A stretch of 64,000 nt of DNA from Bacteroidia bacterium (GTDB lineage: Bacteria > Bacteroidota > Bacteroidia > M30B66): the NCBI GenBank assembly GCA_018401705.1, contig JAGYKL010000007.1, positions 62,001-126,000 of the forward strand, in the 5' to 3' direction. The translations under genes and the position numbers were made by a program. Shown one piece after another: positions 1-64,000 of the stretch (position 1 is the stretch's first letter; the number at the start of each line of letters is the position of its first letter). The notes under the pieces are model-generated. The model saw only the letters and a list, made by a program, of their open reading frames with translations. It searched no databases and was not told where the DNA came from.

Positions 1-189
1 ATTTTGTTCTTCAAGTTTCACTTAATTGGTACAGCCTTGGTGGAGATTATTATCCTGTGGGTTTTAATTGTATTGATGATTTTAAAATTCCGAAAGATTG
101 ACGCTCCGGCTGCCTATATGAATATTCCATATTTGTTGTGGGTAAGTTTTGCCAGTATTCTAACAGCTACTATTTACTCTTTGAATTAA
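1..189 (+). CDS. TspO/MBR family protein (3' part only)
   Basis: Only the last 62 codons are present; the reading frame is open from base 1, so the gene starts upstream of the window. The fragment carries two hydrophobic helices and the family-typical C-terminal run PYLLWVSFAS followed by a terminal LN. TspO/MBR proteins are five-helix membrane proteins of about 155-160 residues that bind porphyrins and related ligands; that role is family knowledge and cannot be tested on this fragment. The next gene appears to start only 5 bases after the stop codon, which suggests co-transcription. Confidence 0.75.
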   Translation: MLFFKFHLIGTALVEIIILWVLIVLMILKFRKIDAPAAYMNIPYLLWVSFASILTATIYSLN

Positions 190-194
190 AGAAC

Positions 195-641
195 TTGCTC
201 AAATCAAAACTTATTAAAACATGTCAATCCCTTCTCGAAGAGAAGGAGATTGAATTAAAAAGTTCAGAAGAATCTGCCAGGCAATCTGCTGCATCTGAAA
301 CAAAAAGCAGTGCCGGAGATAAGCATGAAACAGCTAGAGAGCTGATTCATCAGGAAAGAGAAATTATTACCCAAAGACTTACCGAACTTTATAAACAAAT
401 GAATGAGCTGAATCTTGCAGGCTCTAACAATGAAAGTGATGTTATAAAACTAGGCTCGCTTGTAAAAACAAGTCTCGGATATTTTTTTTTAGGTCCGTCG
501 TTAGGTTTTGTAAAAGTGAACGACCTAAAGATTGCTTGCGTTTCTACTTCATCACCGATAGGTGAGGTTTTACTGGGAAAAACAACTGGTTCGGTAACAG
601 AATTCAGAAACAATCCAATAAAAATCGAGTCGATTGAATGA
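195..641 (+). CDS. GreA/GreB C-terminal-domain-like protein
   Basis: A protein of about 148 residues with an N-terminal charged helix, the strongly conserved stretch ETKSSAGDKHETAREL and a C-terminal beta-rich part ending near a PIGEVLLGK motif. In Bacteroidota this family is often (I think wrongly) named 3-oxoacyl-ACP synthase; the C-terminal half resembles the FKBP-like domain of GreA/GreB elongation factors. No thiolase active site is present. No ATG lies before the conserved region. A TTG at 195, directly after the tspO stop codon, gives the best-looking N-terminus; a GTG at 138 would overlap tspO by 52 bases. The precise role (RNA polymerase secondary channel or other) is inference. Confidence 0.7.
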   Translation: MLKSKLIKTCQSLLEEKEIELKSSEESARQSAASETKSSAGDKHETARELIHQEREIITQRLTELYKQMNELNLAGSNNESDVIKLGSLVKTSLGYFFLGPSLGFVKVNDLKIACVSTSSPIGEVLLGKTTGSVTEFRNNPIKIESIE

Positions 642-693
642 ATGAAAGAAAAAAGCGCTTAGCAACTTCTTTTTTCCATTAAAATCTAAAGTT

Positions 694-1680
694 ATGCGTC
701 CTTCACTTACATTTTCACTATTTTTCTTGACCACATCTTTGCTATTTGCGCAAGTACCTCAAACAGTTGTTGTAGAGCATTTCACCAATACAAGATGCAG
801 CATATGTGCTTCAAGAAACCCCGGATTTTATGCAAATCTTGCCAATCAAGAGAACACCATTCACATTGCATTTCATCCAAGTTCTCCATATCCAAGTTGC
901 CTTTTGAACGAGTACAACATGTCTGAAAATGACGGAAGAACCAACTATTATGGATTGTTCGGGTCTACTCCTGATTTTGTAATTCAAGGAAATATTATTT
1001 CTCCTTCATCTAATTTTTCTAGTCCTGCATTGTTTACACCCTTTCAAAATCAGACAACTCCTGTTTCAATCCAAATCAGACATATAATTTCTGGTTCAAG
1101 TGTAACTCTGCGCGCTACTATTATAACAGAAGCCCCAAATTCACTAGGCAATCTCAGGCTTTTTGCAGGCCTAAAAGAAGACGTGTTGAATTATGTTGCA
1201 CCTAATGGCGAGAACGTTCATTATGATGTTTTTAGAGATTCATATTTTAGTGTTGATGGGACCCAAGTTAGTCTTGCTGAATCTATTGGAGATTCTGTGG
1301 TTGTTACAGCTTCTTTGCCACTAGATGCGAGTTGGGATTTAAACAATATTAGTTCCCTGCTTATTCTTCAGCAAGAAGATAACAAGGCTGTTGTCCAAGC
1401 AGCTGAGTTTGGGCTAAACGAAATCCCTTTATCCGTGTCAAAAAATTTAGCGCTTGAGTACAAAGTATTTCCCAACCCTTCAAACTCTGTAGTTAATATT
1501 GTTGCCCCCAACAATACATTTTCAAATTATGAAGTATACAGCGCTCTGGGCAATAAATTAAAGGAAGGAATGTTTGTTGGACAAATCACATTTACTGTAT
1601 CAGACTTGCCTAAAGGCATTTACTTTCTCAAAATCAGACAATCTAATTTTGAAAAAGTTCAGCGCATATTTGTATACTAG
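694..1680 (+). CDS. Omp28-like thioredoxin-fold secreted protein with T9SS type A sorting domain
   Basis: 328 residues. A signal peptide (about 1-19, ending LLFAQ) is followed by VVVEHFTNTRCSICASRNP, a thioredoxin-like strand and CxxC motif (C-S-I-C) as found in Omp28-related proteins of Bacteroidota. The middle is beta-rich. The last ~75 residues form a T9SS type A sorting domain, with YKVFPNPSNSVVNI and a final KGIYFLKI block, so the product should cross the outer membrane and be anchored to or released from the surface. The gene lies 10 bases before a TlpA-like gene, suggesting one transcript. The redox partner or substrate is unknown. Confidence 0.82.
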   Translation: MRPSLTFSLFFLTTSLLFAQVPQTVVVEHFTNTRCSICASRNPGFYANLANQENTIHIAFHPSSPYPSCLLNEYNMSENDGRTNYYGLFGSTPDFVIQGNIISPSSNFSSPALFTPFQNQTTPVSIQIRHIISGSSVTLRATIITEAPNSLGNLRLFAGLKEDVLNYVAPNGENVHYDVFRDSYFSVDGTQVSLAESIGDSVVVTASLPLDASWDLNNISSLLILQQEDNKAVVQAAEFGLNEIPLSVSKNLALEYKVFPNPSNSVVNIVAPNNTFSNYEVYSALGNKLKEGMFVGQITFTVSDLPKGIYFLKIRQSNFEKVQRIFVY

Positions 1681-1690
1681 ATATTGAATT

Positions 1691-2125
1691 ATGCGACTAT
1701 TAATCATCATGATTTTTCTTCTTGCCTCTGGGCTAAAAGCCCAAGATGTGATTGACTTTGAAGGACTTCAAAAAAGAATTGAAAAACAGAATGATACACT
1801 TTACTTAGTTAATTTCTGGGCCACTTGGTGTAAGCCATGCATTGCTGAACTTCCATTTTTTGAAAATGCATCTGAATCTTTAAGAGATAAGCCCATTAAA
1901 GTTTTACTTGTGAGTCTCGACTTCAAATCTGATTTAGAACGTGTCTCTGAATTTATTCAAAAAAAACAAATTAGCACTGAAGTCGTTTTGTTAAGTGCTG
2001 GTAATCCAAACGATTGGATTGATAAAATTGATCCAAGCTGGTCTGGTGCAATTCCGGCAACAGTGTTTTATAAGAACAAAATAAAATTAGCTTTCCATGA
2101 AGGCGATTACACTAAGAATCTTTAA
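1691..2125 (+). CDS. TlpA-like thioredoxin-domain periplasmic protein
   Basis: 144 residues. The N-terminal hydrophobic segment ends LLASGLKAQ, a likely signal peptide. The active-site stretch is FWATWCKPCIAELPFF, the classical TlpA/ResA-type W-C-x-P-C redox motif at about residues 45-48. A cis-proline region (SGAIPATVFY) follows near residue 117. Family members reduce disulfides in the periplasm, for example during cytochrome c maturation. The gene is sandwiched between two other thioredoxin-fold genes on the same strand, 10 bases after the first and 30 before the second. The substrate cannot be told from sequence. Confidence 0.85.
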   Translation: MRLLIIMIFLLASGLKAQDVIDFEGLQKRIEKQNDTLYLVNFWATWCKPCIAELPFFENASESLRDKPIKVLLVSLDFKSDLERVSEFIQKKQISTEVVLLSAGNPNDWIDKIDPSWSGAIPATVFYKNKIKLAFHEGDYTKNL

Positions 2126-2155
2126 ATCAATCAATTAATAAATACTTGAATTAAA

Positions 2156-2755
2156 ATGACAAAAGCAATAATTGCCCTAATGAGTCTGATTATTTTCAGC
2201 TCCTTCACAAATCACGAAGGATATCACGTTGGTGATAATGCAACCGACTTTAACCTTAAAAATATTGACGGCAAGATGGTTTCTCTCTCATCTATAGAAG
2301 CCAAAGGATATGTTATTGTTTTTACATGCAACCACTGTCCATTTGCTAAAAAGTATGAAGATAGATTAGTGAAATTAAACAAGCTCACTTCTAAAAAAGG
2401 CTATCCTTTGGTTGCAATCAATCCTAATGATGCCGAACAATATCCAGAAGATAGTTTCGAAAACATGCAAATTAGAGCTAAAGAAAAGAAGTTCAATTTT
2501 CCTTATTTACATGATGAAAGCCAGCAAATTGCCCGAACTTACGGAGCAACTAAAACGCCCCATGTATTTGTTCTAAATAAAGAAGGCAAGGAGCTGAAAG
2601 TGAGATACATTGGAGCTATTGACGACAATACCGAAAGTGCGGCTGATGTAAAAATAAAATATGTTGAAAATGCTATCGAAGCATTGGCAGAAAATAAACC
2701 TGTTGAAACAGAAGTAACTAAGGCAATTGGCTGCTCCATTAAATGGAAGAAGTAA
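2156..2755 (+). CDS. Redoxin/AhpC-TSA-like thioredoxin family protein
   Basis: 199 residues. It has a short hydrophobic start (1-18), then the redoxin-type sequence VGDNATDFNLKNIDGK and an active-site region FTCNHCPFAKKYEDR with a C-N-H-C motif. A cis-proline segment AYG..TPHVFVL-like (YGATKTPHVFVLN) is near residue 140. This matches the roughly 200-residue exported thioredoxin family common in Bacteroidota, related to AhpC/TSA. It is the third gene in a row with a thioredoxin fold, and the three active sites differ (CSIC, CKPC, CNHC), so they probably have different redox roles. Function beyond thiol redox chemistry is inference. Confidence 0.82.
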   Translation: MTKAIIALMSLIIFSSFTNHEGYHVGDNATDFNLKNIDGKMVSLSSIEAKGYVIVFTCNHCPFAKKYEDRLVKLNKLTSKKGYPLVAINPNDAEQYPEDSFENMQIRAKEKKFNFPYLHDESQQIARTYGATKTPHVFVLNKEGKELKVRYIGAIDDNTESAADVKIKYVENAIEALAENKPVETEVTKAIGCSIKWKK

Positions 2756-2790
2756 GCTGATACTATATCAACCCTTTACCTTTTCTTGAT

Positions 2791-3822
2791 TTATTCAAAA
2801 ACCGAATAAAGTTCTTCAAATGCATCCTGACCATATCGGGAGGTATTTGCTGAATCTAGATGAAATAATGCTACGTGGATATTCTGACTTTTTAGAAAGG
2901 GCTTCACTTGCATAGCTGCTTTTAACGATTTGCCTGGTGAAATTTCTTCCACGCGTAGGCGGTCTGTATCTTTAAAATAACTGCCCTTAAAATAGCATCC
3001 CGCCAAAGGCACAAATAAACCATGTGCCTTTTCTACAAACATGCCACTTTCTCTGGTTTCTTTGAGACTTAGATTTTGAATAACAGATATAACTGAACCA
3101 TTTCTCTGATGAACTCCCCAAGTAAATACGGGTAAAGCTATATCTAAAGGTAAACGATAACTTTTGATATACGAAACATAGCGCGCTGCAACCTCTGAAT
3201 CGTAAATTGAATTTCTGGTTCCTGGCTCGTCAATGCTTCCCATGTTATAGTATAAAAGCATGCCTCTATCAACTGGAGGAATTCCTGAAATATCAGGTGA
3301 TTTGATATGCTTCAACCTTATACTGCAGCTTAGAATTTGCTCTATTGGCTTCAAACGGGCTTTAAGCAGATTTAGGAATGAGAAATACTGATCTTTTGTA
3401 TCAACTGTCCAATCACAATCTATTTGAAGCTCTGCCCATGAAAACGAAGCTGAATCAGAAAATTCTGAGAAAACTTTAAAAAACTCATCTGCCAACAAAT
3501 CAACTTCCTTAACAGGAATATGCTTAAAGATCTCATTGTCAATATAAGCAACAGGTACAATTTCAAGATTAGCAGGAATTTCTGAAGTTTTAATCTTTAA
3601 GACATCTTTTGCCTTTACACCTTTTGTGGGATGATCCCAAGCCAAATTAAAACACTTCAAATAAATTCTATCACTGCCTAGTGCAGCCAACATCTTGGCA
3701 TCATCGCCAGCAATCTCAAATTTAGGCTTCCAATAATAAAATGACCTGAACACTTCTTTATTTGAAGCACATGCGCCCAAAAGAATTATTAGTAAGAATG
3801 GAATATATCTGCGCAAAGTCAT
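2791..3822 (-). CDS. Lipoprotein of unknown function, DUF3142-like
   Basis: 343 residues. The signal sequence ends with a lipobox, LLGACAS, so the protein should be acylated at about C18 and exported. The body contains FYYWKPKFEI, then regularly spaced hydrophobic strands including SWAELQIDCDWT and PLDIALPVFTWG. The pattern resembles a glycoside-hydrolase-like TIM barrel and recalls DUF3142 proteins, but I cannot prove this. The gene is convergent with the redoxin gene (35 bases between stops) and divergent from the NifU-like gene. No function is assigned. Confidence 0.6.
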   Translation of the reverse strand: MTLRRYIPFLLIILLGACASNKEVFRSFYYWKPKFEIAGDDAKMLAALGSDRIYLKCFNLAWDHPTKGVKAKDVLKIKTSEIPANLEIVPVAYIDNEIFKHIPVKEVDLLADEFFKVFSEFSDSASFSWAELQIDCDWTVDTKDQYFSFLNLLKARLKPIEQILSCSIRLKHIKSPDISGIPPVDRGMLLYYNMGSIDEPGTRNSIYDSEVAARYVSYIKSYRLPLDIALPVFTWGVHQRNGSVISVIQNLSLKETRESGMFVEKAHGLFVPLAGCYFKGSYFKDTDRLRVEEISPGKSLKAAMQVKPFLKSQNIHVALFHLDSANTSRYGQDAFEELYSVFE

Positions 3823-3914
3823 TTTACTAATTTAGAACTTGAAATAAGGACTTAAATGACGAAATGATATAAAAACCAACATACCTATCTTTTCAATGGG
3901 TTTTTAAGAACAAC

Positions 3915-3946
3915 TTGAGCCACTTGATGTTTTGTATTTACATTTG
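3915..3946 (+). promoter_or_regulatory. Bacteroidota-type promoter for the NfU gene
   Basis: A TTG at 3915-3917 is followed after 21 bases by TACATTTG at 3939-3946. This fits the TTTG/TTG-N19ish-TAnnTTTG pattern of the primary sigma factor in this phylum. The predicted start would be near 3953, giving a leader of about 13 bases to the ATG at 3966. Confidence 0.55.
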
Positions 3947-3965
3947 CACAAAATTTTAACCAACA

Positions 3966-4556
3966 ATGAGTTTTATCCCAACTACTGTTTACGCTGAATC
4001 AACTCCAAATCCTTCTACAATGAAGTTTGTGGCAAACAGACTGATTATTGAGCCAGATAAGCAAGTTGAATATTTAAATGCGATTGAATGCGAGGGTTCA
4101 CCACTTGCAAAAGAATTGTTCAAAGGAGGTTATGTTAAATCATTGTTTTTTTCCAGCAACTTCATAACAATAACTAAAACAGATGCAAAGGAATGGGCAA
4201 CATTAACATCGCCGGTGAGAGAATTTCTTACAGACTATCTTACGAAAGGTCTTCCAGTTATAGAAGTTTATCCTGAAAAACAAGCAGTTAAAGAAAAAGT
4301 CACAGAAGCTGTTATTAGTGAAGGTAGCACTGAGGAGCAAATCGTAAATATTTTAGAAGAATATATACGACCAGCGGTTGAACAAGATGGTGGAGCAATC
4401 ACATTCAGGTCCTTCAACGAAGGCGTTGTAACTGTTGCTCTTCAAGGCTCTTGCTCTGGATGTCCTTCTTCTAAAGTAACATTAAAATCAGGTATTGAGA
4501 ATCTGTTAACCAGAATGGTTCCCGGAGTGACTGAAGTGGTAGCTGAAGAAATTTAA
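3966..4556 (+). CDS. NfU-type Fe-S cluster carrier (NifU family)
   Basis: 196 residues. The N-terminal domain (about 5-95) contains ESTPNPSTMKFV, the signature of the Nfu N-terminal domain. The C-terminal domain (about 120-196) is the NifU-like thioredoxin-type domain with the cluster-binding motif C-S-G-C at residues 163-166. Proteins with this layout accept a 4Fe-4S cluster from the assembly machinery and pass it to target enzymes in the cytoplasm. The gene stands alone and has its own promoter. Length and both domains are normal for the family. Confidence 0.92.
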   Translation: MSFIPTTVYAESTPNPSTMKFVANRLIIEPDKQVEYLNAIECEGSPLAKELFKGGYVKSLFFSSNFITITKTDAKEWATLTSPVREFLTDYLTKGLPVIEVYPEKQAVKEKVTEAVISEGSTEEQIVNILEEYIRPAVEQDGGAITFRSFNEGVVTVALQGSCSGCPSSKVTLKSGIENLLTRMVPGVTEVVAEEI

Positions 4557-4568
4557 TTTATTGATTAT

Positions 4569-4600
4569 CATGCCAATAAATTTGATAATTTTATGGCATG
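4569..4600 (+). promoter_or_regulatory. Hairpin whose 3' arm contains a start codon
   Basis: CATGCCA at 4569-4575 pairs perfectly with TGGCATG at 4594-4600; with one bulged A, four more A/T pairs can form inside. The ATG of the following surface-protein gene is 4598-4600, the last three bases of the 3' arm. No T-run follows, so it is not a normal terminator. It could hide the start codon in the mRNA; that is inference. Confidence 0.45.
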
Positions 4601-6919
4601 AACCATGTCTACTTTCGCCACAAACTTTTTATCTTCCTAACTCTAATCTCAGGAAGTTTATTCTCACAAGACATTTCTGTTGATACTTCTGCAAACTGGC
4701 AGCAGTCAATTTCTTCTATTCTTGGAGGAAATTGTGTAGAAATATCAAATGTTCAATTTTCAAACAATCCCGCGTCAGCGGCTTATTTTTCTAATGCTGA
4801 AGTTATTGGCCTTACCGAAGGAATTGTATTAAGCAGCGGGAGTCTTGGGCCTTTTGTTTCTAATGTAGATACTTTTCTAACAGCCTCTTTTTCGCCTGTT
4901 GATAGCGGTGACTCCTTACTTGAACAATATGCCCTTCAGGAACTTGGCTATACTGGTAATGCTACATCATATGATGCAAGTCGTTTACAATTCAACTTTG
5001 TTTCTCCAGTTGATCAGGAAGTAACCATTCGCTTTGTTTTTGCTTCTGAGGAATATCCTGAGTTCGCACCGCCAAATAACTCATTCTACAATGATATTTT
5101 TGCTTTTTTCGTAAAAGAGTCAGATTCTCTTAGTTATCAAAATATTGCGGTTCTACCAGGTACATTTTTACCTGTTACAATTGGCAATGTTAATGCTATA
5201 ACCAATCAAGAATTTTATTTAGAAAGCTTGGGATTATCTTTTGCTTTCGATGGTTTTACCATTCCAATAACAGCTACTTTTACAGCGCAAGCTGGAGTTA
5301 CGTATAATATGATTATTGCCATTTCTGATATTGGTGATAATGCTTTTGACTCTGCTGTTTTTCTTGAACTTGCTCAAACAGGCTCTCAGAGTATACATGG
5401 CAAGGCATATACGGCTGAAGATCTAGTAACTGAAGGAAATGTTTACTTATTTGGCTTTAACACCGAGGCAGGAGCTTTTCCAGCTTTAGATACGGCTTCT
5501 ATCAATGCCGAAGGAACTTATAGCTTCAATGATGTTGAACAAGGCCTTTATCTCGTTCAATGTGTTCCTGATGCTGTAGCTTTTCCTCTCTCGATACCAA
5601 TTTATTATCCTGGAGTTGTTCTTTGGGAAGACGCAGTTGGTATTGGTACTTCTTGTGACTCAATTGATACTGATGGTCCGGGTTTAATCTTTAATACTGG
5701 TCCCGGCGAAATAAGTGGAACTATTGGTCAGGATCCTGAAGGTGGACGATTAAGGTCTGATGATTTGCTGCCATATGAAGGTGTAAACGTTTTTCTTCAA
5801 GATTCTGCAAGTGGCGAATGGAGAGGTTTTCAAGTATCTGACGTTCTAGGAGAATATTCATTCAGCGATTTGGGTTTTGGAACTTACTATGTCTATCCTG
5901 ATGTAGCTGGTATTCCAATCATCGAAGCGCGTAAAGTGGTTATTGATGAATTATCGCCTACGGCGGAAGGAATTAATTTCCAGATGAATGAGGATGGAAT
6001 TCTGAATGTTCAAGGTGTTGAGCCCATAGCGCTGATTGACACAGGTAGCAATGTTGAATGGACTGTAACTACCTCACTTCATTATTTTGATGTAATGGGT
6101 ATCAATATAAAGCTTAGGATTGGTTCAGATACATTGATTAACGACACATTATACACTACCATTTGGGCCGATGGAATAATGGATCAGTTTGATGTGTTTG
6201 ATGAAGATGAAGCTATTGTAATTGGTGGATTAAGACAAATTGGCTCTAAACTATATCTTAGAATAATAAATCCTAATTCCCCTGTTCATGATAGGGATAT
6301 TCTATATTTTGATAGCAATCTGCAAGTTGGCGATACATTACAATACCCTACTTTCATAGAGTGGAGTTTCATTGAGGATGCAAAATCTGTAATCATCTCA
6401 AGAGATACTTTTGAGTTAAATGGCATTAACAGAATCCGTTGGGAGTTTGAAAGTCTTCATGAATTTGCATTCGAAAATGAAATGTTTGTTTCCGGAATTG
6501 GGAATTCAAAAGGTCTATTTAATTTGGGAGCTATAGAAGGTCTGCACAGTCCTTGGTTTGCTAATCTTTGTTACACTGACGCTAATGGCAATAACAACTT
6601 TGCGCAAGATATTTATTCGGTTTATGAAAATTATAATCTTGATGTTTGTTTTCTGATAACTGGTAGCATTGACGAAAACGAGAGTTCTCATTTTGACCTT
6701 TACCCTAATCCTGGACAGTTTGGCTTTACAATAAAGCAGGAAAATTTTGAAAAGGCTGAAATTGTAGTCAGAGACTTAAGCGGAAGAGAGCATTTAAGAA
6801 CTCAAATGCAACAAGAAAATCAGACTTTCCAACTCGAATTCTTAGATGCAGGAGTATATCTCATTGAAGTAAAAACAATCTCTGGCGCCTCAGCATTTGC
6901 CCGCTGGATAAAGCAATAG
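4598..6919 (+). CDS. Choice-of-anchor L surface protein with T9SS type A sorting domain
   Basis: 773 residues. Signal peptide about 1-25 (ending SLFSQ). The choice-of-anchor L domain spans about 26-265 and includes IRFVFASEEYPEF and the AISDIGDNAFDSAVFLE signature. Two repeated Cna-B/SdrD-like modules follow (about 268-345 and 370-465, with TYSFNDVEQGLYLVQ and EYSFSDLGFGTYYVY). The C-terminal ~80 residues are a T9SS type A sorting domain (FDLYPNPGQFGFTI ... GVYLIEV). Such proteins are displayed or released at the outer membrane and often act in adhesion. The start codon lies inside a hairpin. A second choice-of-anchor L gene at 25141 uses a type B signal instead. Confidence 0.85.
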   Translation: MNHVYFRHKLFIFLTLISGSLFSQDISVDTSANWQQSISSILGGNCVEISNVQFSNNPASAAYFSNAEVIGLTEGIVLSSGSLGPFVSNVDTFLTASFSPVDSGDSLLEQYALQELGYTGNATSYDASRLQFNFVSPVDQEVTIRFVFASEEYPEFAPPNNSFYNDIFAFFVKESDSLSYQNIAVLPGTFLPVTIGNVNAITNQEFYLESLGLSFAFDGFTIPITATFTAQAGVTYNMIIAISDIGDNAFDSAVFLELAQTGSQSIHGKAYTAEDLVTEGNVYLFGFNTEAGAFPALDTASINAEGTYSFNDVEQGLYLVQCVPDAVAFPLSIPIYYPGVVLWEDAVGIGTSCDSIDTDGPGLIFNTGPGEISGTIGQDPEGGRLRSDDLLPYEGVNVFLQDSASGEWRGFQVSDVLGEYSFSDLGFGTYYVYPDVAGIPIIEARKVVIDELSPTAEGINFQMNEDGILNVQGVEPIALIDTGSNVEWTVTTSLHYFDVMGINIKLRIGSDTLINDTLYTTIWADGIMDQFDVFDEDEAIVIGGLRQIGSKLYLRIINPNSPVHDRDILYFDSNLQVGDTLQYPTFIEWSFIEDAKSVIISRDTFELNGINRIRWEFESLHEFAFENEMFVSGIGNSKGLFNLGAIEGLHSPWFANLCYTDANGNNNFAQDIYSVYENYNLDVCFLITGSIDENESSHFDLYPNPGQFGFTIKQENFEKAEIVVRDLSGREHLRTQMQQENQTFQLEFLDAGVYLIEVKTISGASAFARWIKQ

Positions 6920-6982
6920 AGCAAGAAAAAAAGAATTAATTCGAATATTTAATTTGGGACTGCATTCAAAGAAAAAATCTCT

Positions 6983-6990
6983 TATCTTTG
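6983..6990 (+). promoter_or_regulatory. -7 box (TATCTTTG) of the yceD-rpmF-plsX-fabH operon
   Basis: TATCTTTG fits the TAnnTTTG box exactly. It lies 25 bases before the TTG start of the DUF177 gene at 7015, placing transcription start near 6997. A TTTG at 6953-6956 is 26 bases upstream, rather far for a -33 element, so only the -7 box is claimed. Confidence 0.5.
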
Positions 6991-7014
6991 CCGTCCTTTT
7001 AGAGTACCCTGATT

Positions 7015-7554
7015 TTGGAACCACATAAAGAATACATGATTCAGTTCGCTGGACTGAAAGATGGATTACACAGTTTTTCCTATGAAGTTGGGAATTCGTT
7101 CTTTGATTCTTTTGAGCAAAACCTTGTATTAGGAGGTGAAGTTCTGGTAAATCTTGATTTAGATAAGCAAAGTGATCATTTAGTTTTAGATTTCAGTTTC
7201 GAAGGAAATTTGAATGTTGACTGTGACCGTTGCGCTGTTTCTGCACCTTTTCCAATAAAAGGTAGTTCAAGATTAATTCTACAGCTTGAATCCGGGGAAT
7301 CTGACGATGCTGATATTGAATATCTTTCGTCGGATGCTTATGAATACAATATTGCTCATTATTTATATGAAACATTGGCATTATCGCTTCCGCTCCGTTT
7401 GGTTCCTTGTGAAGCAAGCGGCGATAAGTCAATATGCGACCAGGCTGTTATAGACAAACTGGAAGCAATGAGCGTAGCAGAACCTGAAGTTGAAGAAGAA
7501 ATTCCAACAGATCCTCGTTGGGATGCTCTTAAGAAACTATCAGGAGATAAATGA
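7015..7554 (+). CDS. DUF177 / YceD family protein (23S rRNA accumulation)
   Basis: 179 residues. The N-terminal pattern MIQFAGLKDGLHSFSYEV, the central NVDCDRC...FPIKG segment and the C-terminal DPRWDALKKL are typical of Bacteroidota DUF177 proteins. YceD homologues are needed for normal 23S rRNA levels and are nearly always encoded next to rpmF, as here (27 bases upstream). The start is taken as TTG at 7015: the next ATG (7036) would remove residues that homologues normally have before the IQFAGLK strand. The use of TTG may keep translation low. Confidence 0.88.
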   Translation: MEPHKEYMIQFAGLKDGLHSFSYEVGNSFFDSFEQNLVLGGEVLVNLDLDKQSDHLVLDFSFEGNLNVDCDRCAVSAPFPIKGSSRLILQLESGESDDADIEYLSSDAYEYNIAHYLYETLALSLPLRLVPCEASGDKSICDQAVIDKLEAMSVAEPEVEEEIPTDPRWDALKKLSGDK

Positions 7555-7581
7555 ATTTAGAACCGATTGAAATAAACAACC

Positions 7582-7773
7582 ATGGCACATCCGAAACGGA
7601 AAATTTCGAAGACCCGCCGCGATAAACGCAGAACACATTATAAGGCAGAATTGCCTACGCTGGCGAAGTGTTCAACAACTGGAACAATCCACCTTTATCA
7701 TCGTGCATACTACGTTGAAGGTGACCTTTATTATAAAGGGAAACTTGTAGTTCCGGCTAAAACGAACGCTTAA
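7582..7773 (+). CDS. rpmF: 50S ribosomal protein L32
   Basis: 63 residues, the usual length. [17 protein letters not shown] is the basic N-terminus of L32, followed by [15 protein letters not shown]. Only one cysteine remains of the zinc-ribbon pattern, so this is the zinc-independent form usual in this phylum. It belongs to the large ribosomal subunit. Gene order yceD-rpmF-plsX-fabH is widely conserved and links ribosome supply to phospholipid synthesis. Confidence 0.97.
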
Positions 7774-7812
7774 TCTCGTTCTAAGTTAATCGGCTGAACG
7801 AGCAAGGCTTTC

Positions 7813-8757
7813 ATGCACATCGGCCTGGATATCACCGGAGGGGATTTTGCCCCTGACGCAACCCTGAGCGGCGCGCTCCTTGCGGTTGACGTACTTCCTA
7901 CGTCTTGTCGTTTGGTACTGATTGGTGACCAGAGTGAAATTATTAATGGTTTAATTGATCGGGGTGCAAATCCTGAAAGATTTGATATTGTGCATGCGCC
8001 CGATTCAATTGCAATGGGAGATAATCCTACCAAAGCATTTGCATCAAAACCTAATTCAAGTATTTCTGTTGGGTTTCAGCTTCTTAAAGATGCTAAAACA
8101 CAGGCTTTTGTAAGTGCAGGAAACACAGGAGCAATGCTCGTAGGTTCTGTGCTTAGCGTTAAACCAATTGATGGTATAAATCGCCCTTGCATCATGTCAC
8201 TTATTCCCAAGGAAAGTGGCGGGTTTGGTGTTTTACTTGATGTAGGTTCTAATGCCGAATGCAAACCTGAAACATTAATGCAGTTCTCTATTCTAGGCTC
8301 AATGTACGCCGAAAATGTACTCGGAATTGCAAATCCTAAAGTTGGCCTCATTAATATTGGAGAAGAACCTGAAAAAGGTAATTCAACGGCCCTGGCAGCT
8401 CATCAGCTTATGAAGGTTTCTGAGGATATCAACTTCATTGGCAATATCGAAGGTCGTGACCTTTTTAATGAAAAAGCCGATGTTATGGTATGCGACGGCT
8501 TTACAGGTAATATTATTCTCAAATTAGCTGAATCATTTTACGGCATCTTTAAATCAAAAGGCTTTTCAGATGAGTATATTGATAGGTTTAATTACGAATC
8601 TTACGGTGGAACACCTATCTTAGGCATCAATTCTACTGTAATAGTAGGGCACGGAATTTCTAATGCCCAAGCAATTAAAAACATGATTCTCCTTGCGCAT
8701 GATGTTGTGAATGCAGGGTTAACAGATAAAATTAAAGCAGTAATTCAACATGAGTAA
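7813..8757 (+). CDS. plsX: Phosphate acyltransferase PlsX
   Basis: 314 residues. The N-terminus [16 protein letters not shown] is the PlsX signature, and NTGAMLVGS and [12 protein letters not shown]-type motifs ([12 protein letters not shown]) follow. PlsX converts acyl-ACP and phosphate into acyl-phosphate, the donor for PlsY in phosphatidic acid synthesis; it is a peripheral membrane enzyme. The gene ends 8 bases inside fabH (ATGAGTAA overlap), so the two are translationally coupled. Length and order are normal. Confidence 0.96.
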
Positions 8758-9745
8758 AATCCACGCAGCTATCACCGGAATACAGGGATACGTCCCAGAT
8801 TACATTCTCACCAATAAGGAACTTGAGAAAATGGTTGATACAACTGATGAGTGGATAATGACCCGCACAGGTATTTCTCAAAGACATATTCTCAAGGGAG
8901 AGGGAAAAGCTACTTCCGACATGGCTGTTGAAGCAATCAAGGGCTTACTTAAAAAAACAAATACCAAACCCGAAGAGGTAGAACTTGTAATTGTTTGTAC
9001 AGTTACGCCTGATATGGTTTTCCCAGCAACTGCAAACATAGTTTGCGATAAAGTTGGCTTAAAGAATGCTTGGGGTTTTGATTTGAGCGCTGCATGCAGC
9101 GGATTCTTATACGGACTCACAACCGGCACTCGAATGATAGAGTCAGGTGCTCACAAAAAAGTTATTGTTGTTGGTGCTGATAAAATGTCGGCTATCGTAG
9201 ATTATACTGATCGCACAACCTGCGTCATTTTTGGTGATGGATGCGGTGCAGTTATGCTGGAGCCAACCGAAGAAAGCATTGGAGTAATGGATTCGATTTT
9301 AAGATCTGATGGCTCAGGCAGAGAGTTTCTTCACCAAAAAGCGGGAGGTTCACTTCGGCCTGCAAGCCATGAAACTATTGATAATAAAGAACATTTCGTT
9401 TACCAGGAAGGTAAATCCGTATTTAAATTTGCGGTAACTAACATGGCAGATGTTGCTGCAGAAATCATGGAAAGGAACAACCTTACAGCCGACGACGTAG
9501 CTTGGCTAGTTCCTCATCAAGCTAATAAAAGAATCATCGATGCAACGGCAAACAGAATGGGAGTTGGCAGTGATAAAGTAATGATTAACATCGAACGTTA
9601 CGGAAACACTACATCTGGTACCATACCGCTTTGCCTTTGGGAATGGGAAAAACAACTAAAAAAAGGAGATAATGTAATTCTTGCCGCTTTTGGCGGTGGT
9701 TTTACCTGGGGAGCAATTTGGCTTAAATGGGCTTATAACTCCTGA
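8750..9745 (+). CDS. fabH: 3-oxoacyl-[ACP] synthase III (KAS III)
   Basis: 331 residues. The catalytic triad is visible: C116 in [12 protein letters not shown]256 in [11 protein letters not shown] and N286 in [23 protein letters not shown] near the N-terminus is the usual FabH motif. The enzyme condenses an acyl-CoA starter with malonyl-ACP to start fatty-acid synthesis in the cytoplasm. It overlaps plsX by 8 bases and is followed after 56 bases by accB, grouping starter condensation with malonyl-CoA supply. Confidence 0.96.
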
Positions 9746-9801
9746 TTTATCCCTGAGTTAATTTTATATATTTACCCCCTCATCTAAAACACCATACCTC
9801 T

Positions 9802-10287
9802 ATGGACATTAGGGAAATACAGGACCTTATTAAATTCGTCGCCAAATCAGGCGTAAGCGAAGTAGAACTTGAAACAGATAATTTCAAGTTAACTGTAAAA
9901 ACGGCTAGTTCCGTTAGAAATTCAAAAGAAACAATCGTTTATCAAATGCCACCCGAGGCAACTCAAATGGTTCAACCTGCAGCAGCTCCGGCTCCTGTGG
10001 CAGCTGCTCCGGTTAGTCCGGCCCCTGCTCCCGAGCCTGAGTCGAATTTGATTACGATTAAGGCTCCCATGATAGGTACTTTCTATCGTTCTGCCGGACC
10101 AGACAAACCACCATTCATTAACGTAGGAGATGAAATTGCTCCTGGAAAAGTTATTTGCATTATTGAAGCAATGAAGCTTTTCAATGAGATTGAATCTGAT
10201 GTTAAAGGTAAAATCGTAAAGGTTCTTGCCGATGACGCTTCTCCGGTTGAGTACGACCAACCATTGTTCTTGGTTGAGCCTGCTTGA
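9802..10287 (+). CDS. accB: Biotin carboxyl carrier protein of acetyl-CoA carboxylase
   Basis: 161 residues. The N-terminal helical region MDIREIQDLIKFVAKSG is typical of AccB. A Pro/Ala-rich flexible linker occupies about 56-80, and the C-terminal biotinyl domain (82-160) carries the biotin-attachment site E-A-M-K with K125. It carries CO2 from the AccC site to the carboxyltransferase. accC follows after 30 bases; the accA/accD genes are not in this window. Confidence 0.96.
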   Translation: MDIREIQDLIKFVAKSGVSEVELETDNFKLTVKTASSVRNSKETIVYQMPPEATQMVQPAAAPAPVAAAPVSPAPAPEPESNLITIKAPMIGTFYRSAGPDKPPFINVGDEIAPGKVICIIEAMKLFNEIESDVKGKIVKVLADDASPVEYDQPLFLVEPA

Positions 10288-10317
10288 TTTTTTGTTTAAC
10301 GCTTAATCTAAGAAGGC

Positions 10318-11658
10318 GTGTTTAAAAAAATACTTATTGCCAACAGAGGCGAGATTGCCCTGCGTATTATTCGTACTGCGCATGAAATGGGTATTAAAAC
10401 TGTAGCAGTATATTCTACTGCTGATAAGGAAAGTTTGCATGTTCGATTTGCCGATGAGGCAGTTTGCATAGGACCTCCAGCCAGTAAAGACTCTTACCTC
10501 AATATAGCCAACATTATTTCGGCTGCCGAAATAACTAATGCTGATGCCATTCACCCGGGTTATGGATTCCTCTCAGAAAACGCCAAGTTTTCAAAGATTT
10601 GTGCCGACCATAGCATCAAATTTATTGGTGCTACTCCCGAACAAATTGATAAAATGGGAGATAAGTCAATGGCCAAAACTACAATGATTGCTGCCGGTGT
10701 TCCTTGTGTACCCGGCTCTGAAGGACTTCTAGAAAGTCTTGAAGACGCAAAAAAGACTGCCAAGAAAATCAAATATCCAATTATGCTTAAGGCTACCGCC
10801 GGTGGCGGTGGAAAGGGTATGCGAGTGGTTTGGAAAGAAGATGAACTCGAAAATGCCTGGGAATCTGCCAGACAAGAAGCTGGTGCCGCATTCGGAAACG
10901 ACGGCATGTATATGGAAAAATTCATCGAAGAACCTCGTCATATTGAGATTCAAATTATCGGTGATCAGTTTGGTAGGGTGAGTCACTTAAGTGAAAGAGA
11001 CTGTTCTATTCAAAGACGCCACCAAAAACTTATTGAAGAAACTCCATCTCCATTCATGACGCAAGAATTGCGTGATGAAATGGGTGACGCAGCCGTTAAA
11101 GCTGCAAAAGCAGTAAACTATGAGGGAGTTGGAACTATTGAGTTTCTTGTGGATAAGCATAGGAATTTCTATTTCATGGAAATGAATACTCGTATACAGG
11201 TTGAGCACCCAATTACTGAAGAAGTAATTGATTATGACTTGATTAGAGAGCAAATTAAAGTAGCTGCAGGTGTTCCAATTTCGGGTAAAAACTACTATCC
11301 TCAAATGCACGCTATTGAATGTCGTATTAACGCAGAAGATATCGATAATAACTTTCGCCCATCGCCAGGAACTATTACCACTTTTCATGCTCCGGGTGGT
11401 CATGGTGTAAGACTCGATACTCACGCTTATGCAGGTTATACGATTCCACCTAATTATGATTCAATGATTGCCAAGCTCATTACGATTGCTCAAACACGAG
11501 AGGAAGCTATCGCGAAAATGAGAAGAGCATTGCATGAATTTGTTATTGATGGTGTAAAAACAACAATCCCATTCCATAAGAAATTGATGGATAATCCTGA
11601 CTTTATTGAAGGAAACTATACTACCAAATTCATGGAAACATTTGATTTTAAGAACTAA
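10318..11658 (+). CDS. accC: Biotin carboxylase subunit of acetyl-CoA carboxylase
   Basis: 446 residues, normal for AccC. It starts [16 protein letters not shown] and shows the ATP-grasp glycine-rich loop [12 protein letters not shown] (about 158-169), [15 protein letters not shown] and the [12 protein letters not shown] active-site block. It carboxylates biotin on AccB using ATP and bicarbonate. The start is GTG at 10318; no ATG lies before the conserved N-terminus. It is the last gene of the cluster and is followed directly by an intrinsic terminator. Confidence 0.97.
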
Positions 11659-11663
11659 ACATC

Positions 11664-11688
11664 AGCCGGATTTATTTCCGGCTTTTTT
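11664..11688 (+). terminator. Rho-independent terminator after accC
   Basis: AGCCGGA (11664-11670) pairs with TCCGGCT (11677-11683), followed by a T6 run. It ends only three bases before the ATG of the next gene at 11692, so that gene must use read-through or an unusually placed promoter. Confidence 0.85.
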
Positions 11689-11691
11689 ATT

Positions 11692-12492
11692 ATGAAAAAC
11701 CTGTTGATCCTTTCTTTCATTTTCATTGTTTCTAGCTCAAAAGCACAAACAGTTAAAAGCTGTTTACAAGTAAACGCTGGAATATCTTCTCCAACGCAAC
11801 GTTGGGATAAAGACTTTGATGTATTTTCAACATTTTTCACTGATATTCAAAGCTTCTCCTCCACCCCTGGCATTAGACTTTATAGCAAGCCCCGATACCA
11901 TGGCGATCTTAATTACATAAGAAATATCTTAAACCCCATTACCTGGAAGCTTGGCATTTATGGCTCTTCAAGCCAAATTGAAAGAACCTCAGGATTATCT
12001 TATGCACCCGATTCTTCAAATATAGGTCTTCAAGAACTTGGAGCTCAGGCTTTTCTTGTGAAACCAATTAAAGCCGGGTCTAATCATACCATTCTTCTGC
12101 AACTTGGCTTGCAAGCCGGCACTTTGAGCATTAGCAATAATCAGCTTGTAAAATCAAGCGATACATTAGATGTAGTTGGCATATTTGAAGTGATACAAGA
12201 AAGTGACCTTCAAATGGAAATTGTTTCTTCCTGGCTTGTACAAGGAGTTTTTCGTGCAGAGTGGCTAACCGAATTAAACGAACATTGGAGTTTAAGTGCT
12301 GCTGCTGAAATGCGTTTGCCACTCACTTCTAACACTCGTTTTGTTGGAACCTCGGTAATTGATAATGATTTCTTCCCAATTACCGCAACTACTCAAACTC
12401 AGGCATTTTCAATGCCGTACTGGTCATTTAATTTGGGAGTCATCCGCAACTTTAGTTGGATTAAACAAACCTCAGCCAGCTTGCTGAACTAG
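11692..12492 (+). CDS. Exported protein of unknown function, probable outer-membrane barrel
   Basis: 266 residues. The signal peptide is about 1-18 (ending SSSKAQ). The remainder is rich in alternating aromatic/hydrophobic residues and ends WSFNLGVIRNFSW, a pattern seen in outer-membrane beta-barrels of this phylum. I do not recognise a named family. It lacks a T9SS signal. The ATG is three bases downstream of the accC terminator T-run. It is convergent with the esterase gene, overlapping it by four bases at the stop codons. Confidence 0.6.
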   Translation: MKNLLILSFIFIVSSSKAQTVKSCLQVNAGISSPTQRWDKDFDVFSTFFTDIQSFSSTPGIRLYSKPRYHGDLNYIRNILNPITWKLGIYGSSSQIERTSGLSYAPDSSNIGLQELGAQAFLVKPIKAGSNHTILLQLGLQAGTLSISNNQLVKSSDTLDVVGIFEVIQESDLQMEIVSSWLVQGVFRAEWLTELNEHWSLSAAAEMRLPLTSNTRFVGTSVIDNDFFPITATTQTQAFSMPYWSFNLGVIRNFSWIKQTSASLLN

Positions 12493-13901
12493 TTTTTTGC
12501 TTTCACAAAAGGCCTGGAATATGTTTTTCCTAGCCTAGAGGTAAGGCTTATTAGATATTTCCCAGCAGCTAAAGACTCAATATTGATTTCTGTAAGCCTG
12601 CTCGAAATGGTATCACGCATGAGTTCTTTACCCGAAAGGTCAAAGATTGCGTAGGTTGCATCAACTTGAAAAGTCACTTCTAAACTAAGCTTGGAATTAG
12701 AAGGATTCGGATAAATTGTGAAAGCCTGCTCTTCGTTAAAAACTTGATTTATAGTGGTATTCACTACATTATTTCTAAAAAGCCAAATGTAAGCTTCCGG
12801 AAATTCTCTATTCCAAAACCACTCGCTGTGAGCTCCGTCTGAAACTGAATTTACAATAATATTGGTATCAGAAACACCTGCATTTAGCAGATTCTGCCTC
12901 ACTTGGTTCATATTAGAGATCATTGTAGAACTCTCAGAAGTCCCACCAACCATGTAAACTCTTAAATCTTGAGGCAAGTCAATAGTTTGCAACCAGGTAT
13001 TCAAAGGCTCTGAATTAATCCAGAATGCAGGTGAGAAAACGCCTGCTTTGCCAAAAGTTTCGGGATACTTTGCAGCTGCATAAAGTGAAATAAGACCACC
13101 GAGTGAACTTCCTGCGATAGCAGTTTCTGAGGCTTGCGGTAAAGTTCTGTAAACACTATCAACATAAGGTTTTAAAGTACTCTTTATAAAATCAACATAT
13201 TCATCGCCTTCACCTCCACCGTAGGTGGGATTAAACCATGGGCAATATTCATCAATTCGCTCAGGTCCATTTTCAATTCCCACAATTATTGCACTTGGAT
13301 CTCCTTGATTGAACAAGTCACGCATGTGTTCGTCAATGCCCCATTCTCCGGCAAAAGAATTAGCAACATCAAATAGGTTTTGTCCGTCGTGCATATAAAC
13401 TACTCGATAGTTCTTATTGAGTGCTGTGTTGTAATCTGTTGGCAAGCAAACCCAAATTTTACGATTTCGATTTAGCTCTGGCATGAAAAAGTTTGAAGAA
13501 AGCACTGAAACTGATGATAATGCCGTGCTACTTGAATTTCCACCGAGATCTTCCCATGAAAGAATTTGGATTTGAATTGTATCTCCTGCAGAAAATGTTG
13601 AGCTTCTATTTTCAATAAAACCTCCGGTTTGATTTCCTTCAACTGTTTGCCAAGAACCTCTTGTAAATTTGTAATTAATCGTTCCTGAGGGAATATTTAG
13701 AGTTAGAAAATACCCTGAGGCTCCCATATTCTGCAGAACAGAATTAGCATCGCCTGGATTCCAGGAATTAAAATCACCCACAGCATAAATTACATCCTCC
13801 GAAGGAGTATTTGCAGGAACACTTGTGATATTAAAAGTTAACTGAGCTTCTAGGTTAAGACTGCAAAAGACAAGTAAATAAATTATCCACCTCATAATCA
13901 T
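12489..13901 (-). CDS. Secreted alpha/beta-hydrolase (esterase D-like) with T9SS type A sorting domain
   Basis: 470 residues. Signal peptide about 1-19 (ending LEAQ). An N-terminal module (20-115) with VIYAVGDFNSWNPGD resembles a starch-binding/CBM48-like sandwich. The hydrolase domain (about 130-380) has the nucleophile elbow G-S-S-L-G with S266 and H358 in DGAHSEWFW, as in IroE/Fes-type esterases. The last ~75 residues are a T9SS type A signal (FTIYPNPSNSKLSLEV). It probably hydrolyses an ester or oligosaccharide outside the cell; the substrate is unknown. Its ATG overlaps the stop of the omega-amidase gene (ATGA), so it is co-translated with a metabolic operon. Confidence 0.83.
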   Translation of the reverse strand: MIMRWIIYLLVFCSLNLEAQLTFNITSVPANTPSEDVIYAVGDFNSWNPGDANSVLQNMGASGYFLTLNIPSGTINYKFTRGSWQTVEGNQTGGFIENRSSTFSAGDTIQIQILSWEDLGGNSSSTALSSVSVLSSNFFMPELNRNRKIWVCLPTDYNTALNKNYRVVYMHDGQNLFDVANSFAGEWGIDEHMRDLFNQGDPSAIIVGIENGPERIDEYCPWFNPTYGGGEGDEYVDFIKSTLKPYVDSVYRTLPQASETAIAGSSLGGLISLYAAAKYPETFGKAGVFSPAFWINSEPLNTWLQTIDLPQDLRVYMVGGTSESSTMISNMNQVRQNLLNAGVSDTNIIVNSVSDGAHSEWFWNREFPEAYIWLFRNNVVNTTINQVFNEEQAFTIYPNPSNSKLSLEVTFQVDATYAIFDLSGKELMRDTISSRLTEINIESLAAGKYLISLTSRLGKTYSRPFVKAKN

Positions 13902-14686
13902 ACATATAATTTAAATTCATCAGCATCGGCATATGCTGGGAATGATTCTCTGAAGTTAAGTAGTTCAGTCTTGCTAACCTTAATTATTTCTACTTTTTCC
14001 ATGAAACGATTTGCTTGGCTTATTCTCTCTCCAAGATAATTATAAAGTCCCGAATCTCCTGAATAAGAGATATCGTTACCATCGGAACCAACCCGATTCA
14101 CACCTAATACAAATGCCTGATTTTCAATAGCCCTTGCGGGCAATAGTGAATTCCAAGCTAAAGCCCTTCTTTCGGGCCAATTGGCAACATAAATTAATAA
14201 GTCATATGCCAAGCCACTGTTCGAAGACTGATTACGCGACCAAACCGGAAATCTTAAGTCATAACAAATCAATGGGCAAATATTCCATCCCTTGTATTGC
14301 ACAATCAAACGCCTGTTACCTGCTGTAAATGACTCATTTTCATTGGCCATTCTAAATAGGTGACGTTTATCATAAACTTCAAAACTACCATCAGGAAACA
14401 TCCAAACCAATCGATTATAAATAAACCCCTTTTCCTTTATCATAAGGCTGCCCGTTATTGCAGCTTGCTTTTGTCTTGATAGGCGCTGCATCCACTTTAA
14501 AGCTTCACCGTCTATTGATTCAGCCTGATTGGTTTGCATGCTAAAACCTGTACTAAACATCTCAGGAAGCACAATTACATCCGCCACTTGGTGCATTTCA
14601 TCAATTTTACGCTCCAGATATTCCAGGTTGGATTTTATATCTTGCCAAAACAGTTTTGATTGAACAAAGCTTATTTTTAAAATCAT
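13898..14686 (-). CDS. Omega-amidase, nitrilase superfamily (YafV-like)
   Basis: 262 residues. The nitrilase catalytic triad is visible: E42 in VLPEMFSTGFSM, K107 in VYDKRHLF and C141 in PLICYDLRFPVW. Length and motifs fit YafV/Nit2-like omega-amidases, which hydrolyse alpha-ketoglutaramate or alpha-keto-gamma-methylthiobutyramate. It directly follows a methionine aminotransferase gene with an ATGA overlap; that pair is the classical context, where glutamine transamination produces the amide and this enzyme removes it. Cytoplasmic, no signal peptide. Confidence 0.88.
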   Translation of the reverse strand: MILKISFVQSKLFWQDIKSNLEYLERKIDEMHQVADVIVLPEMFSTGFSMQTNQAESIDGEALKWMQRLSRQKQAAITGSLMIKEKGFIYNRLVWMFPDGSFEVYDKRHLFRMANENESFTAGNRRLIVQYKGWNICPLICYDLRFPVWSRNQSSNSGLAYDLLIYVANWPERRALAWNSLLPARAIENQAFVLGVNRVGSDGNDISYSGDSGLYNYLGERISQANRFMEKVEIIKVSKTELLNFRESFPAYADADEFKLYV

Positions 14687-15840
14687 AATGTTATTAGTCT
14701 TTCTGCGGCTTTTTCTAAGTCATCATTTTCCTTTGCGAAACAAAATCTTAGCTCTTTAGAATCTTTTCTTTTGTGATAGAAGACCGAAACAGGGATCGAA
14801 GCAACCTTGTTTTCTATGGTTAGTCTTCGAGCAAAATCTTCATCCTTTTCATTCGATATTTCACTGTAATTAAGCAATTGAAAATACGTTCCGGCCGACG
14901 GCTTTATAGTAAAACGAGAACCTACAAAAAGCTTATTGAAGAAATTTCTTTTTTGCTCATAAAATGCCGATAGTTCAAGATACTCGTCTTTTCTCTGCAG
15001 AAATTCTGCAAATGCCATTTGTAAGGGAGTGTTTACAGAAAAAACAACGTATTGATGCACTTTTCTGAACTCCTTCATCAAATTGGCTGGAGCAAGACAA
15101 TAGCCAAGTTTCCAGCCTGTTGTATGGTAGGTTTTACCAAAAGATGAAATAATGACACTTCTGTCTGCCAGATTACTTACTCTGGCAACGCTTTGATGAA
15201 CTTTTTGATCAAAAACAATATGCTCATAAACTTCATCACTCAGGATGATAATATCGGTGTTTCTTGTTAGCTTCTCTAGATTTTGCATATCGCTTTCAGA
15301 GAAGACACTACCTGTTGGGTTGTGCGGTGTGTTTACTATAATCATCCGCGTTCGCGGATTAATAAGCTTTTGAAATTCTGCCCAATTTATAGAATATGAA
15401 TCTGGCTGTAATTGAAAGAAAACTGGTTTCCCTCCAGCAAGTTCAATAGCAGGAACATAGCAATCATAAGCTGGCTCAATTACAATGACTTCTTCTCCCT
15501 CATTTACAAAAGCCGAAATGGCAGTGAAAATAGCTTGAGTTGCTCCCGCAGTTACAGTAATTTCTGTTTCTGCATTAAAACTAATACCATACATAGCTTC
15601 AGTTTTACAGGCAATAGCTTCTCTAAGTGAAGTTATTCCCGGCATTGGGGCATATTGGTTATTTCCTGAACGCAAATATTTATTGACCAGTTCAAGCAAA
15701 TACGGGTGACAATCAAAACCAGGAAAACCTTGAGATAAATTAATAGCTGCATGTTCATTTGACAAAGCAGACATTATTGAAAAAATAGAGGTATTTACCG
15801 CAGGTAGTTTCGAATGAATACTTGCTTTATAGTGAGGCAT
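14683..15840 (-). CDS. Methionine aminotransferase (PLP, YbdL/KAT-like)
   Basis: 385 residues, class I/II fold. The PLP lysine is K236 in SSFGKTYHTTGWKLGY, with NTPHNPTGSVF and SDEVYEHIVF upstream, as in YbdL and kynurenine/glutamine transaminases. It probably transaminates methionine or aromatic/glutamine donors and feeds the keto-amide to the coupled omega-amidase (glutaminase II pathway; methionine salvage). First gene of the three-gene minus-strand run. The intergenic region to slyD (149 bases) must hold divergent promoters. Confidence 0.87.
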   Translation of the reverse strand: MPHYKASIHSKLPAVNTSIFSIMSALSNEHAAINLSQGFPGFDCHPYLLELVNKYLRSGNNQYAPMPGITSLREAIACKTEAMYGISFNAETEITVTAGATQAIFTAISAFVNEGEEVIVIEPAYDCYVPAIELAGGKPVFFQLQPDSYSINWAEFQKLINPRTRMIIVNTPHNPTGSVFSESDMQNLEKLTRNTDIIILSDEVYEHIVFDQKVHQSVARVSNLADRSVIISSFGKTYHTTGWKLGYCLAPANLMKEFRKVHQYVVFSVNTPLQMAFAEFLQRKDEYLELSAFYEQKRNFFNKLFVGSRFTIKPSAGTYFQLLNYSEISNEKDEDFARRLTIENKVASIPVSVFYHKRKDSKELRFCFAKENDDLEKAAERLITL

Positions 15841-15989
15841 AAGTTTATAGACTAATTGAACAAAAGTAGGGATTAGCTGAAGTTAAATGCTGTGTGTTTT
15901 TACAATTGTTATTAAAAAATTTGACTTGAAACTATAGAGAACATGCTTAGAATGAAGTACTTTTACAATCTCATTTTAAAAATAATTTC

Positions 15990-16505
15990 ATGACAATTGA
16001 TAACAACACTGTTGTTTCAGTGAATTACAGACTCTTAGTTAGTTCTGGTAATTCTGAGAAAGAATTGGTTGAAGAAACCAGCGCTGAAAATCCATTTGTG
16101 TTCCTTTTAGGAGTTGGTGGTTTATTAGAAGAATTTGAAGGACATCTTAAAGGCTTAAAATCAGGTGATACATTTGATTTTACTATTCAGGCTGAAAACG
16201 GATATGGTCTTAGCACACCTGATAACATTGTTAGAATTCCACTTGCAGCATTTGTTGCTGAAGGAGAAGAACTCGACACTGAAATGGTTGCAACAGGAAA
16301 CTATTTACCAATGGTAGATGATCAAGGCAATCAAATGCAAGGTTTGGTTGTTGGAGTTACCGACGAGCACGTTACTATGGATTTCAACCACCCTTTGGCA
16401 GGTAAAGATTTACATTTTTCAGGAAGTGTAAATGAAATCAGGGAAGCTTCTGAAGAAGAACTTGCTCATGGTCACGTACACGGAGCTGGTGGTCATCATC
16501 ATTAA
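15990..16505 (+). CDS. slyD: FKBP-type peptidyl-prolyl isomerase, SlyD-like
   Basis: 171 residues. The two halves of the FKBP domain are visible (residues 1-70 with PFVFLLGVGGLLEEFE and about 125-150 with MDFNHPLAGKDLHFS), with the IF insert between them (about 70-120). The C-terminus is histidine-rich (HGHVHGAGGHHH), a metal-binding tail like that of SlyD. Role: prolyl isomerisation/chaperone and nickel or other metal handling in the cytoplasm. Monocistronic, closed by a strong bidirectional terminator. Confidence 0.9.
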   Translation: MTIDNNTVVSVNYRLLVSSGNSEKELVEETSAENPFVFLLGVGGLLEEFEGHLKGLKSGDTFDFTIQAENGYGLSTPDNIVRIPLAAFVAEGEELDTEMVATGNYLPMVDDQGNQMQGLVVGVTDEHVTMDFNHPLAGKDLHFSGSVNEIREASEEELAHGHVHGAGGHHH

Positions 16506-16512
16506 TTAGCTA

Positions 16513-16552
16513 AAAAAAAGCGGCTGATTCAAATTGAATCAGCCGCTTTTTT
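16513..16552. terminator. Bidirectional terminator between slyD and yceI
   Basis: An almost perfect inverted repeat with an 18-20 bp stem (core GCGGCTGATTCAA / TTGAATCAGCCGC) flanked by an A-run and a T-run, so it can stop both convergent genes. Confidence 0.9.
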
Positions 16553-16568
16553 ATGGATTTAAATTCAA

Positions 16569-17228
16569 TTAAGCCTTCGCTGTAATGTTGAATTTGATTT
16601 TGAAATTATCATAGATGGCTTTGTCTCCAATATCTTGGAAAAATTTACCAGAGCCATATTTAATATCCCATTCTGTTCTGTCTATCTCAAACTCAGCGTT
16701 TGCATTTACAGCATCATCAGTCATTGAAACCGTAGCAGGGAATGTGATAGCTTTCGTGATGCCTTTAATAGTTAAGTTTCCTTTTACACTATAATTAGCA
16801 GCTCCTTCTGCAGCTCCTTCAAGTTTTTCTACAGTTACTACTTCAAATGATGACTCTGGAGCACTTTCAACGTTAAAGAAGTCTGGTGATTTAAGGTGTC
16901 CAGTTAATTTAACGTTATACTCATCGTCGGCAGGCATATCCAAAACAGTAATAGTATTCATATCCATTACAAAGTTTCCTGCAGAAATTGCCTCATTTTC
17001 TACCTTAAGCTCACCACTTTTAATTGCAACAGTTCCATTGTGCTTTCCGGTTACCTTTTCGGCAAACCACTCTACAGTTGAATTCTGTGGATCAATTGTG
17101 AAATTCTTTGCTTCTGCAGTTGCTGTAGCAGCTTCTGCGCCTTCTTCTACATTAGATTCTCCTCCACCTGCACATGATGCAAAAAGAAAAGATGCGGCAA
17201 TTGCTGAATAAAAAAATGTGTTCTTCAT
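16569..17228 (-). CDS. YceI family lipoprotein
   Basis: 219 residues. Lipobox FASCAG gives acylation at C19; an acidic Ala/Glu-rich linker (about 24-42) follows. The YceI lipocalin-like domain fills 43-219 with STVEWFAEKVTGKHNGTV, GHLKSPDFFNVE and a late FEIDRTEWDIKYGSGKFF motif. YceI barrels bind isoprenoid or amphiphilic ligands in the periplasm. It lies 29 bases downstream of a MarR-type regulator gene on the same strand and is probably in its operon, so expression may respond to the same ligand (inference). Confidence 0.92.
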   Translation of the reverse strand: MKNTFFYSAIAASFLFASCAGGGESNVEEGAEAATATAEAKNFTIDPQNSTVEWFAEKVTGKHNGTVAIKSGELKVENEAISAGNFVMDMNTITVLDMPADDEYNVKLTGHLKSPDFFNVESAPESSFEVVTVEKLEGAAEGAANYSVKGNLTIKGITKAITFPATVSMTDDAVNANAEFEIDRTEWDIKYGSGKFFQDIGDKAIYDNFKIKFNITAKA

Positions 17229-17257
17229 TGTTATAATTGGGTTTTAAAATTTGCAAA

Positions 17258-17713
17258 TTATTCACTCCCCCTACCCTTATCAAGCAAGGCATTTAACTGT
17301 TTAACTTCTTCATTACTTAATGTGCCTATGCCAAAATAAAACTCTTGTTCTACATTGTCTACTTGCTTAAGCAAATCCAAGCCTTTTGCCGTTATTGCAA
17401 CATCAACCGCTCTGCGGTCTGATTCACTTGTTTTTCGCTCTACCATCCCCTTTCCTCTTAACTTTTCAACTATTCTTGAAGCGTTAGAAGCCTTATCAAT
17501 CATGCGATCAATCAAATCATTTACTGTTGTTGCTTTGGGATATTGACCTCTCAATATTCTTAAAATATTAAATTGGGGTGGAGTAATTCCAAACTTTTTC
17601 AATAACTGAAAATGTTTATGCTCCATTCCTCTGACAGTGAACATTAAATTTATTCCGGCTTTTTGATATTCCGATTTAAACTTGTTTTGTTTAATATCAT
17701 TCTCTATTCCCAT
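17258..17713 (-). CDS. MarR family transcriptional regulator
   Basis: 151 residues. The winged helix (about 40-110) contains FGITPPQFNILRILRG, a recognition helix with IDKASNASRIVEKLRGKG and the wing residues ERKTSESDRRAVDVAIT, the typical MarR DxRxxxV pattern. N- and C-terminal helices form the dimer interface. It probably represses its own operon including yceI: a perfect 12-bp palindrome sits inside its promoter. The inducer is unknown. Confidence 0.93.
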   Translation of the reverse strand: MGIENDIKQNKFKSEYQKAGINLMFTVRGMEHKHFQLLKKFGITPPQFNILRILRGQYPKATTVNDLIDRMIDKASNASRIVEKLRGKGMVERKTSESDRRAVDVAITAKGLDLLKQVDNVEQEFYFGIGTLSNEEVKQLNALLDKGRGSE

Positions 17714-17721
17714 AACGGTTG

Positions 17722-17752
17722 CAAATTTATGTAATTACATTATATGTATCAA
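17722..17752 (-). promoter_or_regulatory. marR promoter with embedded palindromic operator
   Basis: Read on the minus strand: TTG (17752-17750), a 20-base spacer, then TAAATTTG (17729-17722), an exact TAnnTTTG box. The perfect palindrome ATGTAATTACAT (17729-17740) fills the downstream half of the spacer and touches the -7 box. Transcription would start a few bases before the ATG at 17713. A repressor bound there would block RNA polymerase; autoregulation by MarR is inference. Confidence 0.65.
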
Positions 17753-17801
17753 CACTTATATTTAATTGCACTATTAAAATACTCACAATCAGATATATAA
17801 A

Positions 17802-18821
17802 TTATTGATCATCTGTTTCTCCACTCAAAAAATAATCACTTGTTGAGGCTTCTGCTTCATAACCCTTCTCCCGAAGCCATTGAGCAAAAGCTGTTTTATA
17901 ACCATGCGTTACAATAATTCTCGATGCTTCTGTTTCTTGAACTGCCTTGTTGAGTGAAGACCAATCAGCATGATCAGACAATGCAAAGCCCCTATCGGTG
18001 GTCATTCTTCGTCTGCTTCCTCGAATAGACATCCAACCAGAAGCCATAGCTGTAGAATAAGGCTCAAGCTTTTTCATCCACGCGGCAGTGGATGCTGCCG
18101 GTGGAACTATTACCAGGCCACTTTGAAAAGATGATAAATCTCCGCTCTTGTCCTTCAATCCCACTGTAAGTGGCAAATCGAATCCCGCTTTTACTAATCC
18201 CTCATTCATTGTTTGAATAGCCGAATGAGCATAAATATCACCTATACTACAATCTATATTTGAAAGTATTCGCTGAGCTTTTCCAAGTGAATAAGCCACA
18301 ATAACACTGCAAATCCCTTGTTCAGCATTTGAACGCCACCAAGAGTTTATTTCATCAATCACCTCTAGCTGTGGTTTCCATCTGTAAACAGGCAAGCCAA
18401 AAGTAGATTCAGTAATAAACGTATGACATTTTACAGGCTCAAAAGGAGTGCTAAATCCATCGTTTTCTAATTTATAATCACCTGAATAAACCCAAACTTC
18501 GCCTTTATATTCGACCCGAATTTGAGCTGAACCAATGATATGACCCGCTGGATGAAAACTAAATTTAACGCCGTTTATCATGAGCTCTTCCTGGTAATCA
18601 AGTGTCGATAAATTTATCCCTTGACCTAAACGTAACCTTAACGGCACTTCAGATTCTTTACAAGCCAGGTAATTATTACAACCCAACCTCGCATGATCGC
18701 TATGTGCATGGGTTATTAAAGCTGCATTTACCTTTTTTCTCGGATCAAGAAAAACGTCAGCCTGCGGACAATAAATTCCGTAATCGGTAAATTGTAGCAA
18801 ATCATTTTTTCTTCCCGACAT
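17802..18821 (-). CDS. Ligase-associated DNA exonuclease (metallo-beta-lactamase/beta-CASP-like)
   Basis: 339 residues. The metal-binding motif HAHSDHARLG is near residue 37, FHPAGHIIGSAQIRVEYKG near 110, SGDY near 133 and a late ALSDHADWSSLN. These match the family encoded near ATP-dependent DNA ligase and the Lhr-like helicase in DNA repair clusters. Neither partner is next to it here. It probably trims DNA ends before ligation. The neighbouring gene upstream is a divergent epimerase, 58 bases away. Confidence 0.88.
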   Translation of the reverse strand: MSGRKNDLLQFTDYGIYCPQADVFLDPRKKVNAALITHAHSDHARLGCNNYLACKESEVPLRLRLGQGINLSTLDYQEELMINGVKFSFHPAGHIIGSAQIRVEYKGEVWVYSGDYKLENDGFSTPFEPVKCHTFITESTFGLPVYRWKPQLEVIDEINSWWRSNAEQGICSVIVAYSLGKAQRILSNIDCSIGDIYAHSAIQTMNEGLVKAGFDLPLTVGLKDKSGDLSSFQSGLVIVPPAASTAAWMKKLEPYSTAMASGWMSIRGSRRRMTTDRGFALSDHADWSSLNKAVQETEASRIIVTHGYKTAFAQWLREKGYEAEASTSDYFLSGETDDQ

Positions 18822-18879
18822 ACCTGCGAATTTACAACTCTGAATAAGATTAGAAGATGCAATTTGATACTTTTACTCA

Positions 18880-19281
18880 ATGAATAAAATTGAACATCTA
18901 GGTATTGCCGTTGAAGATTTAAAAGCTTCGTCCAAATTATTTGAAATGCTTCTTGGAAATGCTCCATACAAAGAAGAAAATGTAGAATCAGAAGGAGTTA
19001 CAACTTTATTTTTTAATTTAGGTGAAAGTAAGATTGAGTTATTACAGAGTCATTCATCTGATGGTCCTATCGGTAAATTTATTTCAAAGCGAGGCCCCGG
19101 CTTTCATCATGTGGCAATAGCTGTAAATGATATCGAATTTGAAATTAAACGCCTCAAAGAAGCTGGTTTTGAGGTATTAAATGATATTCCAAAGCAAGGT
19201 GCTGATAACAAGCTTATTTGTTTTTTACACCCTAAATCAACCGGAGGACTTCTCGTTGAACTTTGTCAGGAAAGAAATTAA
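18880..19281 (+). CDS. mce: Methylmalonyl-CoA epimerase
   Basis: 133 residues, vicinal oxygen chelate fold of two beta-alpha-beta-beta-beta modules. Metal ligands H6 (IEHLGIAV), H77 (GFHHVAIAV) and E127 (LLVELCQ) are in place. It interconverts the R and S forms of methylmalonyl-CoA in propionate metabolism. It stands alone; the mutase and carboxylase genes are not in this window. Confidence 0.93.
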   Translation: MNKIEHLGIAVEDLKASSKLFEMLLGNAPYKEENVESEGVTTLFFNLGESKIELLQSHSSDGPIGKFISKRGPGFHHVAIAVNDIEFEIKRLKEAGFEVLNDIPKQGADNKLICFLHPKSTGGLLVELCQERN

Positions 19282-19401
19282 AGCCTTTTTTAATTGCATC
19301 TTTTTATGGTATTTTAGCAATTATTGACAGATTGCTAATTTCTCAAAAGCACTTTAATTGAGGTCTTATAATTAATTAGCTCAAAGAATTAAGATAAAAT
19401 C

Positions 19402-20706
19402 ATGAAGTATAAAGCTCTCGACAGTAAACTTTTCATTGAAAACAGAAAACGATTTGCTGCTAAAATGAAACCCAACAGCATTGCTGTTTTTGTATCAAAT
19501 GATGAAATGCCTAGAAGTGCAGATGCTCTATACACATGGCGCCAAAATCCGGATTTGTATTATCTAAGTGGAATTGACCAGGAACAGACAATTTTACTTT
19601 TGTATCCTGATTGTCCCAACCCCAAACAAAGGGAAGTGCTATTTCTAAGAAAAACAAACGAACACATAGCTGTTTGGGAAGGTCATAAATACACGAAAGA
19701 AGAAGGCAAAGAGGCATCAGGAATTGAAACTATAATTTGGGCAGAGAACTTCGATAGTACTTTTCATGTTTTAATGTCTTATGCTGACAATGTTTATTTA
19801 AACATGAATGATCATGACCGCGCCAGCACAGAAGTTCCTTATCTGGAGCATCGCTTCGCGCTGGATGTAAAAGCTAAATATCCTCTTCATAAAATTGAAC
19901 GTTCAGCTCCTTTAATGCATCTACTTCGTTCAATAAAATCTCCTATTGAAGTAGAAGCCATGCGTCATGCTTGCTCAATTACAGAAAAGGCATTTAGAAG
20001 AGTTCTTGGTTTTGTAAAACCGGGTGTATATGAATACGAAATTGAAGCTGAAATAACTCACGAGTTCCTCAGGAATAGAGCAACAGGCCATGCGTATAAC
20101 CCAATTATTGCATCAGGAGAAGCCGCTTGTGTTCTGCATTATGTTGATAACAACAGCGAATGCAAGGATGGTGATTTAATTTTAATGGATTTTGGCTCAG
20201 AATACGCTAATTACATGTCGGACTTAACACGCACAATACCTGTTAACGGAAGGTTCACTTCAAGGCAGCGAGCTGTTTATGATTCGGTTCTGAATGTAAT
20301 GAAGTACGCTAAATCTATGCTTCGTCCAGGAACTTTATTTGATGATTATAATAAAGAAGTTGGTCAGGCTATGGAAGAAGAGCTTATTAAGCTCGGATTG
20401 CTAGATGCAAAAGAAGTGAAGGCTCAAAATCCCGAATCCCCACTTTATAAAAAGTATTTTATGCATGGCACTTCTCACTATATTGGGATTGATGTACATG
20501 ATGTAGGTTATCGCTACGCAAAAATGGAAGCAGGCATGGCTTTTACATGCGAACCAGGAATCTACATTCCTGAGGAGCGAATTGGAATCAGGCTTGAGAA
20601 CGATGTTGTTTTAACAACCGATGGTAATATCGATTTAATGGAAAGTATTCCACTCGAAGCTGAGGAAATTGAAGAATTAATGAACGCAAAGGTTAACGTC
20701 CGTTAA
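19402..20706 (+). CDS. pepP: Xaa-Pro aminopeptidase (M24B, aminopeptidase P)
   Basis: 434 residues. The N-terminal creatinase-like domain (1-175) is followed by the pita-bread catalytic domain. Metal ligands are visible: the aspartates in ILMDFGSEYANYMSDLTRT, the histidine in MHGTSHYIGIDVHD, and glutamates in TCEPGIYIP and RLENDVVL. It removes N-terminal residues in front of proline, in the cytoplasm. It ends exactly next to the convergent hflX stop (20706/20707). Confidence 0.93.
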   Translation: MKYKALDSKLFIENRKRFAAKMKPNSIAVFVSNDEMPRSADALYTWRQNPDLYYLSGIDQEQTILLLYPDCPNPKQREVLFLRKTNEHIAVWEGHKYTKEEGKEASGIETIIWAENFDSTFHVLMSYADNVYLNMNDHDRASTEVPYLEHRFALDVKAKYPLHKIERSAPLMHLLRSIKSPIEVEAMRHACSITEKAFRRVLGFVKPGVYEYEIEAEITHEFLRNRATGHAYNPIIASGEAACVLHYVDNNSECKDGDLILMDFGSEYANYMSDLTRTIPVNGRFTSRQRAVYDSVLNVMKYAKSMLRPGTLFDDYNKEVGQAMEEELIKLGLLDAKEVKAQNPESPLYKKYFMHGTSHYIGIDVHDVGYRYAKMEAGMAFTCEPGIYIPEERIGIRLENDVVLTTDGNIDLMESIPLEAEEIEELMNAKVNVR

Positions 20707-21897
20707 TCAATTTGGTAAGTAATTAGGATACCTCCTCATGTGAATAGCTCTAACCTGTTGTGTTAAAACCTCTCTAAGAGCTTCAACATTTTCACGGTTT
20801 TGTGCTGAAATAAATATAGATGGCGAAGTATGCTTGCCTATCCAGGTTCTCTTCCAGTCATCTAAGCTAAGATTCTCGCGAGTGATTGGAGATAAATCGT
20901 CTTCATCTTTAGGCTCATAAGAAAAAGCATCAATCTTATTGAAAACCATGATAACAGGCTTGTCTAGAGAATTAATGTCGTTGAGCGTTTCATTAACTGC
21001 TGCAATATGTTCTTCGAATGCCGGGTGCGAAATATCTACTACATGAACTAATAAATCAGCTTCCCTTACTTCATCTAGAGTTGATTTAAAAGATTCGATA
21101 AGTTGCGTTGGTAATTTTCGAATAAAACCTACTGTATCTGAAAGAAGAAAAGGAATTCTGTCAAGCACCACTTTCCTCACCGTGGTATCAAGCGTAGCGA
21201 AAAGTTTATTTTCTGCAAAAACATCCGATTTGCTTATCAAATTCATAATGGTACTTTTCCCAACGTTGGTATATCCAACCAAAGCAACACGTACCAAATC
21301 TCCCCTATTCTTTCTCTGAGTTGCCATTTGTTTATCGATGTCTTTGAGCTTTAGCTTTAACCTCGATATCTTATCCTGAATAATTCTACGGTCAGTCTCA
21401 ATCTGACTTTCTCCCGGACCACGCATACCAATTCCGCCTTTCTGTCTTTCAAGGTGAGTCCACAAACGTGTAAGCCTGGGCAGTAAATATTGATACTGAG
21501 CTAATTCGACTTGAGTTTTCGCATGTGAAGTCCTTGCCCTTCCAGCAAATATGTCAAGAATAAGATTGTTCCTATCCATGATTTTAACACCTGCCTGCTT
21601 TTCGATATTTCTTAATTGAGAAGGCGAAAGTTCATCATCAAATATGACCATATCAATTTCGTTTCCTTTCACGAAATCTATGATTTCCTGCAATTTACCT
21701 GTTCCTATGAAAGTCTTTGGATCTGGTCTGTCTAACTTTTGGGTAAATCTTTTAACTGTTATTGCTCCAGCTGTTTCAGCCAGAAACTCAAGTTCATCAA
21801 GATATTCCTGAAGTAGTTCTTCTCTTTGATCACGGGTTACGAGGCCTACCAGAACGGCTTTCTCAGCCTGCTTTTGGGTGATAGTATTAGATTTCAG
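20707..21897 (-). CDS. hflX: GTPase HflX (start codon not canonical)
   Basis: The conserved protein begins around KAVLVGLVTRDQREELLQEY, includes DELEFLAETAGA and KTFIGTGKLQEI, then MRGPGESQIETDRR, the G1 loop GYTNVGKST (about residue 205 from the CTG) and a DTVGF G3 motif. HflX binds the large ribosomal subunit and rescues or splits ribosomes under stress. No ATG, GTG or TTG exists between the upstream in-frame stop (21937-21939) and the conserved start; the first TTG, at 21693, would delete the N-terminal domain. CTG at 21897 is my choice (about 396 residues, the normal length); ATC or another near-cognate codon is possible. Confidence 0.85.
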   Translation of the reverse strand: MKSNTITQKQAEKAVLVGLVTRDQREELLQEYLDELEFLAETAGAITVKRFTQKLDRPDPKTFIGTGKLQEIIDFVKGNEIDMVIFDDELSPSQLRNIEKQAGVKIMDRNNLILDIFAGRARTSHAKTQVELAQYQYLLPRLTRLWTHLERQKGGIGMRGPGESQIETDRRIIQDKISRLKLKLKDIDKQMATQRKNRGDLVRVALVGYTNVGKSTIMNLISKSDVFAENKLFATLDTTVRKVVLDRIPFLLSDTVGFIRKLPTQLIESFKSTLDEVREADLLVHVVDISHPAFEEHIAAVNETLNDINSLDKPVIMVFNKIDAFSYEPKDEDDLSPITRENLSLDDWKRTWIGKHTSPSIFISAQNRENVEALREVLTQQVRAIHMRRYPNYLPN

Positions 21898-21936
21898 ATA
21901 ATTGAATTTGATGCAAAAATAGAAAGATAGCCCTTT

Positions 21937-22437
21937 TTATTGGCTCTCCAAGGCATAATTCTTTTTTGAAAGCTGACTCAATAATTCCTTTGGCAATTCA
22001 ACTTCGTTAAGAAGCTCTTCTTTAATCATTTCTGACCAAGCTCTCATGTATAATGAAGCATCAGAAGAACTATTATATTTCAAAGGTTTTCTTTGAGCTG
22101 GAATTCTATTTAAAATCCTTTCATCAGAAAGTCTTTCTAATTTACTCAAAGCACTTAATGATATCCCGGCTTTCTCCATTCTGTAGATGACTTCATCCAT
22201 AGGCAATTTGCTTGTTGGACAATAGTCGCGAAGCTGGTCAGCCCAATCTCCTGAACGATGCATTGAATAAGAATGAATTTGCTCGCTGGTATGTCCTGTG
22301 ATTTGTCGGGCAAGAAATCCACAGTTGCAACTTCCCATGTGTCCCCATTGGTAATTGGTAGATGTTTCTAATTCGTAAGATGCTTTTTCTAAAGCAATAG
22401 CTAAATCAAATTGCTGCATAAACATATTATCCTTCAT
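21937..22437 (-). CDS. Conserved protein of unknown function (MGSCNCG family)
   Basis: 166 residues, no signal peptide or membrane segment. Notable motif HMGSCNCGFLARQITGHT near residue 33, then GDWADQLRDYCPTSKLPMD and LERLSDERIL, with a late LYMRAW. I remember similar unnamed proteins of about 140-160 residues in other Bacteroidota. The C-x-C plus a further cysteine could bind a metal, but this is inference. The gene lies directly upstream of hflX in the same frame and strand, 39 bases from the proposed CTG start. Confidence 0.75.
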   Translation of the reverse strand: MKDNMFMQQFDLAIALEKASYELETSTNYQWGHMGSCNCGFLARQITGHTSEQIHSYSMHRSGDWADQLRDYCPTSKLPMDEVIYRMEKAGISLSALSKLERLSDERILNRIPAQRKPLKYNSSSDASLYMRAWSEMIKEELLNEVELPKELLSQLSKKNYALESQ

Positions 22438-22521
22438 TGAAATACAACAAAAATGTGTATCAAGAGTTCAACTTTTTTTATTCATAAGCATTAATATGTA
22501 TGTTCGTAAAAACTTTAGGTC

Positions 22522-23127
22522 ATGTCAACCACATCATTACTTCCTGCATTCCCTTTAAACATTGTTGTTTTACCAGGTGAAGAATTCTATCTTCATATTT
22601 TCGAGCCGAGGTATAAGCAGCTTATTAAGGATATGGAAGACAATAATGCAGAATTTGTTATTCCTTTCTCCGAAGGAGAAAATACAGCAGAAGTTGGCGT
22701 AGTTGTTAAGGTAAAAACTATTTTCTCTGTTTACCCTACTGGTGAAATGGATATTGCAGTTGAAGGAACTGGCTTGTTTGAGCTTCATACATTGCTAGAT
22801 CCTTTTCCTGAGAAACTTTATCCTGGCGCGAGTGTAGGGTTAATAAATATAGGTTCGCCTTCGGCGGATGACCTTCTGAAGTTAAGACCGCTTTTACTTG
22901 AGTACCTTCAACTTAAGAAAGGAGAACCTGTTAAATTGTCTTCAGAAAGGCCTTTTAATAGTTTCGATGCGGCTGTACTTTTAAATTTGCCAACCGAAAA
23001 AAAACTACTTCTTATATCTCTTGCTTCTGAACACCTCAGAAACCTTTGGTTGATTAATGAAATCAAGGTACTCATGCAAGCAAGGAAAATGGAGATTCAA
23101 CTTCAAGAAAATTATTATCTAAATTAA
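22522..23127 (+). CDS. LON peptidase N-terminal (substrate-binding) domain protein
   Basis: 201 residues. It starts LPAFPLNIVVLPGEEFYLHIFEPRYKQ (abridged here as LPLNIVVLPGE...HIFEPRY), the signature of the Lon N-terminal/PUA-like domain, and ends with a helical bundle. No AAA+ or protease domain follows, so it is a stand-alone domain as known in many bacteria. It may bind unfolded or specific protein substrates; function is not established. Divergent from the MGSCNCG-family gene with 84 bases between. Confidence 0.85.
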   Translation: MSTTSLLPAFPLNIVVLPGEEFYLHIFEPRYKQLIKDMEDNNAEFVIPFSEGENTAEVGVVVKVKTIFSVYPTGEMDIAVEGTGLFELHTLLDPFPEKLYPGASVGLINIGSPSADDLLKLRPLLLEYLQLKKGEPVKLSSERPFNSFDAAVLLNLPTEKKLLLISLASEHLRNLWLINEIKVLMQARKMEIQLQENYYLN

Positions 23128-23204
23128 ATGCACTTGCTATTGACTCTCTCACAAATTATTCATTTCTTTGCACCCCTTAAAATAAATCAAAAACCGATCA
23201 GGTT

Positions 23205-23438
23205 ATGTCTAAAGTTTGTCAATTGACCGGTAAGCACGCAATGAGCGGAAATAATGTTAGTTTTTCTCACAGAAAAACAAAGCGTCGTTTCAATCCAAAT
23301 TTAATTACTAAGAAGTTTTTCATTCCTGAAGAAAACGCTTGGATTTCCATTCGTCTTTCAACCTCAGCATTGAAAACTATCAATAAAATAGGAATCAGTG
23401 CTGCTCTGAAAAGAATGGAGAAGAAAGGTTCTCTTTAA
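23205..23438 (+). CDS. rpmB: 50S ribosomal protein L28
   Basis: 77 residues. MSKVCQLTGKHAMSGNNVSFS and HRKTKRRFNPNL are the L28 signatures; only one cysteine remains, so it is the zinc-free form. In most Bacteroidota I know, rpmB is followed by rpmG (L33) and a DUF4295 gene. Here a terminator and then a peptidase gene follow, so rpmG has been moved or lies elsewhere. Confidence 0.96.
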   Translation: MSKVCQLTGKHAMSGNNVSFSHRKTKRRFNPNLITKKFFIPEENAWISIRLSTSALKTINKIGISAALKRMEKKGSL

Positions 23439-23463
23439 GATTTCGATATTTTGTTCTCTACAC

Positions 23464-23496
23464 AACGCCACCTGTCAAGGTGGCGTTTCTGTTTAT
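23464..23496 (+). terminator. Rho-independent terminator after rpmB
   Basis: AACGCCACC (23464-23472) pairs with GGTGGCGTT (23479-23487), followed by TTTCTGTTT. The next start codon is 25 bases downstream. Confidence 0.8.
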
Positions 23497-23512
23497 AATA
23501 AAATTGCGCTCT

Positions 23513-25069
23513 ATGATTTCCACATTTTTGAAATGCTTAGTTTCTATCACCTTGCTTTCTCAAAGCATACATGCACAAGAACATCTCAAATCTTTGGAAA
23601 TAACATGCATTCCAAATTTCAATGAGTTTAGTATAGCCAACAAAGTTTCTCAGCATTGGATTATTAATTCATCAACTGACTCTCTAAAACTTGCATTTTT
23701 TCCCTATTTCAAAATCGATTCCATCACGTCTGGAAATAAAAAACTGGCTTACAAAATTCATTTAGCAGATAGTACTATTTGTATCCCGGTTCATGGTAAA
23801 AATGAAATCCAATTAACATTCTACTATTCTGGCAAACCTCATCAAGCTGAAAATGCACCCTGGGATGGTGGTTTTGTTTGGAGTAAATCCAATGACGGAA
23901 GTCCATGGCTTGGCTTAGCTTGTCAAGGTATTGGAGCAAGACTTTGGTGGCCTACCTCAACCCGCTACAACGATAAACCCGATACTGCAAGAGTTACTTG
24001 TATCTATCCAGATACCCTTTTCTTTAAAGGAAATGGCAGGCTAATTTCTGACTCAATCATCAACCACAAACGCAGTACTACTTGGGAAACCACTTATCCT
24101 ATAAATACATACAACATCACGCTGAACATAGCTAAATACAAGCATTGGTCTGACACTCTTCAAAGGAATAATTCTTCATTAACATTAGACTTTTACCCTT
24201 TAGAAAAAAACCTTGAGGCATCAAAACGTCAGTTTAGTCAAGCTAAACCAATGATTCAATGTTTTGAAAATGCGTTTGGCAATTATCCTTATCAAAACGA
24301 CGGCTATTCGGTTGTTGAAACTGATTATGCCGGAATGGAGCACCAATCTTGCATTGCTTATGGCAATGGATATTCAAACGGGTACAGAGGAAAAGACTAT
24401 TCTGGAATGAATCTGCCTTTCGATTTCATTCTGATTCACGAAAGTGCTCACGAATGGTGGGGAAATTCAGTTTCTGCTAATGAACCTATTGATTTTTGGC
24501 TGCAGGAAGCCTTTTGCACATATGCAGAAATGGTATATGTAGACTGCATATTTGGTCATAACAAAGCCCTTCAATATATCAATCTCAAAAAAAATCTTGT
24601 TGAAAATGAAGCAGCAATTTTGAGTCCTGATAACCATGATGCTGATATGTATGCAAAAGGTGCTTTGATGATTCATACGCTCAGCAACTTTTTGAATACG
24701 AAAGAAGAATGGAATAAAGTGCTTAAAATTTTTTATCAAAGCCACGCAGGCAGCAGCATTTCAACTATTCAATTATACAAATGGTTTTCGGAACATATTT
24801 CTGATTGCTCACCTGAGTTTTTCAAACAATATCTTGAAATAATATCTCCTCCTATTCTATCATTTACTCAGTTGGCTAAGGGAGATTCTACCTCCATTGA
24901 ATTGAGAATAATAAATGGTATTGATAATTTTAAACTCCCTCTTTTATTAAAGGGAAAGAATGGCACAGAAAAAAAAGTTCTTGTAACAAATAAACCATTG
25001 AGAATTAAATTAACTAAAGATGATTATGTTCCTGATGCAGCCAGTGCTTACTTCATATTAAGTAATTAA
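23513..25069 (+). CDS. M1 family metallopeptidase, secreted
   Basis: 518 residues from the ATG at 23513, which begins a signal peptide (MISTFLKCLVSITLL...IHAQ); the in-frame GTG at 23480 lies inside the terminator hairpin and is rejected. The exopeptidase-like motif AGMEH is at 273-277. The zinc site is H309-E-S-A-H313 with the third ligand E332 in WLQEAF. The protein is shorter than full aminopeptidase N, with no C-terminal helical domain of normal size. It probably cleaves peptides in the periplasm. No T9SS signal. A second M1 gene lies 2.3 kb downstream. Confidence 0.87.
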   Translation: MISTFLKCLVSITLLSQSIHAQEHLKSLEITCIPNFNEFSIANKVSQHWIINSSTDSLKLAFFPYFKIDSITSGNKKLAYKIHLADSTICIPVHGKNEIQLTFYYSGKPHQAENAPWDGGFVWSKSNDGSPWLGLACQGIGARLWWPTSTRYNDKPDTARVTCIYPDTLFFKGNGRLISDSIINHKRSTTWETTYPINTYNITLNIAKYKHWSDTLQRNNSSLTLDFYPLEKNLEASKRQFSQAKPMIQCFENAFGNYPYQNDGYSVVETDYAGMEHQSCIAYGNGYSNGYRGKDYSGMNLPFDFILIHESAHEWWGNSVSANEPIDFWLQEAFCTYAEMVYVDCIFGHNKALQYINLKKNLVENEAAILSPDNHDADMYAKGALMIHTLSNFLNTKEEWNKVLKIFYQSHAGSSISTIQLYKWFSEHISDCSPEFFKQYLEIISPPILSFTQLAKGDSTSIELRIINGIDNFKLPLLLKGKNGTEKKVLVTNKPLRIKLTKDDYVPDAASAYFILSN

Positions 25070-25140
25070 AATCAGTAAAAATCTCTTGCCTTTATTCATC
25101 GGTCTTTTTTCGTAAATTAGCAGTCTTTAATCCATCATAC

Positions 25141-27312
25141 ATGAAAAAATCTTTTCTACGATTTTTTATTTTAACTCTTTCGCTAACGTTTTCCTATAGT
25201 GCTTTTGCACAATTGGTAATTAATCCCGCTCAAGCACAGAATCTAGTTGAGGATGTCTTAGTGGGAAACGGTGTAGAAATATTAAATGTTAACTCCACAG
25301 GTGATGCAGCCCAAATTGGTGTTTTCAATTCAGGAAACACAGTCAATTTAGGCATTGACTATGGCGTAATTATGACCACAGGGAACCTGATAAATCAAAA
25401 TGATCCAGCAGGATTTGATTACCTAGGAGCTCCTGCTAATTCTGGAACAATATCTTCTGCTAATGATTTCGGTGTTCAGAATGATCCTGATTTAAATCAA
25501 ATTCTCACTGGATTTGGCGCACCCGCTGAAACAAATAATATAGCAGTTATAGAATTTGACTTTATTCCATCTGGTGACTCACTCGCATTTAATTATGTAT
25601 TTGCATCTGAAGAATACGATGGTTATGTGTGCTCTCAATTTTTTGATGTTTTCGGATTTTTCATTTCAGGTCCTGGATTTAATGGACCCTATACTAATTC
25701 AGCTGAAAACATAGCCTTAGTTCCTGGCACTGCGCTGCCAGTAAGTATGAATACTATAAATGACGGTATTTCTGACGCTGTTTTTACGAGTTATTGCCCT
25801 CCCGGAGGATTAAATAATCAAGCTTATTATGTGGATAATTCCGCGTCTCAAAATTTTGGTCCATTTGGATTCACCTCAATTCTTACCGCTCAAGCTAATG
25901 TGACTTGCGGAGAAACTTACCATATTAAATTAATTATTGCCAACGGCTCCGATAACTCTTTCGATTCATGGGTTTTCCTACAAGCCGAAAGTTTTAGCTC
26001 AAATATTCCTAACTTCAAAATCGCTAACCTTTTGCCTGATAGTTCTGTGGTTGAAGGCTGCACCACAGGTAATCTTGTTTTCACAAGAGACCAAGCTGAT
26101 TTAGAACTTGTTGTCCCTATGATTTATGGAGGAACTGCAACATCAGGCGAAGATTATGAAGCACTGCCCGACACTATTACTTTTGCTGCCGGACAAGACT
26201 CAATATCAATTAATCTAATTCCATTCCTAGATAATCTTGACGAGGGCTTTGAGTCTATCTTGCTAACTTTTCGTTTAACGAACGATTGCGGAGATACCTT
26301 AACACTTACTGAAACTGTTTATATTCGTGATCAATACGAACTGATAATATCAACTCCGAATCCTGTTTTGGACTGTCCTAACAATAATTACAGCATAGGT
26401 GCGGTTGTTGAAGGGGGTTATCCACCATATCAATTTCAATGGGAATACAATAACCTAATTACGCCAACAATTAACGTTCCTATTAGCCAGACAGATACTT
26501 TTAACGTACTCATAACTGATAGCCTCGATTGTATTTTTGCGCAATATGAAGAGCAAGTAATTGTGACCTTAAATTATGACTCCATTCAAACTGAATCTAA
26601 TTCTGCAGAAATTTGCTTAGGAGATTCTATAAGCATTTCACCATCTTATTCATTGGGCAATCAGCCTTACAGCTTCGCTTGGGATGGGCTTGCGAATGAA
26701 GAAACCATTATTGTTTCACCACTCGATACAACAGAATACATTTTCACGGTTACAGATGACTGCAATATTTCTTCAGTAGATACTTTTACAGTATTTGTTC
26801 CCGAATACGACCCGTTAATTGTAACTGCATTTGATACTACTATTTGTCAGAATGGAACAGCTACACTCATGGCTCTTGCTGAAGGAGGTAATGGTGTTTA
26901 CACTTATTTCTGGGAAGGCCCTACAAGCTTATTACCAATAAATGATTCAATGGCTACGGTTACTCCACTCGGAACAACTGATTATGCAATAACTGTGACT
27001 GATGGTTGTGAAACTGTTGGTATAGATATTTTAACTGTTGATTTGCAAAACTGTGAATTACAAGTTGGAGATGCTTTTTCACCTAATGGTGATGGCTTTA
27101 ATGACTTTTTTCAAGTTGCTAATATTGAATTCTATCCCAATAGTACTGTATGGGTTTATAATCGTTGGGGAAAGAAAGTTCTTGAGCAAACTGCTTATAT
27201 GAATGACTGGGGTGCAGACAACGATGTTACAGCTGGAACTTATTTCTATGTTATTGATCCTGGCGACGGAACTGGCTTCTTAAAAGGCTATGTAACCATT
27301 TTTAAAGATTAA
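25141..27312 (+). CDS. Choice-of-anchor L adhesin-like protein with T9SS type B (gliding-associated) C-terminus
   Basis: 723 residues. Signal peptide about 1-23 (YSAFAQ). Choice-of-anchor L domain about 24-285 with FNYVFASEEYDGYVC and IANGSDNSFDSWVFLQ. A Calx-beta-like module (about 300-395) contains GTATSGEDYEALPDTITF. Two or more Ig/PKD-like repeats follow (about 400-635), then the gliding-motility-associated type B C-terminal domain: DAFSPNGDGFNDFF, VWVYNRWGKKV, and GTYFYVID. Surface protein, probably adhesion or motility related (family knowledge). Compare the type A paralogue at 4598. Confidence 0.88.
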   Translation: MKKSFLRFFILTLSLTFSYSAFAQLVINPAQAQNLVEDVLVGNGVEILNVNSTGDAAQIGVFNSGNTVNLGIDYGVIMTTGNLINQNDPAGFDYLGAPANSGTISSANDFGVQNDPDLNQILTGFGAPAETNNIAVIEFDFIPSGDSLAFNYVFASEEYDGYVCSQFFDVFGFFISGPGFNGPYTNSAENIALVPGTALPVSMNTINDGISDAVFTSYCPPGGLNNQAYYVDNSASQNFGPFGFTSILTAQANVTCGETYHIKLIIANGSDNSFDSWVFLQAESFSSNIPNFKIANLLPDSSVVEGCTTGNLVFTRDQADLELVVPMIYGGTATSGEDYEALPDTITFAAGQDSISINLIPFLDNLDEGFESILLTFRLTNDCGDTLTLTETVYIRDQYELIISTPNPVLDCPNNNYSIGAVVEGGYPPYQFQWEYNNLITPTINVPISQTDTFNVLITDSLDCIFAQYEEQVIVTLNYDSIQTESNSAEICLGDSISISPSYSLGNQPYSFAWDGLANEETIIVSPLDTTEYIFTVTDDCNISSVDTFTVFVPEYDPLIVTAFDTTICQNGTATLMALAEGGNGVYTYFWEGPTSLLPINDSMATVTPLGTTDYAITVTDGCETVGIDILTVDLQNCELQVGDAFSPNGDGFNDFFQVANIEFYPNSTVWVYNRWGKKVLEQTAYMNDWGADNDVTAGTYFYVIDPGDGTGFLKGYVTIFKD

Positions 27313-27327
27313 TTGAATAAATAATCG

Positions 27328-27366
27328 AAACAGGCGCTTACTTAATCAGTAGCGCCTGTTTCATTT
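27328..27366 (+). terminator. Rho-independent terminator after the type B surface protein gene
   Basis: AAACAGGCGCT (27328-27338) pairs with AGCGCCTGTTT (27351-27361) and is followed by CATTT. The stem ends 10 bases before the ATG at 27372 of the next gene. Confidence 0.8.
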
Positions 27367-27371
27367 ATATT

Positions 27372-29183
27372 ATGATAAGAACAATTCTCATTTTACTATT
27401 AATTTCAAGTTCGCTTCTTATGGCTCACGATTATCACTCTTTCGCAAAACCTGAAGATTGCGCATTAACTCATGCTAAATTTGATTTAAATATAGACTTT
27501 GAAAATAAAGTCATCTCGGGAATTGCTTATCTAAGTCTTAAGAAAGTAAAAAATGTAAAAGAGGTCTTTATCGATACCAAAGACCTTGATATTATTTCAG
27601 TAAACGATATTTCAGGAAAAGCATTAACATTTGAACTTTTAGAAAAGGTCGAGTTTTTAGGGCGTGCCCTTAGAATTGAACTTCCTAATGACATAAGTGA
27701 GATTTCAATTAGGTACAAAACAACTACTAAATCCTCTGCTCTTCAATGGCTAAGCCCCGAGCAAACTAAAGGAAAAAAATACCCTTTCCTTTTCACTCAA
27801 GGTCAGGCCATTTTATCAAGAACTTGGATACCTGTGCAAGACAGTCCCGGGATTAGATTCACTTGGGAGGCAAACATCTCATGCGATAAAAACTTATTAC
27901 CTGTAATGAGTGGTCTTAACCCTCAGAGCAAGAATGCATCGGGAAACTATCATTTTGAAATGAATAAACCGGTTCCGGCATATTTAATTGCATTAGCTGT
28001 TGGAAATCTTGATTTCAAATCATTGGGTCCAAAAACAGGAGTTTATTCAGAACCTGAAATGCTTGAGATGTCAGCATTAGAATTTTCTGATTTGGAAGCG
28101 ATGCTGCAGGCTGCTGAAGCATTATATGGTGAATACAAATGGGGAAGATATGATGTAATTGTTCTACCTCCTTCTTTTCCTTTCGGAGGAATGGAAAACC
28201 CAATGTTAACCTTTGCAACTCCAACTATTCTTGCAGGAGACAAATCACTTACGTCGCTTATTGCCCATGAATTAGCTCATAGCTGGTCAGGAAACTTAGT
28301 TACTAACCAAACATGGGATGACTTCTGGCTAAATGAGGGTTTCACTGTCTATTTTGAGAGGAGAATAATGGAATCGCTTTATGGAAAAGACTATGCTGAC
28401 ATGCTTGCTGTTCTTGGCTACCAAGACTTAATTGAAACCATAACCGATTTAGGTAACGAATCCGACGACACGAAACTTAAGCTTAACCTTAAAGGCAGAG
28501 ATGCTGATGATGGGATGACTGATATAGCCTACGAAAAAGGCTGCCTCCTTCTTTTACAATTAGAAAAAATGAAAGGCCGGCAAGCTTTCGACAAATTCCT
28601 CAATGAGTATTTTAATAATTTTGCATTTAAATCAATTTCAACCGAAGAATTTCTGGAATATATCTCTGAAAGGTTAGCCTTAACGGCTGATGAACTCAGC
28701 GTTATGAAAACTTGGATTTATCAACCCGGTTTACCGGGTGAAATTGCTATTCCATCTTCTTCACTCTTTGAAAATGTGGATGCAGAAATAGCGGCTTTTG
28801 TTTCAGGTAAAAAAGAGCCTGTTCAGCTTGAAGTAAAAAACTGGAGTTCACATGAATGGCTGCATTTTTTAAGAAACCTTCCGGGAAACCTAAGCCTTGA
28901 TAAAGTCGAAAATCTGGATGATGTTTTTGAATTTACAGCAAGTGGAAATTCAGAAATAAAATTTGCTTGGCTTATGAAGGTGATTCCTCTAGGTTACAAA
29001 AAAGCGGATAAAGCGGCAGATGAGTTTTTATTATCTGTAGGTCGAAGAAAGTTCGTTCTTCCAATGTTTAAGATGTTAGCTGCACAGCCTAGACTAAAAG
29101 AACATGCAAAAGAGCTTTATTCAAATGCGCGCCTCGGTTATCATTCAGTAACAGCACAAAGTGTTGATGAAGTTTTTAATTAG
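27372..29183 (+). CDS. M1 family aminopeptidase (leukotriene A4 hydrolase-like)
   Basis: 603 residues. Short hydrophobic N-terminus (1-18, LLLISSSLLMAH), probably a signal peptide. GGMEN (272-276) is the exopeptidase motif, and the zinc site is H299-E-L-A-H303 with E322 in WLNEGF. The C-terminal ~150 residues form the helical domain found in leukotriene A4 hydrolase-type aminopeptidases, so the full three-domain layout is present. Likely removes N-terminal residues from peptides in the periplasm. Its start codon lies immediately behind a terminator. Confidence 0.93.
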   Translation: MIRTILILLLISSSLLMAHDYHSFAKPEDCALTHAKFDLNIDFENKVISGIAYLSLKKVKNVKEVFIDTKDLDIISVNDISGKALTFELLEKVEFLGRALRIELPNDISEISIRYKTTTKSSALQWLSPEQTKGKKYPFLFTQGQAILSRTWIPVQDSPGIRFTWEANISCDKNLLPVMSGLNPQSKNASGNYHFEMNKPVPAYLIALAVGNLDFKSLGPKTGVYSEPEMLEMSALEFSDLEAMLQAAEALYGEYKWGRYDVIVLPPSFPFGGMENPMLTFATPTILAGDKSLTSLIAHELAHSWSGNLVTNQTWDDFWLNEGFTVYFERRIMESLYGKDYADMLAVLGYQDLIETITDLGNESDDTKLKLNLKGRDADDGMTDIAYEKGCLLLLQLEKMKGRQAFDKFLNEYFNNFAFKSISTEEFLEYISERLALTADELSVMKTWIYQPGLPGEIAIPSSSLFENVDAEIAAFVSGKKEPVQLEVKNWSSHEWLHFLRNLPGNLSLDKVENLDDVFEFTASGNSEIKFAWLMKVIPLGYKKADKAADEFLLSVGRRKFVLPMFKMLAAQPRLKEHAKELYSNARLGYHSVTAQSVDEVFN

Positions 29184-29247
29184 CATAAAATTCAATTACA
29201 ATTACCTGAACCTAATGTCTTAATTTTACAGAATATTTAAGAAATCT

Positions 29248-29763
29248 ATGAGTTTACAAACAACATCTTTTAAAGGCCGCCCGGTGAACTTACTTGACCC
29301 ATTGCCGGAAGTAGAAGAAAATGCATTTGACTTTACTTTTGTAAAGACAGACCTAAGCGAAAGCAGTCTTTACGACTATGAAGACAAAATCAAGGTAGTT
29401 ATTGGTGTACCAAGCCTTGATACAGGAATATGCCAGAGAGAAACTCGTGAATTCAATGAACGTCTGGCAAAGAAAGAAGGCGTTATTGGAATCATCATAT
29501 CTAAAGACCTTCCTTTTGCAATGAAACGCTTCTGCGAAGCAGAAGGAATAGAAAATGTAGTTAGTGCCTCTGATTATCGCTACAATGATTTCACGAGAGA
29601 ATATGGAACAGAAATGCTAGATGGTCCATTAAAAGGTCTAAGTGCTAGAACTGTTTTTATTATCGATAGAGATAATAAGATAAGATATGTAGAATTAACC
29701 AGAGACGTGATAGAAGAACCTAATTACGATAAAGTAATTGAAGCGTTGGATGCAATGTTATAA
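29248..29763 (+). CDS. tpx: Thiol peroxidase (Tpx, atypical 2-Cys peroxiredoxin)
   Basis: 171 residues. The peroxidatic cysteine is C62 in PSLDTGICQRETREFNERL and the resolving cysteine is C96 in KRFCEAEGI, the spacing of E. coli Tpx. It reduces lipid and alkyl hydroperoxides with thioredoxin in the cytoplasm or periplasm; no signal peptide is seen here. It is separated from the convergent kinase gene by a strong bidirectional terminator. Confidence 0.94.
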   Translation: MSLQTTSFKGRPVNLLDPLPEVEENAFDFTFVKTDLSESSLYDYEDKIKVVIGVPSLDTGICQRETREFNERLAKKEGVIGIIISKDLPFAMKRFCEAEGIENVVSASDYRYNDFTREYGTEMLDGPLKGLSARTVFIIDRDNKIRYVELTRDVIEEPNYDKVIEALDAML

Positions 29764-29783
29764 ACGGCGCAAAACCACATAAT

Positions 29784-29818
29784 AAAAAGCCCCAATGGAA
29801 TATCCATTGGGGCTTTTT
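29784..29818. terminator. Bidirectional terminator between tpx and the PfkB kinase gene
   Basis: A 16-bp perfect stem (AAAAAGCCCCAATGGA / TCCATTGGGGCTTTTT) with a 3-base loop. The A-run and T-run make it work in both directions. Confidence 0.92.
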
Positions 29819-29839
29819 TATGAGGATTTCTTTACCAGA

Positions 29840-30766
29840 TTAATCTATTAAAGAAATATCAAATTGAACCAAGTCAATGAATTGTTGAACTCGCTCATCA
29901 ACCTCCTCTTGAGACAAGTTTTGAATACGTTCGGTACCAAATTTTTCAACACTAAAAGAAGCCATTGCTGAGCCGAAAATCACAGCACGCTTCATATTAT
30001 CAAATGAAATATCTCTGGTTTCTGCAAGGTAACCAATAAAGCCGCCTGCAAAACTATCGCCGGCTCCTGTTGGGTCAAATACATCTTCCAAAGGAAGCGC
30101 CGGTGCAAAGAACACTTGATGTTCATTAAACAACAATGCTCCGTGTTCACCTTTCTTAATGATTAAATATTTTGGCCCCATCAATAAAATCTTTTGAGCT
30201 GCTTTTACCAAAGAATACTCCCCTGAGAGTTGACGAGCTTCCTCATCATTTATTGTAAGTACATCAACCTTCTTTAACAACGCATGTAATTGGTCTAATG
30301 CAATATCCATCCAGAAGTTCATAGTATCAAGAACAACAAGCTTAGGTCTTTCAACTAACCTGTCGATGACGCTCATTTGAACCGCTGGCGCAAGATTTCC
30401 AAGCATTAAGAAATCACAATCTTGGTAAGACTCGGGAATAATAGGGTCGAAACCTTCAAGTACATTTAATTGTGTTTCAAGAGTATCGCGCGTATTCATA
30501 TCATTATGATACTTTCCACTCCAGAAAAACGTTTTCTCACCTTGCTTAATCTGCAAGCCATCAGTATTTATCCTTCGCTTCTGCATCATTGTAATAGCAT
30601 CTGAAGGAAAGTCATCGCCGACAACTGAAACGAGGTTAATATTTTTAGCAAAATATGATGCTGCAATAGAAATAAAGGTTGCAGCTCCTCCAACTATTTT
30701 ATCTGTTTTGCCAAAAGGCGTTTCAATAGCATCAAATGCAACAGTTCCAATAACTAATAAACTCAT
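29840..30766 (-). CDS. PfkB family sugar/nucleoside kinase
   Basis: 308 residues, ribokinase fold. N-terminal VVGDDFPSDAI and GGAATFIS are substrate-side motifs, and the C-terminal signature DPTGAGDSFAGGF carries the anion-hole GAGD and catalytic aspartate. It phosphorylates a sugar or nucleoside with ATP; the substrate cannot be assigned. It begins 2 bases after the aminotransferase gene and is probably co-transcribed. Confidence 0.9.
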   Translation of the reverse strand: MSLLVIGTVAFDAIETPFGKTDKIVGGAATFISIAASYFAKNINLVSVVGDDFPSDAITMMQKRRINTDGLQIKQGEKTFFWSGKYHNDMNTRDTLETQLNVLEGFDPIIPESYQDCDFLMLGNLAPAVQMSVIDRLVERPKLVVLDTMNFWMDIALDQLHALLKKVDVLTINDEEARQLSGEYSLVKAAQKILLMGPKYLIIKKGEHGALLFNEHQVFFAPALPLEDVFDPTGAGDSFAGGFIGYLAETRDISFDNMKRAVIFGSAMASFSVEKFGTERIQNLSQEEVDERVQQFIDLVQFDISLID

Positions 30767-30768
30767 TT

Positions 30769-31965
30769 TTATTGTGGATTAGGGTAAACTAAGAGAGCCT
30801 GCCGCAGAATTTCGACCGACTTTTTTAAATCTTCAACATTTAATACATAACCAATTCTCACTTCATCATTTCCAGAACCTTCAGTTGCATAGAACCCTGT
30901 TGCTGGAGCTAACATAACTGTTGCATTCTCAAACGAAAATGATTCAAGTAGCCATCTGCAAAAGTGATCTGAATTATGAATTGGCAATCTGGCCATAGCG
31001 TAAAAAGCTCCGCTTGGATTAGGACAAAACACACCTGGTATAGAATTCAAACCCTCGACCAGTACATCTCGTCTCTCTACATACTCAGAAATTACTTTTT
31101 GAAAATAAGAATCAGGTGTGTCAAGAGCAGCTTCACCAGCAATTTGACCGAAAGTAGGTGGACTCAATCTTGCTTGTGCGAATTTCATTGCAGTGTCCAT
31201 TACATGTTTATTTCTAGTAACTAAAGCTCCAATTCGGGCTCCACACATTGAATATCGTTTTGAAACAGAGTCCACTAAAATTACATGTTCATCAAGACCA
31301 TCAAGCTGCATAGCTGAAAAGAATGATAAACCATCATAGCAAAACTCTCTGTACACTTCGTCAGAAAACAAATACAAATCATGCTTAACAACCAAGTCTC
31401 TAAGCTTTTTCAATTCATCTTTCTCATAAACTCTTCCAGTTGGATTTCCTGGATTTGAAATTAGAATTGCTTTTGTTCTTGATGATATTAAGCTTTCAAA
31501 TTCTTCTGCCTCTGGCAGGCTAAAGCCAGTATCAATTGATGTTTTCACAGGCACAACAACAGCGCCAGCAGCAAGAGCAAAGCTTAGGTAGTTTGCATAA
31601 AACGGCTCTGGAATAATTATTTCATCACCTGGGTCTAAACAAGACATCATTCCAAAAAGCAATGCCTCAGAGCCTCCTGTGGTAATCATTACCTCCTCTT
31701 GAGAAACAGGAATTGAGTTCTTTGTATAGTACTGAGCCAGCTTCCTGCGATAGGATTCAAAACCCGCACTATGACTATATTCAATAACCTTTAAATCGGT
31801 TTCTTTAATAGCATTTAATGCTACTTCAGGTGTTTCAATATCTGGTTGACCAATATTGAGATGGTAAATTTTAGTTCCTTTCTTCTTAGCTATTTCAGCA
31901 TATGGAACTAATTTCCTGATTGGAGAGGCTGGCATAGCAACCCCTTTATGAGAAATCGTTGGCAT
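30769..31965 (-). CDS. PLP-dependent aminotransferase, class I/II (aspartate/aromatic type)
   Basis: 398 residues. The PLP lysine is K236 in VDSVSKRYSMCGARIG, with SNPGNPTGRVY and SDEVYREFCYDG upstream. The N-terminus MPTISHKGVAMPASPIRKL fits family members, so the start is secure. It probably acts on aspartate or a similar amino acid in the cytoplasm. Odd point: the ATG is only 13 bases behind an intrinsic terminator for the upstream gene, so its promoter or read-through control is unclear. Confidence 0.9.
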   Translation of the reverse strand: MPTISHKGVAMPASPIRKLVPYAEIAKKKGTKIYHLNIGQPDIETPEVALNAIKETDLKVIEYSHSAGFESYRRKLAQYYTKNSIPVSQEEVMITTGGSEALLFGMMSCLDPGDEIIIPEPFYANYLSFALAAGAVVVPVKTSIDTGFSLPEAEEFESLISSRTKAILISNPGNPTGRVYEKDELKKLRDLVVKHDLYLFSDEVYREFCYDGLSFFSAMQLDGLDEHVILVDSVSKRYSMCGARIGALVTRNKHVMDTAMKFAQARLSPPTFGQIAGEAALDTPDSYFQKVISEYVERRDVLVEGLNSIPGVFCPNPSGAFYAMARLPIHNSDHFCRWLLESFSFENATVMLAPATGFYATEGSGNDEVRIGYVLNVEDLKKSVEILRQALLVYPNPQ

Positions 31966-31971
31966 AGAAAA

Positions 31972-32000
31972 TAAAAAACCCCGACGCTTATGCGTCGGGG
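31972..32000 (-). terminator. Rho-independent terminator after the DUF1573 gene, next to the aminotransferase start
   Basis: Minus strand: CCCCGACGC, loop ATAA, GCGTCGGGG, then T6. Stem 9 bp, all matched, mostly G/C. It ends 13 bases before the aminotransferase ATG at 31965. Confidence 0.88.
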
Positions 32001-32027
32001 TGCAAATATGCTAATTTTTTAAAGACA

Positions 32028-32492
32028 TTACTTCTCAAGAGGTGCCATTCCTGTCTTTTTCTCAGGCATGCCAGCATCAGCTGGTGGTGGCTCAACATTC
32101 CCTTTGATATACAATACTTTCGTGCCAGTCTTGTCTTTTCCGGCATTCTGAACTGTTAAAGTAACATTTTTGTTGATAGCTCCTGAACGTTTTGTGTCAT
32201 AGCTAACTTTAATAACACCCTTCTTTCCAGGTGCAATTGGTTCTTTCGGCCATTCAGGAACGGTGCAACCGCAACTTCCTCTAGCATTTGAAATCACAAA
32301 TGGTTCTTTTCCTGTATTTTCAAATTCGAACTCACAAGTACCATCTGCACCATTCTTAATGGTACCATAGTCATGTGTTTCTTTTTCAAATTTGATCGTC
32401 GGAGTCCAGTTTTGATCCGTAGATGCTGGTTGGGCATGAAGGGCGATGAAGCCAAACGCCACAAAAGCCATCGATAAAATTGATCGTCTCAT
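32028..32492 (-). CDS. DUF1573 domain exported protein
   Basis: 154 residues. Signal peptide about 1-20 (FGFIALHAQ). The DUF1573 domain (ASPM/SPD2/hydin-like Ig fold) contains THDYGTIKNGADGTCEFEF, the NARGSCGCTVPEWP cysteine pair and PGKKGVIKVSYDTKRSG. Such small exported proteins are common in Bacteroidota; their function is not settled. Divergent from valS over a 259-base gap. Confidence 0.9.
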   Translation of the reverse strand: MRRSILSMAFVAFGFIALHAQPASTDQNWTPTIKFEKETHDYGTIKNGADGTCEFEFENTGKEPFVISNARGSCGCTVPEWPKEPIAPGKKGVIKVSYDTKRSGAINKNVTLTVQNAGKDKTGTKVLYIKGNVEPPPADAGMPEKKTGMAPLEK

Positions 32493-32719
32493 TTTTGTGT
32501 TCTTTGGTGTTTAATTAATTGATTGTACAAAGTTAATTTTTATTTCAGCGATTCAGTTTCATTTTGAAAAATTTCTAATAAAACCAAGGCGACGAAAATT
32601 ATCAATAATCGTTCCAAAAAAAACAGTGAAATCAATTATTAATAAATCGATTCAAATATACCCGAATCTTTTGAATGCCTTCTTTTTGTGGCTTCTTAAA
32701 TAATTCCCTTATAAAAAAC

Positions 32720-32727
32720 TATTTTTG
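32720..32727 (+). promoter_or_regulatory. -7 box (TATTTTTG) of valS
   Basis: Exact match to TAnnTTTG, 24 bases before the valS ATG at 32752. The TTG inside it could be misread as an in-frame start at 32725. In the rest of the 259-base divergent gap (32493-32751) I see no gene or RNA structure. Confidence 0.5.
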
Positions 32728-32751
32728 CAGCCCTCGTTAGAACACACAAGC

Positions 32752-35388
32752 ATGGAACTGCCAATTAAATATAACCCAAACACAACCGAAGATAAGTGGT
32801 ATGCCGAATGGCTGAAAAACAATCTGTTTCACTCAGAACCAGATAGTCGACCTTCATTCACAATTGTAATCCCTCCGCCAAATGTAACGGGAGTTCTACA
32901 TATGGGTCATATGCTTAACAATACCATTCAAGATGTATTGATTAGAAGGGCAAGAATGCAAGGCAAAAATACATGCTGGGTTCCCGGAACCGACCATGCC
33001 TCTATTGCCACAGAAGCTAAAGTTGTTGCCAAGCTTAAAGCTGATGGCATCGAAAAAGCATCTCTTTCTAGAGATGAATTTTTAAGTCATGCATGGCAAT
33101 GGAAGGAAAAACATGGAGGAATCATTCTCGAACAACTAAAAAAGTTAGGTGCTGCTTGCGACTGGGAAAGAACAAAGTTCACCATGGATCCAGAGATGAG
33201 TAAAGCCGTTATTGATACTTTCATTAAACTCTATAACGAAGGACTCATTTATCGCGGCGTTAGAATGATTAACTGGGACCCTTCTGCTCAAACAGCACTT
33301 TCTGATGAAGAAGTTATTTATAAGGAAAATCCAGGCAAGCTTTTCTATGTTGTATATTCTATTGCAAATTCTGAAAAGACGATAACAATAGCTACAACCA
33401 GACCTGAAACTATTTTGGGTGATACTGCAATTTGTGTTCATCCAGATGACTCGCGCTTTTCTGAGCTTGTTGGACAAAAAGCTATAGTTCCTCTAATAAA
33501 TAGAGAGATTCCGATAATTGCCGACGAATATGTTGATATGACATTCGGAACAGGAGCACTTAAGATTACTCCCGCACATGATATCAACGACTACCATCTT
33601 GGAATCAAACACAAACTCCCTGTTATAGATGTAATTTCTGCTGATGGCAAGATGAGCGAAGCAGCTCAGTTGTTTGTTGGAGAAGATCGATTTGTTGTAC
33701 GAAAGAAAATTATTAAGGAGCTTGATTCAAACGAAAAGTTGCTTAAAATTGAAGAAATCATTAATAAAGTTGGTCATTCTGAAAGAACTGATGCTGTTAT
33801 TGAGCCCCGCCTTTCACTGCAGTGGTTTGTTAAAATGCAGGAAATGGCACAACCTGCATTAAAAGCAGTTCTTGATGGAGAAGTGCAACTTCACCCAGCA
33901 AAATTTGTAAATACCTACAAGCATTGGATGGAGAATGTTAAAGACTGGTGCATTTCTCGTCAACTTTGGTGGGGCCAGCGTATTCCTGCTTGGTATGATA
34001 AAGAAGGTGATTTTGTTGTGGCCTCATCGGCCGATGAGGCCTTAAGTAAGTTTAAAGATCTTGGTAAAAGCCTTGAAGTATCAGAACTTAGTCAGGATGA
34101 AGATGTACTTGACACATGGTTTTCAAGTTGGTTATGGCCAATAACGGTATTTGATGCAGATGCCATTTCAAAGCCTAAATCTGAATGGAATGCCGACTTA
34201 AAATACTACTACCCAACTCAGGATCTAGTAACGGCTCCAGAAATATTGTTCTTTTGGGTTGCCAGAATGATAATGGCTGGAATAACATTTTGTGATGAAG
34301 TTCCATTCAAAAATGTTTATCTCACCGGAATTGTGAGGGATAAACTAGGAAGAAAAATGTCTAAATCTTTAGGCAATTCTCCTGACCCTATAGACTTAAT
34401 TAATAAATATGGTGCTGATGGAGTTCGTTTAGGAATGCTGCTTACTTCTCCTGCAGGTAATGATTTACCATTTGATGAAAGCCTCTGTGAACAAGGTAGA
34501 AATTTCAATAATAAATTGTGGAACGCCTTCAGACTTATCAATTCTTGGGAAGTAACAGATACTCCAGCCGAGAAAGCTTCTGAAGAAGCCGTGGCATGGT
34601 TCTTCTCTAAACTCCAGGATGAAAAGCTACGAATTGAAGATTTGTTTAGCAAATACAGGATTTCTGAAGCACTAATGGCTTTGTATAAATTAGTTTGGGA
34701 TGATTACTGTGCATGGTTTTTAGAAGCTATAAAACCGGCATATCAGCACCCAATCAACGAAAGCACAAAGATAGCTGCTCAGGATTTTATGAAGGACTTG
34801 CTAAGAATGCTACATCCTTTTGTCCCATTTATTACTGAAGAAATTTGGAGCTTCCTTAAGTCTGATGAAGATGCTCAATTTATTCTAAATGAATCGGAAG
34901 CTGTTGTTAAAGAAGTAGACCCAACTGTCTTAACTCAATTCGAATTAATTAGAGAAACAGTAAGTGCGGTTAGAAACTTTAGGAATGAAAAAGGTATCTC
35001 ACCTAAAGAATCAATTACGCTCTATTGCAGAAGCAGAAATGATGAAAGAATGATTCCATTTCAGGCTTCCTTAATGAAATTAGCTAATATCGATGAACTT
35101 GTGTTTTCGCAAGAAAAACCAGAGCCTAGTTTCATGCTTGTAATTAGAACAGATGAGTTCTTTATCCCTGTTGCAAACGCTGTAGATATTGAAGCTGAAA
35201 AAACGAAACTTGCAAGTGAGCTAGACTATCTAAAGGGCTTTCTAAACTCTGTTGGCAAAAAGTTAAGTAATGAGAAATTCATAGCTAACGCGAAGCCAGA
35301 AATAATTGCAAACGAAAGAAAAAAAGAAGCTGATACTCTTCAAAAAATCAACATGATTGAAAAGCAACTTAAAGGATTTCTTGAGTGA
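32752..35388 (+). CDS. valS: Valyl-tRNA synthetase
   Basis: 878 residues from ATG 32752 (MELPIKYNPNTTEDKWY), normal length. The HIGH-type motif is in PNVTGVLHMGHML (about 45-57) and KMSKS in GRKMSKSLGNSPDP (about 535). An editing (CP1) domain lies between, with TTRPETILGDTA. The C-terminal 60 residues form the expected coiled-coil arm (ASELDYLKGFLNSVGKKL). It charges tRNA-Val in the cytoplasm. It is preceded by its own promoter and needs no leader structure that I can see. Confidence 0.97.
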   Translation: MELPIKYNPNTTEDKWYAEWLKNNLFHSEPDSRPSFTIVIPPPNVTGVLHMGHMLNNTIQDVLIRRARMQGKNTCWVPGTDHASIATEAKVVAKLKADGIEKASLSRDEFLSHAWQWKEKHGGIILEQLKKLGAACDWERTKFTMDPEMSKAVIDTFIKLYNEGLIYRGVRMINWDPSAQTALSDEEVIYKENPGKLFYVVYSIANSEKTITIATTRPETILGDTAICVHPDDSRFSELVGQKAIVPLINREIPIIADEYVDMTFGTGALKITPAHDINDYHLGIKHKLPVIDVISADGKMSEAAQLFVGEDRFVVRKKIIKELDSNEKLLKIEEIINKVGHSERTDAVIEPRLSLQWFVKMQEMAQPALKAVLDGEVQLHPAKFVNTYKHWMENVKDWCISRQLWWGQRIPAWYDKEGDFVVASSADEALSKFKDLGKSLEVSELSQDEDVLDTWFSSWLWPITVFDADAISKPKSEWNADLKYYYPTQDLVTAPEILFFWVARMIMAGITFCDEVPFKNVYLTGIVRDKLGRKMSKSLGNSPDPIDLINKYGADGVRLGMLLTSPAGNDLPFDESLCEQGRNFNNKLWNAFRLINSWEVTDTPAEKASEEAVAWFFSKLQDEKLRIEDLFSKYRISEALMALYKLVWDDYCAWFLEAIKPAYQHPINESTKIAAQDFMKDLLRMLHPFVPFITEEIWSFLKSDEDAQFILNESEAVVKEVDPTVLTQFELIRETVSAVRNFRNEKGISPKESITLYCRSRNDERMIPFQASLMKLANIDELVFSQEKPEPSFMLVIRTDEFFIPVANAVDIEAEKTKLASELDYLKGFLNSVGKKLSNEKFIANAKPEIIANERKKEADTLQKINMIEKQLKGFLE

Positions 35389-35435
35389 GTTAGAATTTTA
35401 GAATGTTGAAGTTGTTTTTTTCTTAATTTCAGCAA

Positions 35436-36479
35436 ATGAAGTTTTATGTGTTTCTGTCTACTGTTTTCATCTGTGGAATCTGCCAAGCTCAGATTACTCT
35501 GGACCAAAATGATTACTTCGATTTTGGTAATGAATATTATCGAAGCTTTATAAATTTTGGTTTGGATACCATTGATCTTGAAAGTAGTTCAGGTGAAAAT
35601 CAGGTTTGGGATTTTTCTTGGCTTGAACGCGATTTTACTGATACACTAAAAATAATCAAGGCTGACCTAAGCCCATTTGGTACTGAGTTTCCTGATGCTG
35701 ATTTCGGAATTTCATCAAATCAAAATAATTTCTTTTATGAAGAGCTTAACTCAACCGGAGTTGCAATCTTAGGCAGAGTTAATTATGACATTATATTTGA
35801 CTACAGTACTATTTATCGTTTTAATTCAAGTGGAAATGCTTTTATTTTTCCGCTTTCATACAATGACTCATACAACTTTGGATACTCTTATAGGGTTCAA
35901 TATCCTACTCTATTTCCAGGCACTGACTCAATTCGCCAATTCAATTCGAGCTTTTTCGAATTAAATGTTGATGCATTTGGAACTTTGTTGATGCCTAATG
36001 GCAACTTCGATGTGCTTCGTCTTAAACAGATTGCCTATCTCAGTGATACAGTTTCAGTATATGACGAACCGGGAGGCTGGGGTAATACTTCAATAAATCG
36101 GGATACAACGATTACCTGGCTATACTTTGCCAAAAATATCGGCTATCGTTTGCTTTCGTTTAACCAACAACCTGATGGCACAGGGAAAATTGTAAGTTGG
36201 GTAAAAGACTTTTTACTTTCTAATGAAGATAAAATACCTTATTCAAAGGTAAAAATCTATCCACAACCTGCCAACGAGAAGATTTTTATTGAACATACTG
36301 AAGATTTTCATTATCAACTTTTTAACATTCAAGGGAAGCTTGAACTTAAAGGCGATTTGCTTAAAGATGATAACTATTTATCAATTATTGGATTATCTCC
36401 TGGCTTATATATTTTGAAATTAAACAATAGTCAAGGACAACTTTTTAGCACGCAAAAAGTTTTAGTTGGATACAATTAA
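35436..36479 (+). CDS. Secreted protein with T9SS type A sorting domain, unknown function
   Basis: 347 residues. Signal peptide about 1-18 (FICGICQAQ). The body (20-265) is beta-rich with DYFDFGNEYY, GENQVWDFSWL and VRYNDSYNFGY-like segments; many otherwise uncharacterised T9SS proteins share this N-terminal domain. The last ~75 residues are a type A sorting domain (YSKVKIYPQPANEKIFIE ... PGLYILKL). No enzymatic motif was found. It lies 11 bases upstream of mqnD and probably shares its transcript, although the roles are unrelated. Confidence 0.75.
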   Translation: MKFYVFLSTVFICGICQAQITLDQNDYFDFGNEYYRSFINFGLDTIDLESSSGENQVWDFSWLERDFTDTLKIIKADLSPFGTEFPDADFGISSNQNNFFYEELNSTGVAILGRVNYDIIFDYSTIYRFNSSGNAFIFPLSYNDSYNFGYSYRVQYPTLFPGTDSIRQFNSSFFELNVDAFGTLLMPNGNFDVLRLKQIAYLSDTVSVYDEPGGWGNTSINRDTTITWLYFAKNIGYRLLSFNQQPDGTGKIVSWVKDFLLSNEDKIPYSKVKIYPQPANEKIFIEHTEDFHYQLFNIQGKLELKGDLLKDDNYLSIIGLSPGLYILKLNNSQGQLFSTQKVLVGYN

Positions 36480-36490
36480 TTGATTCTTTA

Positions 36491-37324
36491 ATGTCTGAAA
36501 GCACTCTTGGCTTCTCAACTTGTCCCAACGACACATTTATTTTCGATGCTTGGGTTAACTCTCGCTTAGAGAATGATATCAAGCCATTCATTTACTTAAG
36601 TGATGTTGACGAATTAAATAAAATGGCTCTAAATGCCAAACTAGATATTACTAAATTATCTTTCGGAGTATATCCAGAAGTTTCTGAACATTACCAAATA
36701 CTGGACTCAGGAAGCGCCCTTGGATTTGGCTGCGGACCTTTGCTAATATGTAAAGAAAAGAGAATTGATTTAAATAATTTACCCAGCAATTTCAGCGTTG
36801 CTATTCCAGGTGAAAGAACAACAGCAAATCTTTTGCTTTCAATTGCTTATCCCCAAATCACCAACAAAGTCATTATGCTCTTTTCTGAGATCGAGCAAGC
36901 AGTACTTTCTGGAGCGGTAGATGCGGGACTAATTATTCATGAAAATCGCTTCACATATGCTGCTAAAGGCCTGCACAAGCTCATTGATTTAGGTGAGTTC
37001 TGGGAAAACAAGACAGGATTACCAATTCCATTGGGCTGCATTACTATAAAAAGAAGTCTTCCTGAAGAAGATAAAATCAAAATACAGGAGCTAATAAGAA
37101 AGAGCATTGAACATGCTTTTTCAAATCCTCAGGATTCTTCTGAGTATGTTTCATTGCATGCACAGGAAATGAAGCCAGAAGTAATGAAACAGCATATTGA
37201 TTTGTATGTCAATAAATTCAGTATTTCTCTAGGTGATGATGGCAAAAAGGCAATTAAAACTTTATTTGCAGAAGGTGAAAAGGCTGGAATACTAAAGAAA
37301 GCAGTTGAGCCTTTATTTATTTGA
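36491..37324 (+). CDS. mqnD: 1,4-dihydroxy-6-naphthoate synthase (menaquinone futalosine pathway)
   Basis: 277 residues, periplasmic-binding-protein-like fold used as an enzyme. LGFSTCPNDTFIFDAWV is the MqnD N-terminal signature, with DVDELNKMAL and TKLSFGVYP next and LPIPLGCITIKR in the second lobe. It converts cyclic de-hypoxanthine futalosine to 1,4-dihydroxy-6-naphthoate on the futalosine route to menaquinone. Its stop overlaps the convergent DUF952 gene by 8 bases. Confidence 0.9.
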   Translation: MSESTLGFSTCPNDTFIFDAWVNSRLENDIKPFIYLSDVDELNKMALNAKLDITKLSFGVYPEVSEHYQILDSGSALGFGCGPLLICKEKRIDLNNLPSNFSVAIPGERTTANLLLSIAYPQITNKVIMLFSEIEQAVLSGAVDAGLIIHENRFTYAAKGLHKLIDLGEFWENKTGLPIPLGCITIKRSLPEEDKIKIQELIRKSIEHAFSNPQDSSEYVSLHAQEMKPEVMKQHIDLYVNKFSISLGDDGKKAIKTLFAEGEKAGILKKAVEPLFI

Positions 37325-37652
37325 TTTGCTTGCTAAAGTCAAATGGAAATGGGATTACCTCAACAATTGCATTTTTTTGAATTGGGCCAAAAGCATGAGG
37401 AAAGAAACCTGAACCATTATCAGCGGCTTCATAAATTAGAGGAATATTGAGAAGTTTAGAATCAATTTTCAAAACAAGAATATCTTCTCTCCCATCAAAA
37501 AAACGTTTTAGAGTAGCATCTAACTGTTCATATCTTGAGCAGTGAATAAAACCCTCTTCATCAAGAGTTTCGATGCTGTAAACCTTGTTATTAGCTTGTT
37601 TATCCCAATCAGAAATTGAGGCAATATGATAGATAAATTGAGGTGCCGCCAT
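37317..37652 (-). CDS. DUF952 domain protein
   Basis: 111 residues from the ATG at 37652 (MAAPQFIYHIAS); an in-frame ATG at 37709 is possible but would add a non-conserved hydrophobic stretch. EGFIHCSRYEQLDATLKRFF and FPHAFGPIQKNAIVEV are the DUF952 hallmarks. These small cytoplasmic proteins have no established function, though the fold resembles glutathione-S-transferase-like or RNA 2'-phosphotransferase-like domains in some descriptions. Convergent with mqnD. Confidence 0.85.
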   Translation of the reverse strand: MAAPQFIYHIASISDWDKQANNKVYSIETLDEEGFIHCSRYEQLDATLKRFFDGREDILVLKIDSKLLNIPLIYEAADNGSGFFPHAFGPIQKNAIVEVIPFPFDFSKQIK

Positions 37653-37712
37653 TAAAAATTCTTTGCAAATATAGGGTTTGCATTCAATTAAGAAGAATAA
37701 TGCATACAAGTC

Positions 37713-40145
37713 TTAATTAAAGCTAACCTGTAAACTCAATTTTATCAAACGCCCGGTTGCGCTTATACCGCTTGCGAAAACACGATAATTAGTATCCAGC
37801 AAATTTTCGGCTGAAAGGTCAAGCTTTACACTTTCTGAAACTTCAACTCCAGCTCTTAAATTTATGGTATGCCAGGCCGGCATACCAGATGAAGTAGCAT
37901 ATTGCAAATTATCCTCCCCACTGGGAGAATACAAAGAAAGTGGCTTCTCGCCCTGAAACATAAGCCAAGTAGAAACAGAAAGACGCTTTTTTATCTTTTG
38001 ATTAAGTTGAAATTTGCCAAAAATCGGAGGAATATGATCTAATGGCGCAGAAACTCCATCATTGTAAACTATTCCTTTTGTATATGTGGCACTTACATTC
38101 ATGGAGGTACCTCCGTTTGATTGCCAGCTAATTTTGGCATTCAAACCGGATATCTCTGCTTTACTCGCATTTACATTTGCCAGAATTGCTGAATATTCTC
38201 CATCATATAGCAACGAATCAGCCGAACCAAGCTTAAAAGGACGGGTTACAATTGCCCCGTACAACACAGTGTAATAAGTTCCAAACTCAAGTTTCAAGCC
38301 TTTAACAGGTTTAAAAACGAGTCCTAAATCAAAAGCATCGGTTCGCTCTGGTTTCAAGTCGGGGTTTGGAACTATTAAACTTCCCGGTTGAGAATCAAAC
38401 ACCTTTGCCAAATCGTCAACATTTGCCGATCTGAAACCTTGTGACCAATTTACTCGCCAGTTCATTTTTTTGTTCATCCGAAACGTTAAACCTGCTTGTG
38501 CGCAAATGACTGAGTTCTTCTGCTGGGCTCCTGAAAATGGGAAAGGATAAATTTCACTTTGCCCAAAATCTGCCAATAAGTGATTAAAAGTATAACGCGC
38601 ACCCACTGTAGAAACTAGTTTTTCGGGTAGTAAAACCCTTTGATAGGTTATATAAGCAGAAGTATTATTCACTTCACTGCCTCCGGCAGGATATCTCGTT
38701 GAGGCGATTGACTTTTCTTTTGAAAATATGTTCTCAGAAAACGCATCTGATGCTACTTGATGGGAATAAGCTTCCAAGCCATAAAACAAATCACTATTGC
38801 AAAGTTTCTTATGTAAATCGGTATTTATACTGTAAGATAAAACCTGCTCATTTCTCCTAAAAAGTTGATTGTTTCCAAACCTTCGGCTGTTTCTACTTTC
38901 TCTGTTTAATTGCCATGCTGCAATTATCACCGCTTCATCATACATCGATGTTTTTCTCATGAATTTTAGCTGATAAGAAACTAATGCACGTTCCTCAGGA
39001 CCATAAAACCACTGAGCAAAAACAGGGAGTCCGTTTGAAGTAGATTCAGATAATCTGTCATACCTATTTACATCGGAAGACTTTGTGTATTGCAGATTAA
39101 GTTGGTGTTGTGGACCCTTCTCAGGGCTAAACAACCAACGCTGATTGGCACTAAACTGGCTGTAGGCCGAACCAATTTGTAAGGCAGGATCAGAGTTCAC
39201 AAGAGCTGTGTCTATTCCTGCTATTACAGATGCATGCTTATTTCTTTCCCATTCTTTTCTTAGGCCTGCCTCCCCTTGCCTTAAATCTCCAAAATTATTG
39301 AACGTGAATGAGGTTCTTATTGCAAGTCGTTTAAATCCTACATTATGCCATGCATGCAAGCTTTTTTCCTGATTCCAGTATTTAAAGTTACCTGAAGCAA
39401 TTCTGCTCATCCCGCCAAAGCGGTGATTAACTGCTTTGCCATTCTCTGCAAACTCAGGTTTCATAGTGTTTACCGAAATAACTCCGCCCAAGGCATCACT
39501 TCCATAAATTGGTGAGGAGGAGCCATTAATGACTTCGATTTCCTGGGTTATGTTCGGGTCAAGCCTCATAATATTTTGTAAATGCCCTCCTCTGAAAATA
39601 GGTGTATTTAATCTCACTCCATCTATTACAAGCAAAATTCTATTGGCTTCCATTCCTCTTAACACCGGACTTCCTCCACCAAGTTGACTCCTTTGCACAA
39701 ACACTTCGCCCGATTGTTCAATGGCATCGGCCATATTGCCAGGATTGTTTTCCGCCGGGAGGCGAATTTTAATAACATCCAATGGCAAATTCTCTACAGA
39801 AGTATTTAAACGAGTTCCGGGAATTTCTACAGCAGATATAATTATCCCTGGTAATACTAATTCAACCAGAAGCTTTTTCCCGAACCATTGATCAGGCAAT
39901 ACTAAAGTATTCTTATAACCCGCAGCCTGCACCAGTAGTGTATCTTCTCTCCAGCTATCCGGAAGAGGAGTTTCGCCTTTCTCATTTGTAATAAACTGAG
40001 CTTCAGAACTGCTGTTGTGGAGCCTGGAAATTTTTGCATTGCTTACAGGACTCTTATCGTAAGTGCTTATAATTCGGGCATTCTGCCCGTTTATATCAGC
40101 ACAAACAAAACTCACTAACGCAAAAAAGATGAAAAACTTTTTCAT
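37713..40145 (-). CDS. TonB-dependent outer-membrane receptor
   Basis: 810 residues from the ATG at 40145 with signal peptide MKKFFIFFALVSFVCADINGQ (~21 residues, abridged MKKFFIFFALVS...NGQ). A carboxypeptidase-regulatory-like domain (about 22-95) precedes the plug (about 105-230; LRGMEANRILLVIDGVRLN and YGSDALGGVISV). A long barrel follows, ending in phenylalanine-containing LSLQVSFN. The plug resembles haem/siderophore/cobalamin receptors; the ligand is not predictable. It spans the outer membrane and is energised by TonB-ExbB-ExbD. Monocistronic. Confidence 0.92.
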   Translation of the reverse strand: MKKFFIFFALVSFVCADINGQNARIISTYDKSPVSNAKISRLHNSSSEAQFITNEKGETPLPDSWREDTLLVQAAGYKNTLVLPDQWFGKKLLVELVLPGIIISAVEIPGTRLNTSVENLPLDVIKIRLPAENNPGNMADAIEQSGEVFVQRSQLGGGSPVLRGMEANRILLVIDGVRLNTPIFRGGHLQNIMRLDPNITQEIEVINGSSSPIYGSDALGGVISVNTMKPEFAENGKAVNHRFGGMSRIASGNFKYWNQEKSLHAWHNVGFKRLAIRTSFTFNNFGDLRQGEAGLRKEWERNKHASVIAGIDTALVNSDPALQIGSAYSQFSANQRWLFSPEKGPQHQLNLQYTKSSDVNRYDRLSESTSNGLPVFAQWFYGPEERALVSYQLKFMRKTSMYDEAVIIAAWQLNRESRNSRRFGNNQLFRRNEQVLSYSINTDLHKKLCNSDLFYGLEAYSHQVASDAFSENIFSKEKSIASTRYPAGGSEVNNTSAYITYQRVLLPEKLVSTVGARYTFNHLLADFGQSEIYPFPFSGAQQKNSVICAQAGLTFRMNKKMNWRVNWSQGFRSANVDDLAKVFDSQPGSLIVPNPDLKPERTDAFDLGLVFKPVKGLKLEFGTYYTVLYGAIVTRPFKLGSADSLLYDGEYSAILANVNASKAEISGLNAKISWQSNGGTSMNVSATYTKGIVYNDGVSAPLDHIPPIFGKFQLNQKIKKRLSVSTWLMFQGEKPLSLYSPSGEDNLQYATSSGMPAWHTINLRAGVEVSESVKLDLSAENLLDTNYRVFASGISATGRLIKLSLQVSFN

Positions 40146-40281
40146 TTCAGGCCACAAAATTAGAATTATCCCAAAGACTTTTCAGGACAAATCACTCGCA
40201 TTATCACGTAAGTTTAGAAGCAAATAAGAACAAACCCCGCAGATTAAAACCTCGTAAACCGCACCTAAATAACCCACGACT

Positions 40282-41466
40282 ATGAGTAAATACATTACTA
40301 GAATTTTTGTTGTTGAAGACAACGATTTCTTCGCTCAAATGATAAAGCAAAAGCTCGAATTGAGTGATAGTTACGAAGTAAGCCTATTCAACAATGGAGA
40401 AGATTTCAAATCAGCTCTTCATACCAATCCTGACATTGTAGTATTAGATTATAACCTTCCTAATACCAATGGAATAGACTTATTGAAAGAGATTAAGAAT
40501 TTCAATGATCAGATTAAAACTATTCTTATTTCGGGTCAGGAAACGGTTGATGTGGTAATTGAGGCATATGAAAATGGTGCGGAAGAATACATAAAAAAGG
40601 ATGACAATGCCCTCACCATGTTAGACCTCAAGGTCCAAAAGCATGCAAATAGTGTTAACCTCTTAAAAGAGGTGGATACTCTGAGAGATCAGATTATTGA
40701 CAGGCACAGGTATGACAGAATTATTGGAGAGAGCCCTGCATTGTTGAAAGTTTTACGACTCATTCAAAAGGTTGAGAAAACCAATATGTTGGCTTTAATT
40801 ACAGGAGAAAGCGGCACTGGTAAAGAGCTCGTTGCTTCTGCGATTCACTATAATTCTGCTAGAAAAAACAAACCATTTGTAGCTGTGAATGTGGCTGCAA
40901 TTCCTGAAGACCTCATGGAAAGTGAACTTTTCGGACATGAACGCGGAGCTTTCACAGGCGCTGACAGCAAGCGAATCGGAAAATTTGAAGAAGCGAATGA
41001 CGGTACTATTTTCCTTGATGAAATAGGTGAAATGGACGTTCATATGCAAACTAAATTATTGAGGGTTCTTCAGGAAAGTAAAATTACCCGACTGGGTTCT
41101 AACAAAGAGATTCCGCTTAATGTAAGAGTAATTGCTGCTACAAATAAAAATCTGGCTCAGAGAGTGAAAGACGGAAAAATGCGTGAAGATTTATACTATC
41201 GCCTGCAAGGCTTCTTGATTCACCTTCCGCCGCTTCGCGAGCGCGATAATGACATTTTATTACTGGCTAAAAGCATGTTAAAGTCATTTTGTGATTCTAA
41301 TAGAATGCCTGAGAAAAGTTTTTCATCGGATGCTTTAAGAGATATGATGAAACACCCATGGAGTGGAAATGTAAGAGAATTGAAAGCTTTTGTTGAAAGA
41401 GCGGTTCTTATTTCAGATGAGAATATTATTGAGGCAGAAGATTTAATCTTTTCTCAGGATATATAA
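40282..41466 (+). CDS. Sigma-54-activating response regulator lacking a DNA-binding domain
   Basis: 394 residues. REC domain 1-125 with phospho-acceptor D56 in [12 protein letters not shown]+ domain about 145-385 with Walker A GESGTGKE (174-181), the sigma-54 loop GAFTGA (222-227), Walker [10 protein letters not shown] and an arginine-finger region PPLRERDND. The protein ends at SQDI right after the AAA+ lid, where NtrC-type regulators continue with a Fis-type helix-turn-helix (usual length about 440-470). So it may activate sigma-54 promoters without site-specific DNA binding, as reported for FlgR of Helicobacter. No kinase gene is adjacent. Confidence 0.92.
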
Positions 41467-41488
41467 TAGAAACACCATTAATTGTTAC

Positions 41489-41516
41489 GGCTGGAGGGTT
41501 ACTTCCGGCCTTTTTT
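41489..41516 (+). terminator. Rho-independent terminator after the sigma-54 activator gene
   Basis: GGCTGGA (41489-41495) pairs with TCCGGCC (41504-41510) with one G-T pair, followed by T6. Confidence 0.75.
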
Positions 41517-41571
41517 ATTTAAGCGAGTTGTATGATTAATGATTAGCTCTGTTTCTAACTCCTGATTTACC

Positions 41572-41579
41572 TATCTTTG
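41572..41579 (+). promoter_or_regulatory. -7 box (TATCTTTG) of ychF
   Basis: Exact TAnnTTTG match, 18 bases before the ATG at 41598. The TTG within it is the reason for an overlong in-frame reading that starts at 41577. Confidence 0.55.
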
Positions 41580-41597
41580 CGCCCATTTCCAGATAAT

Positions 41598-42698
41598 ATG
41601 GCTTTAAAATGCGGCATTGTTGGACTACCCAACGTAGGTAAATCAACCTTATTTAACTGTTTAAGTAACGCTAAGGCTCAGGCTGCGAATTTCCCATTCT
41701 GCACTATTGAACCAAATGTAGGGGTTATTACTGTTCCTGATGAAAGACTTACTGAACTTTCGAAGTTTGTAAAGCCTGAAAGGATTGTTCCTACAACTGT
41801 TGAAATTGTTGATATTGCCGGTTTGGTTAAAGGAGCTAGTAAAGGAGAAGGATTAGGCAACCAGTTTCTTGGAAATATCAGAGAATGTGATGCCATTTTG
41901 CATGTTGTAAGATGCTTTGATGATCCAAATGTTGTTCACGTTGATGGAGATGTGAACCCGGTAAGAGACAAAGAAGTAATTGACTTGGAGCTTCAGCTGA
42001 AAGATTTAGATACCATTGAAAAGCGTATTCAAAAAGTTGAAAGACAAGCAAAAGCGGGCGATAAGGATTCTAAAAAAGCGCTCGATTTATTTACAAGATA
42101 CCGTGAAGTTCTTTTACAGGGTAAATCAGCCAGAAGTGTTATTTTAGAAAGACCTGATGATATTGAGCTTGCGAATGAATTATTTCTACTTACAAATAAG
42201 CCCGTGCTTTATGTATGTAATGTAGATGAAACATCTGCTATCAATGGGAATGCTCATGTAGAAGCTGTGAAAGCTGCTGTTGCTGATGAACATGCTGAAA
42301 TAATGATAATAACTGCAGCCATGGAATCGGAAATAGCCCAGTTGGAAACCTATGAAGATAAAATGGCATTCCTTTCTGAAATTGGTTTGAGTGAGCCTGG
42401 TGTAAATAAACTAATAAAGTCTGCTTATAGATTACTTGATTTGGAAACATACTTCACTGCAGGCGTTAAGGAAGTTAGAGCATGGACAATCACAAAAGGC
42501 ATGAAAGCTCCACAGGCAGCAGGCGTAATTCACACAGATTTTGAGAAAGGATTCATCAGAGCTGAAGTAATCAAATATGAAGATTTCATCAAATATGGTT
42601 CTGAGGCTGCTTGTCGTGAAAATGGCAAACTCTCTGTTGAAGGAAAGGAATATGTTACGCATGACGGTGATATCATGCATTTCCGATTCAATGTTTAG
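41598..42698 (+). CDS. ychF: Ribosome-binding ATPase YchF/OLA1
   Basis: 366 residues from ATG 41598 (MALKCGIVGLPNVGKS). G1 GLPNVGKST, the G3-like DIAGLVKGASKGEGLGN, and NxxE in place of NKxD (about 200-205, CNVDE) are the YchF pattern, which prefers ATP. Middle helical hairpin about 125-175 and C-terminal TGS domain (about 280-366, TAGVKEVRAWTI...GDIMHFRFNV). It binds ribosomes and is linked to stress and translation. Own promoter; ends 9 bases before the convergent phosphatase stop. Confidence 0.96.
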   Translation: MALKCGIVGLPNVGKSTLFNCLSNAKAQAANFPFCTIEPNVGVITVPDERLTELSKFVKPERIVPTTVEIVDIAGLVKGASKGEGLGNQFLGNIRECDAILHVVRCFDDPNVVHVDGDVNPVRDKEVIDLELQLKDLDTIEKRIQKVERQAKAGDKDSKKALDLFTRYREVLLQGKSARSVILERPDDIELANELFLLTNKPVLYVCNVDETSAINGNAHVEAVKAAVADEHAEIMIITAAMESEIAQLETYEDKMAFLSEIGLSEPGVNKLIKSAYRLLDLETYFTAGVKEVRAWTITKGMKAPQAAGVIHTDFEKGFIRAEVIKYEDFIKYGSEAACRENGKLSVEGKEYVTHDGDIMHFRFNV

Positions 42699-42707
42699 TT
42701 AGACAAT

Positions 42708-43367
42708 CTATCCGCTGTAAGCGGAATAATAAAATTGGAGCGTACTTAGTTCTAATGCTACTAAATAGCCATGACCAGGGCGACCAGGAAAAACACAACC
42801 TGCATCCAAATTAAGGACACTTCCTCTTTGATTCAATACTTCGCTTAGAATTTGCGGGGTGTGCCCATGAATAATTATTCGGTCTCTAAGCCACTCTTTA
42901 TTTACTTGCATTTTCCGTATCCACAAGAAAGCGTCTTCATTTTGCAGAGGATCTTTTTCACTAAAATCAAGTCCGGCATGAACCAGAATTAGATTGTTAT
43001 GAAAAACAATTTTCTGGCTTAATTTCATTTCATTTAGATACTTTTCAGGGATTTCGCTTGCTCTCGTAACCCGAAATGAGTCTAATACTTCTTTCCCTCC
43101 GCACTTAATCCAAAATTGATGAGCTTCTTCATCTTCAAGAGCATTCAACAATAATTGCTCATGATTTCCTCGTAAAATCTTAACATCTATGCCGTTTTCC
43201 CTTAGCATAAAAACTTCATCAAACACTCCTTTTGTGTTTGGTCCTCGATCGATTAAATCTCCTAAAACGTAAACCTTATCTCCAGATTCAAGCTTAAGCT
43301 TTGAATTTAGAAGTTTCTGAAATGTGCCAGAGCATCCATGAATGTCTCCGATGGCAAAGACTCTCAA
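42708..43367 (-). CDS. Metallophosphoesterase / PPP-type serine-threonine phosphatase
   Basis: 219 residues. Metal site motifs GDIHG (D8, H10), GDLIDRGPNT (D37), LRGNHE (N68, H69), LVHAG and IIHGHTP are all present, as in bacterial PPP phosphatases such as PrpA or diadenosine tetraphosphatase-like ApaH. It could dephosphorylate phosphoproteins or hydrolyse nucleotides; the exact substrate is open. Cytoplasmic. It sits 19 bases downstream of the subtilisin-like gene on the same strand. Confidence 0.9.
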   Translation of the reverse strand: MRVFAIGDIHGCSGTFQKLLNSKLKLESGDKVYVLGDLIDRGPNTKGVFDEVFMLRENGIDVKILRGNHEQLLLNALEDEEAHQFWIKCGGKEVLDSFRVTRASEIPEKYLNEMKLSQKIVFHNNLILVHAGLDFSEKDPLQNEDAFLWIRKMQVNKEWLRDRIIIHGHTPQILSEVLNQRGSVLNLDAGCVFPGRPGHGYLVALELSTLQFYYSAYSG

Positions 43368-43386
43368 TAATAATTAAATTTAAAAA

Positions 43387-46300
43387 TCATTCCTGCTTCG
43401 CAGTAATAACAATTTGCTCAACAAAAGATTGCTTTTCATTTATAATTTGCACGAAGTACAAGCCTGCAGAAAAGTCATTCAATAGAATTACTCCATTTTG
43501 AGAAAAGCCTTTATGAGCAAGCTGACCATTACTTTGATATATGAGATATTCAAAGGAAGAAAGCCCTTCTACTCTCACAAAACCCTTAGCTGGATTCGGA
43601 AACAAACTAAGTTTTTGATCAAATGTTGACGAAATTCCTACAGCACCTTCAAAATTAAAACCATTAGATTTGCGACTACAGCCATTCTGGCTTGTTACCT
43701 CAACAAAATATAACCCATCCTGCGATGGTTCATAATTCTGTGAATTAGCTCCAACAATAGGCTCATTATTAAAATACCACTGATAAGAAAATCCTTCGGA
43801 AGAAGAAAGCACTCCATTAGAATCATCGATAGTAGGTTGATCAGGAAGTTCATTAACAATTAATGTGAAATCGGCAGTTGATTCGCAACCGGCAAGTGAA
43901 GTTCCTGTTAATGTATATGTTGTAGTCTGAGATGGATTTGCCGTTATCGTTTCTCCTGTGGTTGAAGAAATAGCAATTACAGGAGACCACTGATAATCAG
44001 CTGCTCCAAATCCTGTTAAAGTTGTAGGAGTTCCTTTGCAAATTTCTGAGGGATTAGCTGCAATACTTAATGCTGGAGAAGCTTCAACAACAATGAAGTT
44101 TGTTTTTACTTCTGTGTCCTGACCAAATATATTTGAAGCCAATAATGATACCTGATAAACTCCAGGCGATAGATAAGAAACTGTTGGATTTACATCATTT
44201 GAAGTAGCTGGTGTTCCTCCTGCGAAAGTCCATTCATAGCTACCTGGTTGATTTCCACTTAAGTTAGTAAATAAGATCTCTTCACCTTCACAAATAGTAG
44301 CATTGCCGGCAACAGTAAAATCCGCAATTGCTGGAGCGCCAGCAATTGTACCGTCAATATTAATATTGTCTAAATACAGATTATTACCATAATTATTATA
44401 GCCTTCAAACTTTATCCTAATACCTGTTAAACCTGAAAAAGCATTTAAATCAATTAATGTACAACCTGATCCAACTGGACCATCACACCAATCATCAGCT
44501 GATGCAGGTAAAAAATCTGCTGTTGAAATTGTTGCGGTTGCAAAACTTCCCTGCCCATTCTCTCCACCAATAAAGATGCGATTAGGATAAGTTTCACCGC
44601 AGTCTGTTGAAACACTAACAATCAGCGAATCGGTACTTCCGCTTTGGTATCTGCGATAAGAATGATCAAAAGTTAATATTAAATCGGTGTAGGCAGAAAA
44701 ATTAAGGGTTGGAGTAATGAGAGCATCCCTCTGCCCGGTGGCAGAGTAACTGAAAAATGGAATTCTTGCTGATTTATTTCCCGGACTTGTTCCTGTTGTA
44801 GTAATTACTTCCCAACCTAAGCTATTGTCAGGATTACTCACTGTCCATCCATTTGCAGAAAAGTTTCCTGATTCAAACGTTTCATTGAATGGCAAGGCAA
44901 TGCCAATTGGGGAAACAATGCTAAACATCATTGTTTTGCAATTATTTCCAGAAAAGCCATCTACTTGGATTCCGTTAATCGTGGAAGAGCAAATTGTTAA
45001 TGTGTGATTTCCAATAATACTGGTAATTTCAGGCAATGTAACAAGCTGATTACTTTGAGAATTCAGCGTGCCATTCCATGTAAAAGATCCGGGATTTTGG
45101 GCGTCAATCTGATAGGTGATTAACAAACTTGAAATTGTTGACTGGCCAGTATTTCTTATGGAGATAACAGGTTGAAAAGTAGGATTGCAGGTTGAACCAG
45201 ATGGTGAAACTATGGTTATAACACCTGCGTCAAAAGCCAAAGCACTTGCACTTGCACATTCCAAAGCTGCTTCTGCATTTATTCTCCCACTTCCAAGTTG
45301 ACCAATATAGTTTCCATTCTGAGAATTAATGTTGTCGGCAGTAAGTTGAAGACAATCTAATACTTCTTGTGGAGTTAAGATTGGATTAGCAGATAACATC
45401 AAACCACACAAACCAGCCACAAGCGGCGAAGCCATTGACGTACCGCTTTTGGATGAATAACTTGTTGATGGTATTGTACTTCTAATAGAAGACCCGGGTG
45501 CTGATATGTCAATCCAGGTTCCGTAATTAGAAAATGACGATTTTGCATCAGTGCTTGATGTTGAAGCTACCGAGATAACATTATTAAAACCTGCAGGATA
45601 AAATGTAGTGCTAACATCATCATTTCCGGCTGCGGCAACCAAAACAACCCCGGCATTATTGCCAGAGTTCATGATATTTTGTCCTGTTTGGCTACCTCCA
45701 GAGCCTCCCCAAGACATATTAATTACATCTGCATTGTTGTCTATTGCCCAAACAACTCCTTCATAACCATCAGTTATAAAATCCGGATCATTGGTTGATT
45801 TAATTGGAATTAAACTTATTCCGAATCCAATTGAAGCGACACCAGTTCCATTATTGGTTTCTGCCCCTACAATTCCAGCTACGTGAGTACCGTGATCGTA
45901 AGCATTATTTGGAGGGTTGGGGTCATTGTCATTATCGGCAACGTCTCTCCCTGCAAGACAAACATCATTCAAATCTGGGTGGGTTGTTTGAACAGCATCA
46001 TCAACAATAGCAACCTTTATTGAACTACTCCCTGTAGAAATATCCCAAGCTTGTTGTGCCCTAATTTTATATAAGCTCCACTGACCTGAGCTTCCTGTAT
46101 TGTTTGGCCCTAAGTCATTTGGAGTTAATGTTACCTTATGAAGGGGTACTTTTTCGGCATATTCAATCTGAGTTTGGGCTTTGAGGTAATTAATAAACTC
46201 CTCAACCTCTTCCACTTTATTGAAGTATACCCTAAAAACTCTTCTAATATTCTCATCTTTTGCAAAATAAAAAGAAGATCTGAGCTTTGTAATTTCAAAT

Positions 46301-46494
46301 TGTTCAGCAACGTTTCCTAAGAATTCAAAATCTGATATTTCAGCTTTGTCGCTTGAATATTTTGCTGGCAGCTCTGCTTCATTTTTGATTTTAAAATAAA
46401 TCTGGCCATCAAAATAATTAGCAGAAAAATTCTGCGCTTTTGCATTTAATTGAATAATCCCCAAAAATGCAATCAATAAAAATAATCTCTTCAT
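43387..46494 (-). CDS. Subtilisin-like (S8) protease with T9SS type A sorting domain
   Basis: 1035 residues from the ATG at 46494, which opens a signal peptide (MKRLFLLIAFLGI...AKAQ). A propeptide-like region (22-120) precedes the S8 domain (about 130-435): D165 in VAIVDDAV, H201 in YDHGTHVAG, S353 in SGTSMASP, oxyanion N in AAAGND. Then a CARDB-like domain (about 445-550), a jelly-roll/MAM-like module (about 560-740, GWTVSNPDNSLGWEV) and PKD/Ig-like modules (about 745-955). The C-terminus is a type A T9SS signal (LSLFPNPAKGFVRVEGL ... AGLYFVQI). It should be a large surface or secreted protease. Confidence 0.9.
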   Translation of the reverse strand: MKRLFLLIAFLGIIQLNAKAQNFSANYFDGQIYFKIKNEAELPAKYSSDKAEISDFEFLGNVAEQFEITKLRSSFYFAKDENIRRVFRVYFNKVEEVEEFINYLKAQTQIEYAEKVPLHKVTLTPNDLGPNNTGSSGQWSLYKIRAQQAWDISTGSSSIKVAIVDDAVQTTHPDLNDVCLAGRDVADNDNDPNPPNNAYDHGTHVAGIVGAETNNGTGVASIGFGISLIPIKSTNDPDFITDGYEGVVWAIDNNADVINMSWGGSGGSQTGQNIMNSGNNAGVVLVAAAGNDDVSTTFYPAGFNNVISVASTSSTDAKSSFSNYGTWIDISAPGSSIRSTIPSTSYSSKSGTSMASPLVAGLCGLMLSANPILTPQEVLDCLQLTADNINSQNGNYIGQLGSGRINAEAALECASASALAFDAGVITIVSPSGSTCNPTFQPVISIRNTGQSTISSLLITYQIDAQNPGSFTWNGTLNSQSNQLVTLPEITSIIGNHTLTICSSTINGIQVDGFSGNNCKTMMFSIVSPIGIALPFNETFESGNFSANGWTVSNPDNSLGWEVITTTGTSPGNKSARIPFFSYSATGQRDALITPTLNFSAYTDLILTFDHSYRRYQSGSTDSLIVSVSTDCGETYPNRIFIGGENGQGSFATATISTADFLPASADDWCDGPVGSGCTLIDLNAFSGLTGIRIKFEGYNNYGNNLYLDNINIDGTIAGAPAIADFTVAGNATICEGEEILFTNLSGNQPGSYEWTFAGGTPATSNDVNPTVSYLSPGVYQVSLLASNIFGQDTEVKTNFIVVEASPALSIAANPSEICKGTPTTLTGFGAADYQWSPVIAISSTTGETITANPSQTTTYTLTGTSLAGCESTADFTLIVNELPDQPTIDDSNGVLSSSEGFSYQWYFNNEPIVGANSQNYEPSQDGLYFVEVTSQNGCSRKSNGFNFEGAVGISSTFDQKLSLFPNPAKGFVRVEGLSSFEYLIYQSNGQLAHKGFSQNGVILLNDFSAGLYFVQIINEKQSFVEQIVITAKQE

Positions 46495-46641
46495 AAAAAT
46501 CTCTCGAACAAACAAAGTTATATAAACTAAGTCTTTAGCCCAATTGTTCATTCTTTTAATTCGTTCAAAATCTTACATTTTCAACAATATCATCCTACCT
46601 AATGGAAAAGGAAGCACTTGCTCTTAGAAAAAACAAAATTT

Positions 46642-47229
46642 CTATAAGAGCATAGCACTAATAATTTCTTCAATAATATCCTGCGATTTATTGTCATTGT
46701 ACCATTTCTGGAGATCCAGAATAGCGTCCTCTTTAGATGTGTTTTTTGCTTTGTGCTCATAAAATAGCTTTTGAGCTTTTTCAGGCCTTGGGCCCCAATG
46801 CTTAAGCACCATTCCATCTTCAGGTTTAGAAATAACCAATATTGGGATAGATCTACCGCCATTCGTCAAAAACGAATCTATCAACTCAGGATGCTCATCC
46901 CTTAAAACTATTTTCAATTTAATATTTTCATTCAAGGTTGCAATTTTTGCTATTACGGGAACAGATTGAGCTGCATCTCCGCACCATGCTTCGGTAATGA
47001 GCAGCCAATTTTGAGCTTGTGCAGATTGAATTTGATGTAACTGTTCGTCAGTAAATTTCAAGTGATTAAAAACTCTTTTTGTACGCTGATAATTAAGCAT
47101 AGTATAGTGGCTCATTGCATCATCTTGTAGAGCTCCTGTGGTTCTTCCTTGAGCAACTAATTGTTCATGAAGTTGAAAGTAATCTTGCCATGAATAGGAG
47201 TTTTTCAAGTCTTCTGTTGAGATAATCAT
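46642..47229 (-). CDS. Thioredoxin-fold protein with single-cysteine active site
   Basis: 195 residues. Helical N-terminal region (1-75), then a thioredoxin-like fold with ITEAWCGDAAQSVPVI; only one cysteine remains where CxxC would be (C-G-D-A). SIPILVI provides the cis-proline. The family is widespread in Bacteroidota and Firmicutes as thioredoxin family protein; its role is unclear, but mono-cysteine sites fit glutathione/bacillithiol-like or mixed-disulfide chemistry (inference). No signal peptide. Confidence 0.8.
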   Translation of the reverse strand: MIISTEDLKNSYSWQDYFQLHEQLVAQGRTTGALQDDAMSHYTMLNYQRTKRVFNHLKFTDEQLHQIQSAQAQNWLLITEAWCGDAAQSVPVIAKIATLNENIKLKIVLRDEHPELIDSFLTNGGRSIPILVISKPEDGMVLKHWGPRPEKAQKLFYEHKAKNTSKEDAILDLQKWYNDNKSQDIIEEIISAMLL

Positions 47230-47313
47230 AATTTGAACAATGGATGTTTAATTTTTTAACCTTGATGGTGGATAAATGAATTGATTCCTTACTAAAAAGA
47301 ATGAACAAGATTG

Positions 47314-47321
47314 TACTTTTG
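47314..47321 (+). promoter_or_regulatory. -7 box (TACTTTTG) of parE, probable leaderless transcript
   Basis: Exact TAnnTTTG match ending only 4 bases before the parE ATG at 47326, so transcription would begin at or a few bases from the start codon. Confidence 0.5.
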
Positions 47322-47325
47322 TTTT

Positions 47326-49209
47326 ATGGCTGAGAACAAAGATTTCAATTATTCAGAAGACTCAATTAAATCACTTGATTGGAAAGAACACATCAGGCTA
47401 AGGCCAGGTATGTATATTGGCAAGTTAGGCGATGGTTCTTCGATGGATGATGGTGTTTATGTGCTTTTGAAAGAAGTCATGGATAACTGCATCGATGAGT
47501 ATGTGATGGGGTTTGGAAAGAGGATTGAAATCTCTATCAAAGACAGGGTTGTAAAAGTCAGAGATTACGGAAGAGGAATTCCTTTGGGAAAAGTGGTTGA
47601 TGTTGTATCAAAAATCAATACAGGAGCTAAATACGATTCTGTCGCCTTTAAAAAGTCTGTTGGTCTAAATGGTGTTGGAACTAAAGCTGTTAATGCTTTA
47701 AGCAGCTATTTCAAAGTTCAGGCTGTTAGAGATAACATGATGAAAATGGCCGAATTTGAACAGGGTAATTTAACAAACGACCCTGCACAAGAAGAGACCA
47801 AGGAAAATAGAGGAACTATGGTTCAGTTTCTCCCTGATGAGAAAATCTTCGGAAATTTCAAATTCATCAATGAGTACATTGAAAAGATGCTCTGGAATTA
47901 TGCATATCTAAATACCGGTCTGAGCATTCATTTCAACGGTAATGTTTACAAATCTGAACGTGGATTATATGATCTTCTGGAGCAAAACCTTAGTGCTGAA
48001 CCTCTTTATCCAATTATCCACCTGAAAGGTGAGGATATTGAGATTGCATTAACTCATGGCGCCCAGTATAGTGAAGAATACTATTCGTTTGTGAATGGTC
48101 AGCATACTACTCAAGGAGGAACTCATCAGGCATCACTTAGAGAAGCAGTGGTAAAAACCGTAAGGGATTTTTACAAGAAAGATTTTGATGCTAATGACAT
48201 CCGCCAATCAATAATTGCAGCAATAAGTATAAAGGTAATTGAACCAGTTTTTGAGAGTCAAACCAAAACTAAATTAGGTTCACAGAATTTAGGTCCTGAA
48301 GGCCCTGCAATTAGGACTTTTGTTATTGATTTCTTAAAAACAGAGTTAGACAATTATTTGCATAAGCATAGTGATGTAGCTGATGTTCTATTGCAGAAGA
48401 TTATTCAAAGTGAAAAAGAAAGAAAGGAGCTTTCTGGAATTCGCAAGCTGGCAAGAGAAAGAGCTAAAAAAGTAAGTTTACATAATAAGAAGCTTCGCGA
48501 TTGCAGGGTTCATTATAATTCTAATCATGCCGACAGGCTAAATACAACACTCTTTATAACTGAGGGAGATTCGGCTTCTGGTTCAATTACAAAAAGTAGA
48601 GATGTTAATACACAAGCTGTATTCTCATTAAAGGGAAAGCCGCTTAATTGCTATGGCCTCACAAAGAAGATTGTTTATGAAAATGAAGAATTCAATCTAC
48701 TTCAGAGTGCATTAAATATTGAAGACGGACTAGATGATTTAAGATATAACAATATCGTTATTGCAACAGATGCCGATGTTGATGGTATGCACATTCGCCT
48801 CTTAATGATTACCTTTTTCCTCCAGTTTTTCCCTGATTTGGTTAAGAACGGGCATTTATATATTCTGCAAACTCCTCTCTTTAGAGTAAGGAATAAAAAA
48901 GACACCTTCTATTGCTATTCTGAAGATGAAAGAAGAGATGCCATAAAAAAAACAGGTAAGAACCCTGAAATAACGCGATTTAAAGGTTTAGGTGAAATTT
49001 CTCCTGATGAATTCAAACACTTTATTGGCAAAGACATAAGACTTGAGCCAGTCATGTTTAAAAGGGAAGAAAATCTACCTCAATTACTCGAGTTTTATAT
49101 GGGCAAAAACACTCCCGACAGGCAGCTTTTTATTATAGATCATTTGAAAGTCGAAAAAGACCTTCTGGAGGAAGATCCTATTGAGAATAGCTTGGCTTCT
49201 GCCGAATGA
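47326..49209 (+). CDS. parE: DNA topoisomerase IV subunit B (type IIA, ParE/GyrB)
   Basis: 627 residues from ATG 47326. GHKL ATPase domain: [15 protein letters not shown] (catalytic Glu and Asn), VRDYGRGIP, and [14 protein letters not shown]. Toprim domain with [11 protein letters not shown] (about 415) and [11 protein letters not shown]-terminal Toprim end [13 protein letters not shown]. It unlinks chromosomes together with ParC. The length fits ParE rather than GyrB. In many relatives parC follows directly, but here the next gene is unrelated. The transcript is probably leaderless. Confidence 0.93.
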
Positions 49210-49289
49210 CTTACTTTTGAGGCGATTTTATTCTGATTCAGGTCAGAATCTAGAATTATTAAATCTATTACCAAAGAATTGAATTTGTC

Positions 49290-49299
49290 TTACATGTAA
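49290..49299 (+). promoter_or_regulatory. Perfect palindrome TTACATGTAA upstream of pair 1
   Basis: A 10-bp perfect palindrome inside a larger dyad (AATTTGT 49282-49288 and ACAAATT 49311-49317), 169 bases before the A1 ATG. It shares the TTACA...TGT core with sites near the other A genes. Confidence 0.4.
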
Positions 49300-49376
49300 T
49301 TTGCATCATTACAAATTATTACCACATTGAATATCTGAGCTTTAGCAATAGCTGAATTGCATCAATAAACATATTC

Positions 49377-49386
49377 TTACATATGT
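49377..49386 (+). promoter_or_regulatory. Shared upstream word TTACA-NN-TGT, site of gene A1
   Basis: TTACATATGT ends 82 bases before the A1 start codon. The same word (TTACACATGT) ends 83 bases before A2 and 105 before A3. A possible -7 box with one mismatch (TATCGTTG, 49437-49444) follows. Candidate activator or repressor site; the protein that binds it is unknown. Confidence 0.5.
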
Positions 49387-49468
49387 CAGGAGATTTGAAT
49401 TTGACCAATCTATAAAGGCAACCGTGTAAACGTCTTTATCGTTGAGGAACCCAAAAAACATTTAGTCC

Positions 49469-49981
49469 ATGGAGAACCTCGACTCTGTAAAATCAATTTC
49501 TTCAGTAATCAAAAGAACAGCATTTATTGCTGGATTACTTTTTTGTGGAGCTGGTGCAAATGCACAAAGCAATGAAATCTCGTTTAAAGTAGCTCCTCCT
49601 GCTGAAGCCAAAGAATTAGTTAAAGATAGCGTAGACAATTTTCTATCATTTTCACCAGTATATGTCGAAGGTAAGACTTACCTGAGATGGTTGGTAGAAA
49701 ACGATAAAAAGGACGGTGTTTTTATTGTTGAAAGGTCAGAAGATGGCGATCAATATGAAGCATTAGGCTTTAAAGATCGTGTTGGCTCTGAAAAGAACGT
49801 AAACCTCTTTTATTCTTATGTCGATGATGCTCCTCCAGCAGGCTATGCTCATTATAGGATTATGCAGGTTGGTGTTGACCATACCTTCAACTATTCAGAT
49901 GCAGTTAGAGTAAAAACTAGTGCGGCTGCAAATTCAACAGGCAGCGCTTCTGTTCCTGTTACTGAAGAATCAGACAAGTAA
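49469..49981 (+). CDS. Small exported Fn3-like protein A1 (pair 1)
   Basis: 170 residues. Signal peptide about 1-33 (LLFCGAGANAQ). One domain at 60-150 with FSPVYVEGKTYLRWL, KDGVFIVERSEDGDQYEALG and YSYVDDAPPAGYAHYRIMQ, the pattern of a fibronectin type III-like sandwich as found inside many T9SS proteins, here standing alone. The tail (151-170) is Ser/Ala/Glu-rich. There is no T9SS signal, so it should stay in the periplasm or envelope. 21 bases before B1. The domain is about 60% identical by eye to A2 and A3. I do not know its function. Confidence 0.7.
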   Translation: MENLDSVKSISSVIKRTAFIAGLLFCGAGANAQSNEISFKVAPPAEAKELVKDSVDNFLSFSPVYVEGKTYLRWLVENDKKDGVFIVERSEDGDQYEALGFKDRVGSEKNVNLFYSYVDDAPPAGYAHYRIMQVGVDHTFNYSDAVRVKTSAAANSTGSASVPVTEESDK

Positions 49982-50002
49982 TTTACCTCTAATTCATTCT
50001 GA

Positions 50003-51772
50003 ATGAAACTACGTTTACGAAATCGTAACAGACTCAGCTATCGTTTAAAAAGAAGACTCCGTCATGTAGCAGTTATTTCTACTATGTCGGCACTTTTAGG
50101 AGGTATATTTTACTTGTATACTTTCATTGGACAAGTTAGCGAAATCAGAGCTTCCGAAAAAGAAGCCCAGAATAATCCAAAAACAGCTATTCTTGAAGGT
50201 TTTTCAGGAAGAAAGAAAATCAGTATCCATACTGATAAGCTTCCTAAAGAAGAAACTCTTTATCACTTCCCATTATTAGTCAGTTTAAGACTCGATGAAT
50301 TAATGAGTGTGCAACACGGAGGAATGGTTTCTGGTCGCGACGGAGAAGACATTGTTTTTACATCTCCTGACGGCGAGACAATTATACCTTATCAAATAGA
50401 GCGCTTTGAACCTGTTTCAGGAAAATTATTAGCATGGGTGAGACTTGACACTTTATCGTCTTCAAACAATGCAATTTATATGTATTATGGGAAGTCTGAT
50501 GCTGTATCGTTTGAAAGCAATAAAACTTTTGACAAGCCATATGAGTTGGTATGGCATCTTAACAGAGGCCTTCAGCCGGATGGTCCAGTTGCAGTTGCTG
50601 GTGAATATCGTTCCATTAAAGATGAAGAAGGCAGATTTGCTGCTGCAAAGGACTTCCTAGCTTATGGTGGCGCCCATGCAAAGTTTGAAAGTGCTACTGA
50701 CGTTAATTTTAGCGGCGACATAAGTGTTTCAACTTGGGTTAAAGCAACAAAAAGACCTTTTGATCAAGTAATTATAAGTAATTCAAGCCGTACCGGCGGA
50801 TTCAGTCTTTGGCTTGACCAAAATGGGAAACCTATTTTTGAAATTATATCAGAAAAGGGCGACGTTTCAAGCATAGACAAAGTTGAAGGAGGAACATCAC
50901 TATTAGGTGATACTTGGTATAAATTAACAGGTATATTCTCCAGCAAAGACAGCACAGTATCTCTTTATGTGAATGGAGTGCTTGACAGAGAAACTAAAAC
51001 CAAAATTAGCTATCACGCCGGAGGCGATATAACTTTAGGTTCTACCAGTGATGGTAAAAGAGGATTTTATAATGGAATAATAGATGAAGTCAGAATTTCT
51101 TCTATCGCTCAGAGTCCAAACTACATAAAGTCTGAATATCTATCAGAATCAGATCCAGAAAGCTTTTTCACAATTGACGGGCAGGAAGTCTTTAGCGCTT
51201 CACCAAAATTAGCTAGTATTAAGAACCTCGAATCAGAAGTTAGCAATGAGCACGTAATTATTAGGTGGCAATCTGCTAAAGAGAAGAATCTTGATTACTA
51301 CATTTTAGAGAGATCTGTTGCCGGAGATAACTTTGTTGAAGTGGCTAGAACGCTAGGTAAAGGAAACACAGATGAAGACCATAGTTATTTTATCATAGAC
51401 CCTGCTCCTGTTTATGGAACAGCCTATTATAGAGTTAGAAGTACTTCCTTTAAAGGAGAAAGTCAAGTAACAGATATTCAAACAATTCACGTTTCTGCTC
51501 CAGTTGCCATTCTAGGCATTAATAAAATAGAGCCAAATCCATTTAACGATAAATTCCAAGTGTCTTTCAAAGCTGGCACTGAAGGAGATATCGACCTGAA
51601 ACTTACTAGTATAAGTGGAAATATCGTGTACACAAAAAGCCTAAAACCTTCAGAACAATCTGAGAATTTATTTGAATTCAATTCTCCATCTAGCTTAAAG
51701 CCAGGCATTTATTTTCTAAGTATTCAGCAAGCTCAGGAAACAAAAACTGTGAAACTAATTAAGCAATTGTAA
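50003..51772 (+). CDS. DUF2341-LamG-Fn3 protein B1 with T9SS type A sorting domain
   Basis: 589 residues. A strongly basic 20-residue N-terminus precedes one hydrophobic segment (about 21-45) without a clear cleavage site. DUF2341 (about 66-165; FPLLVSLRLDELMS, DGEDIVFTSPDGE, LAWVRLD). LamG/concanavalin-like domain (about 180-385; ISVSTWVKATK, WYKLTGIFSS, GFYNGIIDEVRIS). Fn3-like domain (about 410-495; DYYILERSVAGDNFVE). T9SS type A end (about 510-589; KIEPNPFNDKFQVSF ... PGIYFLSI). Probably a surface carbohydrate- or matrix-binding protein; co-transcribed with A1. Confidence 0.8.
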   Translation: MKLRLRNRNRLSYRLKRRLRHVAVISTMSALLGGIFYLYTFIGQVSEIRASEKEAQNNPKTAILEGFSGRKKISIHTDKLPKEETLYHFPLLVSLRLDELMSVQHGGMVSGRDGEDIVFTSPDGETIIPYQIERFEPVSGKLLAWVRLDTLSSSNNAIYMYYGKSDAVSFESNKTFDKPYELVWHLNRGLQPDGPVAVAGEYRSIKDEEGRFAAAKDFLAYGGAHAKFESATDVNFSGDISVSTWVKATKRPFDQVIISNSSRTGGFSLWLDQNGKPIFEIISEKGDVSSIDKVEGGTSLLGDTWYKLTGIFSSKDSTVSLYVNGVLDRETKTKISYHAGGDITLGSTSDGKRGFYNGIIDEVRISSIAQSPNYIKSEYLSESDPESFFTIDGQEVFSASPKLASIKNLESEVSNEHVIIRWQSAKEKNLDYYILERSVAGDNFVEVARTLGKGNTDEDHSYFIIDPAPVYGTAYYRVRSTSFKGESQVTDIQTIHVSAPVAILGINKIEPNPFNDKFQVSFKAGTEGDIDLKLTSISGNIVYTKSLKPSEQSENLFEFNSPSSLKPGIYFLSIQQAQETKTVKLIKQL

Positions 51773-51903
51773 GCATTTGAATAAATAATTGAAAATAATC
51801 CCTAAATCTTACTCCCGAATAATAAATAAATCTAATTCAAAAAACCATCAAATACCTTAAGAAGCTATGACTTTAATAATTATACGCTAAAATTCAAATT
51901 GAT

Positions 51904-51938
51904 TTATTACACATGTAAATGATACATGTTTGTAATAA
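51904..51938 (+). promoter_or_regulatory. 35-base imperfect dyad with TTACACATGT, upstream of A2
   Basis: Left arm 51904-51916 pairs with right arm 51924-51938 (8 bp TTATTACA/TGTAATAA plus 5 bp CATGT/ACATG, two-base bulge, 7-base loop). It contains the shared word TTACACATGT (51907-51916), which ends 83 bases before the A2 ATG. Confidence 0.5.
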
Positions 51939-51960
51939 AATCTAAGCTGAACGAGGCCTA

Positions 51961-51968
51961 TACATTTG
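51961..51968 (+). promoter_or_regulatory. -7 box (TACATTTG) of A2-B2
   Basis: Exact TAnnTTTG match; transcription start near 51975. The dyad then lies roughly 40-70 bases upstream of the start, a usual activator position. Confidence 0.5.
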
Positions 51969-51999
51969 TCGTATTCAAGTTCACAAAACACAAACAACT

Positions 52000-52473
52000 A
52001 TGAAGCTCATTTACAAAATTTTAATGATAACAGCGGTAGTCGCTGTCTCATCTATAGATTCAAATGCACAAAAAGTATCACAATCAAGTTCTACGCTTTT
52101 AAACCGTGGCAATTTGACAGAAGACTCTTTGAACACTTTTATTTCATTTTCACCGGTAAATCTAGATGGTAAAACTTATGTAAGGTGGCTTGTTAAAAAT
52201 GATAAGAAAGACGGAGTTTTCATTGTAGAAAGATCAGATGATGGAAGTGAATTTGAAGCTCTTGGTTTTAGAGATCGTGTAGGCACTCAATTATTAGTAA
52301 ATCTTTTTTATTCATACGTTGACGAAGACCCATTACCTGGGGCAAGTCACTATAGAGTTATGCAAGTAGGTGCAGACAACACTTACAAATACAGTCCAGT
52401 TGTGAAAGTAGTTACTCCAATGAATCCTCGTCAGGCAGGATCTGCAGCTGATGCAGGAAACGAATCAAAATAA
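52000..52473 (+). CDS. Small exported Fn3-like protein A2 (pair 2)
   Basis: 157 residues. Signal peptide about 1-23 (SIDSNAQ). The Fn3-like core at 49-139 contains FSPVNLDGKTYVRWLV, DGVFIVERSDDGSEFEALGF and YSYVDEDPLPGASHYRVMQ, nearly the same as in A1 and A3. The tail is short and Ala/Gly/Ser-rich. No T9SS signal. 26 bases before B2. The three A cores are far more alike than the signal peptides and tails, so the core is the selected part. Function unknown. Confidence 0.7.
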   Translation: MKLIYKILMITAVVAVSSIDSNAQKVSQSSSTLLNRGNLTEDSLNTFISFSPVNLDGKTYVRWLVKNDKKDGVFIVERSDDGSEFEALGFRDRVGTQLLVNLFYSYVDEDPLPGASHYRVMQVGADNTYKYSPVVKVVTPMNPRQAGSAADAGNESK

Positions 52474-52499
52474 AAAGCACTCCACAAAAATAATTCACC

Positions 52500-54263
52500 A
52501 TGAAAAAGAGATCTACAAAACTTGTAACTAAAACCAAAACAAAGGTTGCAGTTCAAAACAGAATGCGCTTTGTGGCTGCTGCCGGAGCACTTGCATTAGG
52601 AGTATTTTCTGTTGCTTTACTTTACAATACTCTTGGTAATTCCAAAGAATCTATTGCCAACAACAAATGGAATGGAATGGAAACCCTTGCGGAGTTTAAA
52701 TTCCGAAAAAAAATAACAATTGATGCTTCACAAGTATCCCAAGGTGAAGCTTTAAAAGGCTTTCCAGTAATGGTAGTGCTAAAAGATGAAGATTTAAAAT
52801 CAGCTTCCCACGGTGGTAAAGTTTTAAGTGAGCAGGGAGCTGATATCAGATTTACAAAAGATGATGGTGTATCTCTTTTGGATTATGAGATTGAGACCTA
52901 TAATCCTGAAACAGGTGAATTGTTAGCATGGGTTAAAATGGAATCAATTAGCTCAGAAGATTCGAAATCAGTATTTCTTTATTTCAGCAATAAATTTGCT
53001 GCAAATGAAAGTTCTGCTGCAACATGGAACAAGACTTATAAAGCAGTATGGCATTTAAAGGGTGCTTTAAGCACCAAAATCCCACATGCAAATCAATTTG
53101 CAGATAATTCTGATTTTAAAGATGACAAAGAAGTTTATATTGCATCAGAGAAAAACGCAAGTCAATTTCCTTGCCTTAACACCCCTGAAGATGTTGATAT
53201 TACTGGAGATATAACTATTTCAGCCTGGGTATTATTAAGTGGTAAGAAAGAACAAACTATTATTTCCAACCAAAGTGGCTTTAATGGTGGTTATCGATTG
53301 GCTATCAATAAAGATAGAAGAATCGAATTTGAAATCAGAAATGAAAAATCTGAGCCTGCTGCTGTAGCTTCGAAAGAAGGAATACAATTAGAAAAAGACA
53401 CATGGTATTATGTAACTGCCATATACTCTGATGATGCCGACACGCTTGCAACCTACATAAATGGCGATTTTGATAAAGGTGTAAAAACTGATATCAGTTT
53501 GGCAGGAAGTACCGAAGCTCTTCAAATAGGCAGAGAACCATCCAAAAAGATTTATTATTTCGATGGTTTAATAGATGAAGTAAGAATTAGCAATATTGTT
53601 CATTCTCCAAATTGGATTAAAACAGAATATGCTAATCAGATTAACCCTAAAACCTTCATGCAAATTGGAGTTACAGAAGCTATTGTTCAGCAAATTTCTA
53701 TGAGCCTTCTAACTTTTGATGGGGAAGCTCAAGGAAATACAGTTGAATTAAAGTGGCTTACTGCAAATGAAGTAGACAACGATCTATTCTCCATTGAGCG
53801 TTCTGAAAACGGAATTGATTTCAAAGAAATTGGAACTAAACCAGGAGCCGGAAACAGTAATGAAGTACTTAGTTATAGATACCGTGATAATAGTCCGCTA
53901 ATTGGAACTAATTATTACAGAGTAAAACTAACAAGCAGTTACGGTAATGTAGAATATTCAATGATAACACCGGTTCAAGTAGAACCAGCAGGTGAAGCAG
54001 ATATCAAAATCTCTTCTCCTCAGCCTAATCCTTTCGTGAAAGACTTTCAGGTTGAATATACGCTGCCCAAAACAGGAACCGCACAATTGAAATTTATGAG
54101 TGTTACCGGAGATGTCGTACTTGAAGAACAAATTAATGGAGAAAAAGATGCTCCATTGAAATTCTATTATAAAGATGACAACGGACTTAAGCCTGGAGTT
54201 TACTTTTTAAGTGTGGCTCAAGAAGAAGACAAGAAAATGGTAAAACTTATAAAAAGACTTTAA
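52500..54263 (+). CDS. DUF2341-LamG-Fn3 protein B2 with T9SS type A sorting domain
   Basis: 587 residues, same layout as B1. Basic N-terminus (1-24), hydrophobic segment (about 25-44), then GNSKESIAN, shared with B3. DUF2341 about 67-165 (FPVMVVLKDEDLKSA, GADIRFTKDDG, LAWVKME). LamG about 180-385 (ITISAWVLLSG, WYYVTAIYSD, YYFDGLIDEVRIS). Fn3-like about 400-490 (DLFSIERSENGIDFKEIG). Type A sorting domain to the end (SSPQPNPFVKDFQVEY ... PGVYFLSV). A terminator hairpin follows at 54287. Surface binding role inferred from LamG and T9SS. Confidence 0.8.
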   Translation: MKKRSTKLVTKTKTKVAVQNRMRFVAAAGALALGVFSVALLYNTLGNSKESIANNKWNGMETLAEFKFRKKITIDASQVSQGEALKGFPVMVVLKDEDLKSASHGGKVLSEQGADIRFTKDDGVSLLDYEIETYNPETGELLAWVKMESISSEDSKSVFLYFSNKFAANESSAATWNKTYKAVWHLKGALSTKIPHANQFADNSDFKDDKEVYIASEKNASQFPCLNTPEDVDITGDITISAWVLLSGKKEQTIISNQSGFNGGYRLAINKDRRIEFEIRNEKSEPAAVASKEGIQLEKDTWYYVTAIYSDDADTLATYINGDFDKGVKTDISLAGSTEALQIGREPSKKIYYFDGLIDEVRISNIVHSPNWIKTEYANQINPKTFMQIGVTEAIVQQISMSLLTFDGEAQGNTVELKWLTANEVDNDLFSIERSENGIDFKEIGTKPGAGNSNEVLSYRYRDNSPLIGTNYYRVKLTSSYGNVEYSMITPVQVEPAGEADIKISSPQPNPFVKDFQVEYTLPKTGTAQLKFMSVTGDVVLEEQINGEKDAPLKFYYKDDNGLKPGVYFLSVAQEEDKKMVKLIKRL

Positions 54264-54286
54264 TCGAGTAACCTAACCTCGACTAG

Positions 54287-54316
54287 ACCCCGGATGATTC
54301 GTTGTTCGGGGTTTTT
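54287..54316 (+). terminator. Probable terminator after B2
   Basis: ACCCCG (54287-54292) pairs with CGGGGT (54307-54312), followed by a T5 run. The 14-base loop makes it weaker than others here. Confidence 0.6.
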
Positions 54317-54489
54317 CAATTTTTATAATAATAATGCCAAATAAATAATAAAATCGCCTTAAATAATTAAAACACTATTTCCTTACATAAATAATACAAT
54401 AATCTCAAAGAAAAGTATCGCATATAAACTTGATTATGTGATTCTTAAATCAAATTCAACCTGTAATTAATTAATAGATTAAATATTCC

Positions 54490-54499
54490 TTACACATGT
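54490..54499 (+). promoter_or_regulatory. Shared upstream word TTACACATGT, site of gene A3
   Basis: Identical 10-mer to the A2 site. It ends 105 bases before the A3 ATG, about two helical turns further than at A1 and A2. No exact -7 box was found between. Confidence 0.5.
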
Positions 54500-54604
54500 T
54501 CATTTTGCAGCACCTGTTCACTTTTTAGCGGCAACTGGCGCGATAGCTTTACGTAATATAAATCACGATGAAACACTCTTTACTTAACCTTTAAGATTAG
54601 AAGT

Positions 54605-55102
54605 ATGAAAACGCAGCGACTTAATCACAGATTTATTTCTGCATGCAAAAGTATACTTGTGTGTGCATTCGTAATCAGCGCATATGATATGGCTAGTGCA
54701 CAGAATGGAATTGGCTCAGGTTTAATTGGGTCTGCTCAATTAAAACAAGAAAAAGAAACTCCGATAGTATCTTTCTCTCCTGTCTATGCCGACGGTAAAA
54801 CCTTTGTTAGATGGCTTGTACAAAATGATGAGAAAGACGGTTTATTCATTGTAGAGAGATCAGCAGATGGCACCGACTATGAGGCTCTCGGATTTAAAGA
54901 TAGAGTTGGTTCTCCTCTTTGTGTTAACCTTTTCTACTCATTCATTGATGAAGAGCCATTAAATGGACAAACATATTATAGAATTATGTCGGTAGGAACC
55001 GATCAAACTTTCTCATACAGCGATGTAGTAAGGGTAAGAACAGATGTAACTGCTGCTACGCCTGCTACAAATAGCGCTTCAAATACCGAAGAAAAAGAAT
55101 AA
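54605..55102 (+). CDS. Small exported Fn3-like protein A3 (pair 3)
   Basis: 165 residues. Signal peptide about 1-33 (SAYDMASAQ). Fn3-like core 56-147 with FSPVYADGKTFVRWLV, DGLFIVERSADGTDYEALGF and YSFIDEEPLNGQTYYRIM. Thr/Ala/Asn/Glu-rich tail. No T9SS signal. Unlike the other two pairs, a strong terminator hairpin stands between this gene and B3, which should give much more A3 than B3 mRNA. Function unknown. Confidence 0.7.
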   Translation: MKTQRLNHRFISACKSILVCAFVISAYDMASAQNGIGSGLIGSAQLKQEKETPIVSFSPVYADGKTFVRWLVQNDEKDGLFIVERSADGTDYEALGFKDRVGSPLCVNLFYSFIDEEPLNGQTYYRIMSVGTDQTFSYSDVVRVRTDVTAATPATNSASNTEEKE

Positions 55103-55111
55103 ATAAATCTT

Positions 55112-55155
55112 AAAACCGACTGATAATCGCTGCTTATCAGTCGGTTTTAGTTTTT
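55112..55155 (+). terminator. Strong terminator/attenuator between A3 and B3
   Basis: Perfect 15-bp stem (55112-55126 with 55134-55148, core ACCGACTGATAA) and 7-base loop, then AGTTTTT. B3 starts 14 bases downstream of this run, so B3 is expressed by read-through or from its own start. Confidence 0.88.
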
Positions 55156-55168
55156 GTAGAAATCGCCT

Positions 55169-56551
55169 ATGAAACCAAAATTACAATTAACACCCAAGAA
55201 TAAAGTTAAGGTTCGCGCTTCAGTAAGATTAGCTTACGTAGGTGCGACTTTTGCAGTTCTGGTAGCCACGGCATTCTTAATCTACTATAATTTAGGGGAC
55301 TCAGAAAAATCGATAGCTAATGAGCAAACTTACTTAAATGGCTTTAGTAAAAGAGCACCTCTTTTCATTTCAAATGATATTATTAGAGGCCAGGAACTCT
55401 TAAAAGATTTCCCTGTATTAATAAATATTAAAAATGATGAATTAAAACATGTCTCAAAAGGAGGTTTCGTTGTAAATCCAAAAGGTTTAGATATAAGAAT
55501 TACAAAAGCCGATGGCATAAGTTCCCTGGCTTCTCAAATTGAATCCTATAATCCTAATAGCGGAGAGGTTTCATTATGGGTAATGATAGACTCTTTATCT
55601 GAAAAATATGGTAGAGACTTGTTCCTCTATTACAGTAACTCAACGATAAACTCAGATCTCCCGGCTGTAATTTGGTCAAATGGCTATCAAGCTATTTGGC
55701 ATCTCAATGGCAATGCATTTGTCGCAAACACTAGAAAAATAAAAACTACCGCTCAAGGAACATCAGATACTGAAGGAAAAATATCGATGAGTAAAAAATT
55801 CTCAGCAGATAGAAAAGACTATTTAAGTTGTGGTTATGTTAAAGAACTTGACTTGCAAGGAAGCTTTACAATTTCAACATGGTTATACCTTAATGAATTG
55901 AACAAAAAACAAGTAATTCTCTCTAATCAAGGCGACTTACCTCAAGGATACTCGATGTACATCAATGAAAACAATCAACTTTGCGCTGATTTCTATAACG
56001 CATCAGGCAAGTTGATTCAATTTAGTGATGAATCAGATTCGGAAATTCTTGATAAAGACAGGTGGTACCATGTTAACATTGTATTCTCTTCAGAAGAAAA
56101 AAAACTAACATCATACGTAGATGGAATTGCTGATAGGTTTGCAACGGTAATTGATGTTCCTCATCCCAGCGCAGCTGAGTTACAAATTGGAAGAAACCAA
56201 TTTGATAAAGATTCATATTTTAATGGACTACTTGATGAAATAAGAATTGCAAATGTTCCACGCTCTCAGCTATGGTTAGCAACAGTCTTTTACAATGAGT
56301 CTTTGGCAGACAAGCTTTTCAGTTTAGGCGCTTCAGAAGATTTAAACCTAAGTGCCGAAGCACAGAAAGCAAGCAAAAAAGCAATAATGAGTTTGGAAGA
56401 TGAAAATCTAAAGAACAATTCTAAGAACAATACGCTCAATAAAACAAAGTCGAGTGGTAGCGCTCAAGTCCCAGGCGTTCTAAGCAATAATGCCGAAGTA
56501 TTACAAGCTAGACTAAACAATATCAAAAGGGTAGCTGACGAAAATAATTAA
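55169..56551 (+). CDS. DUF2341-LamG protein B3, no T9SS sorting domain
   Basis: 460 residues. Basic N-terminus (1-20), hydrophobic segment (about 21-41), then LGDSEKSIAN as in B2. DUF2341 about 60-158 (FPVLINIKNDELKHV, KGLDIRITKADG, SLWVMID). LamG about 172-375 (FTISTWLYLNELN, WYHVNIVFSS, SYFNGLLDEIRIA). Where B1 and B2 continue with an Fn3-like and a T9SS domain, B3 has an 80-residue polar, Asn/Lys/Ser-rich tail. So B3 probably stays anchored in the inner membrane with its domains in the periplasm (inference). Not an obvious frameshift: the tail is in one clean open frame. Confidence 0.75.
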   Translation: MKPKLQLTPKNKVKVRASVRLAYVGATFAVLVATAFLIYYNLGDSEKSIANEQTYLNGFSKRAPLFISNDIIRGQELLKDFPVLINIKNDELKHVSKGGFVVNPKGLDIRITKADGISSLASQIESYNPNSGEVSLWVMIDSLSEKYGRDLFLYYSNSTINSDLPAVIWSNGYQAIWHLNGNAFVANTRKIKTTAQGTSDTEGKISMSKKFSADRKDYLSCGYVKELDLQGSFTISTWLYLNELNKKQVILSNQGDLPQGYSMYINENNQLCADFYNASGKLIQFSDESDSEILDKDRWYHVNIVFSSEEKKLTSYVDGIADRFATVIDVPHPSAAELQIGRNQFDKDSYFNGLLDEIRIANVPRSQLWLATVFYNESLADKLFSLGASEDLNLSAEAQKASKKAIMSLEDENLKNNSKNNTLNKTKSSGSAQVPGVLSNNAEVLQARLNNIKRVADENN

Positions 56552-56613
56552 GCAAAAATAAAATGTAAAAATATCTGCATGTTTTTCTTTTAATTAGTGG
56601 AAGACAAAAACAA

Positions 56614-57948
56614 ATGAGCCCGGAGGATATTTTCATTGAGGTCGTAATGGTTTCAGCATTTGAAGCTATTTTATTTTTCCAGTTTGCCTATGTGATATCA
56701 CAATGGATATTCATTCGCCGCCCTGAATACCTTTGGTATGCCGCATATATTCTAGGCATGTTAACCTATACCTTGGTTATCTATGAGTACTTACCTTCTG
56801 TGCACCTGAGCGAAGAGCTTACCTTCACTCCAAGAGTTCACTTTGATAAAGTATTACCTTTTATCTGTTACTATTTCTATTATCGGTTTGCTCGGGCATT
56901 TCTAGATATGAAAACTGAACTCCCCAACCTTAATAGATATATTAAATACCTTGAATATTTTCTTTTGAGTTACTGTGCGGTGGATCTATTATGGAAGTTT
57001 CTTGGCCAAAATCCAATTGATGGAGAATTCATATTTCATATTAGCTCAACAATTTTATTTATCTGTTCTCTAATTTTAATAATTATATTTCTTAAGAAGA
57101 AAATAAAACTTTCCTTTTTCTTGGTTTTCGGAGCAATAGTAATAGCTATAGGAAGTTTTGGCACAATGATACTGATGATGAGAGAGCAAGCTGGCTTCTC
57201 TACTTTCATGCCTCCTTTTCTTTTAAATAATATTGCTGTTGTGATTGAACTTTTGGCTTTCACTACTGGACTTGCTTACAAAGCACGTCTTGAAGAGATT
57301 GAAAAAGTAAAATTTCAAAAATCTTTAATTGTTGAGTTAGAAAATAACATCAAACTAAACAATCAAATACAAAATATCAGAAAAAGCATTGCTTTGGAAA
57401 TCCATTCAGAAATTGGTGAAAACGTTAGTGACATCAGCATCTATTCGGCTCTAGCTTCAAAAAGCCAAATCAACAATCCCGAAGAAACAAGAGACTATTT
57501 ATTAAAAATTCGACAAACCTCCTTGGAAGTGGTTGCTAATATGCAAGATTTCATTTGGACTCTTTTTCCTGAAAACGCAAGCTTAAACAATCTAATCCTA
57601 AAACTTGAACAAATTCAGAATGAAATACTTCGACCAAATAAGGTGGATTTTGAAATCATTCTTAACGAAACAATTAAAAGCAAGGAATTTATCCTTCCAT
57701 TGGATTTCAACCGCCTAAACATTGGCTTATTCAGGAAAATTTGCATCCATGGAGTTAGATTCAATATCAACTTAATTCAAGTTGTGATTTCAGAAGATTT
57801 TGTATTGTATAAAATTCCCTTTAATGAAAATGAATCAGATTCAATTAGCGATGTGCTCTCTAAATTCAAGCATAGGTTTGAAGCAATCAAGAATATCCAA
57901 AATGGCAATGTCGAAATTCGAATAAGCATACCTAAATTTAGCTATTGA
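56614..57948 (+). CDS. 7TM sensor histidine kinase relative, probable pseudokinase
   Basis: 444 residues. Seven hydrophobic helices in 1-225, as in 7TM sensor kinases, then a coiled coil (225-255) and a HisKA_3-like dimerisation domain: IALEIHSEIGENVSDISIYSALASK with H264, and a later DFIWTLFPENASLNNLILKLEQ. The acidic residue after the histidine is replaced by serine. The following ATP-binding part (about 345-444) lacks the N-box asparagine (normally KEAxNNxxKH) and the DNG lid; IPFNENESD stands there instead. It may therefore signal without phosphorylating. It begins 62 bases after B3 and lies 32 bases before the response regulator gene. Confidence 0.8.
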   Translation: MSPEDIFIEVVMVSAFEAILFFQFAYVISQWIFIRRPEYLWYAAYILGMLTYTLVIYEYLPSVHLSEELTFTPRVHFDKVLPFICYYFYYRFARAFLDMKTELPNLNRYIKYLEYFLLSYCAVDLLWKFLGQNPIDGEFIFHISSTILFICSLILIIIFLKKKIKLSFFLVFGAIVIAIGSFGTMILMMREQAGFSTFMPPFLLNNIAVVIELLAFTTGLAYKARLEEIEKVKFQKSLIVELENNIKLNNQIQNIRKSIALEIHSEIGENVSDISIYSALASKSQINNPEETRDYLLKIRQTSLEVVANMQDFIWTLFPENASLNNLILKLEQIQNEILRPNKVDFEIILNETIKSKEFILPLDFNRLNIGLFRKICIHGVRFNINLIQVVISEDFVLYKIPFNENESDSISDVLSKFKHRFEAIKNIQNGNVEIRISIPKFSY

Positions 57949-57980
57949 AATTCTTTCTCAATAGTGTGTACTTTGACCTT

Positions 57981-58613
57981 ATGACTCATGTAATTATTTA
58001 TGATGATAATGCCACGCGAAGAGAAAGTCTTAAGATTCTTCTTGAGTCGGCCGAAGGCTATATCGTATGCGGGATGTTTGGAAATTGTGTGCATGTGGAG
58101 CAGCACATGAAAGAGTTTGAACCTGATATAGTTCTGATGGATATTCAAATGCCTGAATGCGATGGCATTGAAGGCGTTAAGAAAATTAGTGAGTTTTTTC
58201 CTAATACTAAAGTTATCATGCAAACAGTCTTTGAGGATGATGATAAAATCTTTGATGCAATTAAATTTGGAGCATCTGGATATATTCTCAAAAAGGCTGA
58301 GCCCCATAAGATCATAGAGGCTATTGAAGAAGTGCTTCAAGGTGGATCGGCAATGACTCCAAGCATAGCGACTAAAGTCTTAGGTTTCTTTCGATCACAA
58401 TCTGATCATAATCAGAATAAATTTGGTCTCTCTGATAGGGAGAAAGAAATCCTAAACGAGCTAGTCGATGGGAAAAGCTATAAAATGGTAGCAGAAAAAC
58501 TCTCAATCAGCTATCACACTGTTAATTCGCACATAAAAAAAATCTATGATAAACTTCAAGTGCACTCAGTAGGTGAAGCTATAAGCAAGGCGATTCATCA
58601 AAAGATAGTATGA
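57981..58613 (+). CDS. LuxR/NarL-type response regulator
   Basis: 210 residues from ATG 57981 (MTHVIIYDDN); a TTG at 57945 overlaps the upstream stop and is less likely. REC domain with D54 in IVLMDIQMP and the lysine in GYILKKAEP. C-terminal helix-turn-helix (about 145-205) with LSDREKEILNELVDGKSYK and HTVNSHIKKIYDKL. It probably binds DNA and may control the A/B pairs upstream (context only). Its stop overlaps the ATG of the TPR lipoprotein gene (ATGA). Confidence 0.93.
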   Translation: MTHVIIYDDNATRRESLKILLESAEGYIVCGMFGNCVHVEQHMKEFEPDIVLMDIQMPECDGIEGVKKISEFFPNTKVIMQTVFEDDDKIFDAIKFGASGYILKKAEPHKIIEAIEEVLQGGSAMTPSIATKVLGFFRSQSDHNQNKFGLSDREKEILNELVDGKSYKMVAEKLSISYHTVNSHIKKIYDKLQVHSVGEAISKAIHQKIV

Positions 58614-59353
58614 AATCACTTCTTCTAAGTTTATTTGTTCTGTGTTTCGCATGTATCTCATGCGATAGAGTAAAACTTCTAACAAACGACAAAGAAAACA
58701 GCCTTAATCTATTAACTGTCAAGAAATCACTCGACGAAGCAGCATATTTAATGGATGAAGCGAGAATGGCTGAGGCTCAAAGCATTCTCATCGAAACACT
58801 TCAAAATGAAAGTATCGAATTATCAAAAGCCGATAAATACTACTTAAATTCTTTCCTTGCCGAGATAATGTACTATTCGGCACATTTTGATCAAGGAATG
58901 AATTATTCAAGAAGGGCAAAAGCACTTGCCATTGAAATGAATAATGAGCCTATGCAGGGAAGCTCTGACAATTTCCTTGGTCTATTTTATCTAAACAAGA
59001 ATTTTCTTGACAGTGCTATTGTCAATTTCAAAAATGCCCTTGAGCTTATTGGCGAAAATGACACGACGCTTTGGTTAAGCAGAAGATACCATGTATACAA
59101 CAATCTAGGTGAGGCCTATTTAAAACTTAAACTTCCTGATTCTGTAAAGTACTACACCAATAAGGCGATTGAAATTTGCGAAAGAGATAGTATCCCAAGA
59201 GCCTATGCTCTTGGGATGTGGAACCTATCTGAACTCTCAATAATTGAAGGATATTTCAGCAAGGCTTTATCATATTCAAATAATGGATTGAAAGCAATTG
59301 GAAATGAGGAAAGCTTAAATGATGTAAGGCTTTTTTGCTTGGTTCTAAAATGA
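58610..59353 (+). CDS. TPR lipoprotein, N-terminal half of a split sensor kinase
   Basis: 247 residues. Lipobox ACISC gives acylation at C18. Then tetratricopeptide-like helices (about 40-235), with YYLNSFLAEIMYYSAHFDQG and DNFLGLFYLNKNFLDSAI as clear repeats. In this phylum such TPR domains normally continue into a membrane helix and kinase core in one chain. Here the frame ends at a TGA (59351-59353) that overlaps an ATG (59350) in the -1 frame, from which the kinase continues. An extra T in the T6 run at 59331-59336 would restore a single 620-residue protein. Either a frameshift, a sequencing error or a true split. Confidence 0.75.
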   Translation: MKSLLLSLFVLCFACISCDRVKLLTNDKENSLNLLTVKKSLDEAAYLMDEARMAEAQSILIETLQNESIELSKADKYYLNSFLAEIMYYSAHFDQGMNYSRRAKALAIEMNNEPMQGSSDNFLGLFYLNKNFLDSAIVNFKNALELIGENDTTLWLSRRYHVYNNLGEAYLKLKLPDSVKYYTNKAIEICERDSIPRAYALGMWNLSELSIIEGYFSKALSYSNNGLKAIGNEESLNDVRLFCLVLK

Positions 59354-60468
59354 AAGCATTTGCAATTGAAGAAGACAAGGGAAAGATTTTATCTGTTCTC
59401 GAAGAGTCGAAAAAATATTTGAAAACCGAGCATACAAGCATATACTCAAAATCTGAATTTATAAAGGCCGCTATTCAATCTCTAATCTCGACCGATCAGC
59501 TTTCTATTGCTTCTCCACTTCAAACTGAATTAAGAAATCTAGAAGAGCAACTTAAGAATGAAGAAGATATTTCAAGAATCAAAATTCTAAATAACTACTA
59601 TCAAAATGAACAAAAACTTCTTTTAATTAGGGAAGAAAAAGAGAAACAAGAACTAACGCTATTTCTAACAAATTCATTAAACATAGCTCTAGCAGCACTC
59701 TTTATTGTTTGTTTAGCATTGGTTTTCTTCATTAGATTTAATTCAAATCAAAAGGAAAAAATTCAACTTCTAGCATTTGAAGCTGAAAAGGAAGAGTTAA
59801 AAAGAATTCAAGAGTTTAAAGCTATGAAATCTAATTTTGAATCTTTACAAAATGAACGAAACAGAATTGCTAAAGAACTACACGATGATATTGGAAGTAG
59901 CTTAAGTAGCATTAGCATTTTTACAAGTTTAGCCATTGAAGCTTTACCTGAAAGAATAGAAAAAGCTGAGAACTTAATGCAAAGGGTAAAAAGCCAAGCG
60001 TCAAATATTGCTGATAATCTTTCAGATTTAATCTGGGCAGTATATTCTAAAAACGATACTTATGGCCATCTCATAATTCGAATGAAAAATTTCTGTTACG
60101 AAATTCTAAATGAAAAAAACATTGAAACAGAGTTTAACTTCGATCCTGAAATCCAAGATTTGCTTGCCGATCTAAAAATTAGAAAAAACCTAATTCAGTT
60201 TTTTAAAGAGGCTGTAAATAATATTTTAAAATATAGCAAAGCAAGCCACATTGAAATCTCACTAATAGAAAATGAAGGATATTTGAAATTATTAATCATT
60301 GACAACGGGATTGGATTTGACGACCAAACAGTGATTGAAGGCAACGGTTTTACTTCATTCAGAGCAAGAGCCAAAGCAATGAATGGAAAAATGCAAATTA
60401 CCAGTCAACCTGGTAATGGAACCCAGGTTTGGGTAGAATTTGAACTAACTAAGCAAATGACAGATTAA
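59350..60468 (+). CDS. Histidine kinase, C-terminal half of the split TPR sensor
   Basis: 372 residues from ATG 59350. Residues 1-75 continue the TPR-like helices, a coiled coil follows (about 60-105), one membrane segment (about 108-128) and a HisKA_3 core: RIAKELHDDIGSSLSSISIF with H178. ATP-binding domain with N-box FKEAVNNILKYS, DNGIGFD and GNGFTSFRARAKAMNG. All catalytic motifs are intact, unlike in the kinase relative at 56614. Alone it has no signal for exporting its N-terminal half, which argues that it belongs to the upstream lipoprotein. Coupled by an ATGA overlap. Confidence 0.85.
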   Translation: MKAFAIEEDKGKILSVLEESKKYLKTEHTSIYSKSEFIKAAIQSLISTDQLSIASPLQTELRNLEEQLKNEEDISRIKILNNYYQNEQKLLLIREEKEKQELTLFLTNSLNIALAALFIVCLALVFFIRFNSNQKEKIQLLAFEAEKEELKRIQEFKAMKSNFESLQNERNRIAKELHDDIGSSLSSISIFTSLAIEALPERIEKAENLMQRVKSQASNIADNLSDLIWAVYSKNDTYGHLIIRMKNFCYEILNEKNIETEFNFDPEIQDLLADLKIRKNLIQFFKEAVNNILKYSKASHIEISLIENEGYLKLLIIDNGIGFDDQTVIEGNGFTSFRARAKAMNGKMQITSQPGNGTQVWVEFELTKQMTD

Positions 60469-60510
60469 AAAAGTAATTTCACTTTTACTATTCTGCAAAA
60501 GTCCAGTTCT

Positions 60511-61053
60511 GTGTTAAATCCAGGAGAGCAAATCTTACAAATCATTAAAAAGCATAGTGGTGAAAATCTACCACATGAGATTATTTCAAGGAATTCTAAT
60601 CTAATTTTAGAAGGACAAACTGAAAGTTCTATTTACTACATCCTTTCAGGAGCTGTAAGAGCAGTTTATACAACAGATAATGAAGAGCATTCCATTAGAT
60701 TTGGCTACGAAGGATCAATAATCACATCTCTTCAATCTTTGCTAAACAATAAGCCTTCCTCCTATTCTATTCAAGCTATAAGAAAAACTGAATTCATTAG
60801 AATTCCATCAAAATTACTATTCAACACTATAGAAATAAATACAGAATTAAATCATCTGTACAAATCTCTTATTGAAAATCTTATAGTTCAACAGCTCGAA
60901 AGGGAGATTGATATCCTAACAACTTCACCGGAGGAGAGATATAATAGAGTTTTAAAAAGAAGTCCTAAACTTTTCCAGCAAATTCCTGCAAAATATATTG
61001 CTTCCTATTTAAGAATGACGCCTGAAACATTAAGCCGTATTCGAAAATCTTGA
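60511..61053 (+). CDS. Crp/Fnr family transcriptional regulator
   Basis: 180 residues. Cyclic-nucleotide-binding-like domain (about 10-120; ILEGQTESSIYYILSGAVR, FGYEGSIITSLQSLL) and a helix-turn-helix at the end (IPAKYIASYLRMTPETLSRIRKS). No Fnr-type cysteines. The start is GTG at 60511. Similar short Crp-like regulators are common in Bacteroidota. It lies 42 bases after the kinase and could be the last gene of the regulatory set; its ligand is unknown. Confidence 0.88.
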   Translation: MLNPGEQILQIIKKHSGENLPHEIISRNSNLILEGQTESSIYYILSGAVRAVYTTDNEEHSIRFGYEGSIITSLQSLLNNKPSSYSIQAIRKTEFIRIPSKLLFNTIEINTELNHLYKSLIENLIVQQLEREIDILTTSPEERYNRVLKRSPKLFQQIPAKYIASYLRMTPETLSRIRKS

Positions 61054-61097
61054 TTTAAATCAAACATTTTAAAATTAATTCAGCGGAGATTTGAATT

Positions 61098-61658
61098 ATG
61101 AAGAAAGCAAGCAATAAAGAACTCATCTCCGAACTGACAAATCAAAACTTCCGCCATATTGAAAAGGCGTTACTATTATCAAAAACACAAAACAATTTAC
61201 TCATAAAGAAGCCAAATTCAATTGCATGGAGCGCACAAGAAGCTGTTGAGCATTTAAATAGATATTTTGATTTCTACTTGCCTGAAATTAAAAAATGCAT
61301 CCAAACTGGTTTAGCTAATTCTGCCAAAAAGGAATTCAAAAGTGGATGGCTTGGAAATTACTTTGTGAAATCGATGCAGGCAATTGATGGCAAAGTGAAG
61401 CCTATTAAAACTTTAAAGGACAAAGACCCAGCACTATATGGCAGCATCAGAGAAAATAATATTTTGATATTTATTAATAATTTAAATGAATTTAGTACTT
61501 TAATTCTAGCAGCAGAACAACTAGACTTGAACAAAACAAAAACATCGATTAGCTTAAGCAAGTTCATTAAACTGCAGCTGGGCGACACGCTTAGATTTAT
61601 TGTAAATCATAACGAAAGACATATTAATCAGGCTTTAGGTGCTGCTGAACTTCTTTAA
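61098..61658 (+). CDS. DinB family protein
   Basis: 186 residues, four-helix bundle. The metal ligands seem present: H in EAVEHLNRY (about 54) and two histidines in IVNHNERHINQA (about 171 and 175), the DinB/YfiT pattern. These proteins are often thiol-dependent transferases or of unknown role. Located 44 bases after the Crp-like gene, possibly co-transcribed. Confidence 0.82.
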   Translation: MKKASNKELISELTNQNFRHIEKALLLSKTQNNLLIKKPNSIAWSAQEAVEHLNRYFDFYLPEIKKCIQTGLANSAKKEFKSGWLGNYFVKSMQAIDGKVKPIKTLKDKDPALYGSIRENNILIFINNLNEFSTLILAAEQLDLNKTKTSISLSKFIKLQLGDTLRFIVNHNERHINQALGAAELL

Positions 61659-61749
61659 AAAGAAATTAATATCTAGAAATTTTAAAACTGAAAGAACTAA
61701 GCGGATGGTTTCCTGTTATTTTATGAGTACTTTGCAGAAAACTTAATTT

Positions 61750-62592
61750 ATGGCCACATTTCAACAACAAGATTTTGGAGGATTTAATCCTAAAAGACTT
61801 AGTATCATATACATCATTGCAGGAGCAGTTATTTTACTTATTTTCTTATCAAAAGCCTCTGTTACAATAAATGCCGGAGAAAGCGGCGTTCTTTTCAAAA
61901 CGTTGGGCAATGGTGTAGAAACAGATAGAACTTACGGAGAAGGTTTTCATATTATTGCTCCTTGGAATAAAATGATTAAATATGAAGTTCGACAGCAGGA
62001 AAAGCTGGAACGAATGGCTGTTCTTTCATCAAATGGTCTGGAAATTTCTGTAGAAGTGTCAATGTGGTATCAACCTAAATTAGATAAACTACCATTATTG
62101 CATCAGCAAAAAGGAGAAGATTATTCTGAGCGTATTGTAGCACCTGCAATAAGATCTGCTACACGAAGTGTTATTGGTAGATATACACCAGAAGAAATTT
62201 ACTCAACAAAAAGGGACGTAATTCAAGAAGAGATTCAAATTGAAACTAAAAAAATTCTCGACAATCAGTTTGTGCAATTGAATGAATGTCTTGTGCGCGA
62301 CATCACACTCCCACCTACCATTAAAACTGCTATTGAGAATAAATTGAAGCAAGAACAAGAAAGTCTTGAGTATGAGTTCAAGTTAACAAAAGCTCAGAAA
62401 GAAGCCGAAAGACAAACTATTGATGCCGAAGGAAAAGCAAATGCGAATCGCATACTAAACGCATCATTAACTGAGAAGATTCTTCAAGAAAAAGGAATTA
62501 ATGCCACACTTGAACTTGCAAAATCGCCTAACTCAAAAATTGTAATTATCGGCGACAAAGACGGAATGCCTTTGATTCTCGGAAATCAGTAG
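61750..62592 (+). CDS. Prohibitin/SPFH family membrane protein
   Basis: 280 residues. Membrane helix about 17-38, SPFH domain about 40-200 (NAGESGVLFKTLGNGVE, IRSATRSVIGRYTPEEIY), then a coiled coil (about 195-245, KLTKAQKEAERQTIDAEGKANANR). It probably forms large rings in the inner membrane that organise proteases or lipids, as prohibitins and HflK/HflC do. Own transcription unit. Confidence 0.92.
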   Translation: MATFQQQDFGGFNPKRLSIIYIIAGAVILLIFLSKASVTINAGESGVLFKTLGNGVETDRTYGEGFHIIAPWNKMIKYEVRQQEKLERMAVLSSNGLEISVEVSMWYQPKLDKLPLLHQQKGEDYSERIVAPAIRSATRSVIGRYTPEEIYSTKRDVIQEEIQIETKKILDNQFVQLNECLVRDITLPPTIKTAIENKLKQEQESLEYEFKLTKAQKEAERQTIDAEGKANANRILNASLTEKILQEKGINATLELAKSPNSKIVIIGDKDGMPLILGNQ

Positions 62593-62649
62593 AAAAATGT
62601 GCAAATCAGGAACGGTTAAAAACTATTGAAAAACGGAGGAGGTTCCCTC

Positions 62650-62680
62650 TTGCTCAATCCATTTGCTGCATTTACTTTCG
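62650..62680 (+). promoter_or_regulatory. Promoter of the transketolase gene
   Basis: TTG (62650-62652), 20-base spacer, then TACTTTCG (62673-62680; one mismatch to TAnnTTTG). It ends 4 bases before the ATG at 62685, so the transcript may be leaderless. Confidence 0.4.
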
Positions 62681-62684
62681 TTGC

Positions 62685-63530
62685 ATGGCAACAATAAAGG
62701 AACTGGAGCAAATAGCTTCTCAGGTAAGAAGAGATATCGTTAGACAAGTTCATGCAGTAAACTCGGGGCACCCCGGTGGATCATTGGGATGTGCCGATTT
62801 TTTCGTGGCTTTGTATTTCAGAATTCTAAATCACAAGCCTCAAGGCTTTACGATGGATGGGAATGGAGAAGATTTATTCTTCCTCTCTAATGGTCACATC
62901 TCTCCTGTTTGGTATAGTGTTTTAGCTCGCAGCGGCTACTTCCCAGTTGCAGAACTAAAAACTTTCAGAAAGTTAAATAGCCGTTTGCAAGGGCATCCGA
63001 CAACACATGAAGGATTACCAGGCGTAAGAATGGCATCAGGTTCTTTAGGTCAGGGAATGTCGGTTGCTATTGGAGCTGCTTTAAGCAAGAAATTAAATGG
63101 CGATAAAAGCATTGTCTATAGTTTGCATGGGGATGGCGAGCTTCAAGAAGGACAAGTTTGGGAAGCAGCCATGTATGCAGCCGCTAATAAAGTTGACAAT
63201 CTAATATCTACAATAGATGTTAATGGTCAGCAGATTGATGGCAGTACTGATGAAGTGCTTAGTCTCGGGAATTTAAGAGCTAAATGGGAAGCTTTTGGAT
63301 GGGATGTTCTTGATGCTAATGGGAACAATATGGAAGAATTGATTACCATAATCGATCTTGCCAAAATGAATGCAGGAAAAGGAAAGCCAACCATGATTCT
63401 CATGAAAACAGAGATGGGAATGGGTGTTGATTTTATGATGGGCTCTCACAAATGGCATGGAGTTGCACCCAATGACGAACAATTAGCAAATGCACTTTCT
63501 CAACTTCAGGAAACTCTTGGTGATTATTAA
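62685..63530 (+). CDS. Transketolase, N-terminal subunit
   Basis: 281 residues, the N-terminal (thiamine-diphosphate binding) half of transketolase. RRDIVRQVHAVNSGHPGGSLG, DLFFLSNGHISPVWY and HGDGELQEGQVWEAAMYAA carry the typical metal/TPP motifs. It needs a C-terminal subunit, usually encoded by the next gene in split systems; here the next reading frame is a von Willebrand A protein instead. Acts in the pentose phosphate pathway, cytoplasmic. Confidence 0.92.
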   Translation: MATIKELEQIASQVRRDIVRQVHAVNSGHPGGSLGCADFFVALYFRILNHKPQGFTMDGNGEDLFFLSNGHISPVWYSVLARSGYFPVAELKTFRKLNSRLQGHPTTHEGLPGVRMASGSLGQGMSVAIGAALSKKLNGDKSIVYSLHGDGELQEGQVWEAAMYAAANKVDNLISTIDVNGQQIDGSTDEVLSLGNLRAKWEAFGWDVLDANGNNMEELITIIDLAKMNAGKGKPTMILMKTEMGMGVDFMMGSHKWHGVAPNDEQLANALSQLQETLGDY

Positions 63531-63595
63531 GAGAAAACTATTACTATGCTAAACGAAGATGTTTTCCGTTCTAATTAGACCAAGCATTTAAAATA

Positions 63596-64000
63596 ATGAC
63601 AATTAAAAGGGATGAAGTATTCCATGAAAATATCTCATTACTGAATTATTCAGTGATTAGGATGCTTGCTCTATTTTTGATTATCATTTCTTTTCAAAGC
63701 ACCTCTTCAGCCCAGCGGGCGGAAACATCCTCAGAAAACAAACTTACCAGAATTCTTATCATTTTTGATTGCTCTAATAGCATGTTTGGAATCTGGGAAA
63801 GTGACTCCAAGTTCAATATTGCTAAGCGGCTTGTGGGACAAATGGTAGATAGCTTAAGCCGAGAACAAAATGTTCAATTGGCATTAAGATGTTATGGACA
63901 TCAAAAACAATATCCACCTCAAGATTGCGACGATACTAAACTAGAAGTGCCCTTTGCAAAGGATAATGCCTGGTTAATTAAGTCAAAACTAAATAAGCTA
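63596..64000 (+). CDS. Von Willebrand A domain exported protein (5' part only)
   Basis: 135 codons, open to the end of the window. Signal sequence ISFQSTSSAQ at about 33-40 from the ATG at 63596; GTG 63653 or ATG 63662 would give more usual signal peptides. The vWA domain begins RILIIFDCSNSMFGIW, with an intact metal-ion site D-x-S-x-S. The remainder is missing, so partners and family cannot be named. It occupies the place where a transketolase C-terminal gene is commonly found. Confidence 0.75.
   Translation, partial: MTIKRDEVFHENISLLNYSVIRMLALFLIIISFQSTSSAQRAETSSENKLTRILIIFDCSNSMFGIWESDSKFNIAKRLVGQMVDSLSREQNVQLALRCYGHQKQYPPQDCDDTKLEVPFAKDNAWLIKSKLNKL

What the first reader, a model, noticed from the sequence alone, without database searches (positions are those of the whole stretch)
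49469..56551. Three tandem paralogous pairs of a lone Fn3-like exported protein (A) and a DUF2341-LamG protein (B)
Each unit is a small exported protein with one Fn3-like domain and a large DUF2341-LamG protein, repeated three times in the same order and strand. The A cores share almost every strand (for example GKT-x-x-RWLV, FIVERS-x-DG, YEALGF, YYRIM-type ends), while signal peptides and tails differ. B1 and B2 carry T9SS signals, the A proteins do not, so each pair would place one partner in the periplasm and the other at the surface. I know of no described system with this composition; function is unknown. This is my main candidate for a new system.
Basis: partly seen in the sequence, partly recalled or inferred. 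Interest (0 to 1): 0.78.

Follow-up and report, generated by a model that had tools for sequence, protein, structure and literature searches.

The report
Paired small and large surface proteins
This stretch of a Bacteroidota genome holds three tandem copies of a two-gene unit, a small exported one-domain protein followed by a large surface-type protein; [quoted passage not shown]

Summary
A1-B1-A2-B2-A3-B3 is a six-gene array. Order and position-specific orthology are kept across the 9 other sampled genomes of the GTDB family, even where flanking genes differ; one draft lacks A1. Corrections: B1 and B2 also contain a domain homologous to A before their type IX (T9SS) sorting domain. B3 lacks both. 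The kinase and regulator genes downstream are not part of the unit.

A is a single Fn3 fold (AlphaFold core pLDDT >90) and belongs to a stand-alone family separate from embedded Fn3 domains (branch support 99/98). Outside this family A pairs not with B but with other large exported proteins: PKD giants or T9SS cargo in four families, at 15 of 20 loci. A genes, not B genes, carry a palindromic site, TTACA-NN-TGTAA. Best explanation: A is a co-transcribed exported partner of the adjacent surface protein. Binding is inferred; a fused fold gave no confident interface.

The trail led to something stranger. PKD giants beside A end mid-Fn3 and lack a sorting domain. A separate exported protein carries the other half-Fn3 plus a type B sorting domain. 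Such orphan proteins occur in about ten families, and one locus encodes orphan, A and giant consecutively.

The parts
49377..49388 (+). operator-like palindrome TTACATATGTCA (9/10) upstream of A1; a second palindrome TTACATGTAA lies further upstream
49469..49981 (+). A1: exported stand-alone Fn3 protein, 170 aa, signal-peptide-like N-terminus ending GANA|Q
   Evidence: cleavage site read by eye
50003..51772 (+). B1: long basic signal-peptide-like N-terminus, DUF2341 (aa 113-175), LamG (223-375), A-like Fn3 (about 393-505), type A T9SS sorting domain (511-588)
51907..51918 (+). operator TTACACATGTAA (10/10) upstream of A2
52000..52473 (+). A2: exported stand-alone Fn3 protein, 157 aa
52500..54263 (+). 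B2: as B1, DUF2341 (113-174), LamG (230-373), A-like Fn3 (about 399-507), type A T9SS sorting domain (509-586)
54490..54501 (+). degenerate operator TTACACATGTTC (8/10) upstream of A3
54605..55102 (+). A3: exported stand-alone Fn3 protein, 165 aa
55110..55150 (+). strong hairpin, terminator-like, between A3 and B3; an analogous hairpin of unrelated sequence is at this junction in 7 of 8 genomes
55169..56551 (+). B3: DUF2341 (106-161) and LamG (217-367), no Fn3 and no T9SS sorting domain; conserved C-terminal stretch

Best explanation
Each A-B pair is one transcription unit. A is a small Sec-exported protein of a single Fn3 domain that works as a dedicated partner (escort, assembly factor or stoichiometric subunit) of the large exported protein encoded beside it. 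For pairs 1 and 2 the large protein (DUF2341-LamG-Fn3-sorting domain) is taken to the cell surface by the type IX system, with A meeting it in the periplasm, perhaps through B's own A-like Fn3 domain. Pair 3 has diverged: B3 has no Fn3 or sorting domain, and a hairpin between A3 and B3 may make A3 in excess. Shown: gene order and its conservation, the family identity of A, its fold (predicted), the T9SS domains of B1/B2, and the shared site upstream of A but not B. Inferred: signal-peptide cleavage, co-transcription, A-B binding, periplasmic site of action, regulation by one factor, excess of A3, and the lectin/adhesin role of B.
For: Order A1-B1-A2-B2-A3-B3 conserved in the family although flanking genes differ in G003, G005 and G009. 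A1, A2, A3 and B1, B2, B3 each group by position across genomes; A1 is weak (66/27) in the outgroup-rooted tree but starred in the other tree. A1-B1 spacing 3-36 nt; A2-B2 from -29 (overlap, by the called start) to 41 nt. TTACA-NN-TGTAA at 9/10 or better upstream of 22/27 family A genes, 0/29 B genes, 9/20 A-like genes outside, against 9/263 control genes (Fisher p 2e-7 for the outside set; relatedness not corrected). Stand-alone A family separates from embedded Fn3 domains 99/98. Outside this family 15 of 20 stand-alone A loci lie beside a PKD giant or T9SS-sorted protein, two further loci also do, and in f5 orphan sorting domain, A and giant are consecutive on one strand.
Against: No direct evidence of binding: the A1-B1 read-through fold gave pTM 0.47 and no interface can be read from it. 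G009 retains B1 without A1, so A1 is not strictly needed, or A2/A3 stand in. A is more conserved than its B (mean distance 0.22-0.27 against 0.32-0.56), which does not look like tight one-to-one co-evolution; partial distance correlations favour matched pairs for 1 and 2 only weakly (0.36, 0.40) and not for 3 (-0.26), with 7 genomes. T9SS-sorted proteins are very common here (at least 150 type A matches per genome in most), so neighbourhood alone is weaker evidence than it looks. Five of the 20 outside A loci have no obvious partner next door.
Confidence: 0.5

Rival explanations
1. Co-regulation without contact: A is an independent exported protein, and A and B sit together only because both belong to one envelope or surface-remodelling regulon driven by the TTACA-NN-TGTAA site.
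For: The same site precedes other exported surface protein genes in this genome and most orphan-sorting-domain genes elsewhere. B1 survives without A1 in G009, with a site-like sequence upstream. A pairs with several unrelated large proteins outside the family.
Against: Regulon membership does not need strict A-then-B order kept in triplicate with short gaps in pairs 1 and 2, or consecutive orphan-A-giant genes in f5.
Confidence: 0.27
2. Co-secreted subunit: A rides out with B1/B2 and is a structural part of a surface fibre or coat made of Fn3, LamG and DUF2341 domains.
For: A is homologous to a domain inside B1/B2, so homotypic Fn3 packing is plausible; the A3-B3 hairpin suggests A3 may be made in excess, as a repeating subunit would be.
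Against: A has no sorting domain; B3 has none either; no co-secreted cargo without its own sorting domain was mentioned in the one T9SS effector review searched for it (PMC10202324).
Confidence: 0.15
3. A and B are ordinary lineage-specific duplicated surface proteins; A is only a stray Fn3 domain cut off a T9SS protein, kept by drift.
For: Embedded relatives of A are widespread in large exported proteins of the class.
Against: Stand-alone A proteins form one group against embedded domains (99/98), have invariant motifs in 27 sequences, occur in several families, and keep the upstream site. Drift does not keep this.
Confidence: 0.04

Closest known systems
SprB-SprF and other type B T9SS cargo with PorP/SprF-like shuttle proteins (PMC12618676, PMC9143113)
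   Same: Large T9SS cargo genetically linked to a dedicated helper gene.
   Different: SprF/PorP are outer-membrane 14-strand barrels for type B signals (PMC9143113). A is one soluble Fn3 domain of about 130 mature residues, and B1/B2 carry type A signals.
Chaperone-usher pilus loci (from own knowledge)
   Same: A small periplasmic Ig-fold protein encoded beside the surface protein it may escort; in the PKD giants next to A the cargo ends in an incomplete Ig-like fold.
   Different: PapD/FimC chaperones have two Ig domains and an usher barrel; A has one Fn3 domain and no usher gene was seen nearby. No donor-strand exchange is shown here.
Fn3 domains next to the sorting domain of T9SS proteins
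   Same: Homologous domain; A resembles the Fn3 in front of the sorting domain of B1/B2 and other large proteins.
   Different: A is a separate polypeptide with its own signal peptide, no sorting domain, and a distinct branch of the tree.
DUF2341-LamG surface proteins (Pfam PF10102, PF13385)
   Same: B1-B3 pass both family cut-offs.
   Different: Each is preceded by an A gene in this family; a search of the open library for DUF2341 with LamG or T9SS returned no paper on such a pair.

Membership tests
T9SS cargo, type A (Por_Secre_tail) | C-terminal type A sorting domain above curated cut-off (B1, B2) | tested here: met
   B1 38.4 bits Pfam (cut-off 27) and 43.0 TIGR04183 (cut-off 23); B2 passes TIGR04183 (25.9) but is below Pfam (24.1)
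T9SS cargo, type A (Por_Secre_tail) | the same, for B3 and for A1-A3 | tested here: not met
   no match at E 0.5
T9SS cargo, type A (Por_Secre_tail) | actual surface exposure, sorting-domain cleavage | not testable with these tools
   needs cells
DUF2341 family | PF10102 above gathering score | tested here: met
   B1 41.7, B2 38.2, B3 30.5 bits, cut-off 23.4
LamG / concanavalin-like | PF13385 above gathering score | tested here: met
   80-84 bits, cut-off 27.6
Fibronectin type III fold (A) | Fn3 beta sandwich | tested here: met
   AlphaFold model, core pLDDT >90; VIA Z 10.6, rmsd 1.8, 84 residues to the N-terminal domain (residues 20-106) of PelI 3b8y; Z 9.9, rmsd 2.6, 96 residues to Ihog FN1 2ic2
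Fibronectin type III fold (A) | sequence match to an existing curated Fn3 family | tested here: not met
   no Pfam or NCBIfam Fn3 match at E 0.5 for A1-A3
PorP/SprF-like shuttle | outer-membrane beta barrel | tested here: not met
   A is a single small sandwich, 133 mature residues modelled
Chaperone-usher chaperone | two Ig domains and a linked usher | tested here: not met
   one domain; no usher recognised among the genes listed around the array
Stand-alone A family (defined here) | separate exported Fn3 protein, grouping apart from embedded Fn3 domains | tested here: met

The most novel reading that the evidence does not exclude
A proteins are the third part of a split-cargo secretion module. 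A giant PKD surface protein ends in the first half of an Fn3 domain and has no sorting domain; a separate exported protein starts with the second half of that Fn3 and carries a complete type B sorting domain; the halves join in the periplasm so that the T9SS signal is given in trans; A, itself an Fn3 protein, helps this joint to form or holds the unpaired half. In this family A has been copied and recruited to the DUF2341-LamG proteins. Gene halves and co-occurrence are shown; joining, trans-secretion and the role of A are not.
Probability: 0.3. Interest if true: 0.88.

Novelty: new variant of a known kind. Interest (0 to 1): 0.62.

Why it matters
If A is a real partner, T9SS surface proteins have a class of dedicated small soluble helpers that has gone unnamed because it is a lone domain without a curated family. 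Tracing A also exposed a giant surface protein whose secretion signal sits on another polypeptide across about ten families; if the halves join, it would break the rule, as stated in PMC12618676, that T9SS substrates carry their own C-terminal signal, and it can be tested directly with two-plasmid reporters.

Tried and rejected
Two-component genes downstream (56614-60468) as part of the unit: none of the neighbourhoods of the other genomes shows them beside the array, rejected. A-B as a recent local duplication: rejected by position-specific orthology. A as truncated T9SS domain: rejected by the tree. A-B co-fold by reading A1-B1 through the two in-frame stops in silico (7 of 9 genomes have A1 and B1 in frame, by coordinates; close relatives, not claimed as a signal): domains fold but pTM 0.47, no interface readable; inconclusive. 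The Foldseek list for the A1-B1 model (sialidases, clostridial neurotoxin binding domains) reflects a common jelly-roll at 9-16% identity and rmsd mostly above 20; no functional relation is claimed. Mirror distances: too few genomes. First B tree with outgroup: two of the three outgroup rows were read in the wrong frame, so that tree's B3 result is void; it was rebuilt without outgroup. Profile search of solved structures with A found only antibody chance hits. Phylum-wide sample for the orphan protein found only this genome; it drew other families and scored few candidates per genome, so it is uninformative; the class sample replaced it. No paper on this composition or on a trans sorting domain was found in the open library; subscription papers and preprints were not searched.
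Full report
What is there. The window holds A1 (49469-49981), B1 (50003-51772), A2 (52000-52473), B2 (52500-54263), A3 (54605-55102) and B3 (55169-56551), all on the + strand. B1-B3 pass the Pfam cut-offs for DUF2341 and Laminin_G_3; B1 and B2 end in a type A T9SS sorting domain (B2 by TIGR04183, just below the Pfam cut-off); B3 and the A proteins have none. A matches no curated family except one chance-level hit of A2 (LPD3, E 0.21). In the whole genome the next best matches to A after the three A genes are such embedded domains of large proteins and B2 itself.

Conservation. All 9 other sampled genomes of the GTDB family carry A genes. In the complete loci the order A1-B1-A2-B2-A3-B3 is kept, with each gene most similar to its positional counterpart, although the flanking genes differ in G003, G005 and G009. 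Several genomes are drafts: G001 shows only pair 1, G002 and G009 are split over contigs, and G009 has B1 without A1, with a tRNA-like stretch and a site-like sequence upstream of B1 instead. Trees group A1, A2, A3 and B1, B2, B3 by position; support for A1 is starred in one tree (100/95) and weak in the other (66/27). So the triplication is older than the family. The named records of this family are unclassified MAGs, two of them from pond samples by their isolate names, two filed under 'Chitinophaga pinensis'.

The A family. A search of 295 class genomes with the A profile found many embedded copies in large proteins, and stand-alone short-frame members in families coded f7, f15, f22, f23, f24 and f61; two more were found later in f5 and f23. 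Sixty-four domains gave a tree in which stand-alone and embedded domains separate with 99/98 (91 columns, some long branches). The predicted structure of mature A2 is a seven-to-eight-strand Fn3 sandwich (VIA Z 10.6 to 3b8y, Z 9.9 to 2ic2).

Partners outside this family. In f22 and f61 (8 loci) A lies directly upstream of a giant PKD-repeat protein; in f23 directly downstream of one (2 loci); in f15 beside T9SS-sorted proteins (5 loci); five loci have no such neighbour (PKD and sorting domains checked on examples). Because at least 150 type A matches per genome are seen in most of these genomes, chance neighbours are not rare; I did not measure the exact background, and related genomes are not independent.

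Control site. The palindrome TTACA-NN-TGTAA lies upstream of A: at least 9 of 10 positions in 22/27 family A genes, 0/29 B genes, 9/20 A-like genes outside, against 9/263 other genes of the same loci. Several of the nine control hits are themselves genes sharing the intergenic region with A or an orphan-protein gene. Genome-wide in G000 the exact form (TTACANMTGTAA) has 11 distinct sites, several upstream of exported surface proteins. It is read here as an operator; no regulator is identified. Between A3 and B3 a strong hairpin is present in 7 of 8 genomes with unrelated sequences; only some are followed by T runs, so it may be a terminator, an mRNA-stabilising element or both.

Mechanism. I commit to A as a dedicated exported partner of the neighbouring large protein (0.5). 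Steps shown: order, conservation, family, predicted fold, sorting domains, site upstream of A only. Steps inferred: signal-peptide cleavage, co-transcription, binding, place of action. The one structural test possible here, folding A1-B1 as a single in-silico read-through of the DNA, gave good domains but pTM 0.47 and no interface. A1-B1 and A2-B2 distances correlate slightly more than swapped pairs after correction, A3-B3 does not (7 genomes, weak).

Where the trail led. The G000 locus on contig 3 has the site (L149:12566), then a 169-aa exported protein that begins with the second half of an Fn3 domain and ends in a complete CHU_C type B sorting domain, then a PKD giant that ends with the first half of an Fn3 (the giant has apparent frameshifts in this assembly). 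Giants in f1, f7, f22, f23 and f61 end at the same place without a sorting domain, and those of f33 and f13 do too, with the f13 end less clean. A class scan with the orphan proteins gave 31 top hits, all in short frames of 140-209 codons and starting near the signal peptide, followed by hits in frames mostly over 800 codons that start further in. They cover f1 (all 10 genomes), f22, f23, f61, f7, f13, f5, f33, f56 and f58. In f1, f23, f7, f33 and f13 the orphan lies beside the giant; in f22 and f61 it is elsewhere and A sits beside the giant; in f5 orphan, A and giant follow each other on one strand. A and the orphan co-occur in 5 of 7 A families (hypergeometric p 4e-4 with an assumed 70 families; 22 genomes share both; the genome-level p ignores relatedness; f5, found later, is not counted). 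The orphan genes also carry the site in most cases. PMC12618676 states that T9SS substrates carry a conserved C-terminal signal; a signal on a separate polypeptide was not found in the open library. Joining of the halves and secretion in trans are inferences from sequence.

Novelty. Components of the A-B array are known domains; the stand-alone A family and its pairing are not described in what could be searched. I rate it a new variant of a known kind (T9SS surface-protein loci with a dedicated helper). The split-cargo reading would be categorically new if shown.

Noticed in passing
L149:6200-12566 (own genome contig 3); L182, L183, L184, L136, L139, L194, L195, L225, L223: Split T9SS protein: a PKD giant ends mid-Fn3 without a sorting domain, and a separate exported 140-209-codon frame carries the other half-Fn3 plus a complete type B (CHU_C) sorting domain; about ten GTDB families.
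   Followed up: yes
L223:8040-14905: Orphan sorting-domain protein, A-like Fn3 protein and PKD giant consecutive on one strand in an f5 genome (giant in two frames in this assembly).
   Followed up: partly
window 49377, 51907, 54490; L149:12566; L077:4652 and 7432; L081:3861; L140:7460; L142:7789; L144:7468: Palindrome TTACA-NN-TGTAA upstream of A, orphan and other exported surface-protein genes across families; regulator unknown.
   Followed up: partly
window 55110-55150: Hairpin between A3 and B3, conserved as a structure but not in sequence in 7 of 8 genomes.
   Followed up: yes
B1-B3 N-termini (window 50003, 52500, 55169); L077:10153; A-like in L064, L130: Unusually long n-region before the hydrophobic stretch of the signal-peptide-like N-terminus (strongly basic in B, with a conserved Ala after the hydrophobic stretch); reminiscent of extended signal peptides.
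   Followed up: partly
L140:5786-7294, L132:9961-11400, L063:7734-9182, L149:4657-6123: About 480-residue protein without a Pfam family above cut-off, repeatedly near A or the split giant, with a receiver-only response regulator (DDxxIDNFIN) close by.
   Followed up: no
L077:4725-6213: Fragmented frames after a copy of the site, next to an intact relative gene at 7466; looks like a decayed duplicate.
   Followed up: no
window 56614-60468: 7TMR-DISM sensor with only a weak HisKA_3 match, LuxR-type regulator and TPR plus histidine kinase genes directly after B3; not beside the array in other genomes.
   Followed up: partly
A1-B1 junction, 7 of 9 genomes: A1 and B1 are in the same reading frame in 7 of 9 genomes; close relatives, possibly chance.
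   Followed up: no
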